Below, piece by piece: positions 1 to 64,000 of a stretch of 64,000 bases of DNA. Source of the DNA: Anaeromyxobacter dehalogenans 2CP-1 (GTDB taxonomy: Bacteria; Myxococcota; Myxococcia; Myxococcales; Anaeromyxobacteraceae); contig NC_011891.1 of the NCBI RefSeq assembly GCF_000022145.1, forward strand, positions 1,686,001 through 1,750,000. Direction: 5' to 3'. The first letter of the stretch is position 1; each line of letters opens with the position of its first letter. A program made the translations under genes and the position numbers. The notes below the pieces were generated by a model. That model was given only the letters and a program-made list of their open reading frames with translations, ran no database searches and was not told the origin of the DNA.

Positions 1-2
1 AG

Positions 3-1583
3 CGGCACGGCGTGCTCCAGCCGGTCGAGTACGTCATCGACCCCGCCGTCACCGCCGGCCGCAAGTACGCGATCTACGACTACGAGCTGAAGACGAAGCT
101 CGACCAGGCGGTGTCGGTGCGCGCGCCCGCGAAGGTGAAGCGCGCCCAGGCAGAGCGGATCCAGCAGCTCTGCGAGACCGTCTACCGCGAGCTCGGCATC
201 CGCGACCTGGGGCGCATCGACCTGCGCCTCGGCGACGACGGCGAGCTCTACTTCCTCGAGATCAACGCGCTCCCCTCGCTGGAGCCCGGGGCCGGCATCT
301 ACGCGGCCGCCGCGCTGGAGGGGCTGCACGAGGACGCGGTGCTCGGGGCCGTCATCCAGAGCGCGGTGCAGCGCTGGAACATCGTGGACAAGAGCGCCCG
401 GCGAGGGCGGCCCCGCCGCACCGAGCGGCTCAAGGTCGGCTTCAGCTTCAACGTGAAGCGCGTCACCCCCGATCCCGGCGGCGAGCAGGACGAGGAGGCG
501 GAGTACGACTCGCCGAAGACGCTCCAGGCCATCCGCGAGGCCATCGCGAGCTGGGGCCACGAGGTGGTGGACCTCGAGGCGACCCAGGACCTGCCGCTGC
601 AGCTCGTGTCCACGCCGGTCGACGTGGTCTTCAACATCGCCGAGGGCTTCAAGGGGCGCAGCCGCGAGTCGCAGGTGCCGTCCCTGCTCGAGCTGCTCGA
701 CATCCCCTACACCGGCTCGGATCCGGCGGCGCTGTCGGTCTCGCTCGACAAGGCGCTCGCGAAGCGCATGGTGCGCACCCACGGGATCCTCACCCCCGAC
801 TACCTGGTGCTGAACACCGGCAACGAGCGGCTGCCGCGCGAGCTGACCTTCCCGCTCATCGTGAAGCCGGTGGCGGAGGGCACGTCGAAGGGCGTCACGC
901 GGAAGTCGGTGGTCCGGGACGAGCCCGAGCTGCGCGAGGTGGCCCGGGAGCTCATCGCGAAGTACCGCCAGCCGGCGCTGGCGGAGGGCTACGTCTCCGG
1001 CCGCGAGTTCACCGTCGGGCTGCTGGGCGAGCGGCGGCCGCGGGTGCTCCCGCCCATGGAGATCGTGTTCCTCGACGCGAAGGACCCCACGCCCATCTAC
1101 TCGTTCGAGATGAAGCAGGACTGGAACGAGCGGATCCGCTACGAGGTGCCGGCGAAGCTCACGCCGCGCGAGCTGGAGCGCCTGGAGAAGGCGGCGCGCG
1201 AGTGCTTCACCGCGCTCGGCTGCCGCGACGTGGCGCGGCTCGACTTCCGCATGGACGCCGAGGGGCGGATCCACTTCATCGAGTGCAACCCGCTCCCCGG
1301 CCTGGCCCCCGGCTGGTCGGACCTCGTGCTCATCGCGCAGGCCGCCGGCATGGACTACCGCGCGCTCATCGGCGAGATCCTCTCGTTCGCGATCCGGCGG
1401 TACCAGGAGCGCGAGCGCGAGCGCGAGCGGGCCCGCCGCGCGCAGGCCGCGGCCGAGCGCGAGGCGCTGGCGACGGCGGCGCAGGGGAACGGCGCGCCCG
1501 GCGCGGAGGCGCCCGCCGGCGGGAACGGCGGCTCGGGCGGCGAGGCTGGCGAGCGGCGGCCGCAGGCGCCGCACCGGCACTGA
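3..1583 (+). CDS. Tandem ATP-grasp (D-Ala-D-Ala ligase-like) protein, 5' end missing
   Basis: The reading frame is open to the left window edge, so the true start lies outside. The visible part begins inside one ATP-grasp domain: its C-terminal metal-binding segment (YFLEINALPSLEPG) falls within the first 100 residues. After a linker near residue 120 a second, complete D-alanine-D-alanine ligase-like module follows, with the lysine-containing strand IVKPVAEGTSKG and the terminal metal motif FIECNPLPG. Family members join an amino or hydroxy acid to an amine through an acyl phosphate using ATP. The last 60 residues are charged and then Gly/Ala-rich, including an Arg-Glu dipeptide run. Whether the substrate is D-Ala-D-Ala or another dipeptide cannot be told; a tandem arrangement is unusual for a plain Ddl. 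Confidence 0.85.
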   Translation, partial: RHGVLQPVEYVIDPAVTAGRKYAIYDYELKTKLDQAVSVRAPAKVKRAQAERIQQLCETVYRELGIRDLGRIDLRLGDDGELYFLEINALPSLEPGAGIYAAAALEGLHEDAVLGAVIQSAVQRWNIVDKSARRGRPRRTERLKVGFSFNVKRVTPDPGGEQDEEAEYDSPKTLQAIREAIASWGHEVVDLEATQDLPLQLVSTPVDVVFNIAEGFKGRSRESQVPSLLELLDIPYTGSDPAALSVSLDKALAKRMVRTHGILTPDYLVLNTGNERLPRELTFPLIVKPVAEGTSKGVTRKSVVRDEPELREVARELIAKYRQPALAEGYVSGREFTVGLLGERRPRVLPPMEIVFLDAKDPTPIYSFEMKQDWNERIRYEVPAKLTPRELERLEKAARECFTALGCRDVARLDFRMDAEGRIHFIECNPLPGLAPGWSDLVLIAQAAGMDYRALIGEILSFAIRRYQERERERERARRAQAAAEREALATAAQGNGAPGAEAPAGGNGGSGGEAGERRPQAPHRH

Positions 1584-1689
1584 TCTCGCGGCGCCGCGCC
1601 CCGGCGGGAGCCCCGCGGCAGGACCGCCCATCCGCGCCCCGGCGGGATTTCCGCTTCGCCCGGGGCCGCGGGTGGCGTAAGTCTTTCGC

Positions 1690-3159
1690 ATGCCCGAGAC
1701 CGCACCGACCGAGCCGCGCTGCCGCGCCCGCGACCTGGGCATCTCGCTGGGCCGCTACAAGCCGGGCCGCTGGAACGCCATCACCGACGTGGCCGGGGTG
1801 CGCGTCGGCCACTCCACCGTGACCCGCGGGGCCGGGCCGCTCCGCGTCGGCAAGGGGCCGGTCCGCACCGGCGTCACCGCCATCCTCCCCAACCCCACCA
1901 ACGTGTTCGAGGACCGGGTGGTCGGCGGTGGCTTCGTGCTGAACGGCGCCGGCGAGGTCTCGGGGATGACCCAGCTCCTGGAGTGGGGGCTGGTGGAGAC
2001 GCCCATCTTCCTCACCAACACGCTGTCGGTCGGCGCCGTCTCCGACGCGGCGGTGAAGTGGATGGTCGAGCGCTACCCCGGCATCGGCGACGAGCACGAC
2101 GTCATCATCCCGCTGGTCGGCGAGTGCGACGACTCCTGGCTCAACGACATCGCCGGCCGGCACGTGAAGGACGAGCACGTGTACGAGGCGCTCCGGACGG
2201 CCAGCGACGGGCCGGTGCCGGAGGGGAGCGTCGGCGGCGGCACCGGCATGATCACCTGCGACTTCAAGGCGGGGATCGGGACCTCCAGCCGCAAGCTCCC
2301 CGAGACGCTGGGCGGCTACACGGTGGGCGTGCTGGTGATGTCCAACTTCGGCGTGATGCGGCAGCTCCGCATCGGCGGCCTGCCGGTCGGCGAGGTGCTC
2401 GAGGCCCGCTACCGCCCGGCCAACCGGCGCACCCGCAACTACGGCTCGATCATCGCGGTGATCGCCACCGACGCGCCGCTCGCCACGCACCAGCTCAACC
2501 GCCTCGCGAAGCGCGCCGCGCTCGGCATCGGGCGCGTGGGCTCCACCGCGATGCACGGCTCCGGCGAGATCGTGCTGGCGTTCTCGACCGCCAACCAGGT
2601 GCCCCGCGAGACCAACAAGATGGTCTACCGGATGAAGATCCTGCTCGACCAGCGGCTCGACCCGCTCTACGAGGCGGTGATCGAGGCGACCGAGGAGGCC
2701 ATCCTGAACGCGCTCTGCATGGCGCGGGACATGGAGGGCGTGAACGGGAACGTGAGCAAGGCGCTGCCGCTCGACGACGTGAAGGAGATGGTCACCACCT
2801 GGCAGGCGGACGCCGCGCGCCAGGCGGCCGCCCCGCCGCTGCGCGGCCGGCGCCCGCCGGCCCCCGACGCCGCCGCGCGGGCCCGCACCGCGCCGGCCGC
2901 CTCCGCCGCGAAGCCGAGCGCGGTCCGCGGCGCGGAGGGGATGGCCCGGCCCGCCCGCCCGGCCGGCGCCGCGGCGGGCACGGCCGGGACGCAGGGGAGC
3001 CCCACGCGCATCGAGCGCCAGGACGCGCGGAGCGACTCGCAGGAGGCGAAGCGCGAGGCGGCGGAGCCGCGCCGGGACGAGGCGCCCCGGGGCGCGGGCG
3101 CGCGGACGAAGGACGGGGCCGGACCGCGCCCCGACGGCGGGGGGTCCGGCGAGGGGTAA
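1690..3159 (+). CDS. P1 family (DmpA-type) aminopeptidase/esterase with disordered tail
   Basis: This is an N-terminal-nucleophile hydrolase of the DmpA/L-aminopeptidase-D-esterase family. Such proteins cleave themselves before a serine, which becomes the free N-terminal nucleophile. The expected Gly-Ser is present in the motif NYGSII, with the serine at residue 253, close to Ser250 of DmpA from Ochrobactrum. Residues 1 to about 375 cover the family fold (opening DLGISLGRY, glycine-rich GSVGGGTG). The remaining 115 residues are rich in Ala, Pro, Arg and Gly, look disordered and are not part of the family. No signal peptide is seen, so a cytoplasmic location is likely. The start ATG follows a 106-base gap after the ligase gene; no strong Shine-Dalgarno is visible. 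Confidence 0.9.
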   Translation: MPETAPTEPRCRARDLGISLGRYKPGRWNAITDVAGVRVGHSTVTRGAGPLRVGKGPVRTGVTAILPNPTNVFEDRVVGGGFVLNGAGEVSGMTQLLEWGLVETPIFLTNTLSVGAVSDAAVKWMVERYPGIGDEHDVIIPLVGECDDSWLNDIAGRHVKDEHVYEALRTASDGPVPEGSVGGGTGMITCDFKAGIGTSSRKLPETLGGYTVGVLVMSNFGVMRQLRIGGLPVGEVLEARYRPANRRTRNYGSIIAVIATDAPLATHQLNRLAKRAALGIGRVGSTAMHGSGEIVLAFSTANQVPRETNKMVYRMKILLDQRLDPLYEAVIEATEEAILNALCMARDMEGVNGNVSKALPLDDVKEMVTTWQADAARQAAAPPLRGRRPPAPDAAARARTAPAASAAKPSAVRGAEGMARPARPAGAAAGTAGTQGSPTRIERQDARSDSQEAKREAAEPRRDEAPRGAGARTKDGAGPRPDGGGSGEG

Positions 3160-3186
3160 GCCCCGGACCGCGGGCGGCGCCCGTGG

Positions 3187-3192
3187 TATACA
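3187..3192 (+). promoter_or_regulatory. Extended -10 promoter for the small basic protein
   Basis: The stretch TGGTATACA carries a TG one base ahead of the hexamer TATACA, an extended -10 pattern, 39 bases upstream of the start codon. The -35 region at the right distance (CGGACC) is a poor match, as expected for an extended -10 promoter. Read by eye only. Confidence 0.4.
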
Positions 3193-3231
3193 GGGCGCCC
3201 CGCGTTTCGCGGTCCCTTTCCAGGAGGACGC

Positions 3232-3339
3232 ATGGCGAACTCGAAGAGCAAGCACAACCGCATGAAGTCCCGCCGCCGCCAGCAGTGGAAGGCGCGCAAG
3301 AAGCGCCAGGCGTCGGCCACGAAGTCCTCGAAGAAGTAG
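3232..3339 (+). CDS. Small, highly basic 35-residue protein
   Basis: An ATG preceded by a clean AGGAGG site seven bases upstream opens a 35-codon frame ending in TAG. About 15 of 35 residues are Lys or Arg and there is no acidic residue (MANSKSKHNRMKSRRRQQWK at the N-terminus). It has its own candidate promoter and a strong terminator directly behind it, so it looks like a deliberate monocistronic gene. The composition resembles small ribosome- or nucleic-acid-associated peptides, but I do not recognise a family and the function is open. It is easily missed because of its size. Confidence 0.75.
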   Translation: MANSKSKHNRMKSRRRQQWKARKKRQASATKSSKK

Positions 3340-3361
3340 CGCCGCGTCCCGTACGGACGCG

Positions 3362-3404
3362 AACGGCGGGCCGGCATCGCGCCGGGCCCGCCGTTTCGCT
3401 TTCC
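3362..3404 (+). terminator. Intrinsic terminator of the small basic protein gene
   Basis: A perfect 11-bp inverted repeat (AACGGCGGGCC with GGCCCGCCGTT, arms 3362-3372 and 3385-3395) with a 12-base loop is followed by TTTCGCTTT. It sits 22 bases after the stop codon and also lies beyond the 3' end of the convergent barrel-protein gene. Confidence 0.8.
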
Positions 3405-3420
3405 GTCCGCCGGGACCGCC

Positions 3421-4518
3421 TCAGAACCGGAACGACAGCCCGAGCTCCGGCCCGGTGAAGTCGGCCGAGGGCGCCTCCGTGCCGTCGCCGAACACGTGGA
3501 TGGCGCGCCAGCCCATCGTCAGCGCCAGCGGGCCGCCGCGGAACGCCACCGCCGCGCGCGAGTCGGTCACCGCGATCGGCAGCGGCGTGACCCGCGCGTG
3601 CCCCTCGAGGCCGATGGGGCCGATGAGCCCGAGCTGCCCCGAGACGCCGACGTCGGGCCCGAACGACACGTCGCCCGCGTGCGTCTTGTCCGCGAACGCG
3701 CCGGTGCGCGGCATCGACAGCATCGACCCGCCCGCCTCCAGCCGGAGCTGGACGGAAGGCTCGGAGAGGAACGCCCAGGTCACGTGGGCGGTGCCCCAGC
3801 CCAGCGCGTCGCCGCTCGCGCCCGGCAGCCGGGTGAGCCCGTCGCGCTCCAGGCCGTCCACGCTGGCGTTGAAGCCGAGCGTCGGCGTCTCGATCGCGAT
3901 GGCCACGCCGCCGGTGTAGCCGTCCGGCACGGCGGCCACCCGCGCGTCGAGGCGCAGGGTCACCGGCTCGGGCTGCGGGGCCGGGTAGTACGCGCCGCTG
4001 CCGTCGCCGGCGACGGTGCCCGGAGGGCCGCCGTACGGGCTCGGGTAGAGCGGGTAGTAGCCGTAGCCCCAGCCCCAGCCCCACCAGAACGGCGCGGTCG
4101 CGACCACCGCCACGCCGGGCGCGACGGCGTAGCCGCCGCGGTAGCCGCCGCGGCCCGGCGCCGGGGCCGATGGGTAGGGCGCCGGCGCGCCGCGGTAGTA
4201 GGGCGCGGGGGCGGTGCGGTAGGGCGCGGGCGCGCCGCGCGTGGCGTACGGGGCCGGCGCGCGCGGCCCGTAGGCGTAGCCGCCGGGCGCGTAGGCGCGC
4301 GGGGACGCCGGCGCGCCGCGGGCGTAGGGCGAGGGCATCGGGCCGGGCACCGGCGCCGCCACCGGGCCGCCGCCGCGGAAGCCGCCGCGCGGGGCCGCGG
4401 CGCCGCGCGGTGGGCCGCCGCGCGCCGGAGCGCGGGCGGTGGGGCGATCGTCCCGCGCCGCCGCGAGGGCGGGCGGCAGCGCGAGGGAGAGGGCGAGCAG
4501 GGAAGCGGTGAGCCGCAT
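3421..4518 (-). CDS. Secreted protein with APY-rich region and predicted outer-membrane barrel
   Basis: The 365-residue product begins with a signal peptide (MRLTASLLALSLALPPALA). Residues 25 to 150 form a low-complexity stretch of Arg-Gly, Ala-Pro-Tyr and Gly-Tyr repeats such as APAPY, followed by a Trp/Gly/Tyr-rich segment. The C-terminal 200 residues alternate polar and hydrophobic positions as in beta-strands and the chain ends in LSFRF, the terminal Phe typical of outer-membrane beta-barrels. The ATG at 4518 was preferred to the upstream ATG at 4641 because it has GGAGGTG ten bases upstream and gives the signal peptide. Likely an outer-membrane protein of unknown role. Confidence 0.75.
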   Translation of the reverse strand: MRLTASLLALSLALPPALAAARDDRPTARAPARGGPPRGAAAPRGGFRGGGPVAAPVPGPMPSPYARGAPASPRAYAPGGYAYGPRAPAPYATRGAPAPYRTAPAPYYRGAPAPYPSAPAPGRGGYRGGYAVAPGVAVVATAPFWWGWGWGYGYYPLYPSPYGGPPGTVAGDGSGAYYPAPQPEPVTLRLDARVAAVPDGYTGGVAIAIETPTLGFNASVDGLERDGLTRLPGASGDALGWGTAHVTWAFLSEPSVQLRLEAGGSMLSMPRTGAFADKTHAGDVSFGPDVGVSGQLGLIGPIGLEGHARVTPLPIAVTDSRAAVAFRGGPLALTMGWRAIHVFGDGTEAPSADFTGPELGLSFRF

Positions 4519-4722
4519 GGGACACCTCCGGAAGGACCGGGGTAGCAACGGCGGTGCCACCTCCTCCCGCGGAGGGAGCGCCGGGCGCGGAGGCCGCGGG
4601 ATCGCGGGCGCTTTCCTCGCGCGCGGCGCGCCCGCGGGCACGGCGGGCGCGGCCGGGTGACGCTGCGCGAGGACAGGTGTGTGAATCCGCGCGCCTGCCC
4701 GCGGAGGCGGGCGACAACGGCC

Positions 4723-4751
4723 TTGACTGCCGCGCCGCCCTCGCGTTAATC
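4723..4751 (+). promoter_or_regulatory. Candidate sigma-70 promoter for the small gene and tRNA-Ala
   Basis: TTGACT and TTAATC are separated by 17 bases in an otherwise GC-rich region with no other AT-rich hexamers. The position suits transcription of the 93-residue protein gene and the tRNA that follows it by nine bases. Confidence 0.35.
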
Positions 4752-4793
4752 ACTGCCCCTCCCGAGCGGCTCGATGACCGTGCGGGAACGCGA

Positions 4794-5075
4794 GTGGCAG
4801 GGAAGCTCTTCGAGGCGCTGCGGGATCGGGTCATCCTCCGATCGCAGATCGGGAAGCGGAAGCTGGACCGGACCGCGACCCGGCGAGCGCTGGACAGGGC
4901 CCTGCGCGACCTCGGCGAGCGCTTCGGCGCGCTGGCCCGGGCCGGGCGGGTGACGGTCCCCGCGGAGCTCGCGGTGGTGGTGAAGCAGGCGCAGGATCTC
5001 GAGCTCCGGCTCGAGCAGCAGGAGCGGGACCTCGCGGAGCTGGAGCGCGAGAGCCCGGCAGGCAGCACGACATAG
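4794..5075 (+). CDS. Small charged helical protein upstream of tRNA-Ala
   Basis: The frame from a GTG at 4794 encodes 93 residues (VAGKLFEALRDRVILRSQIG at the N-terminus) that are almost wholly helical in character. The last 40 residues show a heptad-like pattern of Leu and charged residues (LELRLEQQERDLAELERE), suggesting a coiled coil. The open frame extends further upstream to 4554, but that part is Ala/Arg/Pro-rich with no protein-like pattern, so the GTG was chosen. There is no clear Shine-Dalgarno. The stop lies nine bases before tRNA-Ala, so the two may share a transcript. Function unknown. Confidence 0.55.
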   Translation: MAGKLFEALRDRVILRSQIGKRKLDRTATRRALDRALRDLGERFGALARAGRVTVPAELAVVVKQAQDLELRLEQQERDLAELERESPAGSTT

Positions 5076-5084
5076 AAGATCTCC

Positions 5085-5157
<73 letters not shown>

Positions 5158-5163
5158 CAATGA

Positions 5164-5207
5164 AAACGGGCGGTTAGGAGAAATCCTGACCGCCCGTTTG
5201 GTTTTGC
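5164..5207 (+). terminator. Intrinsic terminator after tRNA-Ala
   Basis: AAACGGGCGGT (5164-5174) pairs perfectly with ACCGCCCGTTT (5189-5199), and inside it AGGA pairs with TCCT around a GAAA loop. The stem runs into TTTGGTTTT. On the opposite strand the stem is followed by TTTTCATT, so it may also end transcription of the convergent zinc-ribbon gene. Confidence 0.85.
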
Positions 5208-5253
5208 CGGGGAGTGGCGGGGGGACGAGCCCGTGGACACCCCGTGCACCTCG

Positions 5254-5583
5254 TCACTCGTCTAGCCGGCGACGTCTCGCGAGCTCAGCCTCGGCCTCGG
5301 CACCGGAGTACGTGCGGCCGAACCAGTACGCGTGCATCCTCGACAGGAACTCGCGGTCGGTGGGGAGCCCGGACTTCGAGCCGATCACCGAGTCGATGCC
5401 GCAGCGCGGGCAGAGCGCGGTCTTGCCGACGCCGGCGGCGTCCTCGGCGATCCACTCCTCGATCTTGGCCGGGGGGAACGTCTCGAGGCAGTAGAAGCAG
5501 CCGCACACGTCGCTCGCGAGGAGCTCGGCGCGGTGGTTCCCGCACCTCCGATGAGCCGCCTCGAGGTCCGCGTCGTAGCTCAT
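5254..5583 (-). CDS. Putative zinc-ribbon cytoplasmic protein
   Basis: The 109-residue product has a Cys cluster CGCFYC (Cys27, 29, 32) and a second pair CPRC (Cys58, 61), spaced as in a zinc ribbon, and no signal peptide or membrane segment. The order of a YCLETFPP-type segment, a short Glu/Trp helix and a CPRCGIDSVIG segment recalls uncharacterised cytoplasmic proteins in many Proteobacteria. The start ATG lies opposite the IS3 fossil region. Role unknown. Confidence 0.7.
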   Translation of the reverse strand: MSYDADLEAAHRRCGNHRAELLASDVCGCFYCLETFPPAKIEEWIAEDAAGVGKTALCPRCGIDSVIGSKSGLPTDREFLSRMHAYWFGRTYSGAEAEAELARRRRLDE

Positions 5584-5654
5584 GCAGCGAGTCTAGCAGG
5601 CGGCGCGGCGCGCTGACCTCGCGCAGAGCGCACCTTCCACAGGAAGGCCTCTCG

Positions 5655-5720
5655 CTGGACAATCAGACGCCAAACGAGTTTGCTCGCCGTCTCACCGGGC
5701 TCACGAAGTTAGCCGTCTAA
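5655..5720 (+). pseudogene. Fossil 3' end of an IS3-type transposase
   Basis: A short frame ending in TAA at 5720 encodes LSLDNQTPNEFARRLTGL, which matches the usual C-terminus of IS3-family integrase-type transposases (the rPHSSLgy-TPnEFa ending). Nothing recognisable as the rest of the gene lies upstream. The third codon positions (AAT, CAG, ACG, AAC, TTT) are less GC-biased than the neighbours. A truncated leftover is the simplest reading, but the match is short. Confidence 0.4.
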
Positions 5721-5770
5721 AGTCGGGGGGCAGGTCACGGCGAGTGGCCGCCCAGCGCGCTCTTCCGGGG

Positions 5771-5822
5771 TGTAGAGCGACAGGATAACTGACCCCCTTG
5801 CGACACAACTTCTGACCCCCTC
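5771..5822 (+). repeat. IS21 left terminal inverted repeat
   Basis: This 52-base end aligns with the reverse complement of the right end at 42 of 53 positions with one gap. It holds two copies of an internal motif, CGACA followed by TGACCCCC, the multiple-repeat pattern bound by the IstA transposase in this family. Confidence 0.9.
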
Positions 5823-5844
5823 TGCCCTCAGCAAGGAGGCGGAG

Positions 5845-7122
5845 ATGGGCAGCGAGATGGGATTCGTGGCACCCCCGACGACGGAGGTGCCGATGGTCGA
5901 GGCGGAGGCGGTCAGGCAGATGCGTGACCTCGCGGGTAAGGGCTGGGGCGCGAAGCGGATCGCGCGCGAACTCGGCGTGGCTCGCAACACGGTGCGTCGG
6001 TACCTGCGCGGCGCGGTGGCCGATCTCCAACGGCACCCTTCACAGCAGCGGCTCGACGACGTCCGGCGAGCTGAAGCGGTCGCGCTATTCGAGGGCGAGG
6101 CCGAGGGCAACGCCGTGGTCGTCGCGCAGATGCTCGGTGAGCGCGGCGTTGAGGCGAGCGTGAGGACCGTGCAGCGTGCCGTGGCGGACCGCCGGCGCGA
6201 GCAGCGCGCCGCCGACGTTGCGACGGTCCGGTTCGAGACCGCGCCGGGCCGGCAGATGCAGATCGACTTCGGCGAGCGCCAGGTCTGGATCGCCGACGAG
6301 CGCGTGACGGTGCACTTCCTGGCCGCGGTGTTGAGCTACTCGCGGCGGATCTTCGTGAAGGCGTTCCTGCACGAGCGTCAGGGCGAGTGGCTCGACGGGA
6401 TCGCGTCGGCGTTCCGCCACTTCGGCGGCGTGCCGCTCGAGGTTCTCGGCGACAACACGCGCTGCCTCGTCGCCGGCCGCAACCGAGAGGCGCAGACCGT
6501 GATCTTCCACCCGGCGTATGTCGCGTTCTGCCGCGATTGGGATGTTCAGCCGCGCGCCTGCCAGCCATACCGCGCCAGGACCAAGGGTAAGACCGAGTCC
6601 GGCGTGAAGTACGTGAAGCGAAACGCGATCGCCGGTCGGCGGTTTAACTCGTTCGCGCACCTGCAGGACCACCTATCCGCGTGGCAGCTCCTCGTGGACG
6701 GCCGCGTGCACGGGACGACGCACGAGGCACCTGCGAAACGCTTCGAGCGCGACGAGCGCGAGGCACTGAGGTCGCTGCCCGCGCGGCCGCTCCCGACGCA
6801 CGGCCGTCGCCTGCAGCGGCGCGTCGCGAACGACTCGCTCATCGACATCGACACGGTCCGCTACAGCGTTCCGCACCGCCTCGTGCGCGACCGCGTCGAG
6901 GCGCTCGTCACCGCCGACGAGGTTCGCATCTTCCACGGCCGCGACGTCGTAGCGGTTCACGCGCGCTCGTTCGAGCCGCACGCGCGGGTGATCGACCCGG
7001 CCCACCTCGACGGCCTCTGGCGCCGGCCTGCGGCTGAGAACCTCGTTCCCATCGCGCAGCCGCTCGCCGCGCTCGGACGGACGCTCGACGACTACGCGGC
7101 CGTGATCGGCGGTGCCGCGTGA
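5845..7122 (+). CDS. istA: IS21-family transposase IstA
   Basis: The 425-residue protein opens with a helix-turn-helix (about residues 15-50, IARELGVARNTVRRYLRG) that binds the element ends. A DDE catalytic core follows: Asp141 in MQIDFGE, Asp203 in VLGDNTRC and Glu251 in GKTESGVKY. All three acidic residues are present, so the enzyme should be active. It cuts and joins the element ends together with the IstB ATPase, whose gene overlaps the last four bases (GTGA). The start was taken at the ATG inside the left end region; a GGAGG site (AAGGAGGCGGAG) precedes it. Confidence 0.95.
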   Translation: MGSEMGFVAPPTTEVPMVEAEAVRQMRDLAGKGWGAKRIARELGVARNTVRRYLRGAVADLQRHPSQQRLDDVRRAEAVALFEGEAEGNAVVVAQMLGERGVEASVRTVQRAVADRRREQRAADVATVRFETAPGRQMQIDFGERQVWIADERVTVHFLAAVLSYSRRIFVKAFLHERQGEWLDGIASAFRHFGGVPLEVLGDNTRCLVAGRNREAQTVIFHPAYVAFCRDWDVQPRACQPYRARTKGKTESGVKYVKRNAIAGRRFNSFAHLQDHLSAWQLLVDGRVHGTTHEAPAKRFERDEREALRSLPARPLPTHGRRLQRRVANDSLIDIDTVRYSVPHRLVRDRVEALVTADEVRIFHGRDVVAVHARSFEPHARVIDPAHLDGLWRRPAAENLVPIAQPLAALGRTLDDYAAVIGGAA

Positions 7123-7898
7123 GCACCGAGATCACGCGGGCTCGCGTCCTCGAGAGCCTCGGCCGGCTCCGCCTCGGGCGCATCGGCGAGCAGCTCGACG
7201 CGTTGCTTTCGACCGCGGCACGGGGCGAGCCGACGTACCTCGACTTCCTCGACACGATCCTGCGCGAGGAGGTCGGGGCGAAGCAGCGGAAGCGCGTCGC
7301 GATGGGCATCCAGATCGCGCACTTCCCCGCGGTGAAGACCCTCGACGACTTCGACTTCAAGTTCCAGCCGAGCGTCGACCAGAAGCTCGTCCGCGAGCTC
7401 GCCGTCAGCCGGTACGTCGCGAACGCGGAGAACGTGCTCGTGTTCGGCCCGCCCGGCGTCGGCAAGACGCACCTCGCCATCGGGCTCGGGCGCGCCGCAG
7501 TCGAAGCCGGCTACACCGTGCTCTTCACGAGCGCGACGGCGTTGCTGGGCGCGCTCTCGAAGGCCGAGACCGAGGGCCAGCTCGCGGAGCGGCTCGCGTT
7601 CTACGCGAAGCCCAAGCTGCTCGTCGTGGACGAGCTGGGGTACCTGCCGTTCGAGAAGCGCAGTGCGCACCTGTTCTTCCAGCTCATCGCGAGGCGGTAC
7701 GAGAAGGGCGCGATGATCATCACGACGAACCAGGTCGTCACGCAGTGGGGCACCGTGTTCGGGGACGAGATCCTCGCCGCCGCGATCCTCGACCGGCTCC
7801 TGCACCACAGCTTCACGCTGATGATCCAGGGCGAGAGCTACAGGCTGAAGCAGAAGCGCAAGGCGGGCCTGCTCGGCAGGGCCGAGAAGGCGAACTGA
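7119..7898 (+). CDS. istB: IS21 helper ATPase IstB
   Basis: The 259-residue AAA+ ATPase, related to DnaC, has Walker A GPPGVGKTH (residues 110-118) and Walker B LLVVDELGY near residue 170. IstB forms an ATP-dependent assembly on target DNA and directs IstA to it. The GTG start overlaps the istA stop, as usual for the family, which implies translational coupling. The stop codon precedes the right terminal repeat by 11 bases. Confidence 0.95.
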   Translation: MSTEITRARVLESLGRLRLGRIGEQLDALLSTAARGEPTYLDFLDTILREEVGAKQRKRVAMGIQIAHFPAVKTLDDFDFKFQPSVDQKLVRELAVSRYVANAENVLVFGPPGVGKTHLAIGLGRAAVEAGYTVLFTSATALLGALSKAETEGQLAERLAFYAKPKLLVVDELGYLPFEKRSAHLFFQLIARRYEKGAMIITTNQVVTQWGTVFGDEILAAAILDRLLHHSFTLMIQGESYRLKQKRKAGLLGRAEKAN

Positions 7899-7909
7899 AC
7901 CCCGAGGCG

Positions 7910-7962
7910 GAGGGGGTCAGAAGTTCTGTCGTTTGGGGGTCAATTCCCCCTGTCGTTTGACA
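7910..7962 (-). repeat. IS21 right terminal inverted repeat
   Basis: The right end, read on the minus strand, starts TGTCAAACGACAG and repeats the CGACA/TGACCCCC motif twice, mirroring the left end. The direct repeat CGGGG follows immediately. Confidence 0.9.
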
Positions 7963-8029
7963 CGGGGCAACGTACGCAGTGGGCCAGCAGCGGCGCTGCC
8001 GTAGCGTCAGCCGAAGCGAGACCGTGTTC

Positions 8030-9163
8030 TCACTCGACCGGCGGCAGCGCGATGCTGAACACGCAGCCCTTGCCCGGAAGGTTCCGAACCTGGATCTGGC
8101 CGCCGTTCGCCAGCACGGCGTCGCGGCTGATCTTGAGCCCGAGGCCGAGGCCGGGGGGGCCCGCATCCGTTCCTCCCCGGGCGAACGGTTGGAACATCGT
8201 CTCGGCACGGCCCTCGGGGAGCCCACCGCACTCGTCCTCGACCTCGATGAGGGCGTGCGTCGCGTTCCGGTGCCCGGTGAGCGACACACGACCGCCCGAG
8301 GGGGTGAACTTGATCGCGTTCTGGACGAGGTTGGCGACCGCCGAGGCAAGCAGCGGGCGGTCGACGTTCACCGCCACGCCCGGCTCGACGGCAGGGACCT
8401 CGAGCGCCAGCCCCTTCGCCGTCGCGTCGAGGGCGGCGGACACCTCCAGCTCCTCGATGAACTCGGCCAGATCGACGCGCTCCGGGTTCCGGAGCGTGGC
8501 GGCCAGGCGAACCTCGGTCAGCGAGCGGTCGATGAGGTTGCGCAGACCGCGCAAGCTGCGCCCGAGCACCGCGCCGGTGCTGCCGTCGACGCCCACTCCA
8601 CCGCTCTTCAGCGCCTGGTAGGACAGCATCGCCGTCGACAGGAGGTTTCGCATCTCGTGCGCGAGCACGCCGAGCCGCTCGGTCTCCTGGGTCGCCGTGC
8701 GGCGGTCGCGCGAGGCGGAGAAGGCGCTCACCGCACGGGCGGTGGCCACGTCGAGGCACAGGTTGAGCGTGTGGTACTCGTCCAGGCTGATCGGCGCCTT
8801 GAGCTCGCTGGCGTACTCCGTGATCGCCTGGCAGACGTCGCCGTAGCCTTCGACCACCTGCGCGACGGTCAAGCCTGCGCGGAGCAGGTCGTCCCCTTGC
8901 CGGTCGGCGGTGGCCCCCATCGCCTCGTGAGCACGTCCCGACGTCGTCGGTACGGTCACGGATCGTGCGGGATGCACCTCGTCGCGCAGCAGCTCGGCGA
9001 GCTGGGTGAGGAACGCAGGGACGCCTTCCGTGAGCTCGAACTGGGAAGGAACGGGTACGCGCCTCGCGGCGACCCTCGCCCGCGCGCGCTCGATGATGGC
9101 GTCGCGGTGCTGGGTCAGGAACTCGTGGAGCACGGAGACACCCCCTGGGCCTCTTTGTAGCAT
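8030..9163 (-). CDS. Cytoplasmic sensor histidine kinase
   Basis: The 377-residue protein lacks membrane segments, so it probably senses a cytoplasmic cue or partner. The first 150 residues form a helical input region with a VAQVVEGYGDVCQAI stretch resembling RsbR-type N-terminal domains. The phosphoacceptor His169 lies in the H-box GVLAHEMRN. The C-terminal HATPase domain shows the N-box NLVQNAIKF, a G1-like EDECGG and a GLGLGLKISR G2 box. Its ATG overlaps the stop of the upstream response regulator (TGATG), which supports this start and coupled translation. A GTG 30 bases downstream is the alternative. Confidence 0.9.
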   Translation of the reverse strand: MLQRGPGGVSVLHEFLTQHRDAIIERARARVAARRVPVPSQFELTEGVPAFLTQLAELLRDEVHPARSVTVPTTSGRAHEAMGATADRQGDDLLRAGLTVAQVVEGYGDVCQAITEYASELKAPISLDEYHTLNLCLDVATARAVSAFSASRDRRTATQETERLGVLAHEMRNLLSTAMLSYQALKSGGVGVDGSTGAVLGRSLRGLRNLIDRSLTEVRLAATLRNPERVDLAEFIEELEVSAALDATAKGLALEVPAVEPGVAVNVDRPLLASAVANLVQNAIKFTPSGGRVSLTGHRNATHALIEVEDECGGLPEGRAETMFQPFARGGTDAGPPGLGLGLKISRDAVLANGGQIQVRNLPGKGCVFSIALPPVE

Positions 9164-9585
9164 CAGGTCCGCTCGAGGTCCGGGCGCGCTGGGGGGCGGC
9201 CGTGGGTCCGCCCCTCCAGCGACGAGGCGCCCGATCCCCTGGAACGATCGGTCGCGATCAGCATCTCGAGAAGCTCGCCGAACTCGCAGGGCTTGCGCAG
9301 AAACGCCACGTCGGACGGTGGCGACGGCCCCGCCGAGACGACCACCACGGTGATGACGTCGAACGCGCCGGAACGGTGCAGCGACGCGAGCACCTCCCAG
9401 CCGTCCATGACCGGCATCTCGAGGTCGAGCACCAGGAAGCCGGGGACGCGCTCGGCGATGAGGTCCAGCGCCACGCGTCCGTTCTCCGCCTCGCGGACCG
9501 TGTAGCCCCGCATGGCCAGGAGCTGCGAGAGCGCATCCCGCCCGGCGGCATCGTCGTCGACCACGAGCACGTCCCGGGTCTCCAT
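9163..9585 (-). CDS. Single-domain response regulator
   Basis: The 140-residue product is a lone receiver domain with the acidic pair in VVDDDAAG (residues 10-12), the phosphorylation site Asp54 in VLDLEMPVMDG, the switch Ser in VVVVSAG and the conserved Lys in LRKP. It has no output domain, so it acts through protein contacts or phosphotransfer. The ATG at 9585 follows GGAG; longer starts would add an atypical Arg-rich leader. It is translationally coupled to the histidine kinase behind it, its likely partner. Confidence 0.9.
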   Translation of the reverse strand: METRDVLVVDDDAAGRDALSQLLAMRGYTVREAENGRVALDLIAERVPGFLVLDLEMPVMDGWEVLASLHRSGAFDVITVVVVSAGPSPPSDVAFLRKPCEFGELLEMLIATDRSRGSGASSLEGRTHGRPPARPDLERT

Positions 9586-9757
9586 CACTCCACTCTGGTC
9601 ATCCCGATCGGAGGACGCCGGACGTGGCCTCGTGCGTCCGCCCGCACGGTCGACGAGGAGGGTCCGGGACGCCGAGCGAACGTGACGTCCCCCCGCCGGC
9701 GCCGTGAGGCGGGTGGGATGGAGCTCCGTCGTCACCGCCCGGCGCCGGGCGCGCCGT

Positions 9758-10660
9758 TCAGCCGGTCCGCGCGGCCCCGCGCGGCGCGACCTCCCGCGCG
9801 CACTCGAGCAGCGCCTCGGCGGCGCGCGAGAGCGGGGCGTCGCGGCGGTGCACGAGCAGCACCGGGCGCGGGAAGCGCATCTCGCGCACGGTCAGGCCGA
9901 CCAGCTCGCCGCGAGCGAGCTCGGGCTCGGCCACGCGCGCGGGCATGAGCGCGATGCCGACCCGCTCCACCACCAGCCGCTTCACCGCGTCGAGCGTGGG
10001 CAGCTCCATCACGATGTCGAGCGTCGTCCTGTGCCGCGCGAACGCCTTCACCACCCGCTCGCGGTTGGGCGAGCGGACGTGGTGCGCCAGGAACGACTCG
10101 CCGCCGAGCTGCCGGATCGAGACGGTGCCGCGGCGGGCGAGCGGGTGCTCGGGCGGGACGAGCAGCACCAGGTCGTCGATGGCGATCTGCTGCGCGACCA
10201 GCCCGGGCTGCGTCGCCCGGTAGGTCAGCACGCCGAGCTCGGCGTCGCGCCCGAGCACGGCGGTGGGGATGTCGCGCGCCAGGCTGCGGTGGACCTCGAC
10301 GCGGAGGTGGGGGTGCCGCCGGCGGAACTCGGCGAGCACGGGGAGCAGGTGGGTGGCGGTGAACTCGTTCGCCGCGACGACCACCGTGCCGCGCTGGAGG
10401 CCGCGCAGCGCCTCGAGCGCCTCGCCCGCGTCGCGCCGGAGCTTCAGCATCCGCTGCGCGTACTCGTGCAGCACCTTTCCCTCGGCGGTGAGGCTGGCGT
10501 CTCGCGACGAGCGGTCCACCAGCGTCGCCCCGACCTCCTCCTCCAGCCGGCGCAGGGCCTGGCTCACGGCGGGCTGCGTGCGGTGGAGCCGCTCCGCGGC
10601 GCGGGTGAAGCTGCGCTCCTCCGCGACCGCGGCGAGCAGCTCGAGCTGGGCGAGATCCAT
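9758..10660 (-). CDS. LysR-family transcriptional regulator
   Basis: The 300-residue protein has the N-terminal winged helix-turn-helix of LysR regulators (residues 1-60; TRAAERLHRTQPAVSQALRR) followed by a periplasmic-binding-protein-like effector domain. The ATG at 10660 was chosen over the upstream one because GGAGG sits ten bases before it and the product starts MDLAQLELL, the family's normal N-terminus. It is divergent from the E1-alpha gene, the usual layout for a LysR regulator and its target. A dyad in the intergenic region may be its binding site. The inducer is unknown. Confidence 0.9.
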   Translation of the reverse strand: MDLAQLELLAAVAEERSFTRAAERLHRTQPAVSQALRRLEEEVGATLVDRSSRDASLTAEGKVLHEYAQRMLKLRRDAGEALEALRGLQRGTVVVAANEFTATHLLPVLAEFRRRHPHLRVEVHRSLARDIPTAVLGRDAELGVLTYRATQPGLVAQQIAIDDLVLLVPPEHPLARRGTVSIRQLGGESFLAHHVRSPNRERVVKAFARHRTTLDIVMELPTLDAVKRLVVERVGIALMPARVAEPELARGELVGLTVREMRFPRPVLLVHRRDAPLSRAAEALLECAREVAPRGAARTG

Positions 10661-10704
10661 GCGGACGTCCTCCGGGGGGCGGGCGCGCGAGCATATCAAC
10701 ACAC

Positions 10705-10720
10705 GTGATACTTACATCAC
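10705..10720. promoter_or_regulatory. Candidate LysR operator
   Basis: GTGAT and ATCAC form an inverted repeat separated by six bases and embed a T-N11-A pattern. It lies between the divergent LysR and E1-alpha genes, 45 bases from the LysR start, in an unusually AT-rich patch. Confidence 0.5.
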
Positions 10721-10766
10721 CACAATCACTTGGACTTATGCGGCCGCGCGTCGCTAGGGTCGGACC

Positions 10767-11999
10767 GTGCGTTCCACCCTGCGTCCCGACAAGGTCGAGC
10801 CCTCCCGCCGCCCGCGCAGCGCTCGCGTCCACGCCGTCCCCGCGCCGTCGTCGGAGCCCGCCGGGCGGGCCGACGGCGGACTGGCCGCGGACGCCGGGCG
10901 AGGGTGGGAGGCGGCGTTCCCGATCTTCCGCGTGCTCGACGACGACGGCGTGGCGGACCCGCGCCACGCCACCCTCACGCCCGCGGAGGCGCTGGCGCTG
11001 CACCGGCACCTGGTGCGCGCGCGCGCGCTCGACGCGCGGATGACCGCGCTCCAGCGCCAGGGCCGCATCGGCTTCTACGTGGGCGCGGAGGGTGAGGAGG
11101 CGTGTGTGGTGGGCGCGGCCGCCGCGATGGCCCCGCAGGACTGGCTCTTCCCGTGCTACCGCGAGCACGCCGCGGCGCTCCTGCGCGGGCTCCCGCTGGA
11201 CGCGTTCCTCTGCAACCTGTTCGGCAACTCGGGCGATCTCGCCCGCGGCCGCCAGATGCCGTGCCACGAGACCTGGCGCGCTGGCCACTACGCCTCGGTG
11301 AGCGCGCCGCTCGGCACCCAGCTCCCGCACGCGGTCGGCGCCGCCTGGGCGGCCCGCCTGAAGGGCGAGGACATGGTGTCGCTCACCTGGTTCGGCGACG
11401 GCGCCACCAGCACGCACGACTTCCACACCGCGCTCGGCTTCGCGGGCGTGCACCGGGTGCCGGTGGTGTTCCTGTGCCGGGCCAACGGCTGGGCCATCAG
11501 CACGCCCACCGCGATGCAGACGGCCGCCGAGACCATCGCGCAGAAGGGCATCGCCTACGGCGTCCGCGGCGAGCGGGTGGATGGCAACGACCTGCTCGCG
11601 GTGCACGCGGCCACCCGCCGGGCCCGGGCGCGGGCGGCGGCGGGGGAGGGGCCGACGCTGCTCGAGTGCGTCACCTACCGCGTCGGCCCGCACACCACCT
11701 CCGACGACCCGCGCGGCTACCGCGACGAGGCCGAGGTGGCGCCCTGGCGCGCGCGGGATCCGATCGAGCGGCTGCGGGTGCACCTGGAGCGGATCGGCGC
11801 GCTCGCGCCGGGCGCGCACGCAGCCCTGCTGCGCGAGGCCGACGAGGAGATCCGCGCCGCGGTGGCGCGCGTCGAGGCGCTCCCGCCGCCGGCGCGCGAG
11901 AGCCTGTTCGACGACGTCTACGCGGAGCCCCTCCGGCAGCAGCGCGAGCAGCGCGACGAGTGCCTGGCCGCGCCGGCGGGCCCGGCGCGCGATCGCTGA
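10767..11999 (+). CDS. Thiamin-diphosphate 2-oxoacid dehydrogenase E1 alpha subunit
   Basis: The 410-residue protein matches the alpha subunit of heterotetrameric pyruvate or branched-chain 2-oxoacid dehydrogenase E1, which decarboxylates the oxoacid on thiamin diphosphate. The cofactor motif runs from GDG at residue 210 to the CRANGWAIS segment near 237-245, and the phosphorylation-loop region (YRVGPHTTSDDP) is recognisable. The first 45 residues are an Arg/Ala/Pro-rich extension. The start is GTG. No E1 beta, E2 or E3 gene lies nearby, which is unusual because alpha and beta are normally adjacent. The LysR regulator upstream probably controls it. Branched-chain specificity is likely but not proven. 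Confidence 0.85.
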   Translation: MRSTLRPDKVEPSRRPRSARVHAVPAPSSEPAGRADGGLAADAGRGWEAAFPIFRVLDDDGVADPRHATLTPAEALALHRHLVRARALDARMTALQRQGRIGFYVGAEGEEACVVGAAAAMAPQDWLFPCYREHAAALLRGLPLDAFLCNLFGNSGDLARGRQMPCHETWRAGHYASVSAPLGTQLPHAVGAAWAARLKGEDMVSLTWFGDGATSTHDFHTALGFAGVHRVPVVFLCRANGWAISTPTAMQTAAETIAQKGIAYGVRGERVDGNDLLAVHAATRRARARAAAGEGPTLLECVTYRVGPHTTSDDPRGYRDEAEVAPWRARDPIERLRVHLERIGALAPGAHAALLREADEEIRAAVARVEALPPPARESLFDDVYAEPLRQQREQRDECLAAPAGPARDR

Positions 12000-12101
12000 C
12001 GCGGGGGGGGCGCCGGCGCGAGGGACGCGCACCGGGGAAAGGCAGCGCTCCGCGCGGTCCGCCGGTTGCCCGCGCGCCGCGACTGCCGCATAACCTCCGC
12101 C

Positions 12102-13376
12102 ATGCCCACGCCGCAGGGAGCGCTGCTCCTCCTCGTCCCCACCACGAGCTACCGCCTCGACGACTTCCGGGCCGCCGCGCAGCGCCTGAACGTCCCGCTG
12201 CTCGTCGGGAGCGATCGCTGCCACCAGATCGAGGACACCTTCGGGCCGGAGGCGGGCCTCCTCTCCCTCGACTACCGGAAGCCGGAGCACGCGGCGGAGC
12301 AGGTGGCGGAGGCGGCCCGGACGCGGCCCATCGCCGGGATCGTCCCGGCGAGCGACCCGACCGCCGTCATCGCCGCGCTCGCCGCGGAGAAGCTCGGCCT
12401 GCCCTTCAACCCGCCCGTCGCCGCGCGCCGCGCAGCGGACAAGCACGCGATGCGCGCCACGCTCCGCGACGCCGGGGTGCCGGTGCCCGGGTTCCGGCTC
12501 CACGCGCTCGACGAGGATCCGGAGGCGGCCGCCCGCGCGGCGCCGTACCCCTGCGTGCTGAAGCCGCTCATCTTCTCGGCGTCCCGCGGCGTGATCCGCG
12601 CCGACGATCCGGCCGGGTTCGTGGCGGCCTGGCGCCGGATCCGGAAGCTGCTGCACGACACCCGCGTCGAGCGCCGCGCGCGCGAGCGCGAGGCGGCGGG
12701 CAGCGTGCTGGTGGAGGCGTTCGTGCCCGGCGCCGAGGTCGCGCTGGAGGGGCTGCTGCGCGGCGGCCGGCTCGAGGTCCTGGCGCTGTTCGACAAGCCG
12801 GACCCGCTCGACGGGCCCTACTTCGAGGAGACGATCTACGTGACGCCCTCGCGCCACCCCGCCGCGCTCCGCGCCGAGGTGGAGCGGATCACCGCGGCCG
12901 GCGCGGCGGCGCTCGGCCTGCGCGAGGGGCCGGTGCACGCGGAGCTGCGCCTGTCGCCGGACGGCCCGGTGGTCCTGGAGATCGCGGCGCGGTCGATCGG
13001 CGGCCTCTGCTCCCGCACGCTGCGCTTCGGCGCCGGGCTCACGCTGGAGGAGGTGCTGGTGGCGCACGCCATGGGCCTCCCGCTCGAGCAGGTCCGGCGC
13101 GAGGCGCGCGCGTCCGGCGTCATGATGCTGCCCATCCCGCGGCGCGGGGTCCTGCACGGCGTCCGCGGCGTGGAGGAGGCGCGGACGGTGCCCGGCGTCG
13201 ACGACGTGGTGATCACCGTGCCGGAGGGGCGCGAGGTGGTGCCGCTCCCGGAGGGCGACAGCTACCTCGGTTTCCTGTTCGCGAAGGGGGAGACGCCGGA
13301 GGAGGTGGAGCGCACCCTGCGGGAGGCGCACCGCCGGCTGGCGTTCGACATCCGGGCGCCGCTGCCGGTCGCCTGA
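12102..13376 (+). CDS. ATP-grasp carboxylate-amine ligase-like protein
   Basis: The 424-residue product has the biotin-carboxylase/L-amino-acid-ligase type of ATP-grasp fold: a pre-ATP domain (TTSYRLDDFRAAA), the ATP-binding strand CVLKPLIFSASRGVIR, and the metal-binding end LEIAARSIGG. A C-terminal 70-residue region follows, with a GRGVLHGV-type turn found in dipeptide-ligase relatives. It probably activates a carboxylate by ATP and joins it to an amine. It lies 102 bases behind the E1-alpha gene on the same strand. The ATG at 12102 was preferred to an upstream ATG that adds a short basic leader. Confidence 0.8.
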   Translation: MPTPQGALLLLVPTTSYRLDDFRAAAQRLNVPLLVGSDRCHQIEDTFGPEAGLLSLDYRKPEHAAEQVAEAARTRPIAGIVPASDPTAVIAALAAEKLGLPFNPPVAARRAADKHAMRATLRDAGVPVPGFRLHALDEDPEAAARAAPYPCVLKPLIFSASRGVIRADDPAGFVAAWRRIRKLLHDTRVERRAREREAAGSVLVEAFVPGAEVALEGLLRGGRLEVLALFDKPDPLDGPYFEETIYVTPSRHPAALRAEVERITAAGAAALGLREGPVHAELRLSPDGPVVLEIAARSIGGLCSRTLRFGAGLTLEEVLVAHAMGLPLEQVRREARASGVMMLPIPRRGVLHGVRGVEEARTVPGVDDVVITVPEGREVVPLPEGDSYLGFLFAKGETPEEVERTLREAHRRLAFDIRAPLPVA

Positions 13377-13420
13377 TCCGGGACGTGCGCGGCGCGCCGC
13401 CCCGGCGACAAGGGGAGGGC

Positions 13421-14224
13421 ATGTCCGCGGCTCCGGCAGCGCACGACGTCTGGGACGTGGGGGCTGGCTACGAGGCGTACATCGGCCGGTGGAGCCGGCG
13501 GGTGGCGCGCGAGGTGGTCGGGTGGCTCGGGGTGGGGCCGCACGCCCGCTGGCTGGACGTGGGCTGCGGCACCGGTGCGCTCGGCGACGCGATCGCGGCG
13601 CAGGCCGCGCCGGCCCTGGTCGTCGGCCTCGACCGCTCGATGGGCTTCGTCGCGCATGCGCATGCCCGCGCCGGCGGTGCCCACGCAGCCTTCGTCGTCG
13701 CGGACGCGCAGGCGCTGCCGGTCCGCGACGGCGCGTTCGACGCCGTGACCTCGGCGCTGGTGCTGAACTTCGTCGCCGACCCGGCGCAGATGGTGGCCGA
13801 GCTGGCCCGGGCCGCGCGGCCGGGCGCGCCCGTGGCGCTGTACGTCTGGGACTACGCCGACGGCATGGAGTACATCCGGCGCTTCTGGGACGCGGCCCGC
13901 GCGCTCGACCCGGCGGCGGCGGCGCTCGACGAGGCAGTGCGCTTCCCGGTCTGCGCGCCCGGGCCGCTCGCGGCCCTGCTCGAGGGCGCGGGGCTCGCGA
14001 GCGTCGAGGTGCGCCCGGTCGAGGTGCCCACCGTCTTCCGCGACTTCGCCGAGTGCTGGGCGCCGTTCCTGGCCGGCCAGGGACCGGCGCCCGCCTACGC
14101 GATGGCGCTCCCCGAGGATCGCCGCGCGGCGCTGCGCGTGGCGTTCCGGGCGGCGCTGCCGGTGTCGGCGGACGGCACCATCCCGCTCCGCGCCCGCGCC
14201 TGGGCGGCGCGCGGCCTCCGCTGA
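13421..14224 (+). CDS. Class I SAM-dependent methyltransferase
   Basis: The 267-residue protein shows the SAM-binding motif I LDVGCGTGALGDAI (about residues 45-58), an acidic post-I GLDRSM and motif IV VTSALVLNFV. It resembles UbiE/Methyltransf_11 enzymes, and the substrate cannot be inferred. The ATG follows GGGGAGGGC. It is convergent with the radical SAM selenoprotein gene; 16 bases separate the two stops when the longer selenocysteine reading is used. Confidence 0.9.
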   Translation: MSAAPAAHDVWDVGAGYEAYIGRWSRRVAREVVGWLGVGPHARWLDVGCGTGALGDAIAAQAAPALVVGLDRSMGFVAHAHARAGGAHAAFVVADAQALPVRDGAFDAVTSALVLNFVADPAQMVAELARAARPGAPVALYVWDYADGMEYIRRFWDAARALDPAAAALDEAVRFPVCAPGPLAALLEGAGLASVEVRPVEVPTVFRDFAECWAPFLAGQGPAPAYAMALPEDRRAALRVAFRAALPVSADGTIPLRARAWAARGLR

Positions 14225-14240
14225 CGGCGCGGGCCGCGCG

Positions 14241-15668
14241 TCAGCGCCGGGGGTCCTCGGAGAGCCCGTCGACCTGACGGGCCGTCGGCTCTGCTCAACA
14301 GAACCAGCTCTCGGTGAGGCGGGGCACGCGCCGCTGGTCGGGGGCGAGCACGCGGACGTGCCGGTGCGGCAGCCCGGCCGCGGCGAGCACCAGCGCGCGG
14401 ACGCGCGCGATGGTCTCGAGCGGCGGCGCCTCGCGCGCGGCGCCGGCCTCGACCTCGGCGGCGATCCGCGGCTGCAGCGCGTCCATCCGCGGATCCGGGT
14501 GGCGCCAGCGCCAGGTGAGCGCGGCCGCGTCGAGCCCCTCGAACGCGATCCCGGGCGCGCGCTCGAGCAGCGAGCCGGGCGGGATCAGCAGGCGGATGGA
14601 GAGCTGCACCGGATCGAGGTTCGGGAGCATCCCCTCCGCCTCGAGCACGTCGAGCAGGTCCACCAGGTCGTCGAGCGTGCCCCAGGGCGTGAACGGCACC
14701 AGCGTCGGGCGGAGGGGCACGCCGGCCGCGGCGCAGGCGCGGAACGCGGCCAGCGCGGCGGCGCGGTCGTGACCCTTGTCGAGCGCCGCCAGCACGCGCT
14801 CCGAGAGCGACTCGACCGCGGAGGTGACGAACACCGCGCCGAGCCGCGCCAGCTCCGCCACCGCGTCCGCGTGCTCCACCAGGTGCGAGACCTTGGCGGT
14901 GAAGTCGAAGGTGAGCGCGGAGAAGCGCGCGTGCACCGCGCGCGCGACGCGGAGCGCGTGCGTCGGGCCGTTCAGGAAGTCGGGGTCGCCGAACGTGACG
15001 TGCGCGGCCCCGAGCGCCACCTGCCGCGTCACGTCCTCGACCACCGTCTCGAGCGGCACCGCCACGAAGCGGCCGCGGTAGACCGGCGGGATGGGGCAGT
15101 GGCGGCAGAGGTGCTTGCACCCGCGGGTCGCCTCGGCGTAGCCGGCCACCTGGAGCGTCCCGTCGGCGGCGGCGAGGCGCGCGTAGCGCGACAGCGCCGG
15201 GAGCCCGGCGCGGCTCGGGACCGGGAAGTCGAGCCGGGCCCGCGGCGCCGCGTCCCCGCCGCGCTGGACGAAGCGGGCGAGGTCCGCTCCGCGCTCGAGC
15301 GCGGCCGCGAGCGCGACGAGCTCCTCCTCGCACTCGCCGCCGAGGACCGCGATGGCGCCGGCCGCGAGCAGCAGCTCCGCGTGGAGCGGCGCGTACAGGC
15401 CGTGGAACGCGATCGCGGCGGCAGGGTTGAGCGCCCGCACGCGCGCCGCCGCCTCGAGCCCGAGGCGCAGCGCGGTGTGCATGGGGACGGAGAGCGCGAC
15501 CAGGCGCGCGGCGGCCACCCGGGCCGGATCGAGCGGCTCGACCGCGAGATCGAGGCAGGCGGGCGCGAACCCGGCGCGCTCCAGGAACGCGCGGGGTAGC
15601 GCCAGCCCGTGCGGCTGGTGACCGAGCTCGTACGTGGAGACGAGGAGGATCTCGCCCGGACGCCGCAC
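14241..15668 (-). CDS. Radical SAM selenoprotein with Cys-Sec-Ala-Glu-Pro tail
   Basis: A B12-binding-like N-terminal domain (residues 1-130) precedes a radical SAM core whose 4Fe-4S ligands are Cys184, Cys188 and Cys191 (TRGCKHLCRHC). Conventional reading stops at a TGA at 14295-14297 after TESWFC. Reading that TGA as selenocysteine continues in frame for 17 codons (AEPTARQVDGLSEDPRR) to a TGA at 14241, giving 475 residues. The resulting C-U-A-E-P tail matches the family NCBI names CUAEP/CCAEP-tail radical SAM protein, in which Cys or Sec occupies that site. A hairpin right after the TGA fits a bacterial SECIS. Substrate unknown. Catalysis presumably uses the vicinal Cys-Sec pair at 457-458. 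Confidence in the radical SAM call is high; that in Sec insertion is about 0.85. Confidence 0.88.
14262..14291 (-). promoter_or_regulatory. Candidate bacterial SECIS hairpin
   Basis: On the mRNA, starting three bases after the TGA, GAGCC pairs with GGCTC; the apical part is GTC-AGGTC-GAC. The AGGUC loop sits 17-24 bases past the TGA, and as I recall it equals the core of the E. coli fdhF SECIS loop (AGGUCU) recognised by SelB. The bulged U of the E. coli element was not identified. Confidence 0.65.
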
Positions 15669-15710
15669 GTGCGCTCCCGCGTCACCTCGCCCGCCGCGCC
15701 GGCGGGACGG

Positions 15711-15989
15711 CTAGCCCTTGGACGGCGGCGGCCGGTAGTCGGGCGGGAGCTGCGCGTTCTCGCCGAAGAAGAACTGCTCGGCCTGCTGGTAGAGGATCTC
15801 GGTGGTCCGCGGGTCCGCCGGGGCGAGGCGGTACTCGTTGAGGATCATCTTGAAGTGCTCGAGCCAGAGCTTCCAGGCGTCCTGCGAGATCGAGTCGTAG
15901 ATCCGCTGCCCGAGCTCGTTCGGGAAGGGCTTGTAGGCGAGGCCCGGCAGCTCACGGCCGAGCTTCTTGCACATCACCATTCGCGCCAC
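15711..15989 (-). CDS. yggX: YggX-type Fe(II)/oxidative damage protection protein
   Basis: The 92-residue product aligns with YggX: the N-terminus [13 protein letters not shown] corresponds to MSRTIFCTFLQRE of E. coli, including the conserved Cys7, and the body has [17 protein letters not shown] and the [17 protein letters not shown] helix. Family members take part in iron trafficking and protect Fe-S enzymes from oxidation. The GTG at 15989 was chosen because AAAGGA stands about nine bases upstream and it restores the usual N-terminus; the ATG three codons later is the alternative. Confidence 0.9.
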
Positions 15990-16160
15990 GCCGACGTCCT
16001 TTCGAAGGTGGGGGCCGGTCGAGGGGGCGGGACCGGCGGACCGCCGGAACATAAGCGATCTCCGCGGCGGACGCCACGCGCACGGGCGGCAGGTGTGGGA
16101 GGGGCGCGGCCCGGCGGGCGCGCGACGCGGAGGGCCGCGCCGCGCGCGCGGGCCGGTCGA

Positions 16161-16367
16161 TCAGGACAGCAGCGACGTCGGCGAGACCGACAGCGCCTTC
16201 GCCAGCGACTCGAGCGTGTCGAGCGGCGGCGTGCGCTGGCCGCGCTCGAGCATGGAGATGTACGAGACGGACAGCCCGGCCTTGGCGGCCAGGGCCTCCT
16301 GGGACAGCTTGCGGCGGAGACGTTCGCTCTTGAGGTTGACGGCGAACTTGTCGGCGAGTGCGGCCAT
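16161..16367 (-). CDS. Small Xre/Cro-type helix-turn-helix regulator
   Basis: The 68-residue protein is little more than a Cro/C1-type HTH domain: KLSQEALAAKAGLSVSYISM is the helix-turn-helix and ERGQRTPPLDTLESLAKAL completes the five-helix fold. The ATG follows AGGGAGCC. Two related palindromes stand 32 to 67 bases upstream of the start, so autoregulation is likely. There is no toxin-like partner gene beside it. Confidence 0.9.
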   Translation of the reverse strand: MAALADKFAVNLKSERLRRKLSQEALAAKAGLSVSYISMLERGQRTPPLDTLESLAKALSVSPTSLLS

Positions 16368-16398
16368 GGTGGCTCCCTGCGGTGTCACGGTGGGTGAT

Positions 16399-16434
16399 TT
16401 GCGGAATCCGCAACCCGGACTGCGGGTTCCGCAC
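16399..16434. promoter_or_regulatory. Paired operator palindromes upstream of the Xre-type gene
   Basis: TTGCGGAATCCGCAA (16399-16413) is a perfect 15-base palindrome around a central A. CTGCGGGTTCCGCAC (16420-16434) matches it at 11 of 15 positions. The two start 21 bases apart, two helical turns, so dimers could bind side by side on one face of the DNA. Confidence 0.65.
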
Positions 16435-16467
16435 ACCGAGAGAAATAACACCTCTCGAGGGGCGTTT

Positions 16468-17214
16468 CTACCGCGAGCTTGTCCCAGGTTTCCTCGACCT
16501 GGACGGAAGGGGCACCTGATACCTAGCGAGAAGTCGCCTGAGCGCGAAGTACGAGATCCCGAGCGCCCGGGCCAGGCCCTGGCTGTCCCCCTCGAAGAGG
16601 CGCGCCGAAGCGGTGAGGTAGCGCCGCGCAGCCTCCTTGAACGGGAGCACGTCCTCGCGAGCCTGCGGCGGCCGGAACCCGGGCATGGCGCGGGCGAGGT
16701 CGCCGGAGAGCTGGGACAGGCGGGCCCGGGCCTCGTCCACCTCGGCCTCGCCCTTCTCGATTAGGCGGGTGAGCCGGCGCCGGTCGAGCGCCAGCTCCAG
16801 GGCGCGCTCGAACGCGAGCGGCTCCGGCTCGTCCCGGTACTCGTGGAAGAAGTCCGCGCCGGCCATCACCGCCGCCACCGCCTCGGAGGCAGGGGCACCT
16901 GCGGTGAACGCCAGGATGGCGAGGTCCGGGCGGCGGGCGCGCAGCTCCTGGATGACCTCGAGGCCGTTGCGGCGCGGCATGACCAGGTCCACCGCCACCG
17001 CGGTCACCTGGGCGGTGGCGCGCCGCAGCGCCTCCTCGCCGTTGCGCGCCACCAGGATGCGGTAGCGCGGGTAGCGCCCCAGGATCTGGGCGCGCTGGCG
17101 CCCGGGCACGGTGTCGAGGTGGCGCTTCACCGCCTCCAGGTGGAGGTCGTCGTCGTCGGCGAGGAGGAGGACATGGTCATGCTCCTCCGGGCGTTCCCAT
17201 CGCGCGCGGGCCAT
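16468..17214 (-). CDS. Receiver-Fis response regulator without AAA domain
   Basis: The 248-residue protein has an N-terminal receiver-like domain (LLLADDDDLHLEAVKRH at residues 16-32; phospho-Asp in VAVDLVMPRRNG) and a C-terminal Fis-type helix-turn-helix (SQGLARALGISYFALRRLLAR). A long charged helical linker lies between them. This resembles RegA/ActR-type or NtrC-like regulators that lack the sigma-54-interacting AAA+ domain, so it should act at ordinary sigma-70 promoters. The ATG at 17214 is preceded by GAGGGG; the upstream open frame is Arg/Pro-rich noise antisense to moeA. No cognate kinase is adjacent. Confidence 0.8.
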   Translation of the reverse strand: MARARWERPEEHDHVLLLADDDDLHLEAVKRHLDTVPGRQRAQILGRYPRYRILVARNGEEALRRATAQVTAVAVDLVMPRRNGLEVIQELRARRPDLAILAFTAGAPASEAVAAVMAGADFFHEYRDEPEPLAFERALELALDRRRLTRLIEKGEAEVDEARARLSQLSGDLARAMPGFRPPQAREDVLPFKEAARRYLTASARLFEGDSQGLARALGISYFALRRLLARYQVPLPSRSRKPGTSSR

Positions 17215-17249
17215 TGCGCGCCCCTCATAGCACGGACGGGGGGTACCGT

Positions 17250-18488
17250 TCACCCATCGTGCCGCACGTCGGGGGCGAGCAGGATCGCCCGGACCCTGGC
17301 CCCGCGCGCGAGCCGCGCGCGCCCCGGCGGCAGCACCGCCAGCGCGGCGTGACCGGTGGTGGACGAGAGGTTGCCGCTGACCTGCGTCCGGAGCGGCTCG
17401 AGCACCAGCTCGTCCCCCGAGTGCCGCACGCGGCAGCGCAGGTAGACGGTGAGCTCGGCGGGCTTCTCCTGCGCGGATGCGAGCCGGCCCACCGACACCA
17501 CGCGCCCGCTGCCGGGGAGCCCCGCCAGGGCGCGGAGCGCCGGGCGGACGAACAGCTCGAACGTGACCAGCGTGCTGGCCGGGTTGCCCGGCAGGCCGAA
17601 CACCGCGGTGGTGCCCCACAGCCCGAACGCGAACGGCTTCCCGGGGCGCATCGCCACCCGCCAGAAGTCGAGCCGCGCCCCGGCGTGCTCCAGCGCCGCG
17701 CGCACCAGGTCGCGCTCGCCCACCGAGACGCCGCCGGACGTGAGGAGCGCGTCGGCGCCGCGGACGGCCGCGAGCGCGGCCGAGAGGCTCGCGGCCTCGT
17801 CGCGGGCGGGGCGGAGCAGGATGGGCTCGCCTCCCGCCTCGCGCACCGCCGCGGCGAGCGCGAGGCCGTTCGAGTCCACCAGCTCGCCGGGGCCGGGGAC
17901 GGAGCCGGGCGGCACGAGCTCGTCGCCGGTGGGCAGGATCGCGACCCGCGGCCGCCGGCGCACCACCAGCTCGGCGCGACCGATCCCGGCCGCGAGCCCG
18001 ACCGCGCCCGGGTCCACCACCGCCCCGGCGGCGAGCGCCACCGCGCCGGCGGCGAGGTCCGAGCCGCGCGCGCGCACGAAGCGCCCCGCGGCCACGGGGC
18101 GGCGGAAGACCGCCGCCTTCCCGGCGCGGCGCACCTCCTCCTGCATCTCCACCGCGTCGGCGCCCGCCGGCAACGGCGCGCCGGTGAAGATCCGGCAGCA
18201 GCTCCCCGGCGGCAGCGGCGCGGCGGCGGGGCGGCCGGCGTACACCTCGAACGCGACCGGCAGGCGCGCGCCGGCGCGGCGCGCGTCGGCGGCGCGGAGC
18301 GCATAGCCGTCCATGGTGGACGCGTCGAACGCGGGCAGGTCGCGGTCGGGGACGAGGTCCTCCGCCAGCGCGCGGCCGACCGCGTCGGCGAGCGGCACGC
18401 GCTCGCCGGCCAGCGGCGCGAGCGGGGAGAGGGCGGCCAGGATGCGCGCCCGGGCGGTCTCGGGGGTGAGCACGGACCGTTTATACAC
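17250..18488 (-). CDS. moeA: Molybdopterin molybdenumtransferase MoeA
   Basis: MoeA inserts molybdate into adenylylated molybdopterin in the last step of Mo cofactor synthesis. The 412-residue length is normal. Recognisable segments are the FDASTMDGYA region near residue 55, RIFTGAPLPAGADAV, the PTGDEL and TSGGVSVGERD motifs of the catalytic domain and the GLPGNPAS turn. The start is a GTG (VYKRSVLTPE); a second GTG five codons later is possible and neither has a strong ribosome site. No other moa/mob genes are nearby. Confidence 0.95.
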   Translation of the reverse strand: MYKRSVLTPETARARILAALSPLAPLAGERVPLADAVGRALAEDLVPDRDLPAFDASTMDGYALRAADARRAGARLPVAFEVYAGRPAAAPLPPGSCCRIFTGAPLPAGADAVEMQEEVRRAGKAAVFRRPVAAGRFVRARGSDLAAGAVALAAGAVVDPGAVGLAAGIGRAELVVRRRPRVAILPTGDELVPPGSVPGPGELVDSNGLALAAAVREAGGEPILLRPARDEAASLSAALAAVRGADALLTSGGVSVGERDLVRAALEHAGARLDFWRVAMRPGKPFAFGLWGTTAVFGLPGNPASTLVTFELFVRPALRALAGLPGSGRVVSVGRLASAQEKPAELTVYLRCRVRHSGDELVLEPLRTQVSGNLSSTTGHAALAVLPPGRARLARGARVRAILLAPDVRHDG

Positions 18489-18583
18489 CCGGGCGGCGAG
18501 GCGCCCGCGCGGGCGGGCGGGGCGGTGCCGCGCTCCCCTGCCTTCCGCCCCTCGCCCCGCCGCATCGCGTGTAGACTCGCGCC

Positions 18584-19423
18584 ATGCGCTGTCCCAACTG
18601 TGGAAACGAGGTCGGGCCCGACGCCGCCTGCCGCGCCTGCGGCGCGGTGCTGCGGGCCGGCGCCGCCGCGGCCGGCGACGTGCTCGCCACCACCTCCGCC
18701 TCGAGCACGCTCCGCTACCAGCTCGTGGGCGGCAACGCGTTCGCGTGCGCGCGCGTCGAGCTCGCCGCCGGCCAGTCCATCCTGGCCGAGGCCGGCGCGA
18801 TGGTCTCGATGAGCGGCAACGTGGACCTGCAGTCGCGGATGCAGGGCGGCGTGATGGGCGCGCTCCGGCGCATGGTCACCCGCGAGTCCGTGTTCGTGTC
18901 GACGTTCACCGCGATGGGCGGGCCGGCCGAGGTGCTGCTCGCGCCGCCGGTGCCGGGCGACGTGATCGGGCTGGAGCTCGCGGGGCGCACGCTGCTGGTG
19001 CAGTCCTCCTCCTGGCTCGCCTCCGACCCGGAGACCCGAATCGACACCGAGTTCGCCGGCTTCCGCGGCCTGTTCGCCGGCGAGGGGCTGTTCTTCATCC
19101 GGCTCTCCGGCCGTGGCACGGCGCTGCTCTCGTCCTACGGCGCCATCGTGCGCCGGCCCATCCCGGCGGGCGGGCGCTACGTGGTCGACACCGGCCACGT
19201 GGTCGCGTTCGACGCCGCCATGCCGTACCAGGTGCGCAAGGCCAGCCGCCGCGGGTGGCTCCGCTCCATCGTGTCGGGCGAGGCCCTGGTGGCCGAGTTC
19301 GCCGGGCCGGGCGAGGTGTGGCTGCAGACGCGCAACCTGCAGGCGCTCGCCGGCGCGCTGTTCCCGCTGTTCCCCACGCAGCACCAGGGCGGCTCGGACC
19401 TCGGCCGCCTGTTCGGAGACTAG
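18584..19423 (+). CDS. AIM24/TIGR00266-family protein with N-terminal zinc ribbon
   Basis: The 279-residue protein begins with a CxxC zinc ribbon (Cys3, Cys6, Cys16, Cys19) and continues with the beta-rich AIM24/TIGR00266 fold: GQSILAEAGAMVSMSGNV, the GGVMGALRRM loop, and GPGEVWLQTRN near the C-terminus. The family is widespread and of uncertain function. It ends one base before the RNase R start codon, so the two genes are co-transcribed. Confidence 0.85.
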   Translation: MRCPNCGNEVGPDAACRACGAVLRAGAAAAGDVLATTSASSTLRYQLVGGNAFACARVELAAGQSILAEAGAMVSMSGNVDLQSRMQGGVMGALRRMVTRESVFVSTFTAMGGPAEVLLAPPVPGDVIGLELAGRTLLVQSSSWLASDPETRIDTEFAGFRGLFAGEGLFFIRLSGRGTALLSSYGAIVRRPIPAGGRYVVDTGHVVAFDAAMPYQVRKASRRGWLRSIVSGEALVAEFAGPGEVWLQTRNLQALAGALFPLFPTQHQGGSDLGRLFGD

Positions 19424-19424
19424 G

Positions 19425-21998
19425 ATGCAGCGCGACCTTCAGGAGCGCCGCCGCGCGGCGCTGGTGGACCAGTTCCGCAAGGCGGGAGGGAAGGCCCTCT
19501 CGGTCCGCGAGGTGATGCAGCGCGGGAACATCCACCCCGGCGAGCGCACCGAGGTGAAGCGCGTGCTGCGCGACCTCGCGCGCGAGGGGGTGCTGCTCCG
19601 CGACGGCAACCGCTTCTCGCTGCCGGGGACGAAGCCCGCGTCGGCGGAGCGGGGCGGCCGGCGGCCGGGGCGCCCGGGCGACGGCGCCGGGGCGGGCCGG
19701 CTCGCGCCCTCGTCGCGCGGCCGCGGGCTGGCGGGCGCGGCCGGGCGGGCCGCGCGCAGCGGCGGCGTGCTCGGTACGCTCAAGAAGCACCGCGATGGCT
19801 TCGGGTTCGTGGCACGGATCGACCGCAAGGGCGAGGACGTGTTCGTGCCGCCGCACGAGGCGGCGCGCGCGCTCGACGGCGACCTGGTGCGCCTGGAGAT
19901 CGTCCCGGCGCGCGGCGGGCGCACCGCCGGGAAGATCGTGGAGGTGGTGGAGCGCCGGCGGCGGCTGCTGGTCGGCACCTACCACGCGCGCGGGAAGCAG
20001 AGCTTCGTCGTCCCGGCCGACGCCGAGCTGGAGGGTTACGTGCCGGTGGCCGAGACGGCGGCCGCCCGCGACGGCGAGGTGGTGAAGGTCGCGCTCGACC
20101 CGGAGAGCCCGGAGCTGCGCGGCGAGGTGGTGGAGGCGATCGGCCGCCCGGGCGAGCCGCGCGTCGAGGTGCTGAAGGTCGCGTACGCGCGCGGGTTCGC
20201 CGACGTGTTCCCGGAGGCGGTGCAGGGCGAGGCGGTCGAGACGCCGGACCACGTCCGCTCCGAGGACTGGCGCGGCCGGCGCGACCTCACCGCGCTGCCG
20301 CTCGTCACCATCGACGGCGAGGACGCGCGCGACTTCGACGACGCGGTGCACGTGGAGCGGCTGCCCTCGCGCAAGGGCAAGCCCATGTACCGGCTGGTGG
20401 TGGCCATCGCCGACGTCGCCCACTACGTGCGGGCCGGCAGCGTGCTGGACCAGGAGGCGTTCCGGCGCGGGACCAGCGTCTACTTCCCGATGCAGGTGCT
20501 GCCCATGCTGCCGGAGCGGCTCTCCAACGGGATCTGCTCGCTCAACCCCGAGGTGGACCGGCTCTGCATGGTCGCCGACATGGTGGTGGACGGGCGCGGC
20601 GAGACGCACGCGACGGAGGTGTACGAGGCCGTGATGCGGAGCGCGGCCCGCTGCACGTACACCGAGGTGGCCCGCGTGCTCGCGGGCGAGCGGGTCCCCG
20701 GGCGCGAGCGCTTCCGCGAGTCGTTCGAGCTGATGGCCGAGCTGCAGGAGAAGCTCACCGCCATGCGGCGCCGCCGCGGCAGCATCGACTTCGACCTGCC
20801 CGAGGCGAAGATCGTCCTCGGCGACGACGGCGCCGTCGCCGCCATCGAGCGCCGGCCGCGCAACCGCGCGCACCGCATCGTCGAGGAGTTCATGCTGGCG
20901 GCGAACGAGGCGGTGGCGCGCTGGTTCGGCGCGCGCGACCTCCCCACCATCTATCGCGTGCACGGGCTGCCCGACGAGGAGAAGCTCCAGGCGCTCCTCG
21001 ATCTCGCGGCGGCGCACGGCTTCGAGGTGCCGGAGCTGCCCGCCGACCCTCGCGCGCTGAACGCGCTGCTCGAGAAGTTCCACGGCCACGCCCAGCAGCG
21101 GGCGCTGAACCAGCTCCTGCTCCGGGCCATGATGCAGGCGGTCTACAGCCCGGAGAACATCGGCCACTACGGCCTGGCCGCCGAGCACTACCTGCACTTC
21201 ACCTCGCCCATCCGCCGCTACCCCGACCTCGCGGTGCACCGGCTGCTCAAGGAGGAGTGGGCCCGGCGCCAGGGCCGGCCGGTGCGCGGCACGCCGGCCG
21301 AGGCGCTGGAGGAGATGGCGGCGCTGGCCTCGGAGCGCGAGCGCGCGGCCATGGAGGCCGAGCGCGAGATCGCGTCGTTCTACGCGGCGCTGTTCATGGA
21401 GGACAAGGTCGGCGAGACCTTCGACGGCGTGGTGGCGGCGGTGGTGGACTTCGGCGCGTTCGTCGAGCTGAAGCGCTGGATGGTCGAGGGCCTGGTCAAG
21501 GTGGAGGACCTCCCCGGCAACTTCGAGCTGGACGTCGTCCAGCACGCGCTGGTGGACGCCGCCGGCGGCCGGGCGATCCGCGTCGGCGACGAGGTGAAGA
21601 TCCTGGTGGCGGCGGCGAGCCCGGTGCGGCGGCGGATCGACTTCGTGCTGGCCGGCGCGGAGGCGATGGCGGCCGCGGCGGAGGGCGCGCGGGGGAAGCG
21701 CCGGCGCGGTGGGCCGGGCGAGCGCGGGCCGGGCGAGGTGGCCGTGGCGAGGCCGGAGGCGGCGGCCGCGCGCGGTCCCGCCCGCGGGCGCGGCGACCTC
21801 GCCGAGGCGCTCCAGCGGCGCGCGGACGGCAAGGCGCCGCGGCGCGGCGAGGCGGGCGGCCGGCGCCCGGGCGCGCAGCCGCGCGGCGGGAAGCAGCAGG
21901 CCGGCGGCCGGCGGACGTCGGATGGCAGGCAGGGCGGCGGCAAGCCGCGGGGCGGGAAGCCGGGCGGCGGCGCCAAGGGCCGGCGCCGCGGGCGCTGA
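19425..21998 (+). CDS. rnr: Ribonuclease R
   Basis: This 857-residue 3'-5' exoribonuclease degrades structured RNA. An N-terminal helix-turn-helix (residues 1-65) is followed by cold-shock RNA-binding domains, an RNB catalytic domain with the four acidic residues Asp297, Asp303, Asp305 and Asp306 (IDGEDARDFDD), and an S1 domain from about residue 660 (GETFDGVVAAVVDFGAFVEL). The last 110 residues are a Lys/Arg/Gly-rich tail of the kind that helps unwind or bind RNA. The ATG lies one base after the preceding stop. Confidence 0.96.
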   Translation: MQRDLQERRRAALVDQFRKAGGKALSVREVMQRGNIHPGERTEVKRVLRDLAREGVLLRDGNRFSLPGTKPASAERGGRRPGRPGDGAGAGRLAPSSRGRGLAGAAGRAARSGGVLGTLKKHRDGFGFVARIDRKGEDVFVPPHEAARALDGDLVRLEIVPARGGRTAGKIVEVVERRRRLLVGTYHARGKQSFVVPADAELEGYVPVAETAAARDGEVVKVALDPESPELRGEVVEAIGRPGEPRVEVLKVAYARGFADVFPEAVQGEAVETPDHVRSEDWRGRRDLTALPLVTIDGEDARDFDDAVHVERLPSRKGKPMYRLVVAIADVAHYVRAGSVLDQEAFRRGTSVYFPMQVLPMLPERLSNGICSLNPEVDRLCMVADMVVDGRGETHATEVYEAVMRSAARCTYTEVARVLAGERVPGRERFRESFELMAELQEKLTAMRRRRGSIDFDLPEAKIVLGDDGAVAAIERRPRNRAHRIVEEFMLAANEAVARWFGARDLPTIYRVHGLPDEEKLQALLDLAAAHGFEVPELPADPRALNALLEKFHGHAQQRALNQLLLRAMMQAVYSPENIGHYGLAAEHYLHFTSPIRRYPDLAVHRLLKEEWARRQGRPVRGTPAEALEEMAALASERERAAMEAEREIASFYAALFMEDKVGETFDGVVAAVVDFGAFVELKRWMVEGLVKVEDLPGNFELDVVQHALVDAAGGRAIRVGDEVKILVAAASPVRRRIDFVLAGAEAMAAAAEGARGKRRRGGPGERGPGEVAVARPEAAAARGPARGRGDLAEALQRRADGKAPRRGEAGGRRPGAQPRGGKQQAGGRRTSDGRQGGGKPRGGKPGGGAKGRRRGR

Positions 21999-22011
21999 GG
22001 CCGGGCCGCCC

Positions 22012-22326
22012 TCAGGCCGGCGGGGTCCACTCGCCCCGGAGCGCGCGCAGGAACCGGCGCGCGCCCTCCACGCCGCCCTCGCCGGGCCCCGCCCCGTGGG
22101 TGGGCGCGTCTCCCCGCGGCACCAGGCGGGCGCCGCCGTCCTCCTCGAACGCGACCGCCAGGCCGCGGTCGCCCAGCGCGCGGAAGAACGGCTCCCACCC
22201 GCACCGCCCGGCCGTGTCGCCGTGGCCGGCGAGGGCCGGCGCGCCGTCGCGCAGGGCAGGGGACAGGTGGGCGCGGCCGGCCCGGTGCAGGATCTCGCCG
22301 CGATCGGCGGTGACGGTGGCGGGCAT
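22012..22326 (-). CDS. Uncharacterised small protein
   Basis: A 104-residue product (MPATVTADRGEILHRAG) starts at an ATG with GGAGG about ten bases upstream. It contains a run of Gly/Arg/Ala with a few hydrophobic positions (PFFRALGDRGLAVAFEEDGG, RRFLRALRGEWTPP) that look like a small globular fold. There is no signal peptide. It is convergent with rnr, 13 bases apart. No family recognised. Confidence 0.6.
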   Translation of the reverse strand: MPATVTADRGEILHRAGRAHLSPALRDGAPALAGHGDTAGRCGWEPFFRALGDRGLAVAFEEDGGARLVPRGDAPTHGAGPGEGGVEGARRFLRALRGEWTPPA

Positions 22327-22422
22327 GGGGAAACCTCCACCCACCATCTCGCCGAAGCCGCCCGCCGCGCGCAACCCGCCGGTCGGGGTGCGGGCGCCCG
22401 CCCGGCGCGCTAATCACATGCC

Positions 22423-23166
22423 GTGACCGTCGCCCAGGGTGTCCTCGTGACCGCCGCCTCCGCCGCCGCCGGCCTCGTGAACGCCGTCGCGGGCGGCGGC
22501 ACGCTGCTCACCTTCCCGGCGCTGCTGCTGGCCGGCCTCTCCCCGGTGACCGCGAACGCCACCAGCACGGTGGCGCTCTGGCCGGGCCAGATCTCCTCGG
22601 TGTGGGCCTACCGGCGCCACATCGACGAGGAGCGCCACCGCGCCATCGTGCTCGGGCTGCCGGCGCTGCTGGGCGGCGCGCTCGGCTCGGTGCTGCTGCT
22701 GGCGCTGCCGGAGAAGGCGTTCGCGGCGGTGGTGCCGTGGCTCATCCTGTTCGCCTGCGCGCTGCTCGCGCTCCAGGGGCCCATCCGCCGCGCGGTGGGG
22801 CACCAGGTCGCCGGCAACCACCCGGTGGCGCTCTGGATCATCCAGTTCCTCATCTCGGTGTACGGCGGCTACTTCGGCGCCGGGATCGGCATCCTGATGC
22901 TGGCGGCGATGGGCATCCTGCTGCCGTCCAGCCTGCAGCACGCGAACGCGCTCAAGGTGCTGTTCGCGCTGCTCACGAACGGCGTGGCGTGCGTGCTGTT
23001 CCTGGCGTGGGGCAAGGTGGATCCGCCGCTCGCCGCGCTGATGGCGGTCGCGTCGCTGGTCGGCGGCTGGGTGGGCGCGCACGTGGCGCAGCGCCTCCCG
23101 CCGGCGGGGATGAAGGCGTTCGCGATCGCGATCGGGCTGTTCGCGGCGGCGAAGTTCTTCTGGTAG
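22423..23166 (+). CDS. TauE/SafE-family membrane exporter
   Basis: The 247-residue protein has about eight hydrophobic segments and the family's duplicated signature: an early GLVNAVAGGGTLLTFPALL repeat and a second YGGYFGAGIGILMLAA repeat near the middle. The family moves sulfite, sulfoacetate or other small organosulfur anions, and the substrate cannot be read from sequence. The start is GTG. It is convergent with the CBS-domain gene. Confidence 0.93.
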   Translation: MTVAQGVLVTAASAAAGLVNAVAGGGTLLTFPALLLAGLSPVTANATSTVALWPGQISSVWAYRRHIDEERHRAIVLGLPALLGGALGSVLLLALPEKAFAAVVPWLILFACALLALQGPIRRAVGHQVAGNHPVALWIIQFLISVYGGYFGAGIGILMLAAMGILLPSSLQHANALKVLFALLTNGVACVLFLAWGKVDPPLAALMAVASLVGGWVGAHVAQRLPPAGMKAFAIAIGLFAAAKFFW

Positions 23167-23215
23167 CGGCCCGCCGCGGTGCCGCCGCGCCGCCGCTCCA
23201 CCCGTCGGGCCCCGC

Positions 23216-23232
23216 GCCCCGCGTGGCGGGGC
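23216..23232. terminator. Hairpin between convergent genes
   Basis: GCCCCGC and GCGGGGC form a perfect 7-bp stem with a 3-base loop midway between the exporter gene and the CBS-domain gene. No T-run follows on either strand, so intrinsic termination is uncertain. Confidence 0.3.
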
Positions 23233-23258
23233 GGGCGGGGCTCCGGACGGGCGCGTGG

Positions 23259-23702
23259 CTACGGCTTCGCGCCGGCCGCGGCGGAGAAGTGGATGAGCGC
23301 CTCGAGCGCGTTCGTGGTGGTGAGCAGGCCCTGCAGGTCGCCCTGCGCGTTCACCACGAGGACGCCGTTCAGCTTGCGGTCGTGCAGCAGGCGCGCGGCC
23401 TCGGCCAGCGGCGTGTCCGGGTGGACGGTGTGCGGCGCCGGGTTCATCGCGGCGCGGACCGGGGTCTTGGAGAGCAGGTAGTGCAGCTCCCACTGGTCGA
23501 GGGTGGTCGCCTTCGCCGGCATGTAGCCGAACAGCATCTTCTCCGTCACCAGCCCGACCAGGCGCCCCTGCCGCATCACCGGCAGGCGCCGGATGTTCTT
23601 CTCCTTGAGCAGGTGGATCGCCTCGATCACCGAGGACTCGTCCTCGATGGTGATCGGGTTCTTCGTCATCCAGTCGCCGACCGTGAGCTTCGCGTCCGCC
23701 AT
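23259..23702 (-). CDS. Two-CBS-domain protein of the liv operon
   Basis: The 147-residue protein is a tandem pair of CBS domains (WMTKNPITIEDESSVIEAIHL at 10-30; NPAPHTVHPDTPLAEAARLL in the second half), which together bind adenosine nucleotides. The ATG at 23702 stands eight bases after GGGG and two bases beyond the livF stop, so translation is coupled; a GTG at 23708 overlapping livF is the alternative but is too close to the ribosome site. Being last in a transporter operon suggests it senses energy or nucleotide state for the permease, as CBS domains do in other ABC systems. That role is inference. Confidence 0.85.
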   Translation of the reverse strand: MADAKLTVGDWMTKNPITIEDESSVIEAIHLLKEKNIRRLPVMRQGRLVGLVTEKMLFGYMPAKATTLDQWELHYLLSKTPVRAAMNPAPHTVHPDTPLAEAARLLHDRKLNGVLVVNAQGDLQGLLTTTNALEALIHFSAAAGAKP

Positions 23703-23704
23703 GA

Positions 23705-24408
<704 letters not shown>

Positions 24409-24409
<1 letters not shown>

Positions 24410-25128
24410 CACTCCACCTCCTCGCCCAGGTAGGCGGAGACCACGTCCTTGTTGTTCACGATCTCCTGCGGCACGCCCTCCGCCAGCTTCTCGCCGGAGT
24501 TGAGGACCACGATGCGATCGGAGATGCGCATGATGGCCTTCATGTCGTGCTCGATGACCATCTGCGTGAGGCCGCCCTTCCGGAGCTCGAGGATGAGCTG
24601 GATGATCTCCTCGGACTCGGCCGGGTTGAGGCCGCCCATCACCTCGTCGAGCAGCAGCAGCTCGGGCTTGGTGGCGAGCACGCGGGCCACCTCCAGCTTC
24701 TTCCGCTCGCCGATGGGCAGGCCGCCCGCCAGGAACGCCTCCTTGCGCTCGAGCTTCACGACGTGCAGCTGCTCCAGCGCCACCTGCCGCGCCACCCGCA
24801 GGCTGGTGGTGCGCGCCAGCGCGCCCACCATCACGTTGTCGAGCACCGTCATCTTCGCGAGCGGCCGCACCTTCTGCCAGGTGCGCACCATGCCGAGGTG
24901 GCAGACCTGGTTCGGCTGCAGGCCGTTCATCCGCACGCCCTTGAACAGCACCTCGCCCTTGGACGGCGGGTAGAAGCCGGTGATGCAGTTGAACAGCGTG
25001 GTCTTGCCGGCGCCGTTCGGGCCGATGAGGCCCATGATCATCCCCTTCTCCATCGTGAAGGAGACGTCGGAGTTCGCGGCGAGGCCGCCGAAGAACTTGG
25101 AGACGTGCTTGATCTCGAGGATCGCCAT
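24409..25128 (-). CDS. livG: Branched-chain amino acid-type ABC transporter ATPase LivG
   Basis: The 239-residue protein carries Walker A GPNGAGKTT, a LivG-type TWQKVRPLAKMTVLDNVMVG segment, Walker B LLLLDEVMGGLNP and the switch histidine in MVIEHDM. The canonical signature LSGGQ is replaced by LPIGERKK, which is common in LivG proteins. The ATG follows GGAGAG and lies 11 bases after the livM stop. Confidence 0.95.
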
Positions 25129-25139
25129 GGCGGTCTCTC

Positions 25140-26246
25140 CTAGGCCTTGGCCGCGGCGGGCGGGACGTCCTGCGGACGGCGGCCCCAGCGCGCCGTGACG
25201 CGCCGGATGACGCCGAGCACGCCCTCGGGCGCGAACAGGATCACGAGCACCACCAGGATGCCGTACACGAGCAGGTGGGCGTTGGAGAGGTAGCGCTCCA
25301 CGAACGTCACGAAGCCCGAGTCCGGCGAGAGCACGCCGACCTGCACCAGACCCTTCGGGTTGCGCAGGATCTCGGAGAGCGGCACCAGCACCACCGCGCC
25401 GATCACCGGGCCGACGATGGTCCCGATGCCGCCGATGATGCAGAGCAGGACGATCTGCACCGACACGTCCAGGCCGAACACCGTGTTCGGGTCGATGAAC
25501 TTCACGAACATGGCGTAGAAGCCGCCGGCCAGCGCGGTGAAGGCGGCCGAGATGGAGAGCGCCACGTTCTTGTAGAAGGACAGGTTGATGCCGAGCGAGT
25601 GCGCCGCGTCCTGGTCCTCCCGGATGGCCTGGAAGTAGTAGCCGAGCTTGGAGTGCTGGACGATCCAGTTGACCGCGACGGCCACCACCGCGAGACCCAG
25701 GCCCACGAAGTAGAAGGGCCGCTTGCCGAAGAACATGATCTCGTTGCCGAACAGGTTCAGCGTCGGGATCTCGCCGAGCAGGAAGCCCTCGGCGCCGCGG
25801 GTGAGGTCCTTGAAGTACAGGGTGGCGAGCCGGATGATCTCGGCGACCGAGATCGAGGCGAGCACGAAGTACGGCCCGCGCAGGCGGAAGGTGATGCTGC
25901 CGATGACGAGCGACAGCAGCACCGACGCCGCCATGGCCGCCCACACGCCCCACCACGGCGCGATCTTGTTCACCTCGAGCAGCATCACGGTGACGTACGC
26001 GCCCACGCCGAAGTACGCGGCGTGGCCGACCGAGTACTGCCCGGCGTAGCCGCCCACCACGTTCCAGGCCTGGCCCTGGATCACCGCCAGGAACAGCAGC
26101 ACGCCCATGTGCAGCACGTACGGCTTCTTCACGAACTGCGGGAAGACCGCCAGCGCGGCGACGACCGCCAGGAACACGAGCAGGCCCACCACCGAGAAGC
26201 CGCGCGGGGCGCGGGAGGGGAGGGGAGAGAGGAGTCGGGTGCGCAT
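25140..26246 (-). CDS. livM: Branched-chain amino acid-type ABC transporter permease LivM
   Basis: The 368-residue permease has nine or so hydrophobic segments and the LivM features GYAGQYSVGHAAYFGVGAY near residue 66 and AIREDQDAAHSLGIN, the coupling loop that contacts the ATPases. The start lies four bases after the livH stop, showing tight co-translation. Confidence 0.95.
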   Translation of the reverse strand: MRTRLLSPLPSRAPRGFSVVGLLVFLAVVAALAVFPQFVKKPYVLHMGVLLFLAVIQGQAWNVVGGYAGQYSVGHAAYFGVGAYVTVMLLEVNKIAPWWGVWAAMAASVLLSLVIGSITFRLRGPYFVLASISVAEIIRLATLYFKDLTRGAEGFLLGEIPTLNLFGNEIMFFGKRPFYFVGLGLAVVAVAVNWIVQHSKLGYYFQAIREDQDAAHSLGINLSFYKNVALSISAAFTALAGGFYAMFVKFIDPNTVFGLDVSVQIVLLCIIGGIGTIVGPVIGAVVLVPLSEILRNPKGLVQVGVLSPDSGFVTFVERYLSNAHLLVYGILVVLVILFAPEGVLGVIRRVTARWGRRPQDVPPAAAKA

Positions 26247-26250
26247 CGGA

Positions 26251-27117
26251 TCAGGCCCTCGTCTTGCCGAGCAGGCCGGCGGGCTTGAAGAGGAGCAGGG
26301 CGAGGAACAGCACGAAGGTGACCAGCTCCTTCAGCCCCGAGGCGATGTAGACGGCGGACAGCGACTCGGCCACGCCGATGATGATGCCGCCCAGCGTGGC
26401 GCCGACGACGCTGCCCATGCCGCCGAGCACCACGATCACGAACGCCTTCAGCGTGAAGGCGCTGCCCACCTGCGGGAAGATGTAGTAGGTCGGCGAGATC
26501 AGCGCGCCGGCGGTGCCGGCCAGCGCCGAGCCGATCCCGAACGCCAGCACCGACATGCGGCGCACGTTGATCCCCATGAGCTGGGCCGCGTCGCGGTCCT
26601 GGGCGGTGGCGCGGATGGCCTGGCCGGTGTCGGTCTTGAGCAGGAACCAGTAGAGCGCGCCGGTGATCGCCACCGTGATGAGGAACGCGTAGAGCAGCGG
26701 CTGCGAGATCGAGAGGCCGGCCAGCTTGTAGCTGGAGGACGAGTAGGTGGTGGTCAGGATCCGGTAGTCGGAGGTGAAGATCAGCATCACCGTGTTCGAC
26801 ATGATCAGGCCGAGGCCGATGGTGAGCAGGATCTGGTTCTGCGGCAGCGCGCCGAGCACCCGGTTGACGAAGCTCTTCTGCAGGAACGCGCCCCACAGGA
26901 ACATCGCGGGCGCGACCAGCACGATCGACAGGAACGGATCGAGGTGCAGGCCGGTGAAGGCCAGCCAGGCGAGGTACATGCCGAGCATCAGCAGCTCGCC
27001 GTGCGCGAAGTTCGTCACGCGCATCACGCCGAAGATCAACGTGAGCCCGATCCCGATGAGCGCGTAGACGCCGCCCACGAGCAGGCCGCTCAGCACCGAC
27101 TGCAAGAACACGATCAT
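26251..27117 (-). CDS. livH: Branched-chain amino acid-type ABC transporter permease LivH
   Basis: The 288-residue permease shows the LivH pattern LLVGGVYALIGIGLTLIFGVMRVTNFAHGE near the N-terminus and the coupling loop AIRATAQDRDAAQLMGIN. About eight membrane segments are visible. The ATG follows GGAGG. It is the first gene after the terminator-like hairpin that separates livK from the permease genes. Confidence 0.95.
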   Translation of the reverse strand: MIVFLQSVLSGLLVGGVYALIGIGLTLIFGVMRVTNFAHGELLMLGMYLAWLAFTGLHLDPFLSIVLVAPAMFLWGAFLQKSFVNRVLGALPQNQILLTIGLGLIMSNTVMLIFTSDYRILTTTYSSSSYKLAGLSISQPLLYAFLITVAITGALYWFLLKTDTGQAIRATAQDRDAAQLMGINVRRMSVLAFGIGSALAGTAGALISPTYYIFPQVGSAFTLKAFVIVVLGGMGSVVGATLGGIIIGVAESLSAVYIASGLKELVTFVLFLALLLFKPAGLLGKTRA

Positions 27118-27247
27118 CGAGGCTCCTCCGCTGGACGCTTCACGCGCCCGCGCGCCGGCAGCGCGCCTTGCATCTCCGGCTCGACGGGGCCCGTCAGGGT
27201 ACCGAAGCCGAGTTGGGACTTCAACGATCCACGGCCGCCCGGGCCGG

Positions 27248-27288
27248 AAAAAAGAGAGCCGGGGAGCGGTCGCGCCGCCCCCCGGCTC
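27248..27288 (-). terminator. Terminator between livK and livH
   Basis: On the minus strand GAGCCGGGG pairs with CCCCGGCTC (arms 27280-27288 and 27256-27264), followed by CTCTTTTTT. This lies 41 bases past the livK stop, upstream of livH, and would limit read-through so that more binding protein than permease is made. Confidence 0.8.
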
Positions 27289-27329
27289 CGAGCTGCTTCA
27301 CGCTGCGTGCGCGCGCGGCGCGCGCCGAT

Positions 27330-28481
27330 CTACTTCCAGCCGGGGAACGGGTAGACGGCCTTCTTCTGCGCCGCTTCCTTAGGGAAGACGGTCTCCGACT
27401 TGCCGCCCTGGTACTGGATCACCGGCATGACGAGCTTGTTCTGGTTGGTGAAGCCCTCGTACGTCTCGAAGTCCACCTTGCCCATGATCCCGGTCCACGA
27501 GCCGTTCGCGAGCGCGTCTCGGATCTTCTTCCGGTCGCCGCCGTTCTTCGCGGCGGTCTCGCCCACGATCATCATCGCCGCGTAGGCGCAGGCCGCGTGG
27601 TACGTGGGCTTCTTGCCGTACTTCGCCTTGTAGCGATCGGCGAACGCGGTGGCCGCCTTGGACGACTCGGGCGTCCACTGGGTGACCGAGTAGACCAGGT
27701 TGGAGATGTCCTTCTCGCTCTCGAACTGCGCGGTGTCGAAGCCGGCGCCGCCGCCCAGGAACGCCTGCGGCTTCAGGCCCACCTCGCGCGACTGCCGCAT
27801 CAGCAGGATGGCGTCGGCGACGTACGAGACCATGAAGACGAGGTCGGGGTTCTGCGCCTTGATCTTGGTGAGCGTGGAGCGGTAGTCGGGCGCGCCCTTC
27901 TGGTAGGCCTCGTCCGCCACGATCTTCAGGCCCTTCTTCTGCGCGTAGTCCTTGCCGGCGGTGGCGACCGACGCGCCGAAGTCGGTGGACTCGTAGATGA
28001 ACGCGATCGACTTCGGCTTGCCGAACGTCAGCGCCGCGTCGATGAGCGACTGCGCGTACTGGTGCGCCGGGGCGTTCAGGCGGAACACCCAGTCGTAGCC
28101 CTGCTTGGTGATCTCCTCCTTCGCGGCGGCCGGAACGACCTGCGGGACCTTGTACTGCTGGGCCAGCTTCGCGACGGCGTTCGCGGTGGCGGAGGTGTAC
28201 GGGCCGACCACGGCGGCGACCTCGTCGCCGGTGGCGAGCTGCTCCATGGCGCTCATGGCCACCTGCGGCTTGCCGGTGTCGTCCTGCTTCACGATCGTGA
28301 CGCTCACGCCCTGCTTCTTGAGATCCTCGACGGCCATGTCCACGCCGTTGGTGAGGTTCTCGCCGATGGGCGCCTCGGGGCCGGTGATGGAGTTGATGAA
28401 GCCGATCTTCACCTGCGCGCTGCCGGTGCCGGGCAGCGCGAGGGCGAGCGCCGCCACGGCCATCGCGAGCTTCTTCGTCAT
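27330..28481 (-). CDS. livK: Periplasmic substrate-binding protein LivK-type
   Basis: The 383-residue protein has a Sec signal peptide (MTKKLAMAVAALALALPGTGSA) and the Peripla_BP_6/LivJ fold, recognisable from KIGFINSITGPEAPIGENL and the VAAVVGPYTSATANAVAKL loop. It delivers solute to LivHM. The ligand need not be an amino acid; relatives bind aromatic acids, amides or urea. The ATG follows AGGAG. It lies 78 bases behind the porin gene on the same strand. Confidence 0.93.
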   Translation of the reverse strand: MTKKLAMAVAALALALPGTGSAQVKIGFINSITGPEAPIGENLTNGVDMAVEDLKKQGVSVTIVKQDDTGKPQVAMSAMEQLATGDEVAAVVGPYTSATANAVAKLAQQYKVPQVVPAAAKEEITKQGYDWVFRLNAPAHQYAQSLIDAALTFGKPKSIAFIYESTDFGASVATAGKDYAQKKGLKIVADEAYQKGAPDYRSTLTKIKAQNPDLVFMVSYVADAILLMRQSREVGLKPQAFLGGGAGFDTAQFESEKDISNLVYSVTQWTPESSKAATAFADRYKAKYGKKPTYHAACAYAAMMIVGETAAKNGGDRKKIRDALANGSWTGIMGKVDFETYEGFTNQNKLVMPVIQYQGGKSETVFPKEAAQKKAVYPFPGWK

Positions 28482-28510
28482 GATTCGCTCCTGGGTGAAG
28501 GGGTGCGCTG

Positions 28511-28547
28511 AAAACACGAAGGGCGCCCGGGCGTCGCCCGGGCGCCC
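28511..28547 (-). terminator. Terminator behind the porin gene
   Basis: Arms GGGCGCCCGGG and CCCGGGCGCCC (28521-28531 and 28537-28547) form a perfect 11-bp stem. On the minus strand the stem is followed by TTCGTGTTTT, ending transcription of the porin gene before livK. Confidence 0.75.
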
Positions 28548-28559
28548 CTCGAGGAGAAG

Positions 28560-29858
28560 CTAGAACTTCAGCTGCGAGGAGACCGCGATCTGGGTCGCCT
28601 TCTGCTCGGGGTCGCTACCCGCAGGGGCGGCCAGGTACTTGGTCGTCACCTGCATCGCCTCGACGCCGAACCGCCAGAACTTGCCGGCGTTCACGAGCAC
28701 GCCCCCGGCCAGCTGGCTGTTCTCGTACCGGGTGGAGTTCGTGGGGTCGGGCGTGACGCCGGCGATGGCGTCGGTCAGATCGCCCTTGTTCGCCTTCGCC
28801 TGGCCGTAGCCGATCGTCAGCCACACCTGCGGGATGGGCTTCACGATGCCCTGCGCCCAGAAGCCGTCCGACTTGACCTTCTGGTTCGGCGCGGCCACCT
28901 GCACGGCCGGCGAGCCGATGGTGTTGTACGTGTCGTCGGCGCCCTCGCCGGTGAAGTACTCGCCCTTGACCTGGAGGAACTGGGTCAGGTTGAGGTCGGC
29001 GTCCGCACCGAACATCCAGCCGTCCACGTCCTTCTCGGTCGGGGTGCCGTAGCGGTAGCGGCGGGTCTGCATGTGGTAGCCCGCGCCCACCGTGCCGCTG
29101 ATGTCCGGGGCCGCCTTGACGCTGACCGCCGCGCGGGCCTCGAAGTTCGGCGTGCGGGAGGCGTTGCCGTAGCCGTAGTCCACCGGCGTGCCGGCGTCGG
29201 CGGGCGACAGCATGGCGGCGGCGAGGCTCAGGCCCACCGCGTCGAACTGGCCGTTGTACGACAGGCGGATCTGCGGCGCGCGGCGCCACAGGTTGCCGGC
29301 CTGCCAGAACAGCGGATCGGCGACCCACGCCAGCGACTCGGCGAACAGCGGGTTCACCAGGCCGTACTCCTGGCCGGCGAGGACCGCCCAGTTGCCGTAC
29401 GGGGTCTTCCAGGTGGCGGTCATCGCCGCGAGGCGGAGCCGCATGACGCCGTTGTACCAGGCGGTGCTGGCCGTCGAGAGGTGGCCGGCCTTGAAGTCGA
29501 ACTCGAGCACGCCGGTGAGCGCGGCGCCCGTCCAGTTCTCACCGGACGTCGCGAGCCGCATGCCGATGCGGGACTGGCGCGCGCTCATCAGGAACGCGCC
29601 GCCCTCGTTCGTGCCGGCCCTGGCCGCCTGGCCCGGGTAGTCCTTGTTCACGAGGGTGTTGCCGTCCCAGTACGCGTTGAGGAGCACGAAGCCGTAAGGC
29701 GTGACCTTGATCGTCTCCTCGGCCGGCTTCGCGGCCGGAGCCGGCGCAGCCGCGGGGGCGGCCTCCGCAGGCTTTGCGGCCTCGGTCGCCTGAGCGAGCG
29801 TCGCGAGAGGCAGCGACAGGGCGAGGCCTGCCACGAACAGCTTCTTCAGAGCCTTCAT
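28560..29858 (-). CDS. Outer-membrane porin-like protein
   Basis: The 432-residue protein has a Sec signal peptide (MKALKKLFVAGLALSLPLATLAQA), an Ala/Pro/Lys linker up to about residue 50 and then repeated amphipathic beta-strands with aromatic girdles (YGFVLLNAYWDGN, WAVLAGQEYGLVNP). It ends in SSQLKF with a terminal Phe, the outer-membrane assembly signal. Located directly before livK on the same strand, it may admit the solute that LivKHMGF imports. Exact family is uncertain. Confidence 0.8.
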   Translation of the reverse strand: MKALKKLFVAGLALSLPLATLAQATEAAKPAEAAPAAAPAPAAKPAEETIKVTPYGFVLLNAYWDGNTLVNKDYPGQAARAGTNEGGAFLMSARQSRIGMRLATSGENWTGAALTGVLEFDFKAGHLSTASTAWYNGVMRLRLAAMTATWKTPYGNWAVLAGQEYGLVNPLFAESLAWVADPLFWQAGNLWRRAPQIRLSYNGQFDAVGLSLAAAMLSPADAGTPVDYGYGNASRTPNFEARAAVSVKAAPDISGTVGAGYHMQTRRYRYGTPTEKDVDGWMFGADADLNLTQFLQVKGEYFTGEGADDTYNTIGSPAVQVAAPNQKVKSDGFWAQGIVKPIPQVWLTIGYGQAKANKGDLTDAIAGVTPDPTNSTRYENSQLAGGVLVNAGKFWRFGVEAMQVTTKYLAAPAGSDPEQKATQIAVSSQLKF

Positions 29859-29978
29859 GCAGTTCCTCCAGAAATCGGAGCGCGGGTGTGTCCGGACGAA
29901 TCGAGTTGCAGCCCGGACGGGTGGGAATTTCCTACCACATCAGGCAGACAGCCGAGCGCAGAATTGTTGTTCCGGTCG

Positions 29979-29992
29979 GCAAATCTTGCACC
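29979..29992 (-). promoter_or_regulatory. Possible sigma-54-type promoter for the porin gene
   Basis: On the minus strand GG and GC are ten bases apart in GGTGCAAGATTTGC, keeping the invariant -24 GG and -12 GC plus TTTGC, about 120 bases upstream of the porin start. The -24 box departs from GGCAC at two positions. Seen by eye in a 202-base non-coding gap that otherwise shows nothing clear. Confidence 0.3.
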
Positions 29993-30060
29993 CGCGCAGG
30001 GACTGCGCGTTCGTGCCGCACTCCGTCAAGTGCGCGATCTTCCAGAGGTCCCGCGACCTG

Positions 30061-32451
30061 CTAGCGGCGGAGGCCGATCACCGTCACCGCATCGCCGCCC
30101 TCGTGCCGATCGCCGGAACGGGAGGCTCCCACGTAAGGGGATGCGGCAAGGTGATCCCGCAGCGCCTGCTTCAGCGCCCCGGTGCCGTGGCCGTGCAGCA
30201 CCACGCACTCGGCTTCACCGTCCGAGTACATGCGGTCGAGGAAGCGATCGACCTCGCGCAGCAGCTCCTCCACGCGCAGGCCGCGCGCGTCGAGGCGGCG
30301 CTCGGCGCTCACCGGCGCGTCCGGCCGCGCCGCGCTCGCGGCCGCGAGCTTCTCCCCCCGCGTGCGAGCGAGCCCCGCGTCGCGCGCCTTGCCGGCGAGC
30401 GCCAGCAGGTCCTTCACCGGGCGGCGAATCTTGAGCGGCCCGGCGCGCACCAGCGCGTCCTTGCCGTCCACCTCGACGACCTCGCCCTCCTGCCCGAGCG
30501 ACAGGATCCGCACCCGCGCGCCCGGCTTCAGCTCGCCGCCGGGCAGCGCCTCCGGGCCGGCCTCGGCGCGGGCGCGCGTGGCCTCCGCGGCCTGCGAGAC
30601 CGTGGCGTGCCACGCGTCGAGCCGCGCCTTCGACTCGGCCGCCTTCTTCACGCTGGGCTGCGCCTGCAGCTCGGCCATGAGCTCGGCCACCTCGGCGCGC
30701 GCCGCCTCGATCTCCTCCGCCAGCGCCGCGCCCATGCGCGCGCCCGCGTCGCGCTCCGCCCGCCGCGCCGCCTCCTCCGCCGCCCGCGCGCGCTGCTCGG
30801 CCGCCCGGGCCGCGGCGCGCGCCTCCTCTGCGCCGCGCCGCTCGGCCGCGAGCCGGCCGCGCTCGTCGTCGAGCGCGCGGAGCGCCTCGCCCAGCGCGCC
30901 GCCCTGGCCGTGCCGCGCCGCGCGCGCCCGCTCCACCACCGCGGGCGGCAGCCCGACCCGCGCCGCGACCTCGATGGCCGACGAGCTGCCCGGCGCGCCC
31001 AGGTGCACCTGGTAGGTGGGCACCAGCCGCTCCGCGTCGAAGCCGACGCGGGCGTTGCCGTAGCGGGCGTCGGTGAGCGCGAGCGCCTTCAGCTCGTCGA
31101 GGTGGGTGGTGACGAGCACGGTGGCCCCGCGCTCGACCAGCGCCTCGAGGATCGCCGCGGCGAGCGCGGCGCCCTCGCGCGGATCGGTGTCGGCGGCGAT
31201 CTCGTCCACCAGGATCAACGAGCCCGGCACCGCGCCGGCCAGCATGTCCTTCACCGCGGTGAGGTGCGCGGTGAAGGTGGACAGGTCCTTGGTGAGGTCG
31301 CCGCGCTCGTCCACCGCCGCCTTCACCTCCAGGTAGAACGGGAGGCGCGAGCCCTCGGCGGCCGCCACCGGCAGGCCGGCGCGCAGCATGAGCGCCGAGA
31401 GGCCCACCGCGGTGATGGCCACCGTCTTGCCGCCGCCGTTCGGGCCGGAGACGATGAGCGCGCGCTGCGGGGGCGAGAGGCGCACGTGGCTGGCCACCAC
31501 CTTCTTGGCCTGCAGCACGAGCAGCGGGTGGCGGAGCGAGAGCAGCTCGAAGCCGGCCGGCTCCGGGCCCACCTCCGGCGCGTGCGCGTCGAGATCCGAC
31601 GCGAGCCGGGCCTCCGCCTCGAGCAGGTCGAGGCGGGCCAGCAGCTGGAGGTCGCGCGCCAGCGCGCCGGCGCCGGCGGTGAGCGCCTGCGACAGCTCGC
31701 GGAGGATGCGCTGCTCCTCCTCGGCGGCCATGGCGTTCGCGATGGACAGCTCGTTGCCGAGCTCCACCATCGAGTCCGGCTCCACGAACAGCGTCTGGCC
31801 GGACTGCGAGGCGTTGTGGACGATGCCCGGGACCTGCCCGCGCGCGCTCGCCAGCACCGGGAGCACGTAGCGGTCGTTGCGGATGGTGAAGTAGCGGTCG
31901 CGCAGGTTGCGCTGCATGTCGCCGTCGTCGAGCAGCGCCTCGACCTGGGCCTTCAGGGCGCGGTGCAGCCCGCGGGAGCGGTCGCGCGCGGCGGCGAGGG
32001 CCGGGCTGGCGCGGTCGGAGATCGACCCGTCCGGCTCGATGGCGCGCTCGATGCGATCCGCCACCCCCGCGCTCGGCGAGAGCGCCTCGGCGAGCGCCCA
32101 CAGCCGCGGGAGCTCGGCCGCGCGCGGCTCCAGCGTGGCCCGGGTGCGGGCGGCGGCGCGGGCGAGCCCGGCGCACTCGCGGAGCGCGAGCGGCTCGAGC
32201 ACGCCGCCCTTGGCCGCGCGGTCGAGGTGCGGCTCCACGTCGGCGACGCCGCCGAGCGGCAGCGACGTGCCCGCCTCCGAGAGCGCGCGCGCCTCGCCCA
32301 CCCGCGCCAGCGCCTCGCGGACGGCGGGCGCGTCCGGCAGGAAGGGGAGGGCGGCGGCCTGGCGGCGCCCCGCCGGCAGCCGGCAGCGGCCCGCCAGCGC
32401 CTCCAGGATCCACGGCCAGCCCAGCTCGTTCAGCGTGTCTTCGGCGCGCAT
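30061..32451 (-). CDS. mutS2: Endonuclease MutS2
   Basis: The 796-residue protein combines a MutS-type core and ABC ATPase domain (Walker A GPNGGGKTV near residue 330, Walker B ILVDEIAADTDP) with a long Ala/Arg/Glu coiled coil and a C-terminal Smr nuclease domain (LDARGLRVEELL and the HGHGTGAL motif). It lacks the mismatch-recognition domain of MutS1. MutS2 proteins suppress homologous recombination or split collided ribosomes, depending on species. The ATG at 32451 gives the family's usual N-terminus (ELGWPWILEAL). Confidence 0.95.
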   Translation of the reverse strand: MRAEDTLNELGWPWILEALAGRCRLPAGRRQAAALPFLPDAPAVREALARVGEARALSEAGTSLPLGGVADVEPHLDRAAKGGVLEPLALRECAGLARAAARTRATLEPRAAELPRLWALAEALSPSAGVADRIERAIEPDGSISDRASPALAAARDRSRGLHRALKAQVEALLDDGDMQRNLRDRYFTIRNDRYVLPVLASARGQVPGIVHNASQSGQTLFVEPDSMVELGNELSIANAMAAEEEQRILRELSQALTAGAGALARDLQLLARLDLLEAEARLASDLDAHAPEVGPEPAGFELLSLRHPLLVLQAKKVVASHVRLSPPQRALIVSGPNGGGKTVAITAVGLSALMLRAGLPVAAAEGSRLPFYLEVKAAVDERGDLTKDLSTFTAHLTAVKDMLAGAVPGSLILVDEIAADTDPREGAALAAAILEALVERGATVLVTTHLDELKALALTDARYGNARVGFDAERLVPTYQVHLGAPGSSSAIEVAARVGLPPAVVERARAARHGQGGALGEALRALDDERGRLAAERRGAEEARAAARAAEQRARAAEEAARRAERDAGARMGAALAEEIEAARAEVAELMAELQAQPSVKKAAESKARLDAWHATVSQAAEATRARAEAGPEALPGGELKPGARVRILSLGQEGEVVEVDGKDALVRAGPLKIRRPVKDLLALAGKARDAGLARTRGEKLAAASAARPDAPVSAERRLDARGLRVEELLREVDRFLDRMYSDGEAECVVLHGHGTGALKQALRDHLAASPYVGASRSGDRHEGGDAVTVIGLRR

Positions 32452-32536
32452 GCGGGCCGTGACCTACCGCGCCTGGCGGCGGCGCGCCAGGGCCGGCGCG
32501 CGCCGGGGGAAGGGGCGAGCGGTCCCCGGGGTTATC

Positions 32537-33463
32537 ATGCGCGTGATGCGCTCCCTCCCGCTCCTGGTCCTCGCCACCGTCGCCGCCGCGGCCACCGCAG
32601 GCTGCACCCCCCGCGCCCGGTCCTTCTCGCGGCCGCCCACCGCCGCGGCGCCGAAGCCGCAGGCCGCCCCGGCGCCGGCTGCGGCGGCGACCCCGGCCGC
32701 CGCGCCCGCGGCCTCCCCCGCGCAGCCCACCGCGGCGGGCGCAGCCGCCCCCGCCACCCCGTCCGCGCCCGCCCCCGCACCGGCGGCCGGGCCCGGCGGC
32801 CGGCGCCCGCGCACCGAGGTGCTGGTGGCCCGCGCCGAGGCGCTGCGCGCCGACGGCGACGTGGAGGGCGCGCGCGAGATCCTCGAGGCCGCGTTCGCGC
32901 TCGCGACCGCGTCCGGCGAGGCGCGCCTCGCGCTGGCCGACCTGCTGGTGGCGGACGGCCGCGAGCTGGATCGCGCCGCCACGCTCATCGGCGGCGCGCC
33001 GGAGGCCGCGGCGGTGCCGCGGCGCCGCGTGCTGGCCGGCCGCCTGGCCGAGCTGCGCGGGGACGACGCCACCGCGGTCGCCGAGTACGCGGCCGCGCTC
33101 GACCTGGGCGCCGACGCCGAGGTCCGGGTCCGCCGCGCGCTCGCGCTGGAGCGGCTCGGGCGCGGCGACGAGGCGCTGCTGGAGCTGCACCGCGCCAGCC
33201 GCGAGCGGCCCGGGGACGCGCTGGTGCGCGCCCGCCTCGCCGAGCGCTACGAGGCGGCGGGGCTGCTGCCGGCCGCCGAGGCGGAGCTGGTGGCGGCGGC
33301 GGAGGCCGCGCCGGAGCGCGCCGCCGGCTGGGACCGGCTGGCGCGCTTCTACGCGCGCACGCACCGCGACGAGAAGGCGCGCGCCGCCGAGGCGAAGGCC
33401 CGCGCCGCGGCCGGCACGCCGCGCGAGCGCGTGCTGCGGCCGCTGCTGCCGTCCAGCCGCTGA
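32537..33463 (+). CDS. TPR-containing lipoprotein
   Basis: The 308-residue protein starts with a lipoprotein signal peptide (lipobox ATAGC, Cys23), followed by 70 residues of Ala/Pro linker and then tetratricopeptide-like helical repeats (residues 95-300; EVLVARAEALRADGDVEGAR, RVRRALALERLGRGDEALLE). It is likely anchored to a membrane and acts as a scaffold. It is divergent from mutS2 with an 85-base gap. No more specific role can be given. Confidence 0.8.
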   Translation: MRVMRSLPLLVLATVAAAATAGCTPRARSFSRPPTAAAPKPQAAPAPAAAATPAAAPAASPAQPTAAGAAAPATPSAPAPAPAAGPGGRRPRTEVLVARAEALRADGDVEGAREILEAAFALATASGEARLALADLLVADGRELDRAATLIGGAPEAAAVPRRRVLAGRLAELRGDDATAVAEYAAALDLGADAEVRVRRALALERLGRGDEALLELHRASRERPGDALVRARLAERYEAAGLLPAAEAELVAAAEAAPERAAGWDRLARFYARTHRDEKARAAEAKARAAAGTPRERVLRPLLPSSR

Positions 33464-33495
33464 TCGTGCGGGGAGCCGGGCGGGCCGCCGGGGCG

Positions 33496-33984
33496 CTACG
33501 CCGGGGGAACGCCGTCCGGCCGTCCTGCCCCGTCCTCGGGGGTCGCCGGCTCGGGCCGGCCCAGGGCGCGATCGAGCACCCAGGCGACGGCCCACGCGCG
33601 GGGAACCCCCGCGGCCAGGCTGCCGAGCGCCACGCCCCAGGGCGGGGACAGGTAGACCAGGATGAGCAGGCCGCCCGACAGCACCCAGAACGCGGTGAGC
33701 ACCCAGGCGAGGGCGCGCCGGCGCCTCGGCGCGTCCTCCAGCGCGACCGCCATGAGCGCCGCGATGGCCCCGTTCACCGCCGAGGCGGCCACCGAGACGG
33801 TGACCAGGATGGCGGTGCGATCCAACGCCAGGAGATCCCTGAAGAGCTCGGCCGCGTGGTCGAGGAGGAGGTAGGGCGGGGCGATCGCGTGGACCTGCGC
33901 GGCGGCCGCGTCGCACGCGAGGTGGACGGCGCCCGCGAGGGCCGCCAGGGCGAGGCCGTGGACGCGTCGGGGTGGGCCGGGCAT
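33496..33984 (-). CDS. Small polytopic membrane protein
   Basis: The 162-residue product has four hydrophobic stretches (LALAALAGAVHLACDAAAA, TAILVTVSVAASAVNGAIAA, LAWVLTAFWVLSGGLLILVY and a shorter fourth), separated by Arg-rich loops, and a Pro/Gly-rich tail. It is convergent with the TPR lipoprotein gene. No family recognised. Confidence 0.65.
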   Translation of the reverse strand: MPGPPRRVHGLALAALAGAVHLACDAAAAQVHAIAPPYLLLDHAAELFRDLLALDRTAILVTVSVAASAVNGAIAALMAVALEDAPRRRRALAWVLTAFWVLSGGLLILVYLSPPWGVALGSLAAGVPRAWAVAWVLDRALGRPEPATPEDGAGRPDGVPPA

Positions 33985-34086
33985 CTCGCCGTGTGTAGCA
34001 GGTCGGCGCCGCCCCTCGCCACTCGCCCGAGGTCGCCTGGCCGTCCGCGGAACCGGTGTCTAGATTCGTCGCGGAGGACGGAACCC

Positions 34087-34368
34087 GTGCCGGATCCCGC
34101 TGCCCAGCCCGCTCGCCGCCACCTGCGCCTCGCCCCCGCCCCCGGCCCCCGCGGCAGCCCCGAGGGTCGGCTCGCGCTGCTCGCGCGCACGCTCGTCGCC
34201 GCGGTGGCGCTCGTCCTCGTGACCGCGCGGGCCTGGCTCGCCGCGGCGCTCGCGCTCTTCCCGCTGCTCTGGCGGCGCGCGCCCCTCGGCCGGCGGGTCA
34301 CCCCGCTGGCGCGGCGCGAGGCGCGCGTGATCCCGTTCCAGCGCCGCCGCCAGGCGATGCCTCGCTGA
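34087..34368 (+). CDS. Small one- or two-helix membrane protein
   Basis: A GTG with GGAGG ten bases upstream opens a 93-codon frame. The N-terminal 28 residues are Arg/Pro-rich, followed by a hydrophobic block of about 30 residues (LLARTLVAAVALVLVTARAW, LAAALALFPLLW) and a strongly basic C-terminus. It stands 31 bases before the glycosyltransferase gene and may be the first gene of that operon. Function unknown. Confidence 0.55.
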   Translation: MPDPAAQPARRHLRLAPAPGPRGSPEGRLALLARTLVAAVALVLVTARAWLAAALALFPLLWRRAPLGRRVTPLARREARVIPFQRRRQAMPR

Positions 34369-34399
34369 CGGCGCCCCTCCGCCGGAGGGGAGGTGCCCC

Positions 34400-35512
34400 G
34401 TGAAGATCGGCGTCGTCACCGAGTACTACTACCCGAGCGTCGGGGGCATCCAGGAGCACGTCCACCACTTCGCCCGCGAGGCGAGGCGGCTCGGGCACAC
34501 GGTCCGGATCGTCACCTCGGCCATGCCGGACCTGGGCGACGGAGCGGCCACGCCGCAGCCCGACGTGATCCGCCTGGGCCGCAGCCTGCCGGCGTACACC
34601 AACGGCGGCTTCGGCCGCGTCACCGGCGGGCTCGGCATCCGCGGCGCCGTGCGGGAGGTGCTCGCCCGCGAGCGCTTCGACGTGGTCCACGTGCACGCGC
34701 CGCTCACCCCGGTGCTGCCCCTGCTCGCGATCCACCAGGCCACCGGGCCGATCGTCGGCACGTTCCACACCAACTTCCGGCCCGGCCTGCTGTTCCGGAT
34801 GATGCGCGGGCCGCTGCAGCGCTACCTCGACCGGCTCGACGCGGCGGTGGCGGTCTCGCAGGCCTGCCTGGGCGCGTTCCGCGATCGCCTGCACGCGGAC
34901 TTCCGCATCATCCCGAACGGCGTGGACACCGAGCGCTTCGCGCGCGGGCGCCGCATCCGCCGCTACGACGACGGCAAGCTGAACGTGCTGTTCGTGGGCC
35001 GGCTCGAGCCGCGCAACGGCCTCGACCGGCTGCTCGCGGCGTTCCACCGCGCCTGGCGCCAGGTGGGGGCGCGCCTGATCGTTCTGGGCGACGGCCCGCT
35101 CCTGCCGCGCTATCGTGCCATGGTGCCGCGCGAGCTGCGGGAGGACGTGGTGTTCGCGGGACGAGTGCTCGACGAGCGCCCGGACTGGTACGCCACCGCC
35201 GACGTGTACTGCGCGCCGACGCGCGTGGCGAGCTTCGGGGTGACGCTGCTCGAGGCGATGGCGGCGGGCAAGCCGGTGCTGGCCGCGGACATCGACGGCT
35301 TCCGGGAGGTCATGCAGCACGGCCGCGAGGGCGAGCTGCTCTCCGGCGACGATCCCGCCGCGTGGGCGCGGGCGCTGGTGCGCATCGCGCGCGAGCCGGC
35401 CCGCGCGCAGGCGTACGGCGAGCGCGGCCGCCTCACCGCCCAGCGCTACGCCTGGCCCTCGGTGACGCGCGAGGTGCTCGGGCTGTACCGCTCCATCGGC
35501 GTCCGGGGCTGA
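34400..35512 (+). CDS. GT4-family glycosyltransferase
   Basis: The 370-residue GT-B enzyme resembles PimB-type mannosyl- or glucosyltransferases: N-terminal EYYYPSVGGIQEHVHHFARE, central PNGVDTERF and the nucleotide-sugar region VASFGVTLLEAMAAGKPVLA. The first Glu of the usual E-x7-E motif is Ala here, while the second is kept. GTG start with GGAGGTG upstream. It probably adds a sugar to a lipid or exopolysaccharide precursor; the deacetylase and flippase-like genes behind it (7 and 3 bases apart) support an envelope glycoconjugate pathway. Confidence 0.9.
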   Translation: MKIGVVTEYYYPSVGGIQEHVHHFAREARRLGHTVRIVTSAMPDLGDGAATPQPDVIRLGRSLPAYTNGGFGRVTGGLGIRGAVREVLARERFDVVHVHAPLTPVLPLLAIHQATGPIVGTFHTNFRPGLLFRMMRGPLQRYLDRLDAAVAVSQACLGAFRDRLHADFRIIPNGVDTERFARGRRIRRYDDGKLNVLFVGRLEPRNGLDRLLAAFHRAWRQVGARLIVLGDGPLLPRYRAMVPRELREDVVFAGRVLDERPDWYATADVYCAPTRVASFGVTLLEAMAAGKPVLAADIDGFREVMQHGREGELLSGDDPAAWARALVRIAREPARAQAYGERGRLTAQRYAWPSVTREVLGLYRSIGVRG

Positions 35513-35519
35513 GGCGCGC

Positions 35520-36362
35520 GTGCCGGCCCGCAAGCGGCTCGCGGTGGCGCTGGCGGTGCTCGGGGGCGTGGCGCTGCTCGCGCTGGCGGCGTGGCTGGCG
35601 ATCCGGGGACGCCCGGGACCCGGCGCGGCGCTCGGGCTCGCCACGGTCGCCGCCGCGCTCGGCGTCCTCCAGGCGCTCTGGGTGCCGTTCGATCTCACCG
35701 GCCGGAGCCTGCGGCGCGGGCCGCCGGGGTCGCGGGCGGTGGCGCTCACCTTCGACGACGGGCCCTCCGACGACACGCCGGCGGTGCTGGCCGCGCTCGA
35801 CCGCGCCGGCGTCCGGGCCACGTTCTTCGTGCTGGGCGAGGCGGCGCGCCGCGCGCCGGAGCGGGTCCGGGAGGTCGCCCGCCGCGGGCACCTGGTGGCG
35901 CTGCACGGCGACACGCACGCGAAGCTGCTCCTGGCGGGGCCGCGGCGGGTGGCCGCCGAGCTCGATCGCTGCGCCGACGCCATCCGCGCCGCCGGCGTCG
36001 AGCCCGCGCCGCTGTTCCGCGCGCCGCACGGCTTCCGCGGCCCGTTCCTCGGGCCGGCGCTGCGCCGGCGCGGCCTCACGCTGGTGGGCTGGACGCGCGG
36101 CGTCTTCGACACCGAGCGCCCGGGCGCCGAGGCCATCGCGGCGAGCGCCAGCCGCCGCATGCGGCCCGGCGAGATCCTGCTGCTGCACGACGGCTGCGCC
36201 ACGCCCGGGATCGACCCGCGCCGCGACCAGACCGCCGCTGCGGTGCCGGAGATCGTCCGCCGCTGGCGCGAGGCCGGGTACGCGTTCGTGACGCTGGACG
36301 CGTTCGCCGCGCCGCGGGGGGCGGAGGGCGGGGCGGGCGCCGCCGCGCGGGGAGGGGCGTAG
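35520..36362 (+). CDS. Membrane-anchored polysaccharide deacetylase
   Basis: The 280-residue protein has an N-terminal membrane region (two hydrophobic segments within residues 7-58), then a NodB-type deacetylase domain. It keeps TFDDGP (Asp79, Asp80) and the metal-site histidines in HGDTH (129, 133), with the later motif LLLHDG. Such enzymes remove acetyl groups from N-acetylglucosamine polymers in the envelope. The start is GTG, seven bases after the glycosyltransferase stop. Confidence 0.9.
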   Translation: MPARKRLAVALAVLGGVALLALAAWLAIRGRPGPGAALGLATVAAALGVLQALWVPFDLTGRSLRRGPPGSRAVALTFDDGPSDDTPAVLAALDRAGVRATFFVLGEAARRAPERVREVARRGHLVALHGDTHAKLLLAGPRRVAAELDRCADAIRAAGVEPAPLFRAPHGFRGPFLGPALRRRGLTLVGWTRGVFDTERPGAEAIAASASRRMRPGEILLLHDGCATPGIDPRRDQTAAAVPEIVRRWREAGYAFVTLDAFAAPRGAEGGAGAAARGGA

Positions 36363-36365
36363 CGG

Positions 36366-37355
36366 ATGGGCGAGCGGCTCGCCGGCCTGCGGTCCCTCGC
36401 GCCGGCGCGGCCCGGGAGCCGGACCGCGCTGCACCTGGCCGGCCTCGCCGTCGTCGCCGGGCTGGCGGTGCTGGCGGCGCGCCACGTGGACCTGCGCGAG
36501 GTCGCGGGCGTGCTCGCCCGGGCGGACCCGCTGCTGCTGCTCGCCGCCAGCGGCGCGAACCTGCTCTCGCTCGCGCTGCACAGCGCGCGCTGGGCCTCGG
36601 TGGTGCGAGGGCCCGCGCTGCGGGTGCGCTTCCGCGACGCGTTCTCGGCGGTGGTGTCCGGCTTCGCGCTGTCGCTCGTGATCCCGGCCCGGGCCGGCGA
36701 CGTCGCCCGCGCCATGCTGCTCTCGCGCCGGTCGGGCGTGCCGGTGGCGTCGCTCCTCACCGCCGCGGCGCTCGACTACGTGGTCGGCGCCGCCACGCTG
36801 GTGCCGCTGCTCGCGGCGCTGGCGCTGCTCGGACCGCTGCCCGGCTGGGCGCGCCACGTGCTCCTCGTGTTCGCCGCGGTGGCCGTGGCGGGCGTGCTCC
36901 TGGCGCGGCTGCTCCGGCCGCCGCGCGGGCGCGCGCCGGAGCGGGGCGGGGGGGCGGGCCTGCTGGTGCGGCTGCGGGCGGGCCTGGCCGCGGCGCACGA
37001 TCCGCGCGCGCTGGCCGCGTCGTTCGCGTGGGGCCTCGCCGGCTGGGCCGCCGAGGTGCTCATCGCGCTGTGCGCGCTGGCGGCGGTGGGCCTCGCGCCG
37101 TCGCTCTGGGCGGCGGGGCTGGCCGTGGTGGCGTCCACCGCGGCCAACGTGGTGGCGGTGTCGCCCGGGAACGCCGGGCCGTTCGAGGCGGCGGTGGTGC
37201 TCGCGCTGGCGGGGGCGGGCGCGCCGCGCGAGGCCGCGCTGGCGTTCGCGCTGCTGTACCACCTGGCGCACCTCGCGCCGGTCGGGCTGGTGGGCGGCGC
37301 GATGCTCCTGCGGGAGGCCCGCGCGGCGGGACGGGACGCTCCGACGGGTCCGTAG
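36366..37355 (+). CDS. Flippase-like (UPF0104/LPG synthase TM-type) membrane protein
   Basis: The 329-residue protein has about eight membrane helices and the family's landmarks: SARWASVVRG in the first third, VIPARAGDVARAMLL and the late SPGNAGPFEAAVVLAL. Relatives include the flippase part of MprF and glycolipid-linked proteins beside glycosyltransferases. The ATG follows GGAGGGG and lies three bases after the deacetylase stop. Likely moves or binds a lipid intermediate of this operon. Confidence 0.85.
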   Translation: MGERLAGLRSLAPARPGSRTALHLAGLAVVAGLAVLAARHVDLREVAGVLARADPLLLLAASGANLLSLALHSARWASVVRGPALRVRFRDAFSAVVSGFALSLVIPARAGDVARAMLLSRRSGVPVASLLTAAALDYVVGAATLVPLLAALALLGPLPGWARHVLLVFAAVAVAGVLLARLLRPPRGRAPERGGGAGLLVRLRAGLAAAHDPRALAASFAWGLAGWAAEVLIALCALAAVGLAPSLWAAGLAVVASTAANVVAVSPGNAGPFEAAVVLALAGAGAPREAALAFALLYHLAHLAPVGLVGGAMLLREARAAGRDAPTGP

Positions 37356-37369
37356 TACCCTCCGCGCCG

Positions 37370-37987
37370 GTGACGGCGCAGCGCAAGCCGGAGGGCGGGG
37401 AGGACGCGGGGGCGGCGGACGCCGCCGACGTCGCGGCCGCCCTGCGCGGCGATCGCGCCGCCCAGCGCGCGCTCTACGACCGGTACCGTCCGGCGGTGCA
37501 CCGGCTGGCGCGCAGCTTCCCCGCGCTCGACGCGGACGACGCCGAGGACGTGGTGCAGGACGCGTTCGTCCGCGCGTTCGCGAGCCTGGCCCGGCTGGAG
37601 CAGCCGGCGCGCTTCGGCGGCTGGCTGCTCACCATCGCCCGCAACCGGGCCATCACCCGCATCGCCCGCGGCCGGGCGCGGAGCCAGCTCGCCGAGGAGC
37701 TGGGGCGCGAGGCCGAGGCGCTGGGGGCGGGCGAGGCCGAGGCCCCGGATCCCGAGGCCGGCGCGGAGCTGGAGCTGGTGCGCCGGGTGGTGGACGAGCT
37801 GCCGGAGGGGCCGGAGAAGGAGACGGTCCGGCTCTTCTACCTGGAGGGCCAGCTCACCGCGCGCGAGATCGCGGCCAGGCTGGGCGTCGGCAAGAGCGCG
37901 ATCACCATGCGGCTCGAGCGGTTCCGGGCCAAGGTGAAGCGTCGGCTGCTGGCCGAGGTGGCCAGGCTGCGGGGTGAGGAGTCCTAG
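37370..37987 (+). CDS. ECF-type RNA polymerase sigma factor
   Basis: The 205-residue protein has a sigma region 2 (DRAAQRALYDRYRPAVHRLA to the -10 contacting segment ARFGGWLLTIARNRAI) and region 4 with its helix-turn-helix (LTAREIAARLGVGKSAITMR). No region 3 or 1.1 is present, as expected for group 4 sigma factors. The start is GTG. The next gene encodes a zinc-type anti-sigma factor, so its activity is probably held until an envelope signal arrives. Confidence 0.92.
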   Translation: MTAQRKPEGGEDAGAADAADVAAALRGDRAAQRALYDRYRPAVHRLARSFPALDADDAEDVVQDAFVRAFASLARLEQPARFGGWLLTIARNRAITRIARGRARSQLAEELGREAEALGAGEAEAPDPEAGAELELVRRVVDELPEGPEKETVRLFYLEGQLTAREIAARLGVGKSAITMRLERFRAKVKRRLLAEVARLRGEES

Positions 37988-37991
37988 GCAC

Positions 37992-38834
37992 GTGGTCCAC
38001 CTGACCGAACCCGTCTACGCGAGGCTGATCCGGGGCGAGCTTCCCCCGGACGAGGCGGCGGCCTGGGCGCGCCACCTCGAGTCCGGCTGCGACGCCTGCG
38101 AGGCGTTCCTCGCCGCCCGGCCGGGGCCGGACGCGCTCGACGCGCGCGCCGACCGGGCGCTGGCGGCGCTCGGCCCGCCCGGCGCGCCCGGCGACGATCT
38201 CGAGTACCGCCGCATCGAGCAGCGGCTCGCCCAGGGCCGGATGGTGGATGCCCGGCGCGCCGCGCCCCGCCGCCTCCCGCGCCCGGCGCTCGCGATCGCC
38301 GCGGGCATGGCCGCGGCCGGGCTCGCCGGGCTGTGGCTCGCGAGCCGGGCGCCGGAGCGGCCGGGCCGGCCGGAGTGGACGGGCGAGAAGGGCATGGGCG
38401 CGGCGCCGGCCGCGGCCCCGGTGCGGCTGCGCTTCCTCGTGGTCACGCGCGGCGCCGGCGCGCCCTCGGTGGAGAAGGGCGTCTCCGGGCAGCCGGTGCC
38501 CGCCGCCGCCAGCCTGCAGTTCGAGGTGGAGCTGGGGCGCGCCGCGCAGGTGGCGCTGGTGCGCGCGGCGCCGGGGCGCCCGCCCGAGGTGTTCTTCCGC
38601 GAGTCCCTGCCCGCGGGCCGCACCGTGGTCGCGGTGGACGGCCGGCCGGCGGCGTACCCGCTGGCGGAGCTCTCGGGCCCGCAGCGCTTCGTGGCGGTCT
38701 CGAGCCCCGCCGCGCTGGACGAGGCCGCGATCGCGCGCGCCGCCGGGCAGGTGGCGGGCGGTGCGCGGATGGAGCCGTCCGCCGCCGGTCCGGAGGGGCT
38801 TTCGGTGGACGCGGTGGACGTCACGGTGCAATAG
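37992..38834 (+). CDS. Putative zinc-binding transmembrane anti-sigma factor
   Basis: The 280-residue protein has His28, Cys33 and Cys36 in HLESGCDAC, close to the Hx3Cx2C motif of ZAS anti-sigma domains but with one extra residue. One membrane helix runs from about 99 to 118. The region beyond it, predicted periplasmic, is beta-rich (VRLRFLVVTRG, SLQFEVELGRAAQVALVRAA) and resembles the DUF4384-type domains seen near caspase-like genes. The GTG at 37992 was chosen because GAGGAG precedes it by ten bases; an overlapping GTG at 37974 is possible. It stands four bases after the sigma factor gene. Confidence 0.7.
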   Translation: MVHLTEPVYARLIRGELPPDEAAAWARHLESGCDACEAFLAARPGPDALDARADRALAALGPPGAPGDDLEYRRIEQRLAQGRMVDARRAAPRRLPRPALAIAAGMAAAGLAGLWLASRAPERPGRPEWTGEKGMGAAPAAAPVRLRFLVVTRGAGAPSVEKGVSGQPVPAAASLQFEVELGRAAQVALVRAAPGRPPEVFFRESLPAGRTVVAVDGRPAAYPLAELSGPQRFVAVSSPAALDEAAIARAAGQVAGGARMEPSAAGPEGLSVDAVDVTVQ

Positions 38835-38953
38835 GAGGGGCTGCGCCGGCGCGAGGGGTCGCGCCGGGACGGGGGCCACGGGGCGGTCCCCTCGACCGGA
38901 GCAACGGCCGGCGGCGGCCGAGGGAACCGCCGGCGGCGAGACGAAGGAGCCCG

Positions 38954-40690
38954 ATGTTCGCGCCGTCCCCCAGCCCGCCACGGCCCGCGGCCGCGCCCGC
39001 TCGCGCGCGCCGCGCCTGCGCGCTGCTCGCCGCGGTCGCCTGCCTCGCCCCGCCCGCCGCCCGCGCCGACGATCCCGCCCCGCCCTCGGCGCCTCCCGCC
39101 GCGCCGGCCGCGTCCTCGGAGAAGGGCGGGCTCGTGCCGCTCGACCTGCCGCGCGCCAGCGTGGCGGCGGCCCACGCGCCGCGGCGGATCGCGCTGCTCC
39201 TCGGCGTGCAGCGCTTCGACGACGCGAGCTGGCGGCCGCTCAGGTACCCCGACGCCGACGCGCGCGCGCTCGGCGAGGCGCTGCGGGATCCGGGCGGGTT
39301 CGACGAGGTGCGGGTGCTCACCGGCGCCACGCGCGCCGAGGTGCGCGACGCGCTCCGGGCGCTCGCCGCGTCCGACCGCGACGAGCGCGACACGGTGGTC
39401 GTCTACGTCTCCTCGCACGGCACGCTGGCGCGCGACGCGGCCGGCCAGCTCCGGCGCTACCTGGTGGTGCGCGACACCCGGCTCGACGACGTGCCCGGCA
39501 CCGCGCTCGCCATGGACGAGCTGAACGCCGAGTTCGACCACCTCCGCTCGCGGCGCAAGGTGCTGGTGCTCGCCACCTGCCACTCCGGCGGCGGCAAGTC
39601 GCTCCTGCCCGACGAGGTCCGCCGCGAGCTCGAGGCCACCAAGGCCGGGTTCCTGGTGCGGCCCATCGAGGAGGTCTCGCGCGCGAGCACCGTGCTCGCC
39701 GCCAGCGACTGGGGCGAGACCGCGCGCGAGGACGAGCGGCTCGGGCACGACATCTACACGTACTTCCTGGTCGAGGCGCTCCGCGCCGGCGCCGACCGCA
39801 ACGGCGACGGGGCGGTGACCGCCTCGGAGGCGCACGACTACGCCCGCCGCCGGACCTACGCCTACACCGCCGGCCGGCAGCGGCCCAGCGCCGAGTCCAC
39901 CGAGGTGGGCGCGGATCCCATCGTGCTGGTCGGGCGGGTGGAGCGGAAGGGGAAGCCGGAGCTGTACAGCTACGCCACGCGGCTCGACGGGTTCACGGTG
40001 AGCGTCGACGGGCGTCCGCTGGCGGAGCTGCCGGGCGGGGTGGTGCTCGAGCCCGGCCGCAGCCGTGTGCAGCTCGCGAAGGGCGGCGGGCCGGCGCTCC
40101 TCGACCGCACCGTCTCGCTCGACCCGGGCGAGCGGGTGGACGTGATGACGCTCCTCGAGCACGCCAAGGGGCGCTGGGAGGCGGCGCCGCGGGTGGCGCT
40201 GCTCGCGTTCCTGGACGCGCGCAGCCGGCGCGAGGTGCTCGGGCCCGTCCCCGGCATCGGCGCGGCGCTCACCGCGCGCGGCTGGCCGGCCCCCTCGCTC
40301 TCGCTCCGGCTCGACCTCGTCGGCTCGTTCGGCCGCTCGCGCATCCGGCAGGGCGGGGCCGAGGCCACGTTCGACTACACCGCGCTCGCGGCCGGCGTCG
40401 GCGTGCCCTGGCGATTCGAGCCGGCGGCGCTCCGCGGCGCGGCGCTCCTCGCCGGCCCGCGCCTCTCGCTGCTCTGGCTCGACCGGCGCTTCGACCTCGC
40501 GCTCGCGCCGCCCGCGCAGCGCGTGCTGACGTTCACCCCGGGGCTGCTGCTCGGCGCCGCGATGCCGCTCGGGCGCGGCTTCACCGCGGGCGCGGAGCTG
40601 CACGTCGACTGGCTCCTGCTCCGCGTGGACGGGGAGAACCGCTCCACCGGCCTCGCCGAGCTGCTGGTCGGCGCGGGGTATCGCTTCTGA
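38954..40690 (+). CDS. Secreted caspase-like (C14) protease fused to an outer-membrane barrel
   Basis: The 578-residue protein has a signal peptide (cleavage near residue 38), then a caspase-fold domain at about 78-330 with the His155/Cys209 dyad in YVSSHGTL and LATCHSGGG. An EF-hand-like loop occurs at 281-292 (DRNGDGAVTASE; Asp281, Asn283, Asp285, Glu292), suggesting calcium binding. A PEGA-like segment around 350-400 (GFTVSVDGRPLAELPGG) leads into a C-terminal region of amphipathic strands that ends GAGYRF, typical of outer-membrane beta-barrels. The ATG follows GGAG. Placed 119 bases behind the sigma/anti-sigma pair. Substrate unknown. Confidence 0.82.
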   Translation: MFAPSPSPPRPAAAPARARRACALLAAVACLAPPAARADDPAPPSAPPAAPAASSEKGGLVPLDLPRASVAAAHAPRRIALLLGVQRFDDASWRPLRYPDADARALGEALRDPGGFDEVRVLTGATRAEVRDALRALAASDRDERDTVVVYVSSHGTLARDAAGQLRRYLVVRDTRLDDVPGTALAMDELNAEFDHLRSRRKVLVLATCHSGGGKSLLPDEVRRELEATKAGFLVRPIEEVSRASTVLAASDWGETAREDERLGHDIYTYFLVEALRAGADRNGDGAVTASEAHDYARRRTYAYTAGRQRPSAESTEVGADPIVLVGRVERKGKPELYSYATRLDGFTVSVDGRPLAELPGGVVLEPGRSRVQLAKGGGPALLDRTVSLDPGERVDVMTLLEHAKGRWEAAPRVALLAFLDARSRREVLGPVPGIGAALTARGWPAPSLSLRLDLVGSFGRSRIRQGGAEATFDYTALAAGVGVPWRFEPAALRGAALLAGPRLSLLWLDRRFDLALAPPAQRVLTFTPGLLLGAAMPLGRGFTAGAELHVDWLLLRVDGENRSTGLAELLVGAGYRF

Positions 40691-40746
40691 TGGGCGCGTG
40701 GCCGGCAGCCTGGGCCCCGGGGTCCGACGGACGGAGGTTCCGCCGC

Positions 40747-41724
40747 ATGTCGCGAACGACGCTGGCCGTGCTCCTCGCGCTCACCCTCGGGTGTGGCGGC
40801 CTGGACAGCCCTGACCTGTCCACCGGCCAGGTGCAGGGGCGCATCCTGGGGGCTTCCGCCGGCGCGTACGTGTACCCGCTCGGCAGGCCCGACCTGGTGG
40901 TCCGCGCCGGCGCCGCCGGCGACTTCGCCTATCGCCTCGCGCTCCCGCGCGGCGCGCACGACCTCGTGCTCTACGACGGCGGCGTGCGCGCGGAGCGGGT
41001 ACCGGTCGAGGTCGAGGGCGCGGGGCTGCGCACGGTCGCCGACCGGCGCGGGGAGGGCGCCGCGGGCGCCGCCGCGAAGATGCCGTTCGCCGGCGCGATC
41101 CTGGCCGGCGTCCGCGCGGTGGGCGGGGCGCTGCCGCTCGACCCGCGGCTCGACGTGACCGGCACCGACCCCGGCGCCAGGCTCCCGCTCGGCACCACCA
41201 CCGCGCTGTTCCAGCCGCTGCCCGCCGGCCGCTACCGGCTCACCGCCGAGATGGTGGGCTTCGTGAAGGGCGGGGCCGACGTGGACGTGGTGGAGGGCGC
41301 GAGCACGTCCTACGAGCTCGACCTGCTGGTGGACGACGACGAGGCCGAGAAGGGGTGCGCGGCCACCGGCGGCTGCGAGAGCAGCGCGCTCGAGTGCGAG
41401 GACGACGGGCTCTGCCACGACGCGGATCCTTCGGGCAGCGCCTGCGCCTACACCTGCGACGGCGGCGCGCTCTGCCCGGCGGGCCTCGACTGCAGCGGCG
41501 GCCAGTGCCTCGCCGACCGCGACTGCGCCACGTACCTGTCCGTCGCCGGCACGCCGTGCGTGAGCGACGACGTCTGCGACGACGCGCTCCACGACGGCTC
41601 CTGCCGCCGGTCCTCGCCCGAGCAGCCCGGCTACTGCACCGCGCCCTGCCAGGACGCGGCGCAGTGCGCCCCGTTCGGCGCCGGCTGGACCTGCGACGGT
41701 GGCCTCTGCGCGCCGCCGCCGTGA
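40747..41724 (+). CDS. Cys-rich lipoprotein
   Basis: The 325-residue product has a lipoprotein signal peptide (LALTLGCGG). The N-terminal half is beta-rich like carboxypeptidase-regulatory folds (VQGRILGASAGAYVYPLG, PLPAGRYRLTAEMVGF). The last 110 residues hold more than 15 cysteines in a CxxxCxxGxxC-like pattern common in myxobacterial surface proteins. The ATG at 40747 has GGAGG eight bases upstream; an ATG overlapping the previous stop (40690) would precede the signal sequence and is less likely. Probably surface-exposed and disulfide-bonded, co-expressed with the caspase-barrel protein. Confidence 0.8.
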   Translation: MSRTTLAVLLALTLGCGGLDSPDLSTGQVQGRILGASAGAYVYPLGRPDLVVRAGAAGDFAYRLALPRGAHDLVLYDGGVRAERVPVEVEGAGLRTVADRRGEGAAGAAAKMPFAGAILAGVRAVGGALPLDPRLDVTGTDPGARLPLGTTTALFQPLPAGRYRLTAEMVGFVKGGADVDVVEGASTSYELDLLVDDDEAEKGCAATGGCESSALECEDDGLCHDADPSGSACAYTCDGGALCPAGLDCSGGQCLADRDCATYLSVAGTPCVSDDVCDDALHDGSCRRSSPEQPGYCTAPCQDAAQCAPFGAGWTCDGGLCAPPP

Positions 41725-41884
41725 TCGGCGCGGTCGCCCGCAGCGAACGCTCCCGGCTCGTCCCTCGACCGGCCTCGGGGCGAGCGCGTCGTCGCAGGGC
41801 CGCGGAAGGCGCTGCACGCGCGCGCCGCCGCGAGGTACAACGTCGCGAGCCGCCCGGCCCGGGCGGCCCCGCGAGCCCCCACGC

Positions 41885-43126
41885 ATGAGCCCACGCCGAC
41901 CGCCGACCCCACGAACGCGCCCGCGCGCCCCGCGCCGCGGCCCGGTCCGCTCCGGCCTGGACGTGCTGGCCGCGCGCCGCTTCGCGCCGCTGCGCGGGCG
42001 CGCGGTGGGCCTGGTGTGCAACCCGACCGCGGTCACCTCGCGGCTCGTGCACGCGGCCGACCTGCTGCACGGCGCGCGCGGCGTGCGGCTCGCGGCGCTG
42101 TTCGGGCCGGAGCACGGCGTCCGGGGCGACGCGCAGTACATGGCGGCGGTGGAGGGCGACCGCGATCCCCGCACCGGCGTGCCGGTGCACTCGCTCTACG
42201 GGGCCACGCCGGCGTCGCTGAAGCCGCGGCCGGAGCACCTGGCGGGCCTGGACGCGCTGGTGTTCGACATCCAGGACGTCGGCACGCGCTTCTACACGTA
42301 CCAGGCCACCATGATGCTGTGCATGGAGGCGGCCGCCGCGGCGCGGCTCGCGTTCGTGGTGCTGGACCGGCCCGACCCCATCGACGGGGTGCGGGTGGAG
42401 GGCCCCGCGCTGCGCCCGGGCTTCGAGAGCTTCTGCGGGCTGCACGATCTGGCGGTGCGCCACGGCATGACGGTGGGCGAGCTGGCGCTGCTGTTCCGCG
42501 CCGAGCGGCGGCTCGACCTCGAGCTCGAGATCGTGCCGTGCGAGGGGTGGCGGCGCGGGCAGCGCTTCCGCGACACCGGCCTGCCCTGGGTGTTCCCGTC
42601 GCCCAACATGCCCACGCCGGAGACCGCGCTGGTCTATCCGGGCATGTGCCTGCTCGAGGGCACCAACCTGTCGGAGGGGCGCGGCACCACCCGTCCGTTC
42701 GAGCTGTTCGGCGCGCCCTGGCTGGACGGCGCGCGCCTCGCGGCCGACCTCGCGCGCGACCGCCTCCCGGGCGTGGCCTTCCGCCCGGTGAGCTTCGTGC
42801 CGACCTGGGATAAGCACGCCGGAATCCGCTGCCACGGCGTGGAGCTGCACGTGACCGAGCCCGAGCGCTTCCGCCCGTTCCGCACCGGCCTCGCCTGCGT
42901 CATCCGCGCCCGCGCCCAGGAGCCGGCCCGGTTCGCCTGGCGCACCGAGCCGTACGAGTTCGTGGCGGACGTCCCGGCGTTCGACCTGCTGTGCGGCTCG
43001 GCCCGGGAGCGCGAGGGCATCGAGGCGGGGGCCTCGGCCGCCGAGCTGGCACGGGCGTTCGCGCCGGAGGAGCGGGCCTTCGCCCGCCGTCGCGCGCCCT
43101 TCCTGCGCTATCGCGACCTGCGCTAG
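41885..43126 (+). CDS. DUF1343 (NamZ-type) exo-N-acetylmuramidase
   Basis: The 413-residue protein matches DUF1343, whose founding member NamZ removes N-acetylmuramic acid from peptidoglycan ends. Conserved stretches include LFGPEHGVRGDAQ, FDIQDVGTRFYTYQATM, PSPNMPTPETALVYPGM and LLEGTNLSEGRGTTRPFE. The N-terminus is Arg/Pro-rich without an obvious Sec signal, so location is uncertain; a later start is possible. Likely role: murein turnover. Confidence 0.88.
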   Translation: MSPRRPPTPRTRPRAPRRGPVRSGLDVLAARRFAPLRGRAVGLVCNPTAVTSRLVHAADLLHGARGVRLAALFGPEHGVRGDAQYMAAVEGDRDPRTGVPVHSLYGATPASLKPRPEHLAGLDALVFDIQDVGTRFYTYQATMMLCMEAAAAARLAFVVLDRPDPIDGVRVEGPALRPGFESFCGLHDLAVRHGMTVGELALLFRAERRLDLELEIVPCEGWRRGQRFRDTGLPWVFPSPNMPTPETALVYPGMCLLEGTNLSEGRGTTRPFELFGAPWLDGARLAADLARDRLPGVAFRPVSFVPTWDKHAGIRCHGVELHVTEPERFRPFRTGLACVIRARAQEPARFAWRTEPYEFVADVPAFDLLCGSAREREGIEAGASAAELARAFAPEERAFARRRAPFLRYRDLR

Positions 43127-43156
43127 CCTTCCCTGGTCCTCTCCCCCGGAGCCCAC

Positions 43157-43720
43157 GTGCGCATCGGCCTGGCCAGCGACAGCGACGGCGACGTGGGCGC
43201 GCTCGTGCGCGCGCTCGACGTGCTGGCGCGCGCCGGCGTGGACCGGGCGTTCTTCCTGGGGCGGCGCCTCGCCGACCTGGAGGCGGCGCTGGCGCGGCGC
43301 GCGGCGGCGGGCCCGGATCCGCTGGCCGGGCGGGTGGTCCGCGTGGCGAGCCGCGCCGACCCGGAGCGCGCGGCCGGCGCGCCGGCGAAGGTGATCGATC
43401 TCCTGGAGGGCCTGCTCTGCTGCGCGGTGCACGACAAGGCCGAGCTGACCCGCGACGACATCGAGAACGCGACGCTGCTCCTGCACGGGCGCGCCGCGCG
43501 CGCCGCGCTGGTGGGGATCGGGCCGCGCTGCTTCGTGGCGCCGGGGCGCGTGCGCGCCGCCGCGGTGGCGCCCGGCACCTCGCCCGAGCCGCCCAGCTGC
43601 GCAGTGCTGGAGATCGGGCCGGACGGCTTCGCGCTCACCGTGCTCGGCCTCGACGGCGCGGAGCTGCGCCGCGAGCGCGCCGCGGCGACGGGCGGCGGCG
43701 GGAGGCTCTCGGTCCGATGA
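43157..43720 (+). CDS. Metallophosphoesterase-like protein, probably degenerate
   Basis: The 187-residue product begins MRIGLASDSDGDVGALVRAL, the place where calcineurin-like phosphoesterases carry the D-x-H metal motif; here it reads D-S-D and the usual GNH and GH histidines are not evident. A central VHDKAELTRDDIENATLLLHG segment may hold the remnant GHTH-like loop. It may have lost catalysis. The GTG start follows GGAG about eight bases upstream; the stop overlaps the nadD ATG by four bases (ATGA). Confidence 0.6.
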   Translation: MRIGLASDSDGDVGALVRALDVLARAGVDRAFFLGRRLADLEAALARRAAAGPDPLAGRVVRVASRADPERAAGAPAKVIDLLEGLLCCAVHDKAELTRDDIENATLLLHGRAARAALVGIGPRCFVAPGRVRAAAVAPGTSPEPPSCAVLEIGPDGFALTVLGLDGAELRRERAAATGGGGRLSVR

Positions 43721-44280
43721 GCGGCGGCCGCGAGATCGCGCTCCTGGGCGGCTCGTTCAACCCGCCGCACGTGGCCCACCTGATGGCCGCGTGGTGGGCC
43801 CTCGCCACGCAGGGCGTCTCGGAGGTGTGGCTCCTCCCCACGTTCCGCCACCCGTTCGGCAAGGACCTGGCGCCGTTCGAGGACCGGCTGGAGATGTGCC
43901 GCCTCGCCGCGCGGGCGCTGCGCGGCGTGCACGTGTGCGGCGCCGAGGCGGAGCTGGCCGCGGACCCGCTGGTCGGCAAGACCGCCCGCACGCTCGAGCA
44001 CCTCGCGGCGAAGCACCCCGATCAGCGGTTCGCGCTGATCGTCGGCGCGGACATCCTCGCCGAGACCGCGAAGTGGTACCGCTGGGACCGCGTGCAGGCG
44101 CTGGCCCGCATCATCGTGGTGGGGCGCCAGGGCCACCCGCCGGTCCCCGGCGCGCCCGACCTGCCGGCCATCTCCTCCACCGAGATCCGCGCGCGGCTCG
44201 CGCGCGGCGAGGACGTGCGCGGCCTCGTGCCGGAGAAGGTGCTGCGCTACGTCGAGGAGAAGGGGCTCTACCGCGGCTGA
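43717..44280 (+). CDS. nadD: Nicotinate-nucleotide adenylyltransferase NadD
   Basis: The 187-residue enzyme makes nicotinate adenine dinucleotide from nicotinate mononucleotide and ATP. It has the nucleotidyltransferase motif GGSFNPPHVAHL (the HxxH of the family) and the C-terminal ISSTEIRARL signature. The ATG overlaps the previous stop, so translation is coupled. Its 3' end overlaps the convergent DUF2520 gene by 13 bases. Confidence 0.95.
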   Translation: MSGGREIALLGGSFNPPHVAHLMAAWWALATQGVSEVWLLPTFRHPFGKDLAPFEDRLEMCRLAARALRGVHVCGAEAELAADPLVGKTARTLEHLAAKHPDQRFALIVGADILAETAKWYRWDRVQALARIIVVGRQGHPPVPGAPDLPAISSTEIRARLARGEDVRGLVPEKVLRYVEEKGLYRG

Positions 44281-45125
44281 CGCCGCGCGGGGCGCCGGGG
44301 CGCACCGCCGGCGGCCCGCAGCACCGCGTCGGCGCGCGCCCGGTCGAGGCCGCCGCGCGCCGCGATCTCCACCAGCCGCCGGGTGAGCACCCGGTACGCG
44401 TCCCGCGCCTCCCCGCGGAGCGCCCGCACCTGGCGCCGGATCACCGCGGCGTCGCCGCGGGAGGCCGGCCCGGTGAGCGCGCCGGGCAGGCCGCGCTCGG
44501 CCAGGTTCTCCACCGCGCCGCGCAGGAGCGGCACCAGGGCCGGCAGCGCCTCGGCGGGCGGCGCCCCGGCCCGCGCCCAGGTCTCGGCGGCGAGGTCGGC
44601 GAGCGCCATCACCAGGTTCGACGCCATCACCGCCGACGCGTGGTACAGCGGCCGGCCCGCCGCCGGGACGCGGATGGGCCGAAGGCCCAGGTCGCGCGCG
44701 GCGCGCACCAGCAGCCGCCGCGCCGCGGGACCCCCGTCCACCGCCGCCGCGGCGCCCGGCTGGAACGGCCCGCCCGCCAGCGCCTGGAGCGGGTGGAGCG
44801 AGCCGGGGAGGGCGCCGCGCCGGCGCGCCGGCTCCAGCACGTCGAGCGTCAGCGCCCCGGCGCCGTGGGCCACCACCTGGCCGCGGGTGAGGTGGGGCAC
44901 GAGGCCGCGGACCACCTCGTCGATGACCGAGTCCGGGACCGCGAGCAGCACGACGTCGAAGCCGGCGGCGCGTTCGAGCGGGAGCGGCTCCGCGCCGAGC
45001 CGGCGCAGGCGCGTCCGGCCGCGCGCGCTGCGTGCGCTCCCGGCCACCCGCCAGCCGGCGGCGAGGAGGCCGGGGACGAGCGCGGAGGCGAGCCGGCCGG
45101 CGCCGAGGACGTAGGCGGAGGGCAT
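44268..45125 (-). CDS. DUF2520 Rossmann-fold dehydrogenase-like protein
   Basis: The 285-residue protein has an N-terminal NAD(P)-binding fold (YVLGAGRLASALVPGLLAAGW) resembling F420-dependent NADP oxidoreductases and pyrroline-carboxylate reductase. Its DUF2520 C-terminal helical domain starts with HASAVMASNLVMALADLA. Members occur next to pantothenate or NAD genes; the reaction is unknown. The ATG at 45125 begins at the Rossmann strand; upstream open frame is antisense to the Clp gene and not protein-like. Confidence 0.85.
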   Translation of the reverse strand: MPSAYVLGAGRLASALVPGLLAAGWRVAGSARSARGRTRLRRLGAEPLPLERAAGFDVVLLAVPDSVIDEVVRGLVPHLTRGQVVAHGAGALTLDVLEPARRRGALPGSLHPLQALAGGPFQPGAAAAVDGGPAARRLLVRAARDLGLRPIRVPAAGRPLYHASAVMASNLVMALADLAAETWARAGAPPAEALPALVPLLRGAVENLAERGLPGALTGPASRGDAAVIRRQVRALRGEARDAYRVLTRRLVEIAARGGLDRARADAVLRAAGGAPRRPARRQPR

Positions 45126-45172
45126 GCGGGGAGTGTCCCGCCGCGCGCCGCCGGCGGCAAGGTGGCGCCGGA

Positions 45173-47614
<2,442 letters not shown>

Positions 47615-47809
47615 TCCCGGGGAGAGTGCGATATCGGCCCGAACGGGTCAAATTTCGGGCCCTTCCAGGCCACGCGGGCCCCGGCGGGGAGCGCGGCACT
47701 TTGCCATTGACCCGCACGGCCGCACCCAGGGTCTGCGCGGCGCTGCATGGTTTCCGGGCACGGGGATCCGGCGCGGCGGGGCCGGTGCGGGCGGCGGCGG
47801 GTGCGTTCC

Positions 47810-49768
47810 ATGGCGAGCGAGGTCCCGATGCGCATCGCGGTGCGGCTCCCGGGCTTCGAGGACTGGCGGGCCCAGGTGAAGTGCCAGGTCGGCTGCCCCG
47901 TCGACACCGACGGCGGCCGCTACTGCCAGCTCGTCGCGCAGGAGCGGTACGAGGAGGGGTACCTCGTCGCCCGGGCCCCGAATCCGTTCGCGTCGGTGTG
48001 CGGCCGCGTCTGCGCGGCGCCGTGCGAGGACGCCTGCCGCCGCGGCACCATCGACGCGCCCATCACCATCCGCGCCCTGAAGCGGACCCTCACCGAGCGC
48101 TACGGCGTCGAGTCGGTCCACCCCGACGCGCAGGACCGCCTCCGCGAGGCGCTGGTGCCGGAGGGCAACCGCTACCCGGGGCACCTCCCCACCGCGCCGC
48201 TCCGCCGTCCGGCGCAGGCCGGCGGCCGCAAGGTCGCGGTGATCGGGGCCGGGCCGGCCGGGCTCTCGGCCGCGCACGATCTCGCGCTGCTCGGCCACGA
48301 CGTGACGGTCCTCGAGGCCGCCGAGGAGCCGGGCGGGATGATGCGCTTCGGCATCCCCGAGTACCGGCTGCCCCGCAGCGTGATCCGCGGGGAGATCGAG
48401 AAGATCCTGGCGCTCGGCGTCACGCTCCGGACCAGCGCGCCGCTCACCGCCGAGCGCGGCCTCGCCGCGCTGAGGGCCGAGGGCTTCGAGGCGTTCTTCC
48501 TCTCGGTGGGCGTGCAGAAGGGGCGCGACCTCGCCATCCCCGGCGTCGAGCTCGACGGCGTGGTCAAGGCGGCCGACTTCCTGCTCAACGCAAACCGCGG
48601 CTACCGGATGGACCTGGGCCAGCGCGTGGTGGTGATCGGCGGCGGGTTCGTGGCGTTCGACGCCGCGCGCATGGCCCTGCGCGCCGGGCGGGAGGACCGC
48701 GAGGACGACGTCCGCGCCCTGGGCGCGAGCCTGAAGGCGGAGTCGGACGCGCGCCTGGTCGAGGCGCTCGACTCGGCGCGCGCGGCGGTGCGCGGCGGCG
48801 CCGCCGAGGTGACCATCGTCTCGCTGGAGAGCTTCACCGAGATGCCGGTCCTGCGGACCGCGCAGGGGCACGAGGAGTTCCAGGAGGCGAAGAAGGAGGG
48901 GATCCGCTTCGAGCCGCGGCGCGGGCCGAAGCGGTTCGTGGGGTCCGGCCGGCTCGAGGCGGTCGAGCTGCGCGCGGTGACGCGGGTCTTCGACGACGCG
49001 GGCCGCTTCTCGCCCGCCTACGACGACCAGGACGTCGTCGCCGTCCCCGCGGACGGCTGCATCCTCGCCATCGGCCAGCGCGCCGACCTCTCCTTCCTCC
49101 GCCCCGAGGACGGGGTGGAGCTCACGCCGGCGGGGACGATCAAGGTGGACCGGACCACGCTCGCGACCAGCGCGCCGGGCGTCTACGCCGGCGGCGACGT
49201 GGCGTTCGGTCCCCGGAACCTCATCGAGGCGATCGCGAACGGGAAGCGGGCCGCGCGCTCCATCCACGAGCACCTGTCGGGCGAGGCCGCCCGGCTCGAG
49301 GCGATCATCTCCGTCCAGAAGATCCCCACCCGCGACTACCGGATGATCGCCGGCTTCGAGCTGCTCGACCGCGAGGCGCCCCCCACGCTCGACCTGGGGC
49401 GGCGGAGCGGCATCGCCGAGGTGGAGAGCGCGTTCGCGGCCGACGAGGCCATCGCGCAGGGCGCGCGCTGCCTCGTCTGCCACGTCCAGACCATCTACGA
49501 TCCGGAGAAGTGCGTGCTCTGCGGGCGCTGCGTGGACGTGTGCCCGGAGTACTGCCTGGCGCTGGTGCCGCTCGAGGACGTGGACCTGCCGGAGGAGGAG
49601 CGGCGGGCGCTCGCCGCGGCGGCCGAGGCCGGCGGCCTGCCGCTCTCCGCCATGATCAAGGACGACGCGCCCTGCATCCGGTGCGGGCTCTGCGCCATCC
49701 GCTGTCCGACCGACGCGATGACGATGGAACGGTTCCAGCTCACGCAGCGCTACGCCCCCGCGGCCTAG
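47810..49768 (+). CDS. GltD-like flavoprotein fused to a 2[4Fe-4S] ferredoxin
   Basis: The 652-residue protein resembles the small subunit of glutamate synthase. N-terminal Fe-S cysteines lie at 25, 29, 64, 68, 72 and 76. An FAD fold follows (VIGAGPAGLSAAHDL), then a second dinucleotide fold (VVVIGGGFVAFDAARMAL) and GVYAGGDV. The C-terminus adds two 4Fe-4S motifs (CVLCGRCVDVCPEYC and CIRCGLCAIRCPTDA). It is first in the nos operon and may feed NAD(P)H electrons toward quinone or ferredoxin; that is inference. The ATG at 47810 was taken; ATG 47828 and GTG 47801 are alternatives. The 195-base gap upstream showed no clear promoter or FNR box. Confidence 0.88.
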   Translation: MASEVPMRIAVRLPGFEDWRAQVKCQVGCPVDTDGGRYCQLVAQERYEEGYLVARAPNPFASVCGRVCAAPCEDACRRGTIDAPITIRALKRTLTERYGVESVHPDAQDRLREALVPEGNRYPGHLPTAPLRRPAQAGGRKVAVIGAGPAGLSAAHDLALLGHDVTVLEAAEEPGGMMRFGIPEYRLPRSVIRGEIEKILALGVTLRTSAPLTAERGLAALRAEGFEAFFLSVGVQKGRDLAIPGVELDGVVKAADFLLNANRGYRMDLGQRVVVIGGGFVAFDAARMALRAGREDREDDVRALGASLKAESDARLVEALDSARAAVRGGAAEVTIVSLESFTEMPVLRTAQGHEEFQEAKKEGIRFEPRRGPKRFVGSGRLEAVELRAVTRVFDDAGRFSPAYDDQDVVAVPADGCILAIGQRADLSFLRPEDGVELTPAGTIKVDRTTLATSAPGVYAGGDVAFGPRNLIEAIANGKRAARSIHEHLSGEAARLEAIISVQKIPTRDYRMIAGFELLDREAPPTLDLGRRSGIAEVESAFAADEAIAQGARCLVCHVQTIYDPEKCVLCGRCVDVCPEYCLALVPLEDVDLPEEERRALAAAAEAGGLPLSAMIKDDAPCIRCGLCAIRCPTDAMTMERFQLTQRYAPAA

Positions 49769-49788
49769 CGGGGGCGCCGAGGTTCGCC

Positions 49789-50295
49789 ATGGCCGAGCGG
49801 AAGGACCGAAGGGACTTCCTCGTGGGCGTCGGGATCGGCGCCGGGGTGGTGGCGCTGGGCGGCCAGGGGGTGGCGGCGCTGCGCTCCCTCGTGCCGAACG
49901 TGTCCTACGACGCGCCCACCACGGTGAAGCTCGGGCCGCCGGCCGAGTTCCCCGACGGGATGAAGTTCCTGCCCGAGCAGCGCCTGTTCGTGTTCCGGGA
50001 GGGCAACACCTTCCACGCCATCTCCGCGGTCTGCACGCACCTCGGGTGCACGGTGCGCGCCGAGGCGCTGCCCAGGGTGGAGACGAAGGAGGTCGGCGGC
50101 CGGCCGCTCAAGCTCACCCACCGCTTCCTCTGCCCGTGCCACGGCTCGCGCTACCAGGGCGACGGGCAGAACGTGGCCGGGCCCGCGCCGCGGCCGCTCG
50201 CCTGGTACGACCTGACGCTCGCCGCGGACGACGGGCAGCTGGTCGTCGACCTGGCGCGGCCCGTCGCGCACGACTTCCGCCTGACCATCGCGTGA
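49789..50295 (+). CDS. Rieske iron-sulfur protein
   Basis: The 168-residue protein carries the Rieske 2Fe-2S motifs CTHLGC (ligands Cys82, His84) and CPCHGS (ligands Cys115, His118), with Cys87 and Cys117 for the stabilising disulfide. The N-terminus has a Tat-like motif (RRDFLVGVG) and a single hydrophobic anchor. With the cytochrome b encoded ten bases later it should form a quinol-oxidising complex. ATG follows GAGG. Confidence 0.95.
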   Translation: MAERKDRRDFLVGVGIGAGVVALGGQGVAALRSLVPNVSYDAPTTVKLGPPAEFPDGMKFLPEQRLFVFREGNTFHAISAVCTHLGCTVRAEALPRVETKEVGGRPLKLTHRFLCPCHGSRYQGDGQNVAGPAPRPLAWYDLTLAADDGQLVVDLARPVAHDFRLTIA

Positions 50296-50305
50296 GGAGG
50301 CGATC

Positions 50306-51661
50306 GTGGCCACCCTGCCCGAACCGTCGGTGAGCACGCCCGCGCCGGCCGCCGCGCCCGGCGTCCACCCTCGCCCGCTGTGGAGCCTGCGGCCCGCGTC
50401 CGACCGCGAGGCGGGCGACGCGATCGTCGCGAACTTCCTCCTCCACTGGTTCCCGGCGAAGGCGCTGCGCGCCTCGCTGGAGTGGCGGTACTCGCTCTGG
50501 CTCGGCACCATCTCGGCGGCGCTGCTGCTGCTGCTGGTGGTCTCCGGCCTGCCGCTGCTGTTCCTGCACGTGCCCTCGGTGGAGCGGGCCTACGGCTCGG
50601 TGAAGGACATCGAGTACGTGGTGACGTTCGGCTCCTGGATCCGCTCGGTCCACCGCCTGTCGGCGCACCTCATGGTGGCGGCGGTGTTCCTGCACCTGGT
50701 CCGGGTGTTCCTGACCGGCGCCTACAAGAACGGCGTCGGGCGCGGCCAGCGGCGCGAGTGGAACTGGATCCTCGGCGTGGTGATGCTGCTCGTCACGCTG
50801 TTCCTCTCCTTCACCGGCTACCTGCTGCCCTGGGACCAGCTCGCCTACTGGGCGGTGACGGTCGGCACCAACATCGCCTCGGCGGTCCCCCTCGTCGGGG
50901 AGGAGCTGCGGGAGCTGATGCTCGGCGGCCGCACCATCGACCAGCCCACGCTGATCCGCTTCTACGTGCTCCACGTCATCGTCCTGCCCGGCGCGCTGTT
51001 CGCGCTGCTCGCCTATCACATGTGGCGGATCCGCAAGGACGGCGGCCTGGCCTGCGCCGACCGCGCGGTGGTGCTGCCGGCGCCGGCGGAGGTCCCGCCC
51101 GCCGCCACCAAGACCTACACGCTCCTCGGCATCGCCCGCGGGACGCACCCGACCATCCGCGCCACCTCGGTGGAGCGGCCCGACACCACGGTGAGCGCGG
51201 TGCCGGACCTGACCCGCCGCGCGGCCATCGTGGTCCTCGGCACCATGGCGCTGGTGAGCATCCTGGCGGTGCTGGTGCCCTCGCCGCTGGAGGAGCCCGC
51301 CAACCCGCTCGTCACGCCGAACCCGGCGAAGGCGCCCTGGTACTTCCTGTGGCTGCAGGAGCTGGTGACCGACACGACGTTCCGGATCGGCTCGTTCACC
51401 GTCAACGGCGCGTTCCTCGGCGGCGTGATCCTGCCCGGCATCCTGGTCGCGCTGATGGTCGCGTGGCCGTGGCTCGACCGGAGCCCGGCCGCGGCGGCGG
51501 GGCGCTGGTTCCCGCGGAGCCGCCGCACGCAGAACCTGGTGTTCCTGCTGATCGTGGGGGTGGTGCTCGTCCTCACCTACATCGGCCTGTTCGCGCGCGG
51601 TCCCTACTGGAACCTGTACTGGCCGTGGGAGGCCTGGCCCCAGCTCCCGACGCGGATCTGA
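50306..51661 (+). CDS. Cytochrome b (b6/subunit IV fusion)
   Basis: The 451-residue membrane protein has an N-terminal four-helix cytochrome b6 part with two histidine pairs for hemes b (SVHRLSAH and LHVIVLP..AYH). A subunit-IV-like C-terminal part carries APWYFLWLQEL in the place of the PEWY quinol-site motif. The first 40 residues are cytoplasmic. GTG start. It oxidises menaquinol together with the Rieske protein and passes electrons to the cytochrome c behind it. Confidence 0.95.
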   Translation: MATLPEPSVSTPAPAAAPGVHPRPLWSLRPASDREAGDAIVANFLLHWFPAKALRASLEWRYSLWLGTISAALLLLLVVSGLPLLFLHVPSVERAYGSVKDIEYVVTFGSWIRSVHRLSAHLMVAAVFLHLVRVFLTGAYKNGVGRGQRREWNWILGVVMLLVTLFLSFTGYLLPWDQLAYWAVTVGTNIASAVPLVGEELRELMLGGRTIDQPTLIRFYVLHVIVLPGALFALLAYHMWRIRKDGGLACADRAVVLPAPAEVPPAATKTYTLLGIARGTHPTIRATSVERPDTTVSAVPDLTRRAAIVVLGTMALVSILAVLVPSPLEEPANPLVTPNPAKAPWYFLWLQELVTDTTFRIGSFTVNGAFLGGVILPGILVALMVAWPWLDRSPAAAAGRWFPRSRRTQNLVFLLIVGVVLVLTYIGLFARGPYWNLYWPWEAWPQLPTRI

Positions 51662-51663
51662 TC

Positions 51664-52950
51664 ATGGAACAGCGCACGCCCTCGCCCTACCGTCGCCGCG
51701 ACCGGCTCCTCCTCGCCGTCGTCGGCCTGTCGCTGGTCGTCTCGCTCGGCCTGTTCGCCTGGAAGGACTGGTCCCACGACTGGCGCTACTACCAGTGGGA
51801 GTTCCGGAACCAGGTGGAGGCGAAGCTCGGGGCGGAGAAGGCCCGCACCGTGCCCTCGGGCATGCTGCAGATCTGGGTGCCGGCGCTGCGGCACGCGGAT
51901 CGCTGCCCGATGTGCCACCAGGCGGTCTCGTGGAAGGGCTTCGAGGACGCCGAGAACCCGTTCCGCACGCACCCGCCGGCGATCCTGGCCGCGCACCCGG
52001 CCGAGCGCTACGGCTGCACCGCGTGCCACGGCGGCCAGGGCTACGCGGTGGACGTGGAGGCGGCGCACGGGCCGGTCCGGTTCTGGGAGGAGCCGGTGCT
52101 GGGCGCGACGCTCGGCGCGGAGTACTCGCTGGCGACCGACAAGGGCGCGCTCCTGCAGATGAACTGCAACGTCTGCCACCGCTACGACCGCGAGACGAAG
52201 GGCGCGAAGGCCATCAACGACGCGAAGGCGCTGGTGGCGCAGAAGGGCTGCCGCGCCTGCCACGTGATCAACGGGCGCGGCGGCAGCATCGGCCCGGACC
52301 TCACCTTCGAGGGCGACAAGGCGCCGGAGCAGTTCGACTACACGCGCCTGCTCGGGCAGCAGACCATGTTCGCCTGGCACGTGGCGCACTTCCGCGAGCC
52401 GAAGGCGATCGTGCCCGAGACGGTGATGCCGAACTTCAACTTCTCGACCGCGCAGGTGCAGTCGCTCGCGATGCTGGTGATGTCCTGGCGCAAGGTGGAG
52501 CTGCCATCGTCCTACCTGCGCGGCGCGCCGCGGACCGACCCGCAGACGCCGGCGGAGATCGAGGAGGAGCAGCGGATGCTGCACGGGCCGGGCGCGTGGT
52601 TCGTGAAGACCGGCTGCTTCATCTGCCACAACGTGTCCTCGCTGGGCGTGAAGAGCCCGGCGCAGATCGGCCCGGACCTCTCCATCGCGGTGGAGGACGT
52701 CCAGGCGCGCTTCGGGCGCACGCTGGACGACTTCCTGCGGGCGCCGACGGGTACGATGTCGGTGGTCCTCTCGCGCCAGATCATCCTGACGCCGGCGCAG
52801 CTCGACATGGCCATCCAGAAGGTCCGCGAGGCGTACGCCGAGCACCTGAAGCAGAAGGCGGCCGCCGGGCAGCAGGCGCCGGCGGAGCCGGCATCCGAGC
52901 AGAAGACCCCCGGGCCGAAGGCGCCCGTCCGCAAGGCACCCGCCCGCTGA
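51664..52950 (+). CDS. Membrane-anchored pentaheme cytochrome c
   Basis: The 428-residue protein has one N-terminal membrane helix (residues 14-33) and five CxxCH heme sites: CPMCH, CTACH, CNVCH, CRACH and CFICH. The C-terminal 50 residues are Lys/Ala/Pro-rich. Starting three bases after the cytochrome b stop and ending 21 bases before nosZ, it is the likely carrier between the bc-type complex and N2O reductase. Confidence 0.93.
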   Translation: MEQRTPSPYRRRDRLLLAVVGLSLVVSLGLFAWKDWSHDWRYYQWEFRNQVEAKLGAEKARTVPSGMLQIWVPALRHADRCPMCHQAVSWKGFEDAENPFRTHPPAILAAHPAERYGCTACHGGQGYAVDVEAAHGPVRFWEEPVLGATLGAEYSLATDKGALLQMNCNVCHRYDRETKGAKAINDAKALVAQKGCRACHVINGRGGSIGPDLTFEGDKAPEQFDYTRLLGQQTMFAWHVAHFREPKAIVPETVMPNFNFSTAQVQSLAMLVMSWRKVELPSSYLRGAPRTDPQTPAEIEEEQRMLHGPGAWFVKTGCFICHNVSSLGVKSPAQIGPDLSIAVEDVQARFGRTLDDFLRAPTGTMSVVLSRQIILTPAQLDMAIQKVREAYAEHLKQKAAAGQQAPAEPASEQKTPGPKAPVRKAPAR

Positions 52951-52971
52951 ACATCGACGACGGAGGCAGAC

Positions 52972-54834
52972 ATGGCCGACACGAAGCTCTGGACGAGGAT
53001 CGCCGTGGCGCTCGCGGCGGTGGGGGCGCTGGCGCTCGTGGTGGGCTGCCCGCCCAGCAAGCCGAAGGGCTCGAAGCGCCCCGCCGCCGCGTCGGACATC
53101 GCGGTGGCGGCGGAGAAGACCTACGTCCCGCCCGGCGACCTCGACGAGTACTACATGTTCTCGTCCGGCGGTCACTCCGGGCAGGTCTACGTCTACGGCA
53201 TCCCGTCGATGCGCCACATCACCACCATCCCGGTGTTCGCGCCGTACTCGGGCACGGGCTACGGCTTCGACGACGAGTCGAAGGCGATGCTCGGCAACCT
53301 GACCTGGGGTGACGTGCACCACCCGGCGCTCTCCGAGACCGGCGGCGACTACGACGGGCGCTGGCTGTTCGTCAACGAGATGAACGGGCGGGTGGCGCGC
53401 ATCGACCTGCGCGACTTCAAGACGCGGCAGATCATCGGGCCGGTGCCGAACATCTCGGGCAACCACGGGTCCACCTTCATCACGCCGAACAGCGAGTACA
53501 TCCTCATGTCCTCGCGGTTCTCCATCCCCATCCCCAAGGGGAAGGCGGTGTCGATCGACCGGTACGCCAGCGAGTACAAGGGCGTCGCGGCCGGGATCAA
53601 GGTCGACCCGAAGACCGGCCAGATGTCGCTGGGCTGGCAGGTGCTCCTGCCGCCGTTCGACTGGGACCTCGGCGACGCCGGCAAGAAGCTGTCGGAGGGC
53701 TGGTTCTTCCTCACCTGCTACAACTCCGAGCGCGCCACCGGGAAGCTCGAGGTCACCGCCTCGCAGCGCGACCGCGACTACATCGCGGCCATCGACTGGC
53801 GCCTGGCCGAGAAGGCGGCGGCGGAGGGGAAGGGCGAGCTCGTCGGCGGCGTGAAGGTGCTCGATCCGAAGACCGTCCCCGGGCTCGTGTACCTGCTTCC
53901 CTGCGGGAAGTCGCCGCACGGCGTGGACGTCTCGCCCGACGGCAAGTACGTGGTCGGCTCCGGCAAGCTCCAGGGCGTCACCACCGCCTTCAACTTCGAG
54001 AAGGTCCTCACCGCCATCAAGAACAAGGACTTCGCCGGCGAGGAGGACGGCATCCCGGTCCTCAAGTACGAGTCCATCAAGGACGCGGAGGTGCCGGTGG
54101 GGCTCGGGCCTCTCCACACGCAGTTCGGGCCCGACGGCATGGCGTACACCTCGCTGTTCGTGGACAGCGCGCTCGCGAAGTGGAAGCTCGGGACCTGGGA
54201 GGTCCTGGACAAGGTCCCGATGTCCTACTCGACCGGCCACCTCGCCGCGGCCGAGGGCGACACCGTCTCGCCGGACGGGAAGTGGCTGGTGGGCCTCAAC
54301 AAGCTCTCCCACGGGCGGCACCTCCCCGTCGGCCCGTCGCAGCCCGAGTCCTCGCAGCTCGTGGACATCTCGGGCGACAAGATGAAGCTCGTCTACGACG
54401 CGTTCACCGAGCCCGAGCCGCACTACGCGCAGATCATCAAGGCCGACAAGCTGAAGCCGATCGAGGTCTACCCGAGGGAGGAGAACAAGCACCCGCTCGC
54501 GATCTGGGACGTGAAGGACGCGGGGGTGACGCGCAAGGGCAACGAGGTGCTGGCGAAGGTGGTGGTGGTGCGGTCCAGCATGACGCCGGCGCTCATCGAG
54601 GTGAACGAGGGCGACACGGTCAAGGTCGCGCTCACCAACATCGAGCAGACCACCGACGAGCTCCACGGCTTCGGGCTGCTCGACTACAACATCAACGTCG
54701 TCCTCGATCCCGGCGAGACCAAGACCGTCACCTTCAAGGCCGACAAGCCGGGCGTCTTCCCCTACTACTGCACCAACTTCTGCTCCGCGCTGCACCAGGA
54801 GATGCAGGGTTATCTCGTGGTGAAGCCGAGGTAG
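52972..54834 (+). CDS. nosZ: Clade II nitrous oxide reductase NosZ
   Basis: The 620-residue copper enzyme reduces N2O to N2. The beta-propeller holds CuZ-site histidine motifs (DVHHP, GNHGS, SPHGVDVSPDG, LHTQFG, SHGRH, PHYAQ). The C-terminal cupredoxin domain has the CuA ligands His565, Cys600, Cys604, His608 and Met611 (CTNFCSALHQEM). The N-terminus is a Sec-type signal without a twin arginine, which marks clade II, and ends in VVGC, a lipobox-like site at Cys26. ATG follows GGAGG. It is the terminal reductase of the operon. Confidence 0.98.
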   Translation: MADTKLWTRIAVALAAVGALALVVGCPPSKPKGSKRPAAASDIAVAAEKTYVPPGDLDEYYMFSSGGHSGQVYVYGIPSMRHITTIPVFAPYSGTGYGFDDESKAMLGNLTWGDVHHPALSETGGDYDGRWLFVNEMNGRVARIDLRDFKTRQIIGPVPNISGNHGSTFITPNSEYILMSSRFSIPIPKGKAVSIDRYASEYKGVAAGIKVDPKTGQMSLGWQVLLPPFDWDLGDAGKKLSEGWFFLTCYNSERATGKLEVTASQRDRDYIAAIDWRLAEKAAAEGKGELVGGVKVLDPKTVPGLVYLLPCGKSPHGVDVSPDGKYVVGSGKLQGVTTAFNFEKVLTAIKNKDFAGEEDGIPVLKYESIKDAEVPVGLGPLHTQFGPDGMAYTSLFVDSALAKWKLGTWEVLDKVPMSYSTGHLAAAEGDTVSPDGKWLVGLNKLSHGRHLPVGPSQPESSQLVDISGDKMKLVYDAFTEPEPHYAQIIKADKLKPIEVYPREENKHPLAIWDVKDAGVTRKGNEVLAKVVVVRSSMTPALIEVNEGDTVKVALTNIEQTTDELHGFGLLDYNINVVLDPGETKTVTFKADKPGVFPYYCTNFCSALHQEMQGYLVVKPR

Positions 54835-54856
54835 CGCCGCGCCACCGGGGACCGCC

Positions 54857-55513
54857 ATGAAGAGACTGCTCGAGCGGAGCCACGCGCTCCTCACCGCGCC
54901 GGTGGGCGCGACGCCGCGGGTGCTCGCGCTCGTGGCGGCGCTGCTCGTCGTCCCGACCTACGTCGCGCCGCTGTGGAACCTCACCATGTTCGCGCCGCAG
55001 TACGGGGACGGGCTCCGGCTGGACATCTACAGCTACAAGCTGGAGGGCGGGAACCACGGGCAGGACCTGAAGGAGATCAACCTCCTCAACCACTACATCG
55101 GCATGCACGACCTGGCGGAGGAGGACTTCCGCGAGTTCAAGTGGATGCCGTTCGTGCTGGGCGGCCTCGCGCTCGTCTTCCTCCGGGCGGCGGTCATGGG
55201 GCGGCTGCTCGACCTGCTCGACTCGCTGGTGGTGTTCACCTACGTCGGGCTCTTCTCGCTCTGGTCGTTCGGCTACAAGCTGTACAGCTACGGCCACGAC
55301 CTCGCCCCCGGCGCGCCGGTGAAGGTCCCGCCGTTCATGCCGCCGATGATGGGCGGCGCCCAGCTCGCGAACTTCGAGGTGTACTCGTACCCGGGCCTCG
55401 GCTCGTACGCGCTGTTCGCGGTGGGGTTCGCGCTGGCGGCGGCGCTCGTGCTGGGCGTGCGTGGCACGCGCCGGCGCGTCGTGGCCCTGCCGGTCCCGGC
55501 CGGTGGGCCCTGA
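54857..55513 (+). CDS. nosB: NosB, clade II nos membrane protein
   Basis: The 218-residue protein has four or five membrane helices (LALVAALLVVPTYVAPLWNL, PFVLGGLALVFLRAAVMG, SLVVFTYVGLFSLWSFGYKL, YALFAVGFALAAALVLG) and periplasmic loops rich in Tyr and His. NosB occurs only beside clade II nosZ and is needed for N2O reduction in Wolinella-type systems; its reaction is unknown. It follows nosZ by 22 bases. Confidence 0.88.
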   Translation: MKRLLERSHALLTAPVGATPRVLALVAALLVVPTYVAPLWNLTMFAPQYGDGLRLDIYSYKLEGGNHGQDLKEINLLNHYIGMHDLAEEDFREFKWMPFVLGGLALVFLRAAVMGRLLDLLDSLVVFTYVGLFSLWSFGYKLYSYGHDLAPGAPVKVPPFMPPMMGGAQLANFEVYSYPGLGSYALFAVGFALAAALVLGVRGTRRRVVALPVPAGGP

Positions 55514-55517
55514 GGCG

Positions 55518-56894
55518 ATGGACGCCGTCGCGCCGCTCCTCGCCGTCCTCCTCGCCCAGGGCGACATGGCGGCCATCCCCGCCGGCAACCTGGAGGGGCG
55601 CCCGCCGCCCGGGGAGACGTCGCCGCTGCAGGCCAGGGTGGACGCGGCTGCGCCGGGCGAGCGGATCGAGGTCGGCCCCGGCACGTACGAGGGCGACCTC
55701 TACCTCGACCGTCCGGTCCACCTCGCCGGGCGCGGCCGCCCGCGGCTGGTGGGATCGGGCCGGGGCAGCGTGGTGCGCGTCCGGGCGCCCGGGGTGGTGG
55801 TGGAGGGCTTCGACGTCGACGGGCGCGAGGGCGGCGACCTGGGCCGCGACTCGGCCGGCGTCCACGTCGCGGCCCGCGACGCAGTGATCCGCGACTGCCG
55901 CATCGGGCGCGCGCTGTTCGGGATCTACCTGCGCGAGGCGAACGGCGCGCGCATCGAGGGGAACGTGGTGACGGGGATCCGCTCGAAGGAGCCGGGCGAG
56001 AAGGGCTCCGGCATCCACGTCTGGAACACCGACGGGTTCACGCTCGAGCGCAACGAGATCCGCGACGCCCGCGACGGCTTCTACATCCAGTCCTCCCCGC
56101 ACGGCGTCGTCCGCGGCAACGTCGCGCGCGAGCTCCGGTACGCGCTGCACTACATGTTCTCGGACGACAACGTCTTCGAGGACAACCTGTTCGAGCGCTC
56201 GGACGCCGGCGCCGTCCTGATGTACTCGCGCCGGATCGCGTTCCGCCGCAACCGATTCCTGCACAACCGCGGCTTCGCCTCGGTGGGGCTCCTCTACAAG
56301 GCCTGCGACGACGTGATCGCCGAGGACAACCTCATCGCCGACAACGCCCGCGGCGTGTTCCTGGAGGGCTCGTACCGGGACGTCTTCCGCCGCAACGTGA
56401 TCGCCGAGTCCGACGCGGCCATCGTGCTGTACGACTCCTGCGGCGGCGTCCGCTTCGAGGGCAACGCGTTCGTCGGCAACCTCACCACGCTCGACCTCGT
56501 GGGCCGGCGCACCGACACCGGGTTCGACGGCAACTACTGGTCGGACGACCGCGGGCTCGACCTCGACGGCGACGGGAGGAACGATGCGCCGCACGTCCTC
56601 GGGAGCCTGTTCGATCACCTGCGCGGCAACCTCTCCGCCGCGGACCTGCTCGCGCAGAGCGTCGCCGCCTCGGCGCTGGCCGCCGCGGAGCGCAGCTTCC
56701 CGGTGCTGGCCCGGATCCAGGCGGTCGATCACGCCCCGCTGGCGCGGCCGCCGGTGCTGCCGGCGGTGCCGGTGGCGCGCCCGGAGGATGGCGGCGCGGC
56801 CGCAGCGGGCGTGGCGGGCTCGGCCGGCGCGGTGGGGCTCGGCCTGGCGGTGCTCGCGCTCGGCGGGCGGGCCGCGCGACGGGGGCGTCCGTGA
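55518..56894 (+). CDS. nosD: NosD beta-helix copper-assembly protein
   Basis: The 458-residue periplasmic protein consists mostly of right-handed beta-helix repeats of the CASH/NosD type (GVHVAARDAVIRDCRIGRAL, GFYIQSSPHGVVRGNVARE). The start has a short hydrophobic signal (MDAVAPLLAVLLAQG) and the end a hydrophobic segment with an Arg-rich tail that may anchor it. NosD works with the NosFY ABC transporter in supplying sulfide or copper for the CuZ centre. ATG 55518 lies four bases after nosB. Confidence 0.93.
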   Translation: MDAVAPLLAVLLAQGDMAAIPAGNLEGRPPPGETSPLQARVDAAAPGERIEVGPGTYEGDLYLDRPVHLAGRGRPRLVGSGRGSVVRVRAPGVVVEGFDVDGREGGDLGRDSAGVHVAARDAVIRDCRIGRALFGIYLREANGARIEGNVVTGIRSKEPGEKGSGIHVWNTDGFTLERNEIRDARDGFYIQSSPHGVVRGNVARELRYALHYMFSDDNVFEDNLFERSDAGAVLMYSRRIAFRRNRFLHNRGFASVGLLYKACDDVIAEDNLIADNARGVFLEGSYRDVFRRNVIAESDAAIVLYDSCGGVRFEGNAFVGNLTTLDLVGRRTDTGFDGNYWSDDRGLDLDGDGRNDAPHVLGSLFDHLRGNLSAADLLAQSVAASALAAAERSFPVLARIQAVDHAPLARPPVLPAVPVARPEDGGAAAAGVAGSAGAVGLGLAVLALGGRAARRGRP

Positions 56895-57790
56895 TCCGGT
56901 TCGAGGCGCTCACCAAGCGGTACGGGCGCCACCGCGCCGTCGAGGCGCTCTCGCTCGAGCTCGCCGCCGGCGAGGTGGTGGCGCTGCTCGGGCCGAACGG
57001 CTCCGGCAAGACCACCTCGCTGAAGGTGGCGGCGGGGCTGGTGCTGCCCACCTCGGGCCGGGTGCTCGCCGGCGAGCCTCCCGCCAGCACGCGCGACCCG
57101 GCCGCGCGGCGCGTCCTGTCGTTCCTGCCGCAGCGGGTGAGCTTCCCGGAATCGCTCACCGGCCGCGAGGTGCTCGAGTTCTACCGGCGCCTGCGCGGCG
57201 CGCCCGCCGGCGCCGCGGAGCAGGCGCTCCGCGCGGCCTCGCTGGACGGGGCGGCCGAGCGGGCGGTGGGGACGTACTCGGGCGGCATGACCCAGCGGCT
57301 CGGGCTGGCGGTGGCGGCCCTGCCCGACGCCCGGGCCTACCTGCTCGACGAGCCCACCTCGGCGCTGGACGCCGAAGGGCTGGCGGCATTCTACGCGCTG
57401 GTCGAGCGCTGGCGCGGCGAGGGGCGGACGGTGCTGTTCAGCTCGCACCAGCTCGGGGACGCGGAGCGGCTCGCGGACCGGATCGCGATCCTGGTGGACG
57501 GGCGGCTGGTCGCGGCGCTCGGGCAGCGCGAGCTGGCGGATCGGCTGGCCGCGCGCGGGCGCATGCGCCTGCGGCTCGACGCCTGCCCCGCCGGGCTGGC
57601 CGAGCGGCTGGCCGCGCTCGCGCCCGGCGCGCGCTGGACCGGCGAGGAGCTGGTGATCCCCGGGCCGCCCGCGCTGCGCGCGCAGGCGCTGGAGCTGGCG
57701 CGCGCCGCGGGCGCGGAGATCCGCAGCCTCAGCGCCGAGGACGGGCGCCTGGAGCCGCTGTACCGCGAGCTGGTGGAGGGTTCCGCATGA
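56891..57790 (+). CDS. nosF: NosF ABC transporter ATPase
   Basis: The 299-residue ATPase has Walker A GPNGSGKTT (34-42), signature YSGGMTQRL and Walker B AYLLDEPTSALD, plus the switch histidine in FSSHQL. It energises NosY for CuZ assembly on NosZ. The GTG start overlaps the nosD stop by four bases. Confidence 0.95.
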   Translation: MIRFEALTKRYGRHRAVEALSLELAAGEVVALLGPNGSGKTTSLKVAAGLVLPTSGRVLAGEPPASTRDPAARRVLSFLPQRVSFPESLTGREVLEFYRRLRGAPAGAAEQALRAASLDGAAERAVGTYSGGMTQRLGLAVAALPDARAYLLDEPTSALDAEGLAAFYALVERWRGEGRTVLFSSHQLGDAERLADRIAILVDGRLVAALGQRELADRLAARGRMRLRLDACPAGLAERLAALAPGARWTGEELVIPGPPALRAQALELARAAGAEIRSLSAEDGRLEPLYRELVEGSA

Positions 57791-58254
57791 GGACACGAGC
57801 TTCCGCGCGGCTCGCCGCGCTCGTGGTCGCCGCCGCCTGCGCCGCCGGCTGCCAGCGCGGCCCCCCGGCGCCGGCCCGGCTGGATCCCCGCAACGACGCC
57901 TGCGCCCACTGCCGCATGATGGTGTCGGATCCGCCGTTCGCCGCCCAGCTCGTCGCACCGGGCGAGGAGCCGCGGTTCTTCGACGACCTCGGGTGCCTGC
58001 GCGACTACCTGCGCGAGCACCCGCGGCTGCCGCGCGGGGCGGTGGCGTACGTCGCCGATCACCGGACCTCGGCCTGGGTGCGCGCCGACGCGGCCACGGT
58101 CTCGCGCGTGCCCGGGCTCCGCACGCCCATGGGCTCGGAGCTGATCGCCCACGCGGACGCCGCGTCGCGCGACGCCGACCCCGCCGCCAGGGGGGCCGTC
58201 CCGGTGCCGGCCGCGGAGCTCCTCGGCGCGGCACCCTCGGCGGAGCGGCGATGA
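57787..58254 (+). CDS. nosL: NosL copper-chaperone lipoprotein
   Basis: The 155-residue lipoprotein has a lipobox ending at Cys22 (CAAGC) and the NosL metal motif CAHCRMMVSD (Cys39, Cys42, Met44, Met45), which binds Cu(I) and delivers it to NosZ or NosD. The ATG overlaps the nosF stop (ATGA) and its own stop overlaps nosY, so F, L and Y are translated as a coupled block. Confidence 0.94.
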   Translation: MRTRASARLAALVVAAACAAGCQRGPPAPARLDPRNDACAHCRMMVSDPPFAAQLVAPGEEPRFFDDLGCLRDYLREHPRLPRGAVAYVADHRTSAWVRADAATVSRVPGLRTPMGSELIAHADAASRDADPAARGAVPVPAAELLGAAPSAERR

Positions 58255-59093
58255 GCCTCGGCGGTTCGCCCTTGCTCCTCGTGGCGCGGCAGGAGCTCCT
58301 GCTCGCGGCGCGCTCGCGCTGGGTGCAGATCTTCGCGGCGGTGTTCGCGGTGCTCTCGCTCGGCGTGGCCGGGTCCGGCTACGTCCTCTCCGGCGGGCAC
58401 GGGTTCCAGGACTTCGCCCGGACCAGCGCGTCGCTGGTGGAGCTGGTGGCGCTGGTGGTCCCGCTGGCGGCGCTGCTCATGGGCGTCCTCGCGCTCGCGC
58501 CGGAGCGCGGCACCGCGGAGCTGCTGTACGCCCAGCCGGTGTCGCGCCGGACCATCCTGCTCGGCAAGCTGCTCGGCCTGTTCGCGGCGCTCTCCGCCGC
58601 CGAGCTGGTCGGGTTCGGCGCCGCCGGCGTGGTGGTGTTCTCGCAGGCCGGCGAGGAGGGTGGGGGAGGGTACGCGCTGCTCGTGATCGGTGCGGCCCTG
58701 CTCACCGCGGCGTTCCTCGCCATCGCCGCGCTGATCGCGGCCGGCGCGGTCGGCCGCCGGCGCGTGCGGGCGCTCGCCGTGGCGGTGGTGGTGTGGTTCG
58801 CGGCCGTGGTCCTGCTCGACGTGGCCGCGCTCGGCGTGGCGTCGCTGCTGCCCTCCGGGACCGCCTCGCGCCTGCTCGTCGTCGCCGTGATCGCGAACCC
58901 CGTCGGCGCGGCGCGGACCGGCGCGCTCCTCGCGGTCGAGGGCACCGCGGCGTTCGGCGCGGCGTCGCTCGCGTTCCTGCGGTTCACCGGCGGCCCCGCC
59001 GGCGCCGCGGTCGCGCTCGCGACGTCGCTCGCGCTCTGGATCGTGGTGCCGACCGCGCTGGCGGCGCGCCGGATCGGGCGGGTGGATCTGTAA
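58251..59093 (+). CDS. nosY: NosY ABC transporter permease
   Basis: The 280-residue membrane protein has six hydrophobic segments and the NosY/ABC-2 feature LAPERGTAELLYAQPVSRRTILLGK near residue 90. With NosF and NosD it forms the transporter needed to mature the CuZ cluster. It closes the operon. Confidence 0.93.
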   Translation: MSLGGSPLLLVARQELLLAARSRWVQIFAAVFAVLSLGVAGSGYVLSGGHGFQDFARTSASLVELVALVVPLAALLMGVLALAPERGTAELLYAQPVSRRTILLGKLLGLFAALSAAELVGFGAAGVVVFSQAGEEGGGGYALLVIGAALLTAAFLAIAALIAAGAVGRRRVRALAVAVVVWFAAVVLLDVAALGVASLLPSGTASRLLVVAVIANPVGAARTGALLAVEGTAAFGAASLAFLRFTGGPAGAAVALATSLALWIVVPTALAARRIGRVDL

Positions 59094-59104
59094 GGGACTG
59101 TCGG

Positions 59105-59128
59105 AGCGCCCCGGGCCGCCAGGGCGCT
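59105..59128 (+). terminator. Hairpin after nosY
   Basis: AGCGCCC and GGGCGCT form a 7-bp stem around a 10-base loop 11 bases past the nosY stop. There is no T-run, so it may act with Rho or only stabilise the mRNA end. Confidence 0.35.
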
Positions 59129-59162
59129 GGTGCGCGCCCGCGTCCCGCGCCAGAATCGCCCG

Positions 59163-60125
59163 ATGCGCCGCACCCATCTCGCCGCCCTCTCCGCCGCCGC
59201 GCTGGCCGCGCTCGCCGGCTGCCGCACCGCCGGCCCGGTCGCCCCCGCCGCGCCGTTCCCGTCCGCGCCCGCCCCCGCGCCCGCAGCCCCCCCGCCGCCC
59301 GCCCCCGTGCGCGAGCCCAGGATCGCGCTCGTCCTCGGCGGCGGCGCCGCCCGCGGCTTCGCCCACATCGGCGTGATCCGGGTGCTCGAGCAGGAGCGGA
59401 TCCCCGTGGACCTCGTGGTCGGGACCAGCGTCGGCAGCCTCATCGGCGCGCTGTACGCGAGCGAGAAGGACTCGTTCGATCTCGAGTGGACCGCGTTCCA
59501 GCTCCAGCAGGACGACCTGTTCGACTTCCGGCTCGTGAACGCCGTGATGGGCATGGGCTACGCCAAGGGCGAGAAGCTCGACGCCTTCGTGCGGGCCAAG
59601 GTGAAGCAGCCCAGCATCGAGCAGCTGAAGGTGCCGTTCGCGGCCGTGGCGACGGACCTGAACTGGGGCACGCGGGTGGTGATCGACCGCGGCCCCGTCG
59701 CGCCCGCCGTCCGCGCGTCGTCGGCCATCCCCGGCATCTTCGAGCCCGTCGGCCACATGGGGAAGCTGCTCGTGGACGGCGGCGTGGTGGACAACATCCC
59801 CATCGACGTGGCCCGCGAGAAGGGCGCCGAGGTGGTGATCGCCGTGGACATCTCCGAGGACGTCGGGAACACCAGCATCCGCAACGCGCTCGACGTGATC
59901 CTCCAGGCCACCAACATCATGTTCGCGGAGAACGTGGCGCACCGGAAGCAGGGCGCCGACGTGCTGGTCCAGCCCGACGTGCGCGGCGTCGGCATGCTCG
60001 ACTTCACGCAGAAGAAGCGCTGCGTCCAGTCCGGCATCGACGCGGCGCGCGCCGCCATGCCCCGCGTCCGCGCCGCGATCGAGGCGTGGAAGGCGAAGCA
60101 GGCCGCCCAGCGCCCGCGGGCGTGA
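59163..60125 (+). CDS. Patatin-like phospholipase lipoprotein
   Basis: The 320-residue protein has a lipoprotein signal (lipobox ALAGC, Cys20) and a Pro/Ala linker. The RssA-type patatin domain follows with the oxyanion motif GGGAARG (59-65), nucleophile Ser89 in GTSVG and the catalytic Asp in VDGGVVDN. It should hydrolyse acyl lipids at the envelope. ATG 59163 was chosen because it gives the signal peptide. It is 69 bases behind nosY and probably a separate unit. Confidence 0.9.
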   Translation: MRRTHLAALSAAALAALAGCRTAGPVAPAAPFPSAPAPAPAAPPPPAPVREPRIALVLGGGAARGFAHIGVIRVLEQERIPVDLVVGTSVGSLIGALYASEKDSFDLEWTAFQLQQDDLFDFRLVNAVMGMGYAKGEKLDAFVRAKVKQPSIEQLKVPFAAVATDLNWGTRVVIDRGPVAPAVRASSAIPGIFEPVGHMGKLLVDGGVVDNIPIDVAREKGAEVVIAVDISEDVGNTSIRNALDVILQATNIMFAENVAHRKQGADVLVQPDVRGVGMLDFTQKKRCVQSGIDAARAAMPRVRAAIEAWKAKQAAQRPRA

Positions 60126-60207
60126 GCAAGCCGGACCCGGAGCGAGGCGGGGACCACGGCGGCGGGCGGGAACGCGAGGGCCCGAGCTGGACACGAGGGC
60201 GCGCCCC

Positions 60208-61296
60208 TCACGCCGACCCCCTGCGACGCCGCGGAGCGTAGCCGTCCATCAACCCATCGCCGAGGACCCGCCGCGCCTCCTCGAGGTTGTGACCCCGGCA
60301 ACGAATGCGAAGGTTGTCGGCGGTGGAGGCCCCGCCACGCGCCCGCGGGACGATGTGGTCGAGCTCGAGCCGGTGCGTGGAGCCACACGCCTCGCCCGAG
60401 GGAAGGACGAAGGTGCACCGTCCGCCGTCGCGCGCCCAGACCTCGCGGCGGACGTGGGCCGGGATGTGGTCCGGCTTCGCGCGGCGGATGGTCTTTTGGG
60501 GCCGTGCCGTGAGCCCCTTCCGCCGCGCGCGCTCCGCGAGCAACTCGTCCAGCGCCGCCTCGAGGACGTCCTCGCGCGTGGCGCCGGGCATGGAGTGGGA
60601 CAGCGCATCGCGGGCCGCGTCGAGCTTCTTCAGGAACGCCTTCGAGACGGTGAGGTGCATGCGGGCCGAATCCCCGTCGAGCCAGTCCACCGAGCTCGGC
60701 TTGGCGACAGGCGCCGCGGCGCAGGCCGCGTGCGGGGCGGGCGAGGCTGCAGCGGCAGGTGTTTCATGCGCATGAAACACGAGGACTCGGTCGGGTGCGT
60801 TCAGTTCGGGCGCCCGAACTGAAGGCGGAACCGCCGCGCTTGCCATCGTCGCCACCGGCGCCGAGAGCGCCGCCCGGATAGGCACCACGACCTCGCGGCG
60901 CGGCGGGTTCTCCACTGGCCGGATCGAAGCAGCCACTGCCGCCGCGTCCCGGCTCGACAGCCCGAAGAACCGGGGAAGGATCTCCGCGCAGTTCTCGGCG
61001 GTCACCACCTTGGCCAGCTCACACACCGAGGAGAGGCACAGCTTCCCGTCGCGAAGCGCGCCCTCGACGGCCGGGTATCGCCGGATGAGCTCCGCCGCCG
61101 TCTTGCGGTACTGCGCTGCGCCCGCCGAGAGCCCGAGCTCGCGCCGCAGGAACGAGAACAGCGAGGTGTGCCCGCGCTCCCGGTACAGCCCGCGGCGGTC
61201 GAACTCCGCCAGGGCGACCAGGAACTCCGCCATCGCGTGGCGCTCGGAACGGAGGAGCGCAATGAGACGGTTGGTGAACTCGAGTGCGGTGTCCAT
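60208..61296 (-). CDS. HNH endonuclease domain protein
   Basis: The 362-residue protein has a helical N-terminal part (residues 1-130; RRGLYRERGHTSLFSFL, a segment common in DUF222/HNH proteins), an Ala/Pro linker and a C-terminal HNH nuclease. The nuclease has Cys pairs in RCTFVLPSGEACG and the motif LELDHIVPRARGGAST followed by NLRIRCRGHN. Such genes occur in many copies in actinobacteria and myxobacteria and are often mobile or degraded; this one is intact. Function unknown. Confidence 0.88.
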   Translation of the reverse strand: MDTALEFTNRLIALLRSERHAMAEFLVALAEFDRRGLYRERGHTSLFSFLRRELGLSAGAAQYRKTAAELIRRYPAVEGALRDGKLCLSSVCELAKVVTAENCAEILPRFFGLSSRDAAAVAASIRPVENPPRREVVVPIRAALSAPVATMASAAVPPSVRAPELNAPDRVLVFHAHETPAAAASPAPHAACAAAPVAKPSSVDWLDGDSARMHLTVSKAFLKKLDAARDALSHSMPGATREDVLEAALDELLAERARRKGLTARPQKTIRRAKPDHIPAHVRREVWARDGGRCTFVLPSGEACGSTHRLELDHIVPRARGGASTADNLRIRCRGHNLEEARRVLGDGLMDGYAPRRRRGSA

Positions 61297-61530
61297 GAAG
61301 GAAGCATCGCACGCGATTTTCGCTCACCGTTGAACGCACGAGGATTCGCCAGGACGCGAGGACGCCGGCGGGGTGCCGCGACCCCTCGCCTCGGTTCGCA
61401 GCGCCTCAACGTCGCCGCGAGAGCCCCTGAGGCGGCTCCCCACGCGCGACTCCGCTCGCGAGACCCGGCCTGTGCGTGAATCAGGTCAAGCATTCACTGA
61501 TAGACAAACGGGTGCGGCATCGCTCCACGC

Positions 61531-61830
61531 CTCCGCCGCCACGCCCCTCGCGCGGAACCGCGTCCCGCGTCCCACCATCAGGCCTCTCGCAAGCCGATCC
61601 CGCCGCACCGGTTCCGGCCCACGGCCCCACCCCCCCGCTGCCCCGTCAAAAGCCAGGATCGATCCCCGATGTCTCTCCGCCGCCACGCCCCTCGCGCGGA
61701 ACCGCGTCCCGCGTCACCATCAGGCCTCTCGCAAGCCGATCCCGCAATCAGCGGTTCCGGCCCACGGCCCCGCCCCCGACCGCCGCTGCCCCGCCCCGTC
61801 AAAAGCCCCCCCGCGCCTTCAAAGCCAGGC
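61531..61830. repeat. Two-copy 144-bp tandem repeat
   Basis: A segment starting CTCCGCCGCCACGCCCCTCG occurs at 61531 and again at 61675, a period of 144 bp. The first 70 bases are nearly identical (the second copy differs by a 1-base deletion near its CACCATCAGG), and both continue through GGTTCCGGCCCACGGCCCC and CCCCGTCAAAAGCC with small insertions. The 535-base gap 61297-61831 holds no convincing gene; the part before 61531 shows nothing else. Confidence 0.85.
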
Positions 61831-61831
61831 C

Positions 61832-62893
61832 CTAATCCAACCCCCGCTCCCACAGCTCCTCCTCGTCCAGCCCGAGGAAGTGCCCCACCTCGTGCACCAG
61901 CGTCACCCCGATCTCCTCGACGAGCTCCTCGCGGCTGCGCGCGAACCGCTCCAGGTTCCTCTGGTAGAGCACGATCGACGACGGGAAGTGGCTCCACGGA
62001 TCCATCGACGCCTTCTGCCCCCACGGCGCGCCGCGGAACAGCCCCAGGATCGCCGGCGAGAGCGGCGGGTCGGAGCCGCGGAGGTCGTCGTCCTGCGGCA
62101 CGTCCTCGACCGTGATGGCGACGTTCGACAGGTACCGCCGCACCGGCTCGGGCAGCCGCTCCAGCGCCGCCTCCACCGCGGCGTCGAACGCCTCGTGCGT
62201 GAGCGAGACCGGCTCCGGGAATTCCTCCGGCGCGAGCTTGCGCGCCCGCGCGAACCGGCGCGCCGCCTCGGCCGCGTCGCCCAGCCGCTCGGCCACCAGC
62301 CCGAGCTGGTGGTGCACCCACGGGTCCTTCCGGTCGAGCGCCTCGGCCCGGAGCAGCACCGCGCGCGCGTCGTCGAGGCGCGACAGCTCGTACAGCGCGA
62401 ACGCCTGCTCGAGCAGGATCTCCACCCGGTCCGGTGCGGTCCGCGCGGCCTCCTCCAGCCGGACCAGCGCCTCGTCCGCGCGGCCGAGCTGGTCGAGCGC
62501 CGCGCCCTCGAGGTAGGCGAGGTCGGCGGCGAGGTCCGGGTCGTCGAGCTTCCGGGCGGCCCGCGAGCCCCGCCGCGCCAGCTCCAGCGCGCGCTCGGCC
62601 CGCTCGCGCGCGGTGTCCTCGTCGGCGAGCACGTTCAGGTGGAAGTCGGCCGCGCCCGCGAGCAGCTCGGGGTCGTCCCGCCCGCGCTCCAGCGCGCGCT
62701 CGTACGCGTCGGCCGCGTCCTCGAGCCGGTCGAGCGCAGCGAGCGCGGCGGCGCGCAGGTGGAGCGCCGGGACGGACCGGGGCGCCCGGGCCACCGCCGC
62801 CTCGGCGCGGGCGAGCGCCTCCTCGGGCTCGCCCCCCTCGAGCGCGGCGGCGGCGGCATCGAGCAGGTCGTCCAGCGCGTCGGGACCGGGCAT
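61832..62893 (-). CDS. TPR protein with C-terminal minimal zincin metallopeptidase
   Basis: The 353-residue protein has tetratricopeptide-like repeats from residue 5 to about 225 (LDDLLDAAAAALEGGEPEEA, PWVHHQLGLVAERLGDAAEA). It ends in a Zincin_1-type domain with the metal site HEVGHFLGLDEEEL (His334, Glu335, His338). The catalytic Glu and both zinc histidines are kept. No signal peptide, so probably cytoplasmic. ATG 62893 starts directly at the first TPR; no strong ribosome site is seen. Confidence 0.85.
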   Translation of the reverse strand: MPGPDALDDLLDAAAAALEGGEPEEALARAEAAVARAPRSVPALHLRAAALAALDRLEDAADAYERALERGRDDPELLAGAADFHLNVLADEDTARERAERALELARRGSRAARKLDDPDLAADLAYLEGAALDQLGRADEALVRLEEAARTAPDRVEILLEQAFALYELSRLDDARAVLLRAEALDRKDPWVHHQLGLVAERLGDAAEAARRFARARKLAPEEFPEPVSLTHEAFDAAVEAALERLPEPVRRYLSNVAITVEDVPQDDDLRGSDPPLSPAILGLFRGAPWGQKASMDPWSHFPSSIVLYQRNLERFARSREELVEEIGVTLVHEVGHFLGLDEEELWERGLD

Positions 62894-63041
62894 GCGTCGC
62901 GAGTAGCGGGGCGGGCGGCCGGTGTCAAACCGCGCGCCCCCGGCGAGGGCGCGGGAGGCGCGCGGCCGAGCGCACCGCGCTTCACGGACAGCGCGCATCG
63001 GGGTTCCCCGGCGTGCCCTCGGGGTCGCGGCCGGGCGCCGC

Positions 63042-63069
63042 TTGACCGAGGTCGGGGAGCGGTTATGTT
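63042..63069 (+). promoter_or_regulatory. Candidate sigma-70 promoter of groEL
   Basis: TTGACC and TATGTT are 16 bases apart, about 84 bases upstream of the groEL start. No CIRCE dyad (TTAGCACTC-N9-GAGTGCTAA) is present in this leader, so HrcA control is not indicated. Confidence 0.5.
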
Positions 63070-63071
63070 AG

Positions 63072-64000
<929 letters not shown>

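What the first reader, a model, noticed from the sequence alone, without database searches (positions are those of the whole stretch)
14241..14300. In-frame TGA reads as selenocysteine in a radical SAM enzyme
The radical SAM gene seems to end at a TGA right after TESWFC. Continuing in frame gives AEPTARQVDGLSEDPRR and a stop 18 codons later. The joined tail C-U-A-E-P matches the diagnostic ending of the CUAEP/CCAEP-tail radical SAM family, so standard gene calling would truncate the protein just before its likely active residue. The extension still ends 16 bases short of the convergent methyltransferase gene, so it costs no overlap.
Basis: partly seen in the sequence, partly recalled or inferred. 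Interest (0 to 1): 0.9.

Follow-up and report, generated by a model that had tools for sequence, protein, structure and literature searches.

The report
Selenocysteine-tailed radical SAM enzyme with partners
A stop codon in this soil bacterium's gene is really read as the rare amino acid selenocysteine, giving a full-length radical SAM enzyme of a known family without known function that almost always travels with an amino-acid-joining enzyme and usually sits beside iron-handling genes.

Summary
The minus-strand radical SAM gene (15668 to 14241) has an in-frame TGA at 14295-14297; read through, it ends ...RLTESWFC-U-AEPTARQVDGLSEDPRR. The full protein matches NCBIfam NF040546 (CUAEP/CCAEP-tail radical SAM (seleno)protein) at 678.6 bits (cut-off 500), through the Sec position.

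Selenocysteine is very well supported. All 80 relatives fetched keep WFC[C/U]xEP (51 with TGA, 29 with a Cys codon). TGA-type genes carry a hairpin at a fixed distance after the UGA; Cys-type genes mostly do not. The genome has selA, selB, selC and selD. Sec is already described for this family, so this part is not new.

New here is the context. (1) An L-amino-acid-ligase-like ATP-grasp protein (window 12066-13376) tracks CUAEP almost one to one across 195 genomes of the phylum. (2) Of 62 loci with adequate flanks, 55 have an iron or Fe-S gene (yggX, nifU-like, iscA, SUF, CDGSH) or DUF169 within 3 kb, usually directly adjacent on the same strand. (3) The nearest family is ArsL, the arsinothricin radical SAM enzyme, which also ends in a Cys pair.

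I propose a radical SAM plus ligase pathway tied to iron handling. The chemistry is inferred.

The parts
14241..15668 (-). CUAEP-tail radical SAM selenoprotein gene, 475 residues with Sec458, stop codon included
   Evidence: NF040546.1, 678.6 bits over residues 7-467; 80 homologous loci
14295..14297 (-). UGA codon read as selenocysteine (Sec458)
   Evidence: TGA or a Cys codon at this place in all 80 relatives; sel genes in the genome
14244..14294 (-). 17-residue coding extension AEPTARQVDGLSEDPRR, missed by standard gene calling
   Evidence: [A/S/T]EP invariant or nearly so in 81 sequences
14263..14283 (-). Bacterial SECIS-like hairpin: 8-pair stem GGCCCGUC/GACGGGCU (one G-U), loop AGGUC, loop starting 22 nt after the U of UGA
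   Evidence: Same position and loop type in Sec-type relatives, much weaker in Cys-type
15711..15977 (-). yggX (Fe(II) trafficking / oxidative damage protection), 42 bp upstream of the radical SAM gene on the same strand; the only copy in the genome
   Evidence: NF003817 and PF04362 over cut-off; single match in the genome; directly upstream in 22 of 22 loci that have it
12066..13376 (+). ATP-grasp ligase (ATP-grasp_4 + LAL_C2), co-occurring partner of CUAEP
   Evidence: Pfam; nearest solved structure L-amino acid ligase BL00235; co-occurrence

Best explanation
The TGA is a true Sec codon, so the gene makes a 475-residue member of the NF040546 radical SAM family whose C-terminal tail carries an invariant Cys-Sec pair (Cys-Cys in other members). 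Supported by comparison: SelB and a stem-loop just after the UGA insert Sec; the enzyme works in one pathway with an ATP-grasp amino-acid ligase and is linked to iron/Fe-S handling genes. Inferred by analogy with the sister family ArsL: the [4Fe-4S] cluster on C184/C188/C191 reductively cleaves SAM, and the Cys457-Sec458 pair serves as a thiol/selenol site that binds a thiophilic substrate (or a labile metal/Fe-S site) beside the SAM site. The resulting modified amino acid is joined to a second amino acid by the ligase. The small product, or the enzyme's own labile cluster, would explain the company of YggX, Nfu, IscA or SUF genes.
For: Sec: conserved tail in 80 of 80 relatives, 29 with Cys codons; UGA-proximal hairpin in Sec-type only, p 1.6e-10; selA, selB, selC, selD present; selB over the cut-off in 27 of 30 Sec-type and 8 of 21 Cys-type genomes. 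Ligase: 33 of 34 CUAEP genomes have it and 159 of 161 without CUAEP lack an orthologue; 34 of 39 other CUAEP genomes have it. Iron link: 55 of 62 loci with flanks; CUAEP inside a SUF operon in several phyla. ArsL sister relation and shared C-terminal Cys pair; ArsL chemistry from PMC8552651.
Against: No biochemistry exists for the family in the papers searched. The window hairpin alone folds no better than shuffles. Seven of 62 loci lack the iron/DUF169 neighbours, and DUF169 has no known iron role. The tail's distance to the SAM site could not be measured. Loci are related by descent, so counts are not independent.
Confidence: 0.55

Rival explanations
1. The Fe/Fe-S neighbours are only maturation or protection factors for this oxygen-sensitive enzyme, perhaps because a labile or sacrificial auxiliary cluster bound by Cys457/Sec458 must be rebuilt each turnover (as NfuA does for LipA, general knowledge). 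The pathway's product has nothing to do with iron.
For: The neighbours are mutually replaceable carriers and protectors (Nfu, IscA, YggX, SUF) rather than one fixed enzyme. C457/U458 are the only invariant Cys/Sec outside the CX3CX2C motif.
Against: Two invariant ligands are few for a cluster; YggX is not a known cluster carrier; the whole SUF operon serves the entire cell, not one enzyme.
Confidence: 0.3
2. CUAEP is an arsenic enzyme like ArsL: it transfers the aminocarboxypropyl group of SAM to As(III) held by the Cys-Sec pair, and the ligase builds an arsinothricin-type peptide.
For: ArsL is the nearest family by far (271 bits, next 36); both end in a Cys pair; two ArsL-type plasmid clusters also hold an ATP-grasp gene.
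Against: No arsM, arsN1, arsR, arsC, arsH, arsI or arsQ homologue in the 81 loci; five Chloroflexota loci have an ArsB-superfamily transporter several kb away. Below the ArsL cut-off, different tail. Vertical, widespread distribution beside iron genes is unlike a resistance cluster.
Confidence: 0.1
3. The TGA is an ordinary stop and the protein ends at WFC; the downstream frame is noncoding.
For: The T. roseum RefSeq gene is annotated as ending at its TGA.
Against: Tail conserved in 80 of 80 relatives, Cys codons replace the TGA in 29, the hairpin is specific to the TGA form, and the sel machinery is present.
Confidence: 0.02

Closest known systems
NF040546 CUAEP/CCAEP-tail radical SAM (seleno)protein (NCBIfam equivalog)
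   Same: Whole length, cluster motif and C-U-A-E-P tail; score well over the curated cut-off
   Different: Nothing found that sets it apart; it is an ordinary Sec-type member. The ligase partner and iron-gene neighbours are not part of the family's name
ArsL, RCCLKC-tail radical SAM protein (NF040542), arsinothricin biosynthesis
   Same: 32-33% identity, shared invariant residues across the barrel, B12-type N-domain, C-terminal Cys pair; some clusters hold an ATP-grasp gene
   Different: Tail RCCLKC against CUAEP, score 271 below the 450 cut-off, ArsL lies in ars operons while CUAEP lies beside iron/Fe-S genes
AprD4 (6fd2), TsrM, OxsB, MiaB, MgmA: radical SAM enzymes with a B12-type or related N-domain
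   Same: Overall fold (AprD4 Z 27.3, 405 residues, rmsd 3.9)
   Different: 15-21% identity and no CUAEP tail alignment; different reactions
L-amino acid ligase BL00235 (3vot)
   Same: Nearest solved relative of the ATP-grasp partner, E 3e-67 over nearly the whole profile
   Different: The partner forms its own conserved group; no NCBIfam model reached its cut-off for it

Membership tests
NF040546 CUAEP/CCAEP-tail radical SAM (seleno)protein | Curated whole-protein score cut-off (500 bits) | tested here: met
   678.6 bits
NF040546 CUAEP/CCAEP-tail radical SAM (seleno)protein | C-terminal CUAEP or CCAEP motif | tested here: met
   CUAEP at residues 457-461
NF040546 CUAEP/CCAEP-tail radical SAM (seleno)protein | Radical SAM CX3CX2C motif | tested here: met
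   C184, C188, C191, present in 81 of 81
Bacterial selenoprotein | selA, selB, selC, selD in the genome | tested here: met
Bacterial selenoprotein | SECIS-type stem-loop just downstream of UGA | tested here: met
   Conserved position, loop and pairing in Sec-type genes, weak in Cys-type; no Rfam model matched
Bacterial selenoprotein | Sec shown in the protein | not testable with these tools
   Needs mass spectrometry or 75Se
ArsL (NF040542) | Curated score cut-off (450 bits) | tested here: not met
   271 bits
ArsL (NF040542) | C-terminal RCCLKC tail | tested here: not met
   Tail is FCUAEP
ArsL (NF040542) | Aminocarboxypropyl transfer to As(III) | not testable with these tools
   Needs enzyme assay
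Cobalamin-dependent radical SAM enzymes | DxHxxG cobalamin lower-ligand motif in the N-domain | tested here: not met
   Absent in 80 of 81 sequences, the one case looks like chance; a binder without the motif is not excluded
L-amino acid ligase (ATP-grasp partner) | ATP-grasp_4 and LAL_C2 domains | tested here: met
   Both over their gathering scores

The most novel reading that the evidence does not exclude
CUAEP and its ATP-grasp partner form a widespread, uncharacterised two-enzyme pathway in which a selenol-containing radical SAM enzyme makes a small, probably amino-acid-derived, metal-handling compound that feeds or protects Fe-S cluster and Fe(II) trafficking in many bacterial phyla.
Probability: 0.25. 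Interest if true: 0.85.

Novelty: new member of a known kind. Interest (0 to 1): 0.5.

Why it matters
Gene callers can cut this enzyme at its UGA, as in the RefSeq Thermomicrobium roseum record, which removes half of the invariant Cys-Sec pair and the AEP tail; cloning the annotated gene would give a truncated protein. The near one-to-one link to an amino-acid ligase and the adjacency to iron genes turn a family without a function into a testable pathway present in Myxococcota, Nitrospirota, Rokubacteria, Planctomycetota, Chloroflexota and other phyla.

Tried and rejected
Ordinary-stop reading: rejected by conservation, Cys homologues and sel genes. Rfam scan for a known SECIS model: nothing meaningful. 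Thermodynamic z-score of the single hairpin: unremarkable, so the argument rests on comparison. First neighbour calls by GC-frame score picked antisense ORFs and were replaced by a composition score and then tblastn. Arsenic pathway by context: not supported. The convergent methyltransferase (13421-14224) was checked as a partner: a close counterpart occurs only in the very near relative L011, so it is not part of the module; PDH E1-alpha (10767-11999) likewise has a close counterpart only in L011. The SelB contingency used miscounted cells; one search is the corrected one. Literature: no paper on CUAEP, none found linking YggX, ATP-grasp, radical SAM and Sec in this way.

Full report
What is there. 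On the minus strand the radical SAM gene starts at 15668 (GTG) and runs in frame to 14241. Standard translation stops at TGA 14295-14297. Read as Sec, the frame continues AEPTARQVDGLSEDPRR and stops at 14241-14243, 16 bases from the convergent methyltransferase ending at 14224. The 475-residue product matches NCBIfam NF040546, 'CUAEP/CCAEP-tail radical SAM (seleno)protein', at 678.6 bits against a cut-off of 500, with the alignment running across the Sec position.

Is it really selenocysteine? Four lines agree. First, conservation: 80 loci fetched with this protein from many phyla all have the tail WFC[C/U][A/S/T]EP; including the window, 52 use TGA and 29 a Cys codon, and the tree needs about four changes between Sec and Cys. 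Second, RNA: in nearly all TGA genes a hairpin with an AGUU or AGGU apical loop sits 22 nt after the U of UGA. The stem averages 6.2 paired positions in 49 distinct sequences, against 1.6 at the same place in 29 Cys-type genes (p 1.6e-10) and 4.0 when 3' arms are swapped between sequences; the stems themselves vary, for example CCGUC/GACGG, GGGCC/GGCCC, GACUC/GAGUC. On its own the window hairpin does not beat shuffles, so the comparison carries the weight. Third, machinery: the window's genome (5.03 Mb, one contig) has tRNA-Sec, selA, selD, itself with an in-frame TGA, and selB. Fourth, co-distribution: selB is over the cut-off in 27 of 30 searched genomes with the Sec form and 8 of 21 with the Cys form (p 1.4e-4). 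The genomes are related, so the p values are indicative only.

Annotation consequence. The RefSeq record of Thermomicrobium roseum names its gene 'CUAEP/CCAEP-tail' but ends the CDS at the TGA; the DNA reads TTC TGT TGA GCG GAG CCG, i.e. F-C-U-A-E-P. Truncation does occur in public annotation.

Protein anatomy. Invariant or nearly invariant residues include C184/C188/C191 (radical SAM cluster), an HxTFGDPDFxNGP segment, PFTPW, RLLxPPxS, WxHPD and the tail PxxTExWFC[C/U]xEP. Outside the cluster motif the only invariant Cys/Sec are 457 and 458. The N-terminal domain is B12-type by fold but lacks DxHxxG in 80 of 81 sequences. The AlphaFold model is confident (mean pLDDT 92.9; about 70-80 near the tail motif), and its closest solved structures are AprD4, MgmA, OxsB, TsrM, CysS and MiaB.

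Nearest family. ArsL, the arsinothricin radical SAM enzyme that makes hydroxyarsinothricin from As(III) and is predicted to transfer the aminocarboxypropyl group of SAM (PMC8552651), is second by a wide margin (271 bits, next family 36). Three ArsL-family sequences from plasmids are 32-33% identical to the window protein, share many invariant positions, and end RCCLKC, whose first Cys pair aligns with C-U. By the membership test it is not ArsL: below the cut-off, different tail, and no ars biosynthesis or resistance genes nearby apart from an ArsB-superfamily transporter in five Chloroflexota loci.

A co-occurring partner. The ATP-grasp gene at 12066-13376 (ATP-grasp_4 plus LAL_C2; nearest solved structure L-amino acid ligase BL00235) recurs near CUAEP in 43 of 81 loci. 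Across 195 genomes of the phylum, orthologues track CUAEP: 33 with both, 1 with CUAEP only (69% complete), 2 with the ligase only (74% and 89% complete), 159 with neither. Eight more genomes have near full-length matches of only 177-197 bits, which I treat as paralogues; counting them would make ten ligase-only genomes. Among 39 further CUAEP genomes, most of them without the gene nearby, 34 have an orthologue. Functional coupling is strongly supported, although shared ancestry inflates the statistics. Two ArsL-type plasmid clusters also carry an ATP-grasp gene of the same broad kind, but only 22-23% identical.

Iron context. Of 62 loci with at least 1.5 kb on both sides, 40 have an iron or Fe-S gene within 3 kb, and 55 have such a gene or DUF169. 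The neighbour differs by clade but its place does not: yggX upstream (22 of 22), nifU-like downstream (25 of 25), iscA upstream (9 of 9), DUF169 on the same strand (21 of 21), most within about 100 bp. In Ignavibacteriota, Bacteroidota and Methylomirabilota members the gene sits in a SUF operon, and in one Nitrospirota MAG CUAEP and DUF169 form one ORF. In the window yggX is 42 bp upstream and is the genome's only copy.

Interpretation. Strongly supported by comparison: Sec, family membership, functional coupling to the ligase, physical linkage to iron/Fe-S genes. Inferred: that the Cys-Sec tail acts at the active site, that SAM chemistry is ArsL-like, and that the product is an amino-acid derivative joined by the ligase and used in, or dependent on, iron handling. 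The main rival is that the iron genes merely mature or repair this enzyme's own clusters; an arsenic pathway is less likely.

Confidence. Sec itself about 0.97; coupling to the ligase about 0.9; a real link to iron/Fe-S handling of some kind about 0.8; the full mechanism as stated about 0.55 at best, with the detailed chemistry much less certain.

Novelty. The ligase partnership and the iron-gene neighbourhoods did not turn up in the papers I could search, which is a limited library.

Noticed in passing
L093 7512-8948 (Thermomicrobium roseum NC_011961.1): RefSeq gene named CUAEP/CCAEP-tail is annotated to end at the TGA although the DNA continues F-C-U-A-E-P.
   Followed up: yes
L074 9998-12229: CUAEP (Cys form) and DUF169 form one 744-residue ORF in a Nitrospirota MAG: a natural fusion or an assembly error.
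   Followed up: partly
G000:C1:3923608-3924534 (own genome, outside the window): selD itself holds an in-frame TGA, so selenophosphate synthase is probably a selenoprotein too.
   Followed up: no
window 16161-16376: Small Xre-type helix-turn-helix gene on the same strand upstream of yggX, found at this place in Anaeromyxobacter loci only.
   Followed up: partly
window 5845-7898: IS21-type istA/istB transposase pair.
   Followed up: no
L094 4028-5260 and L095 2218-3441: ArsL-type (RCCLKC-tail) plasmid clusters of Alicyclobacillus and Priestia include an ATP-grasp ligase gene, suggesting that an amino-acid ligase may also follow the ArsL step there.
   Followed up: partly
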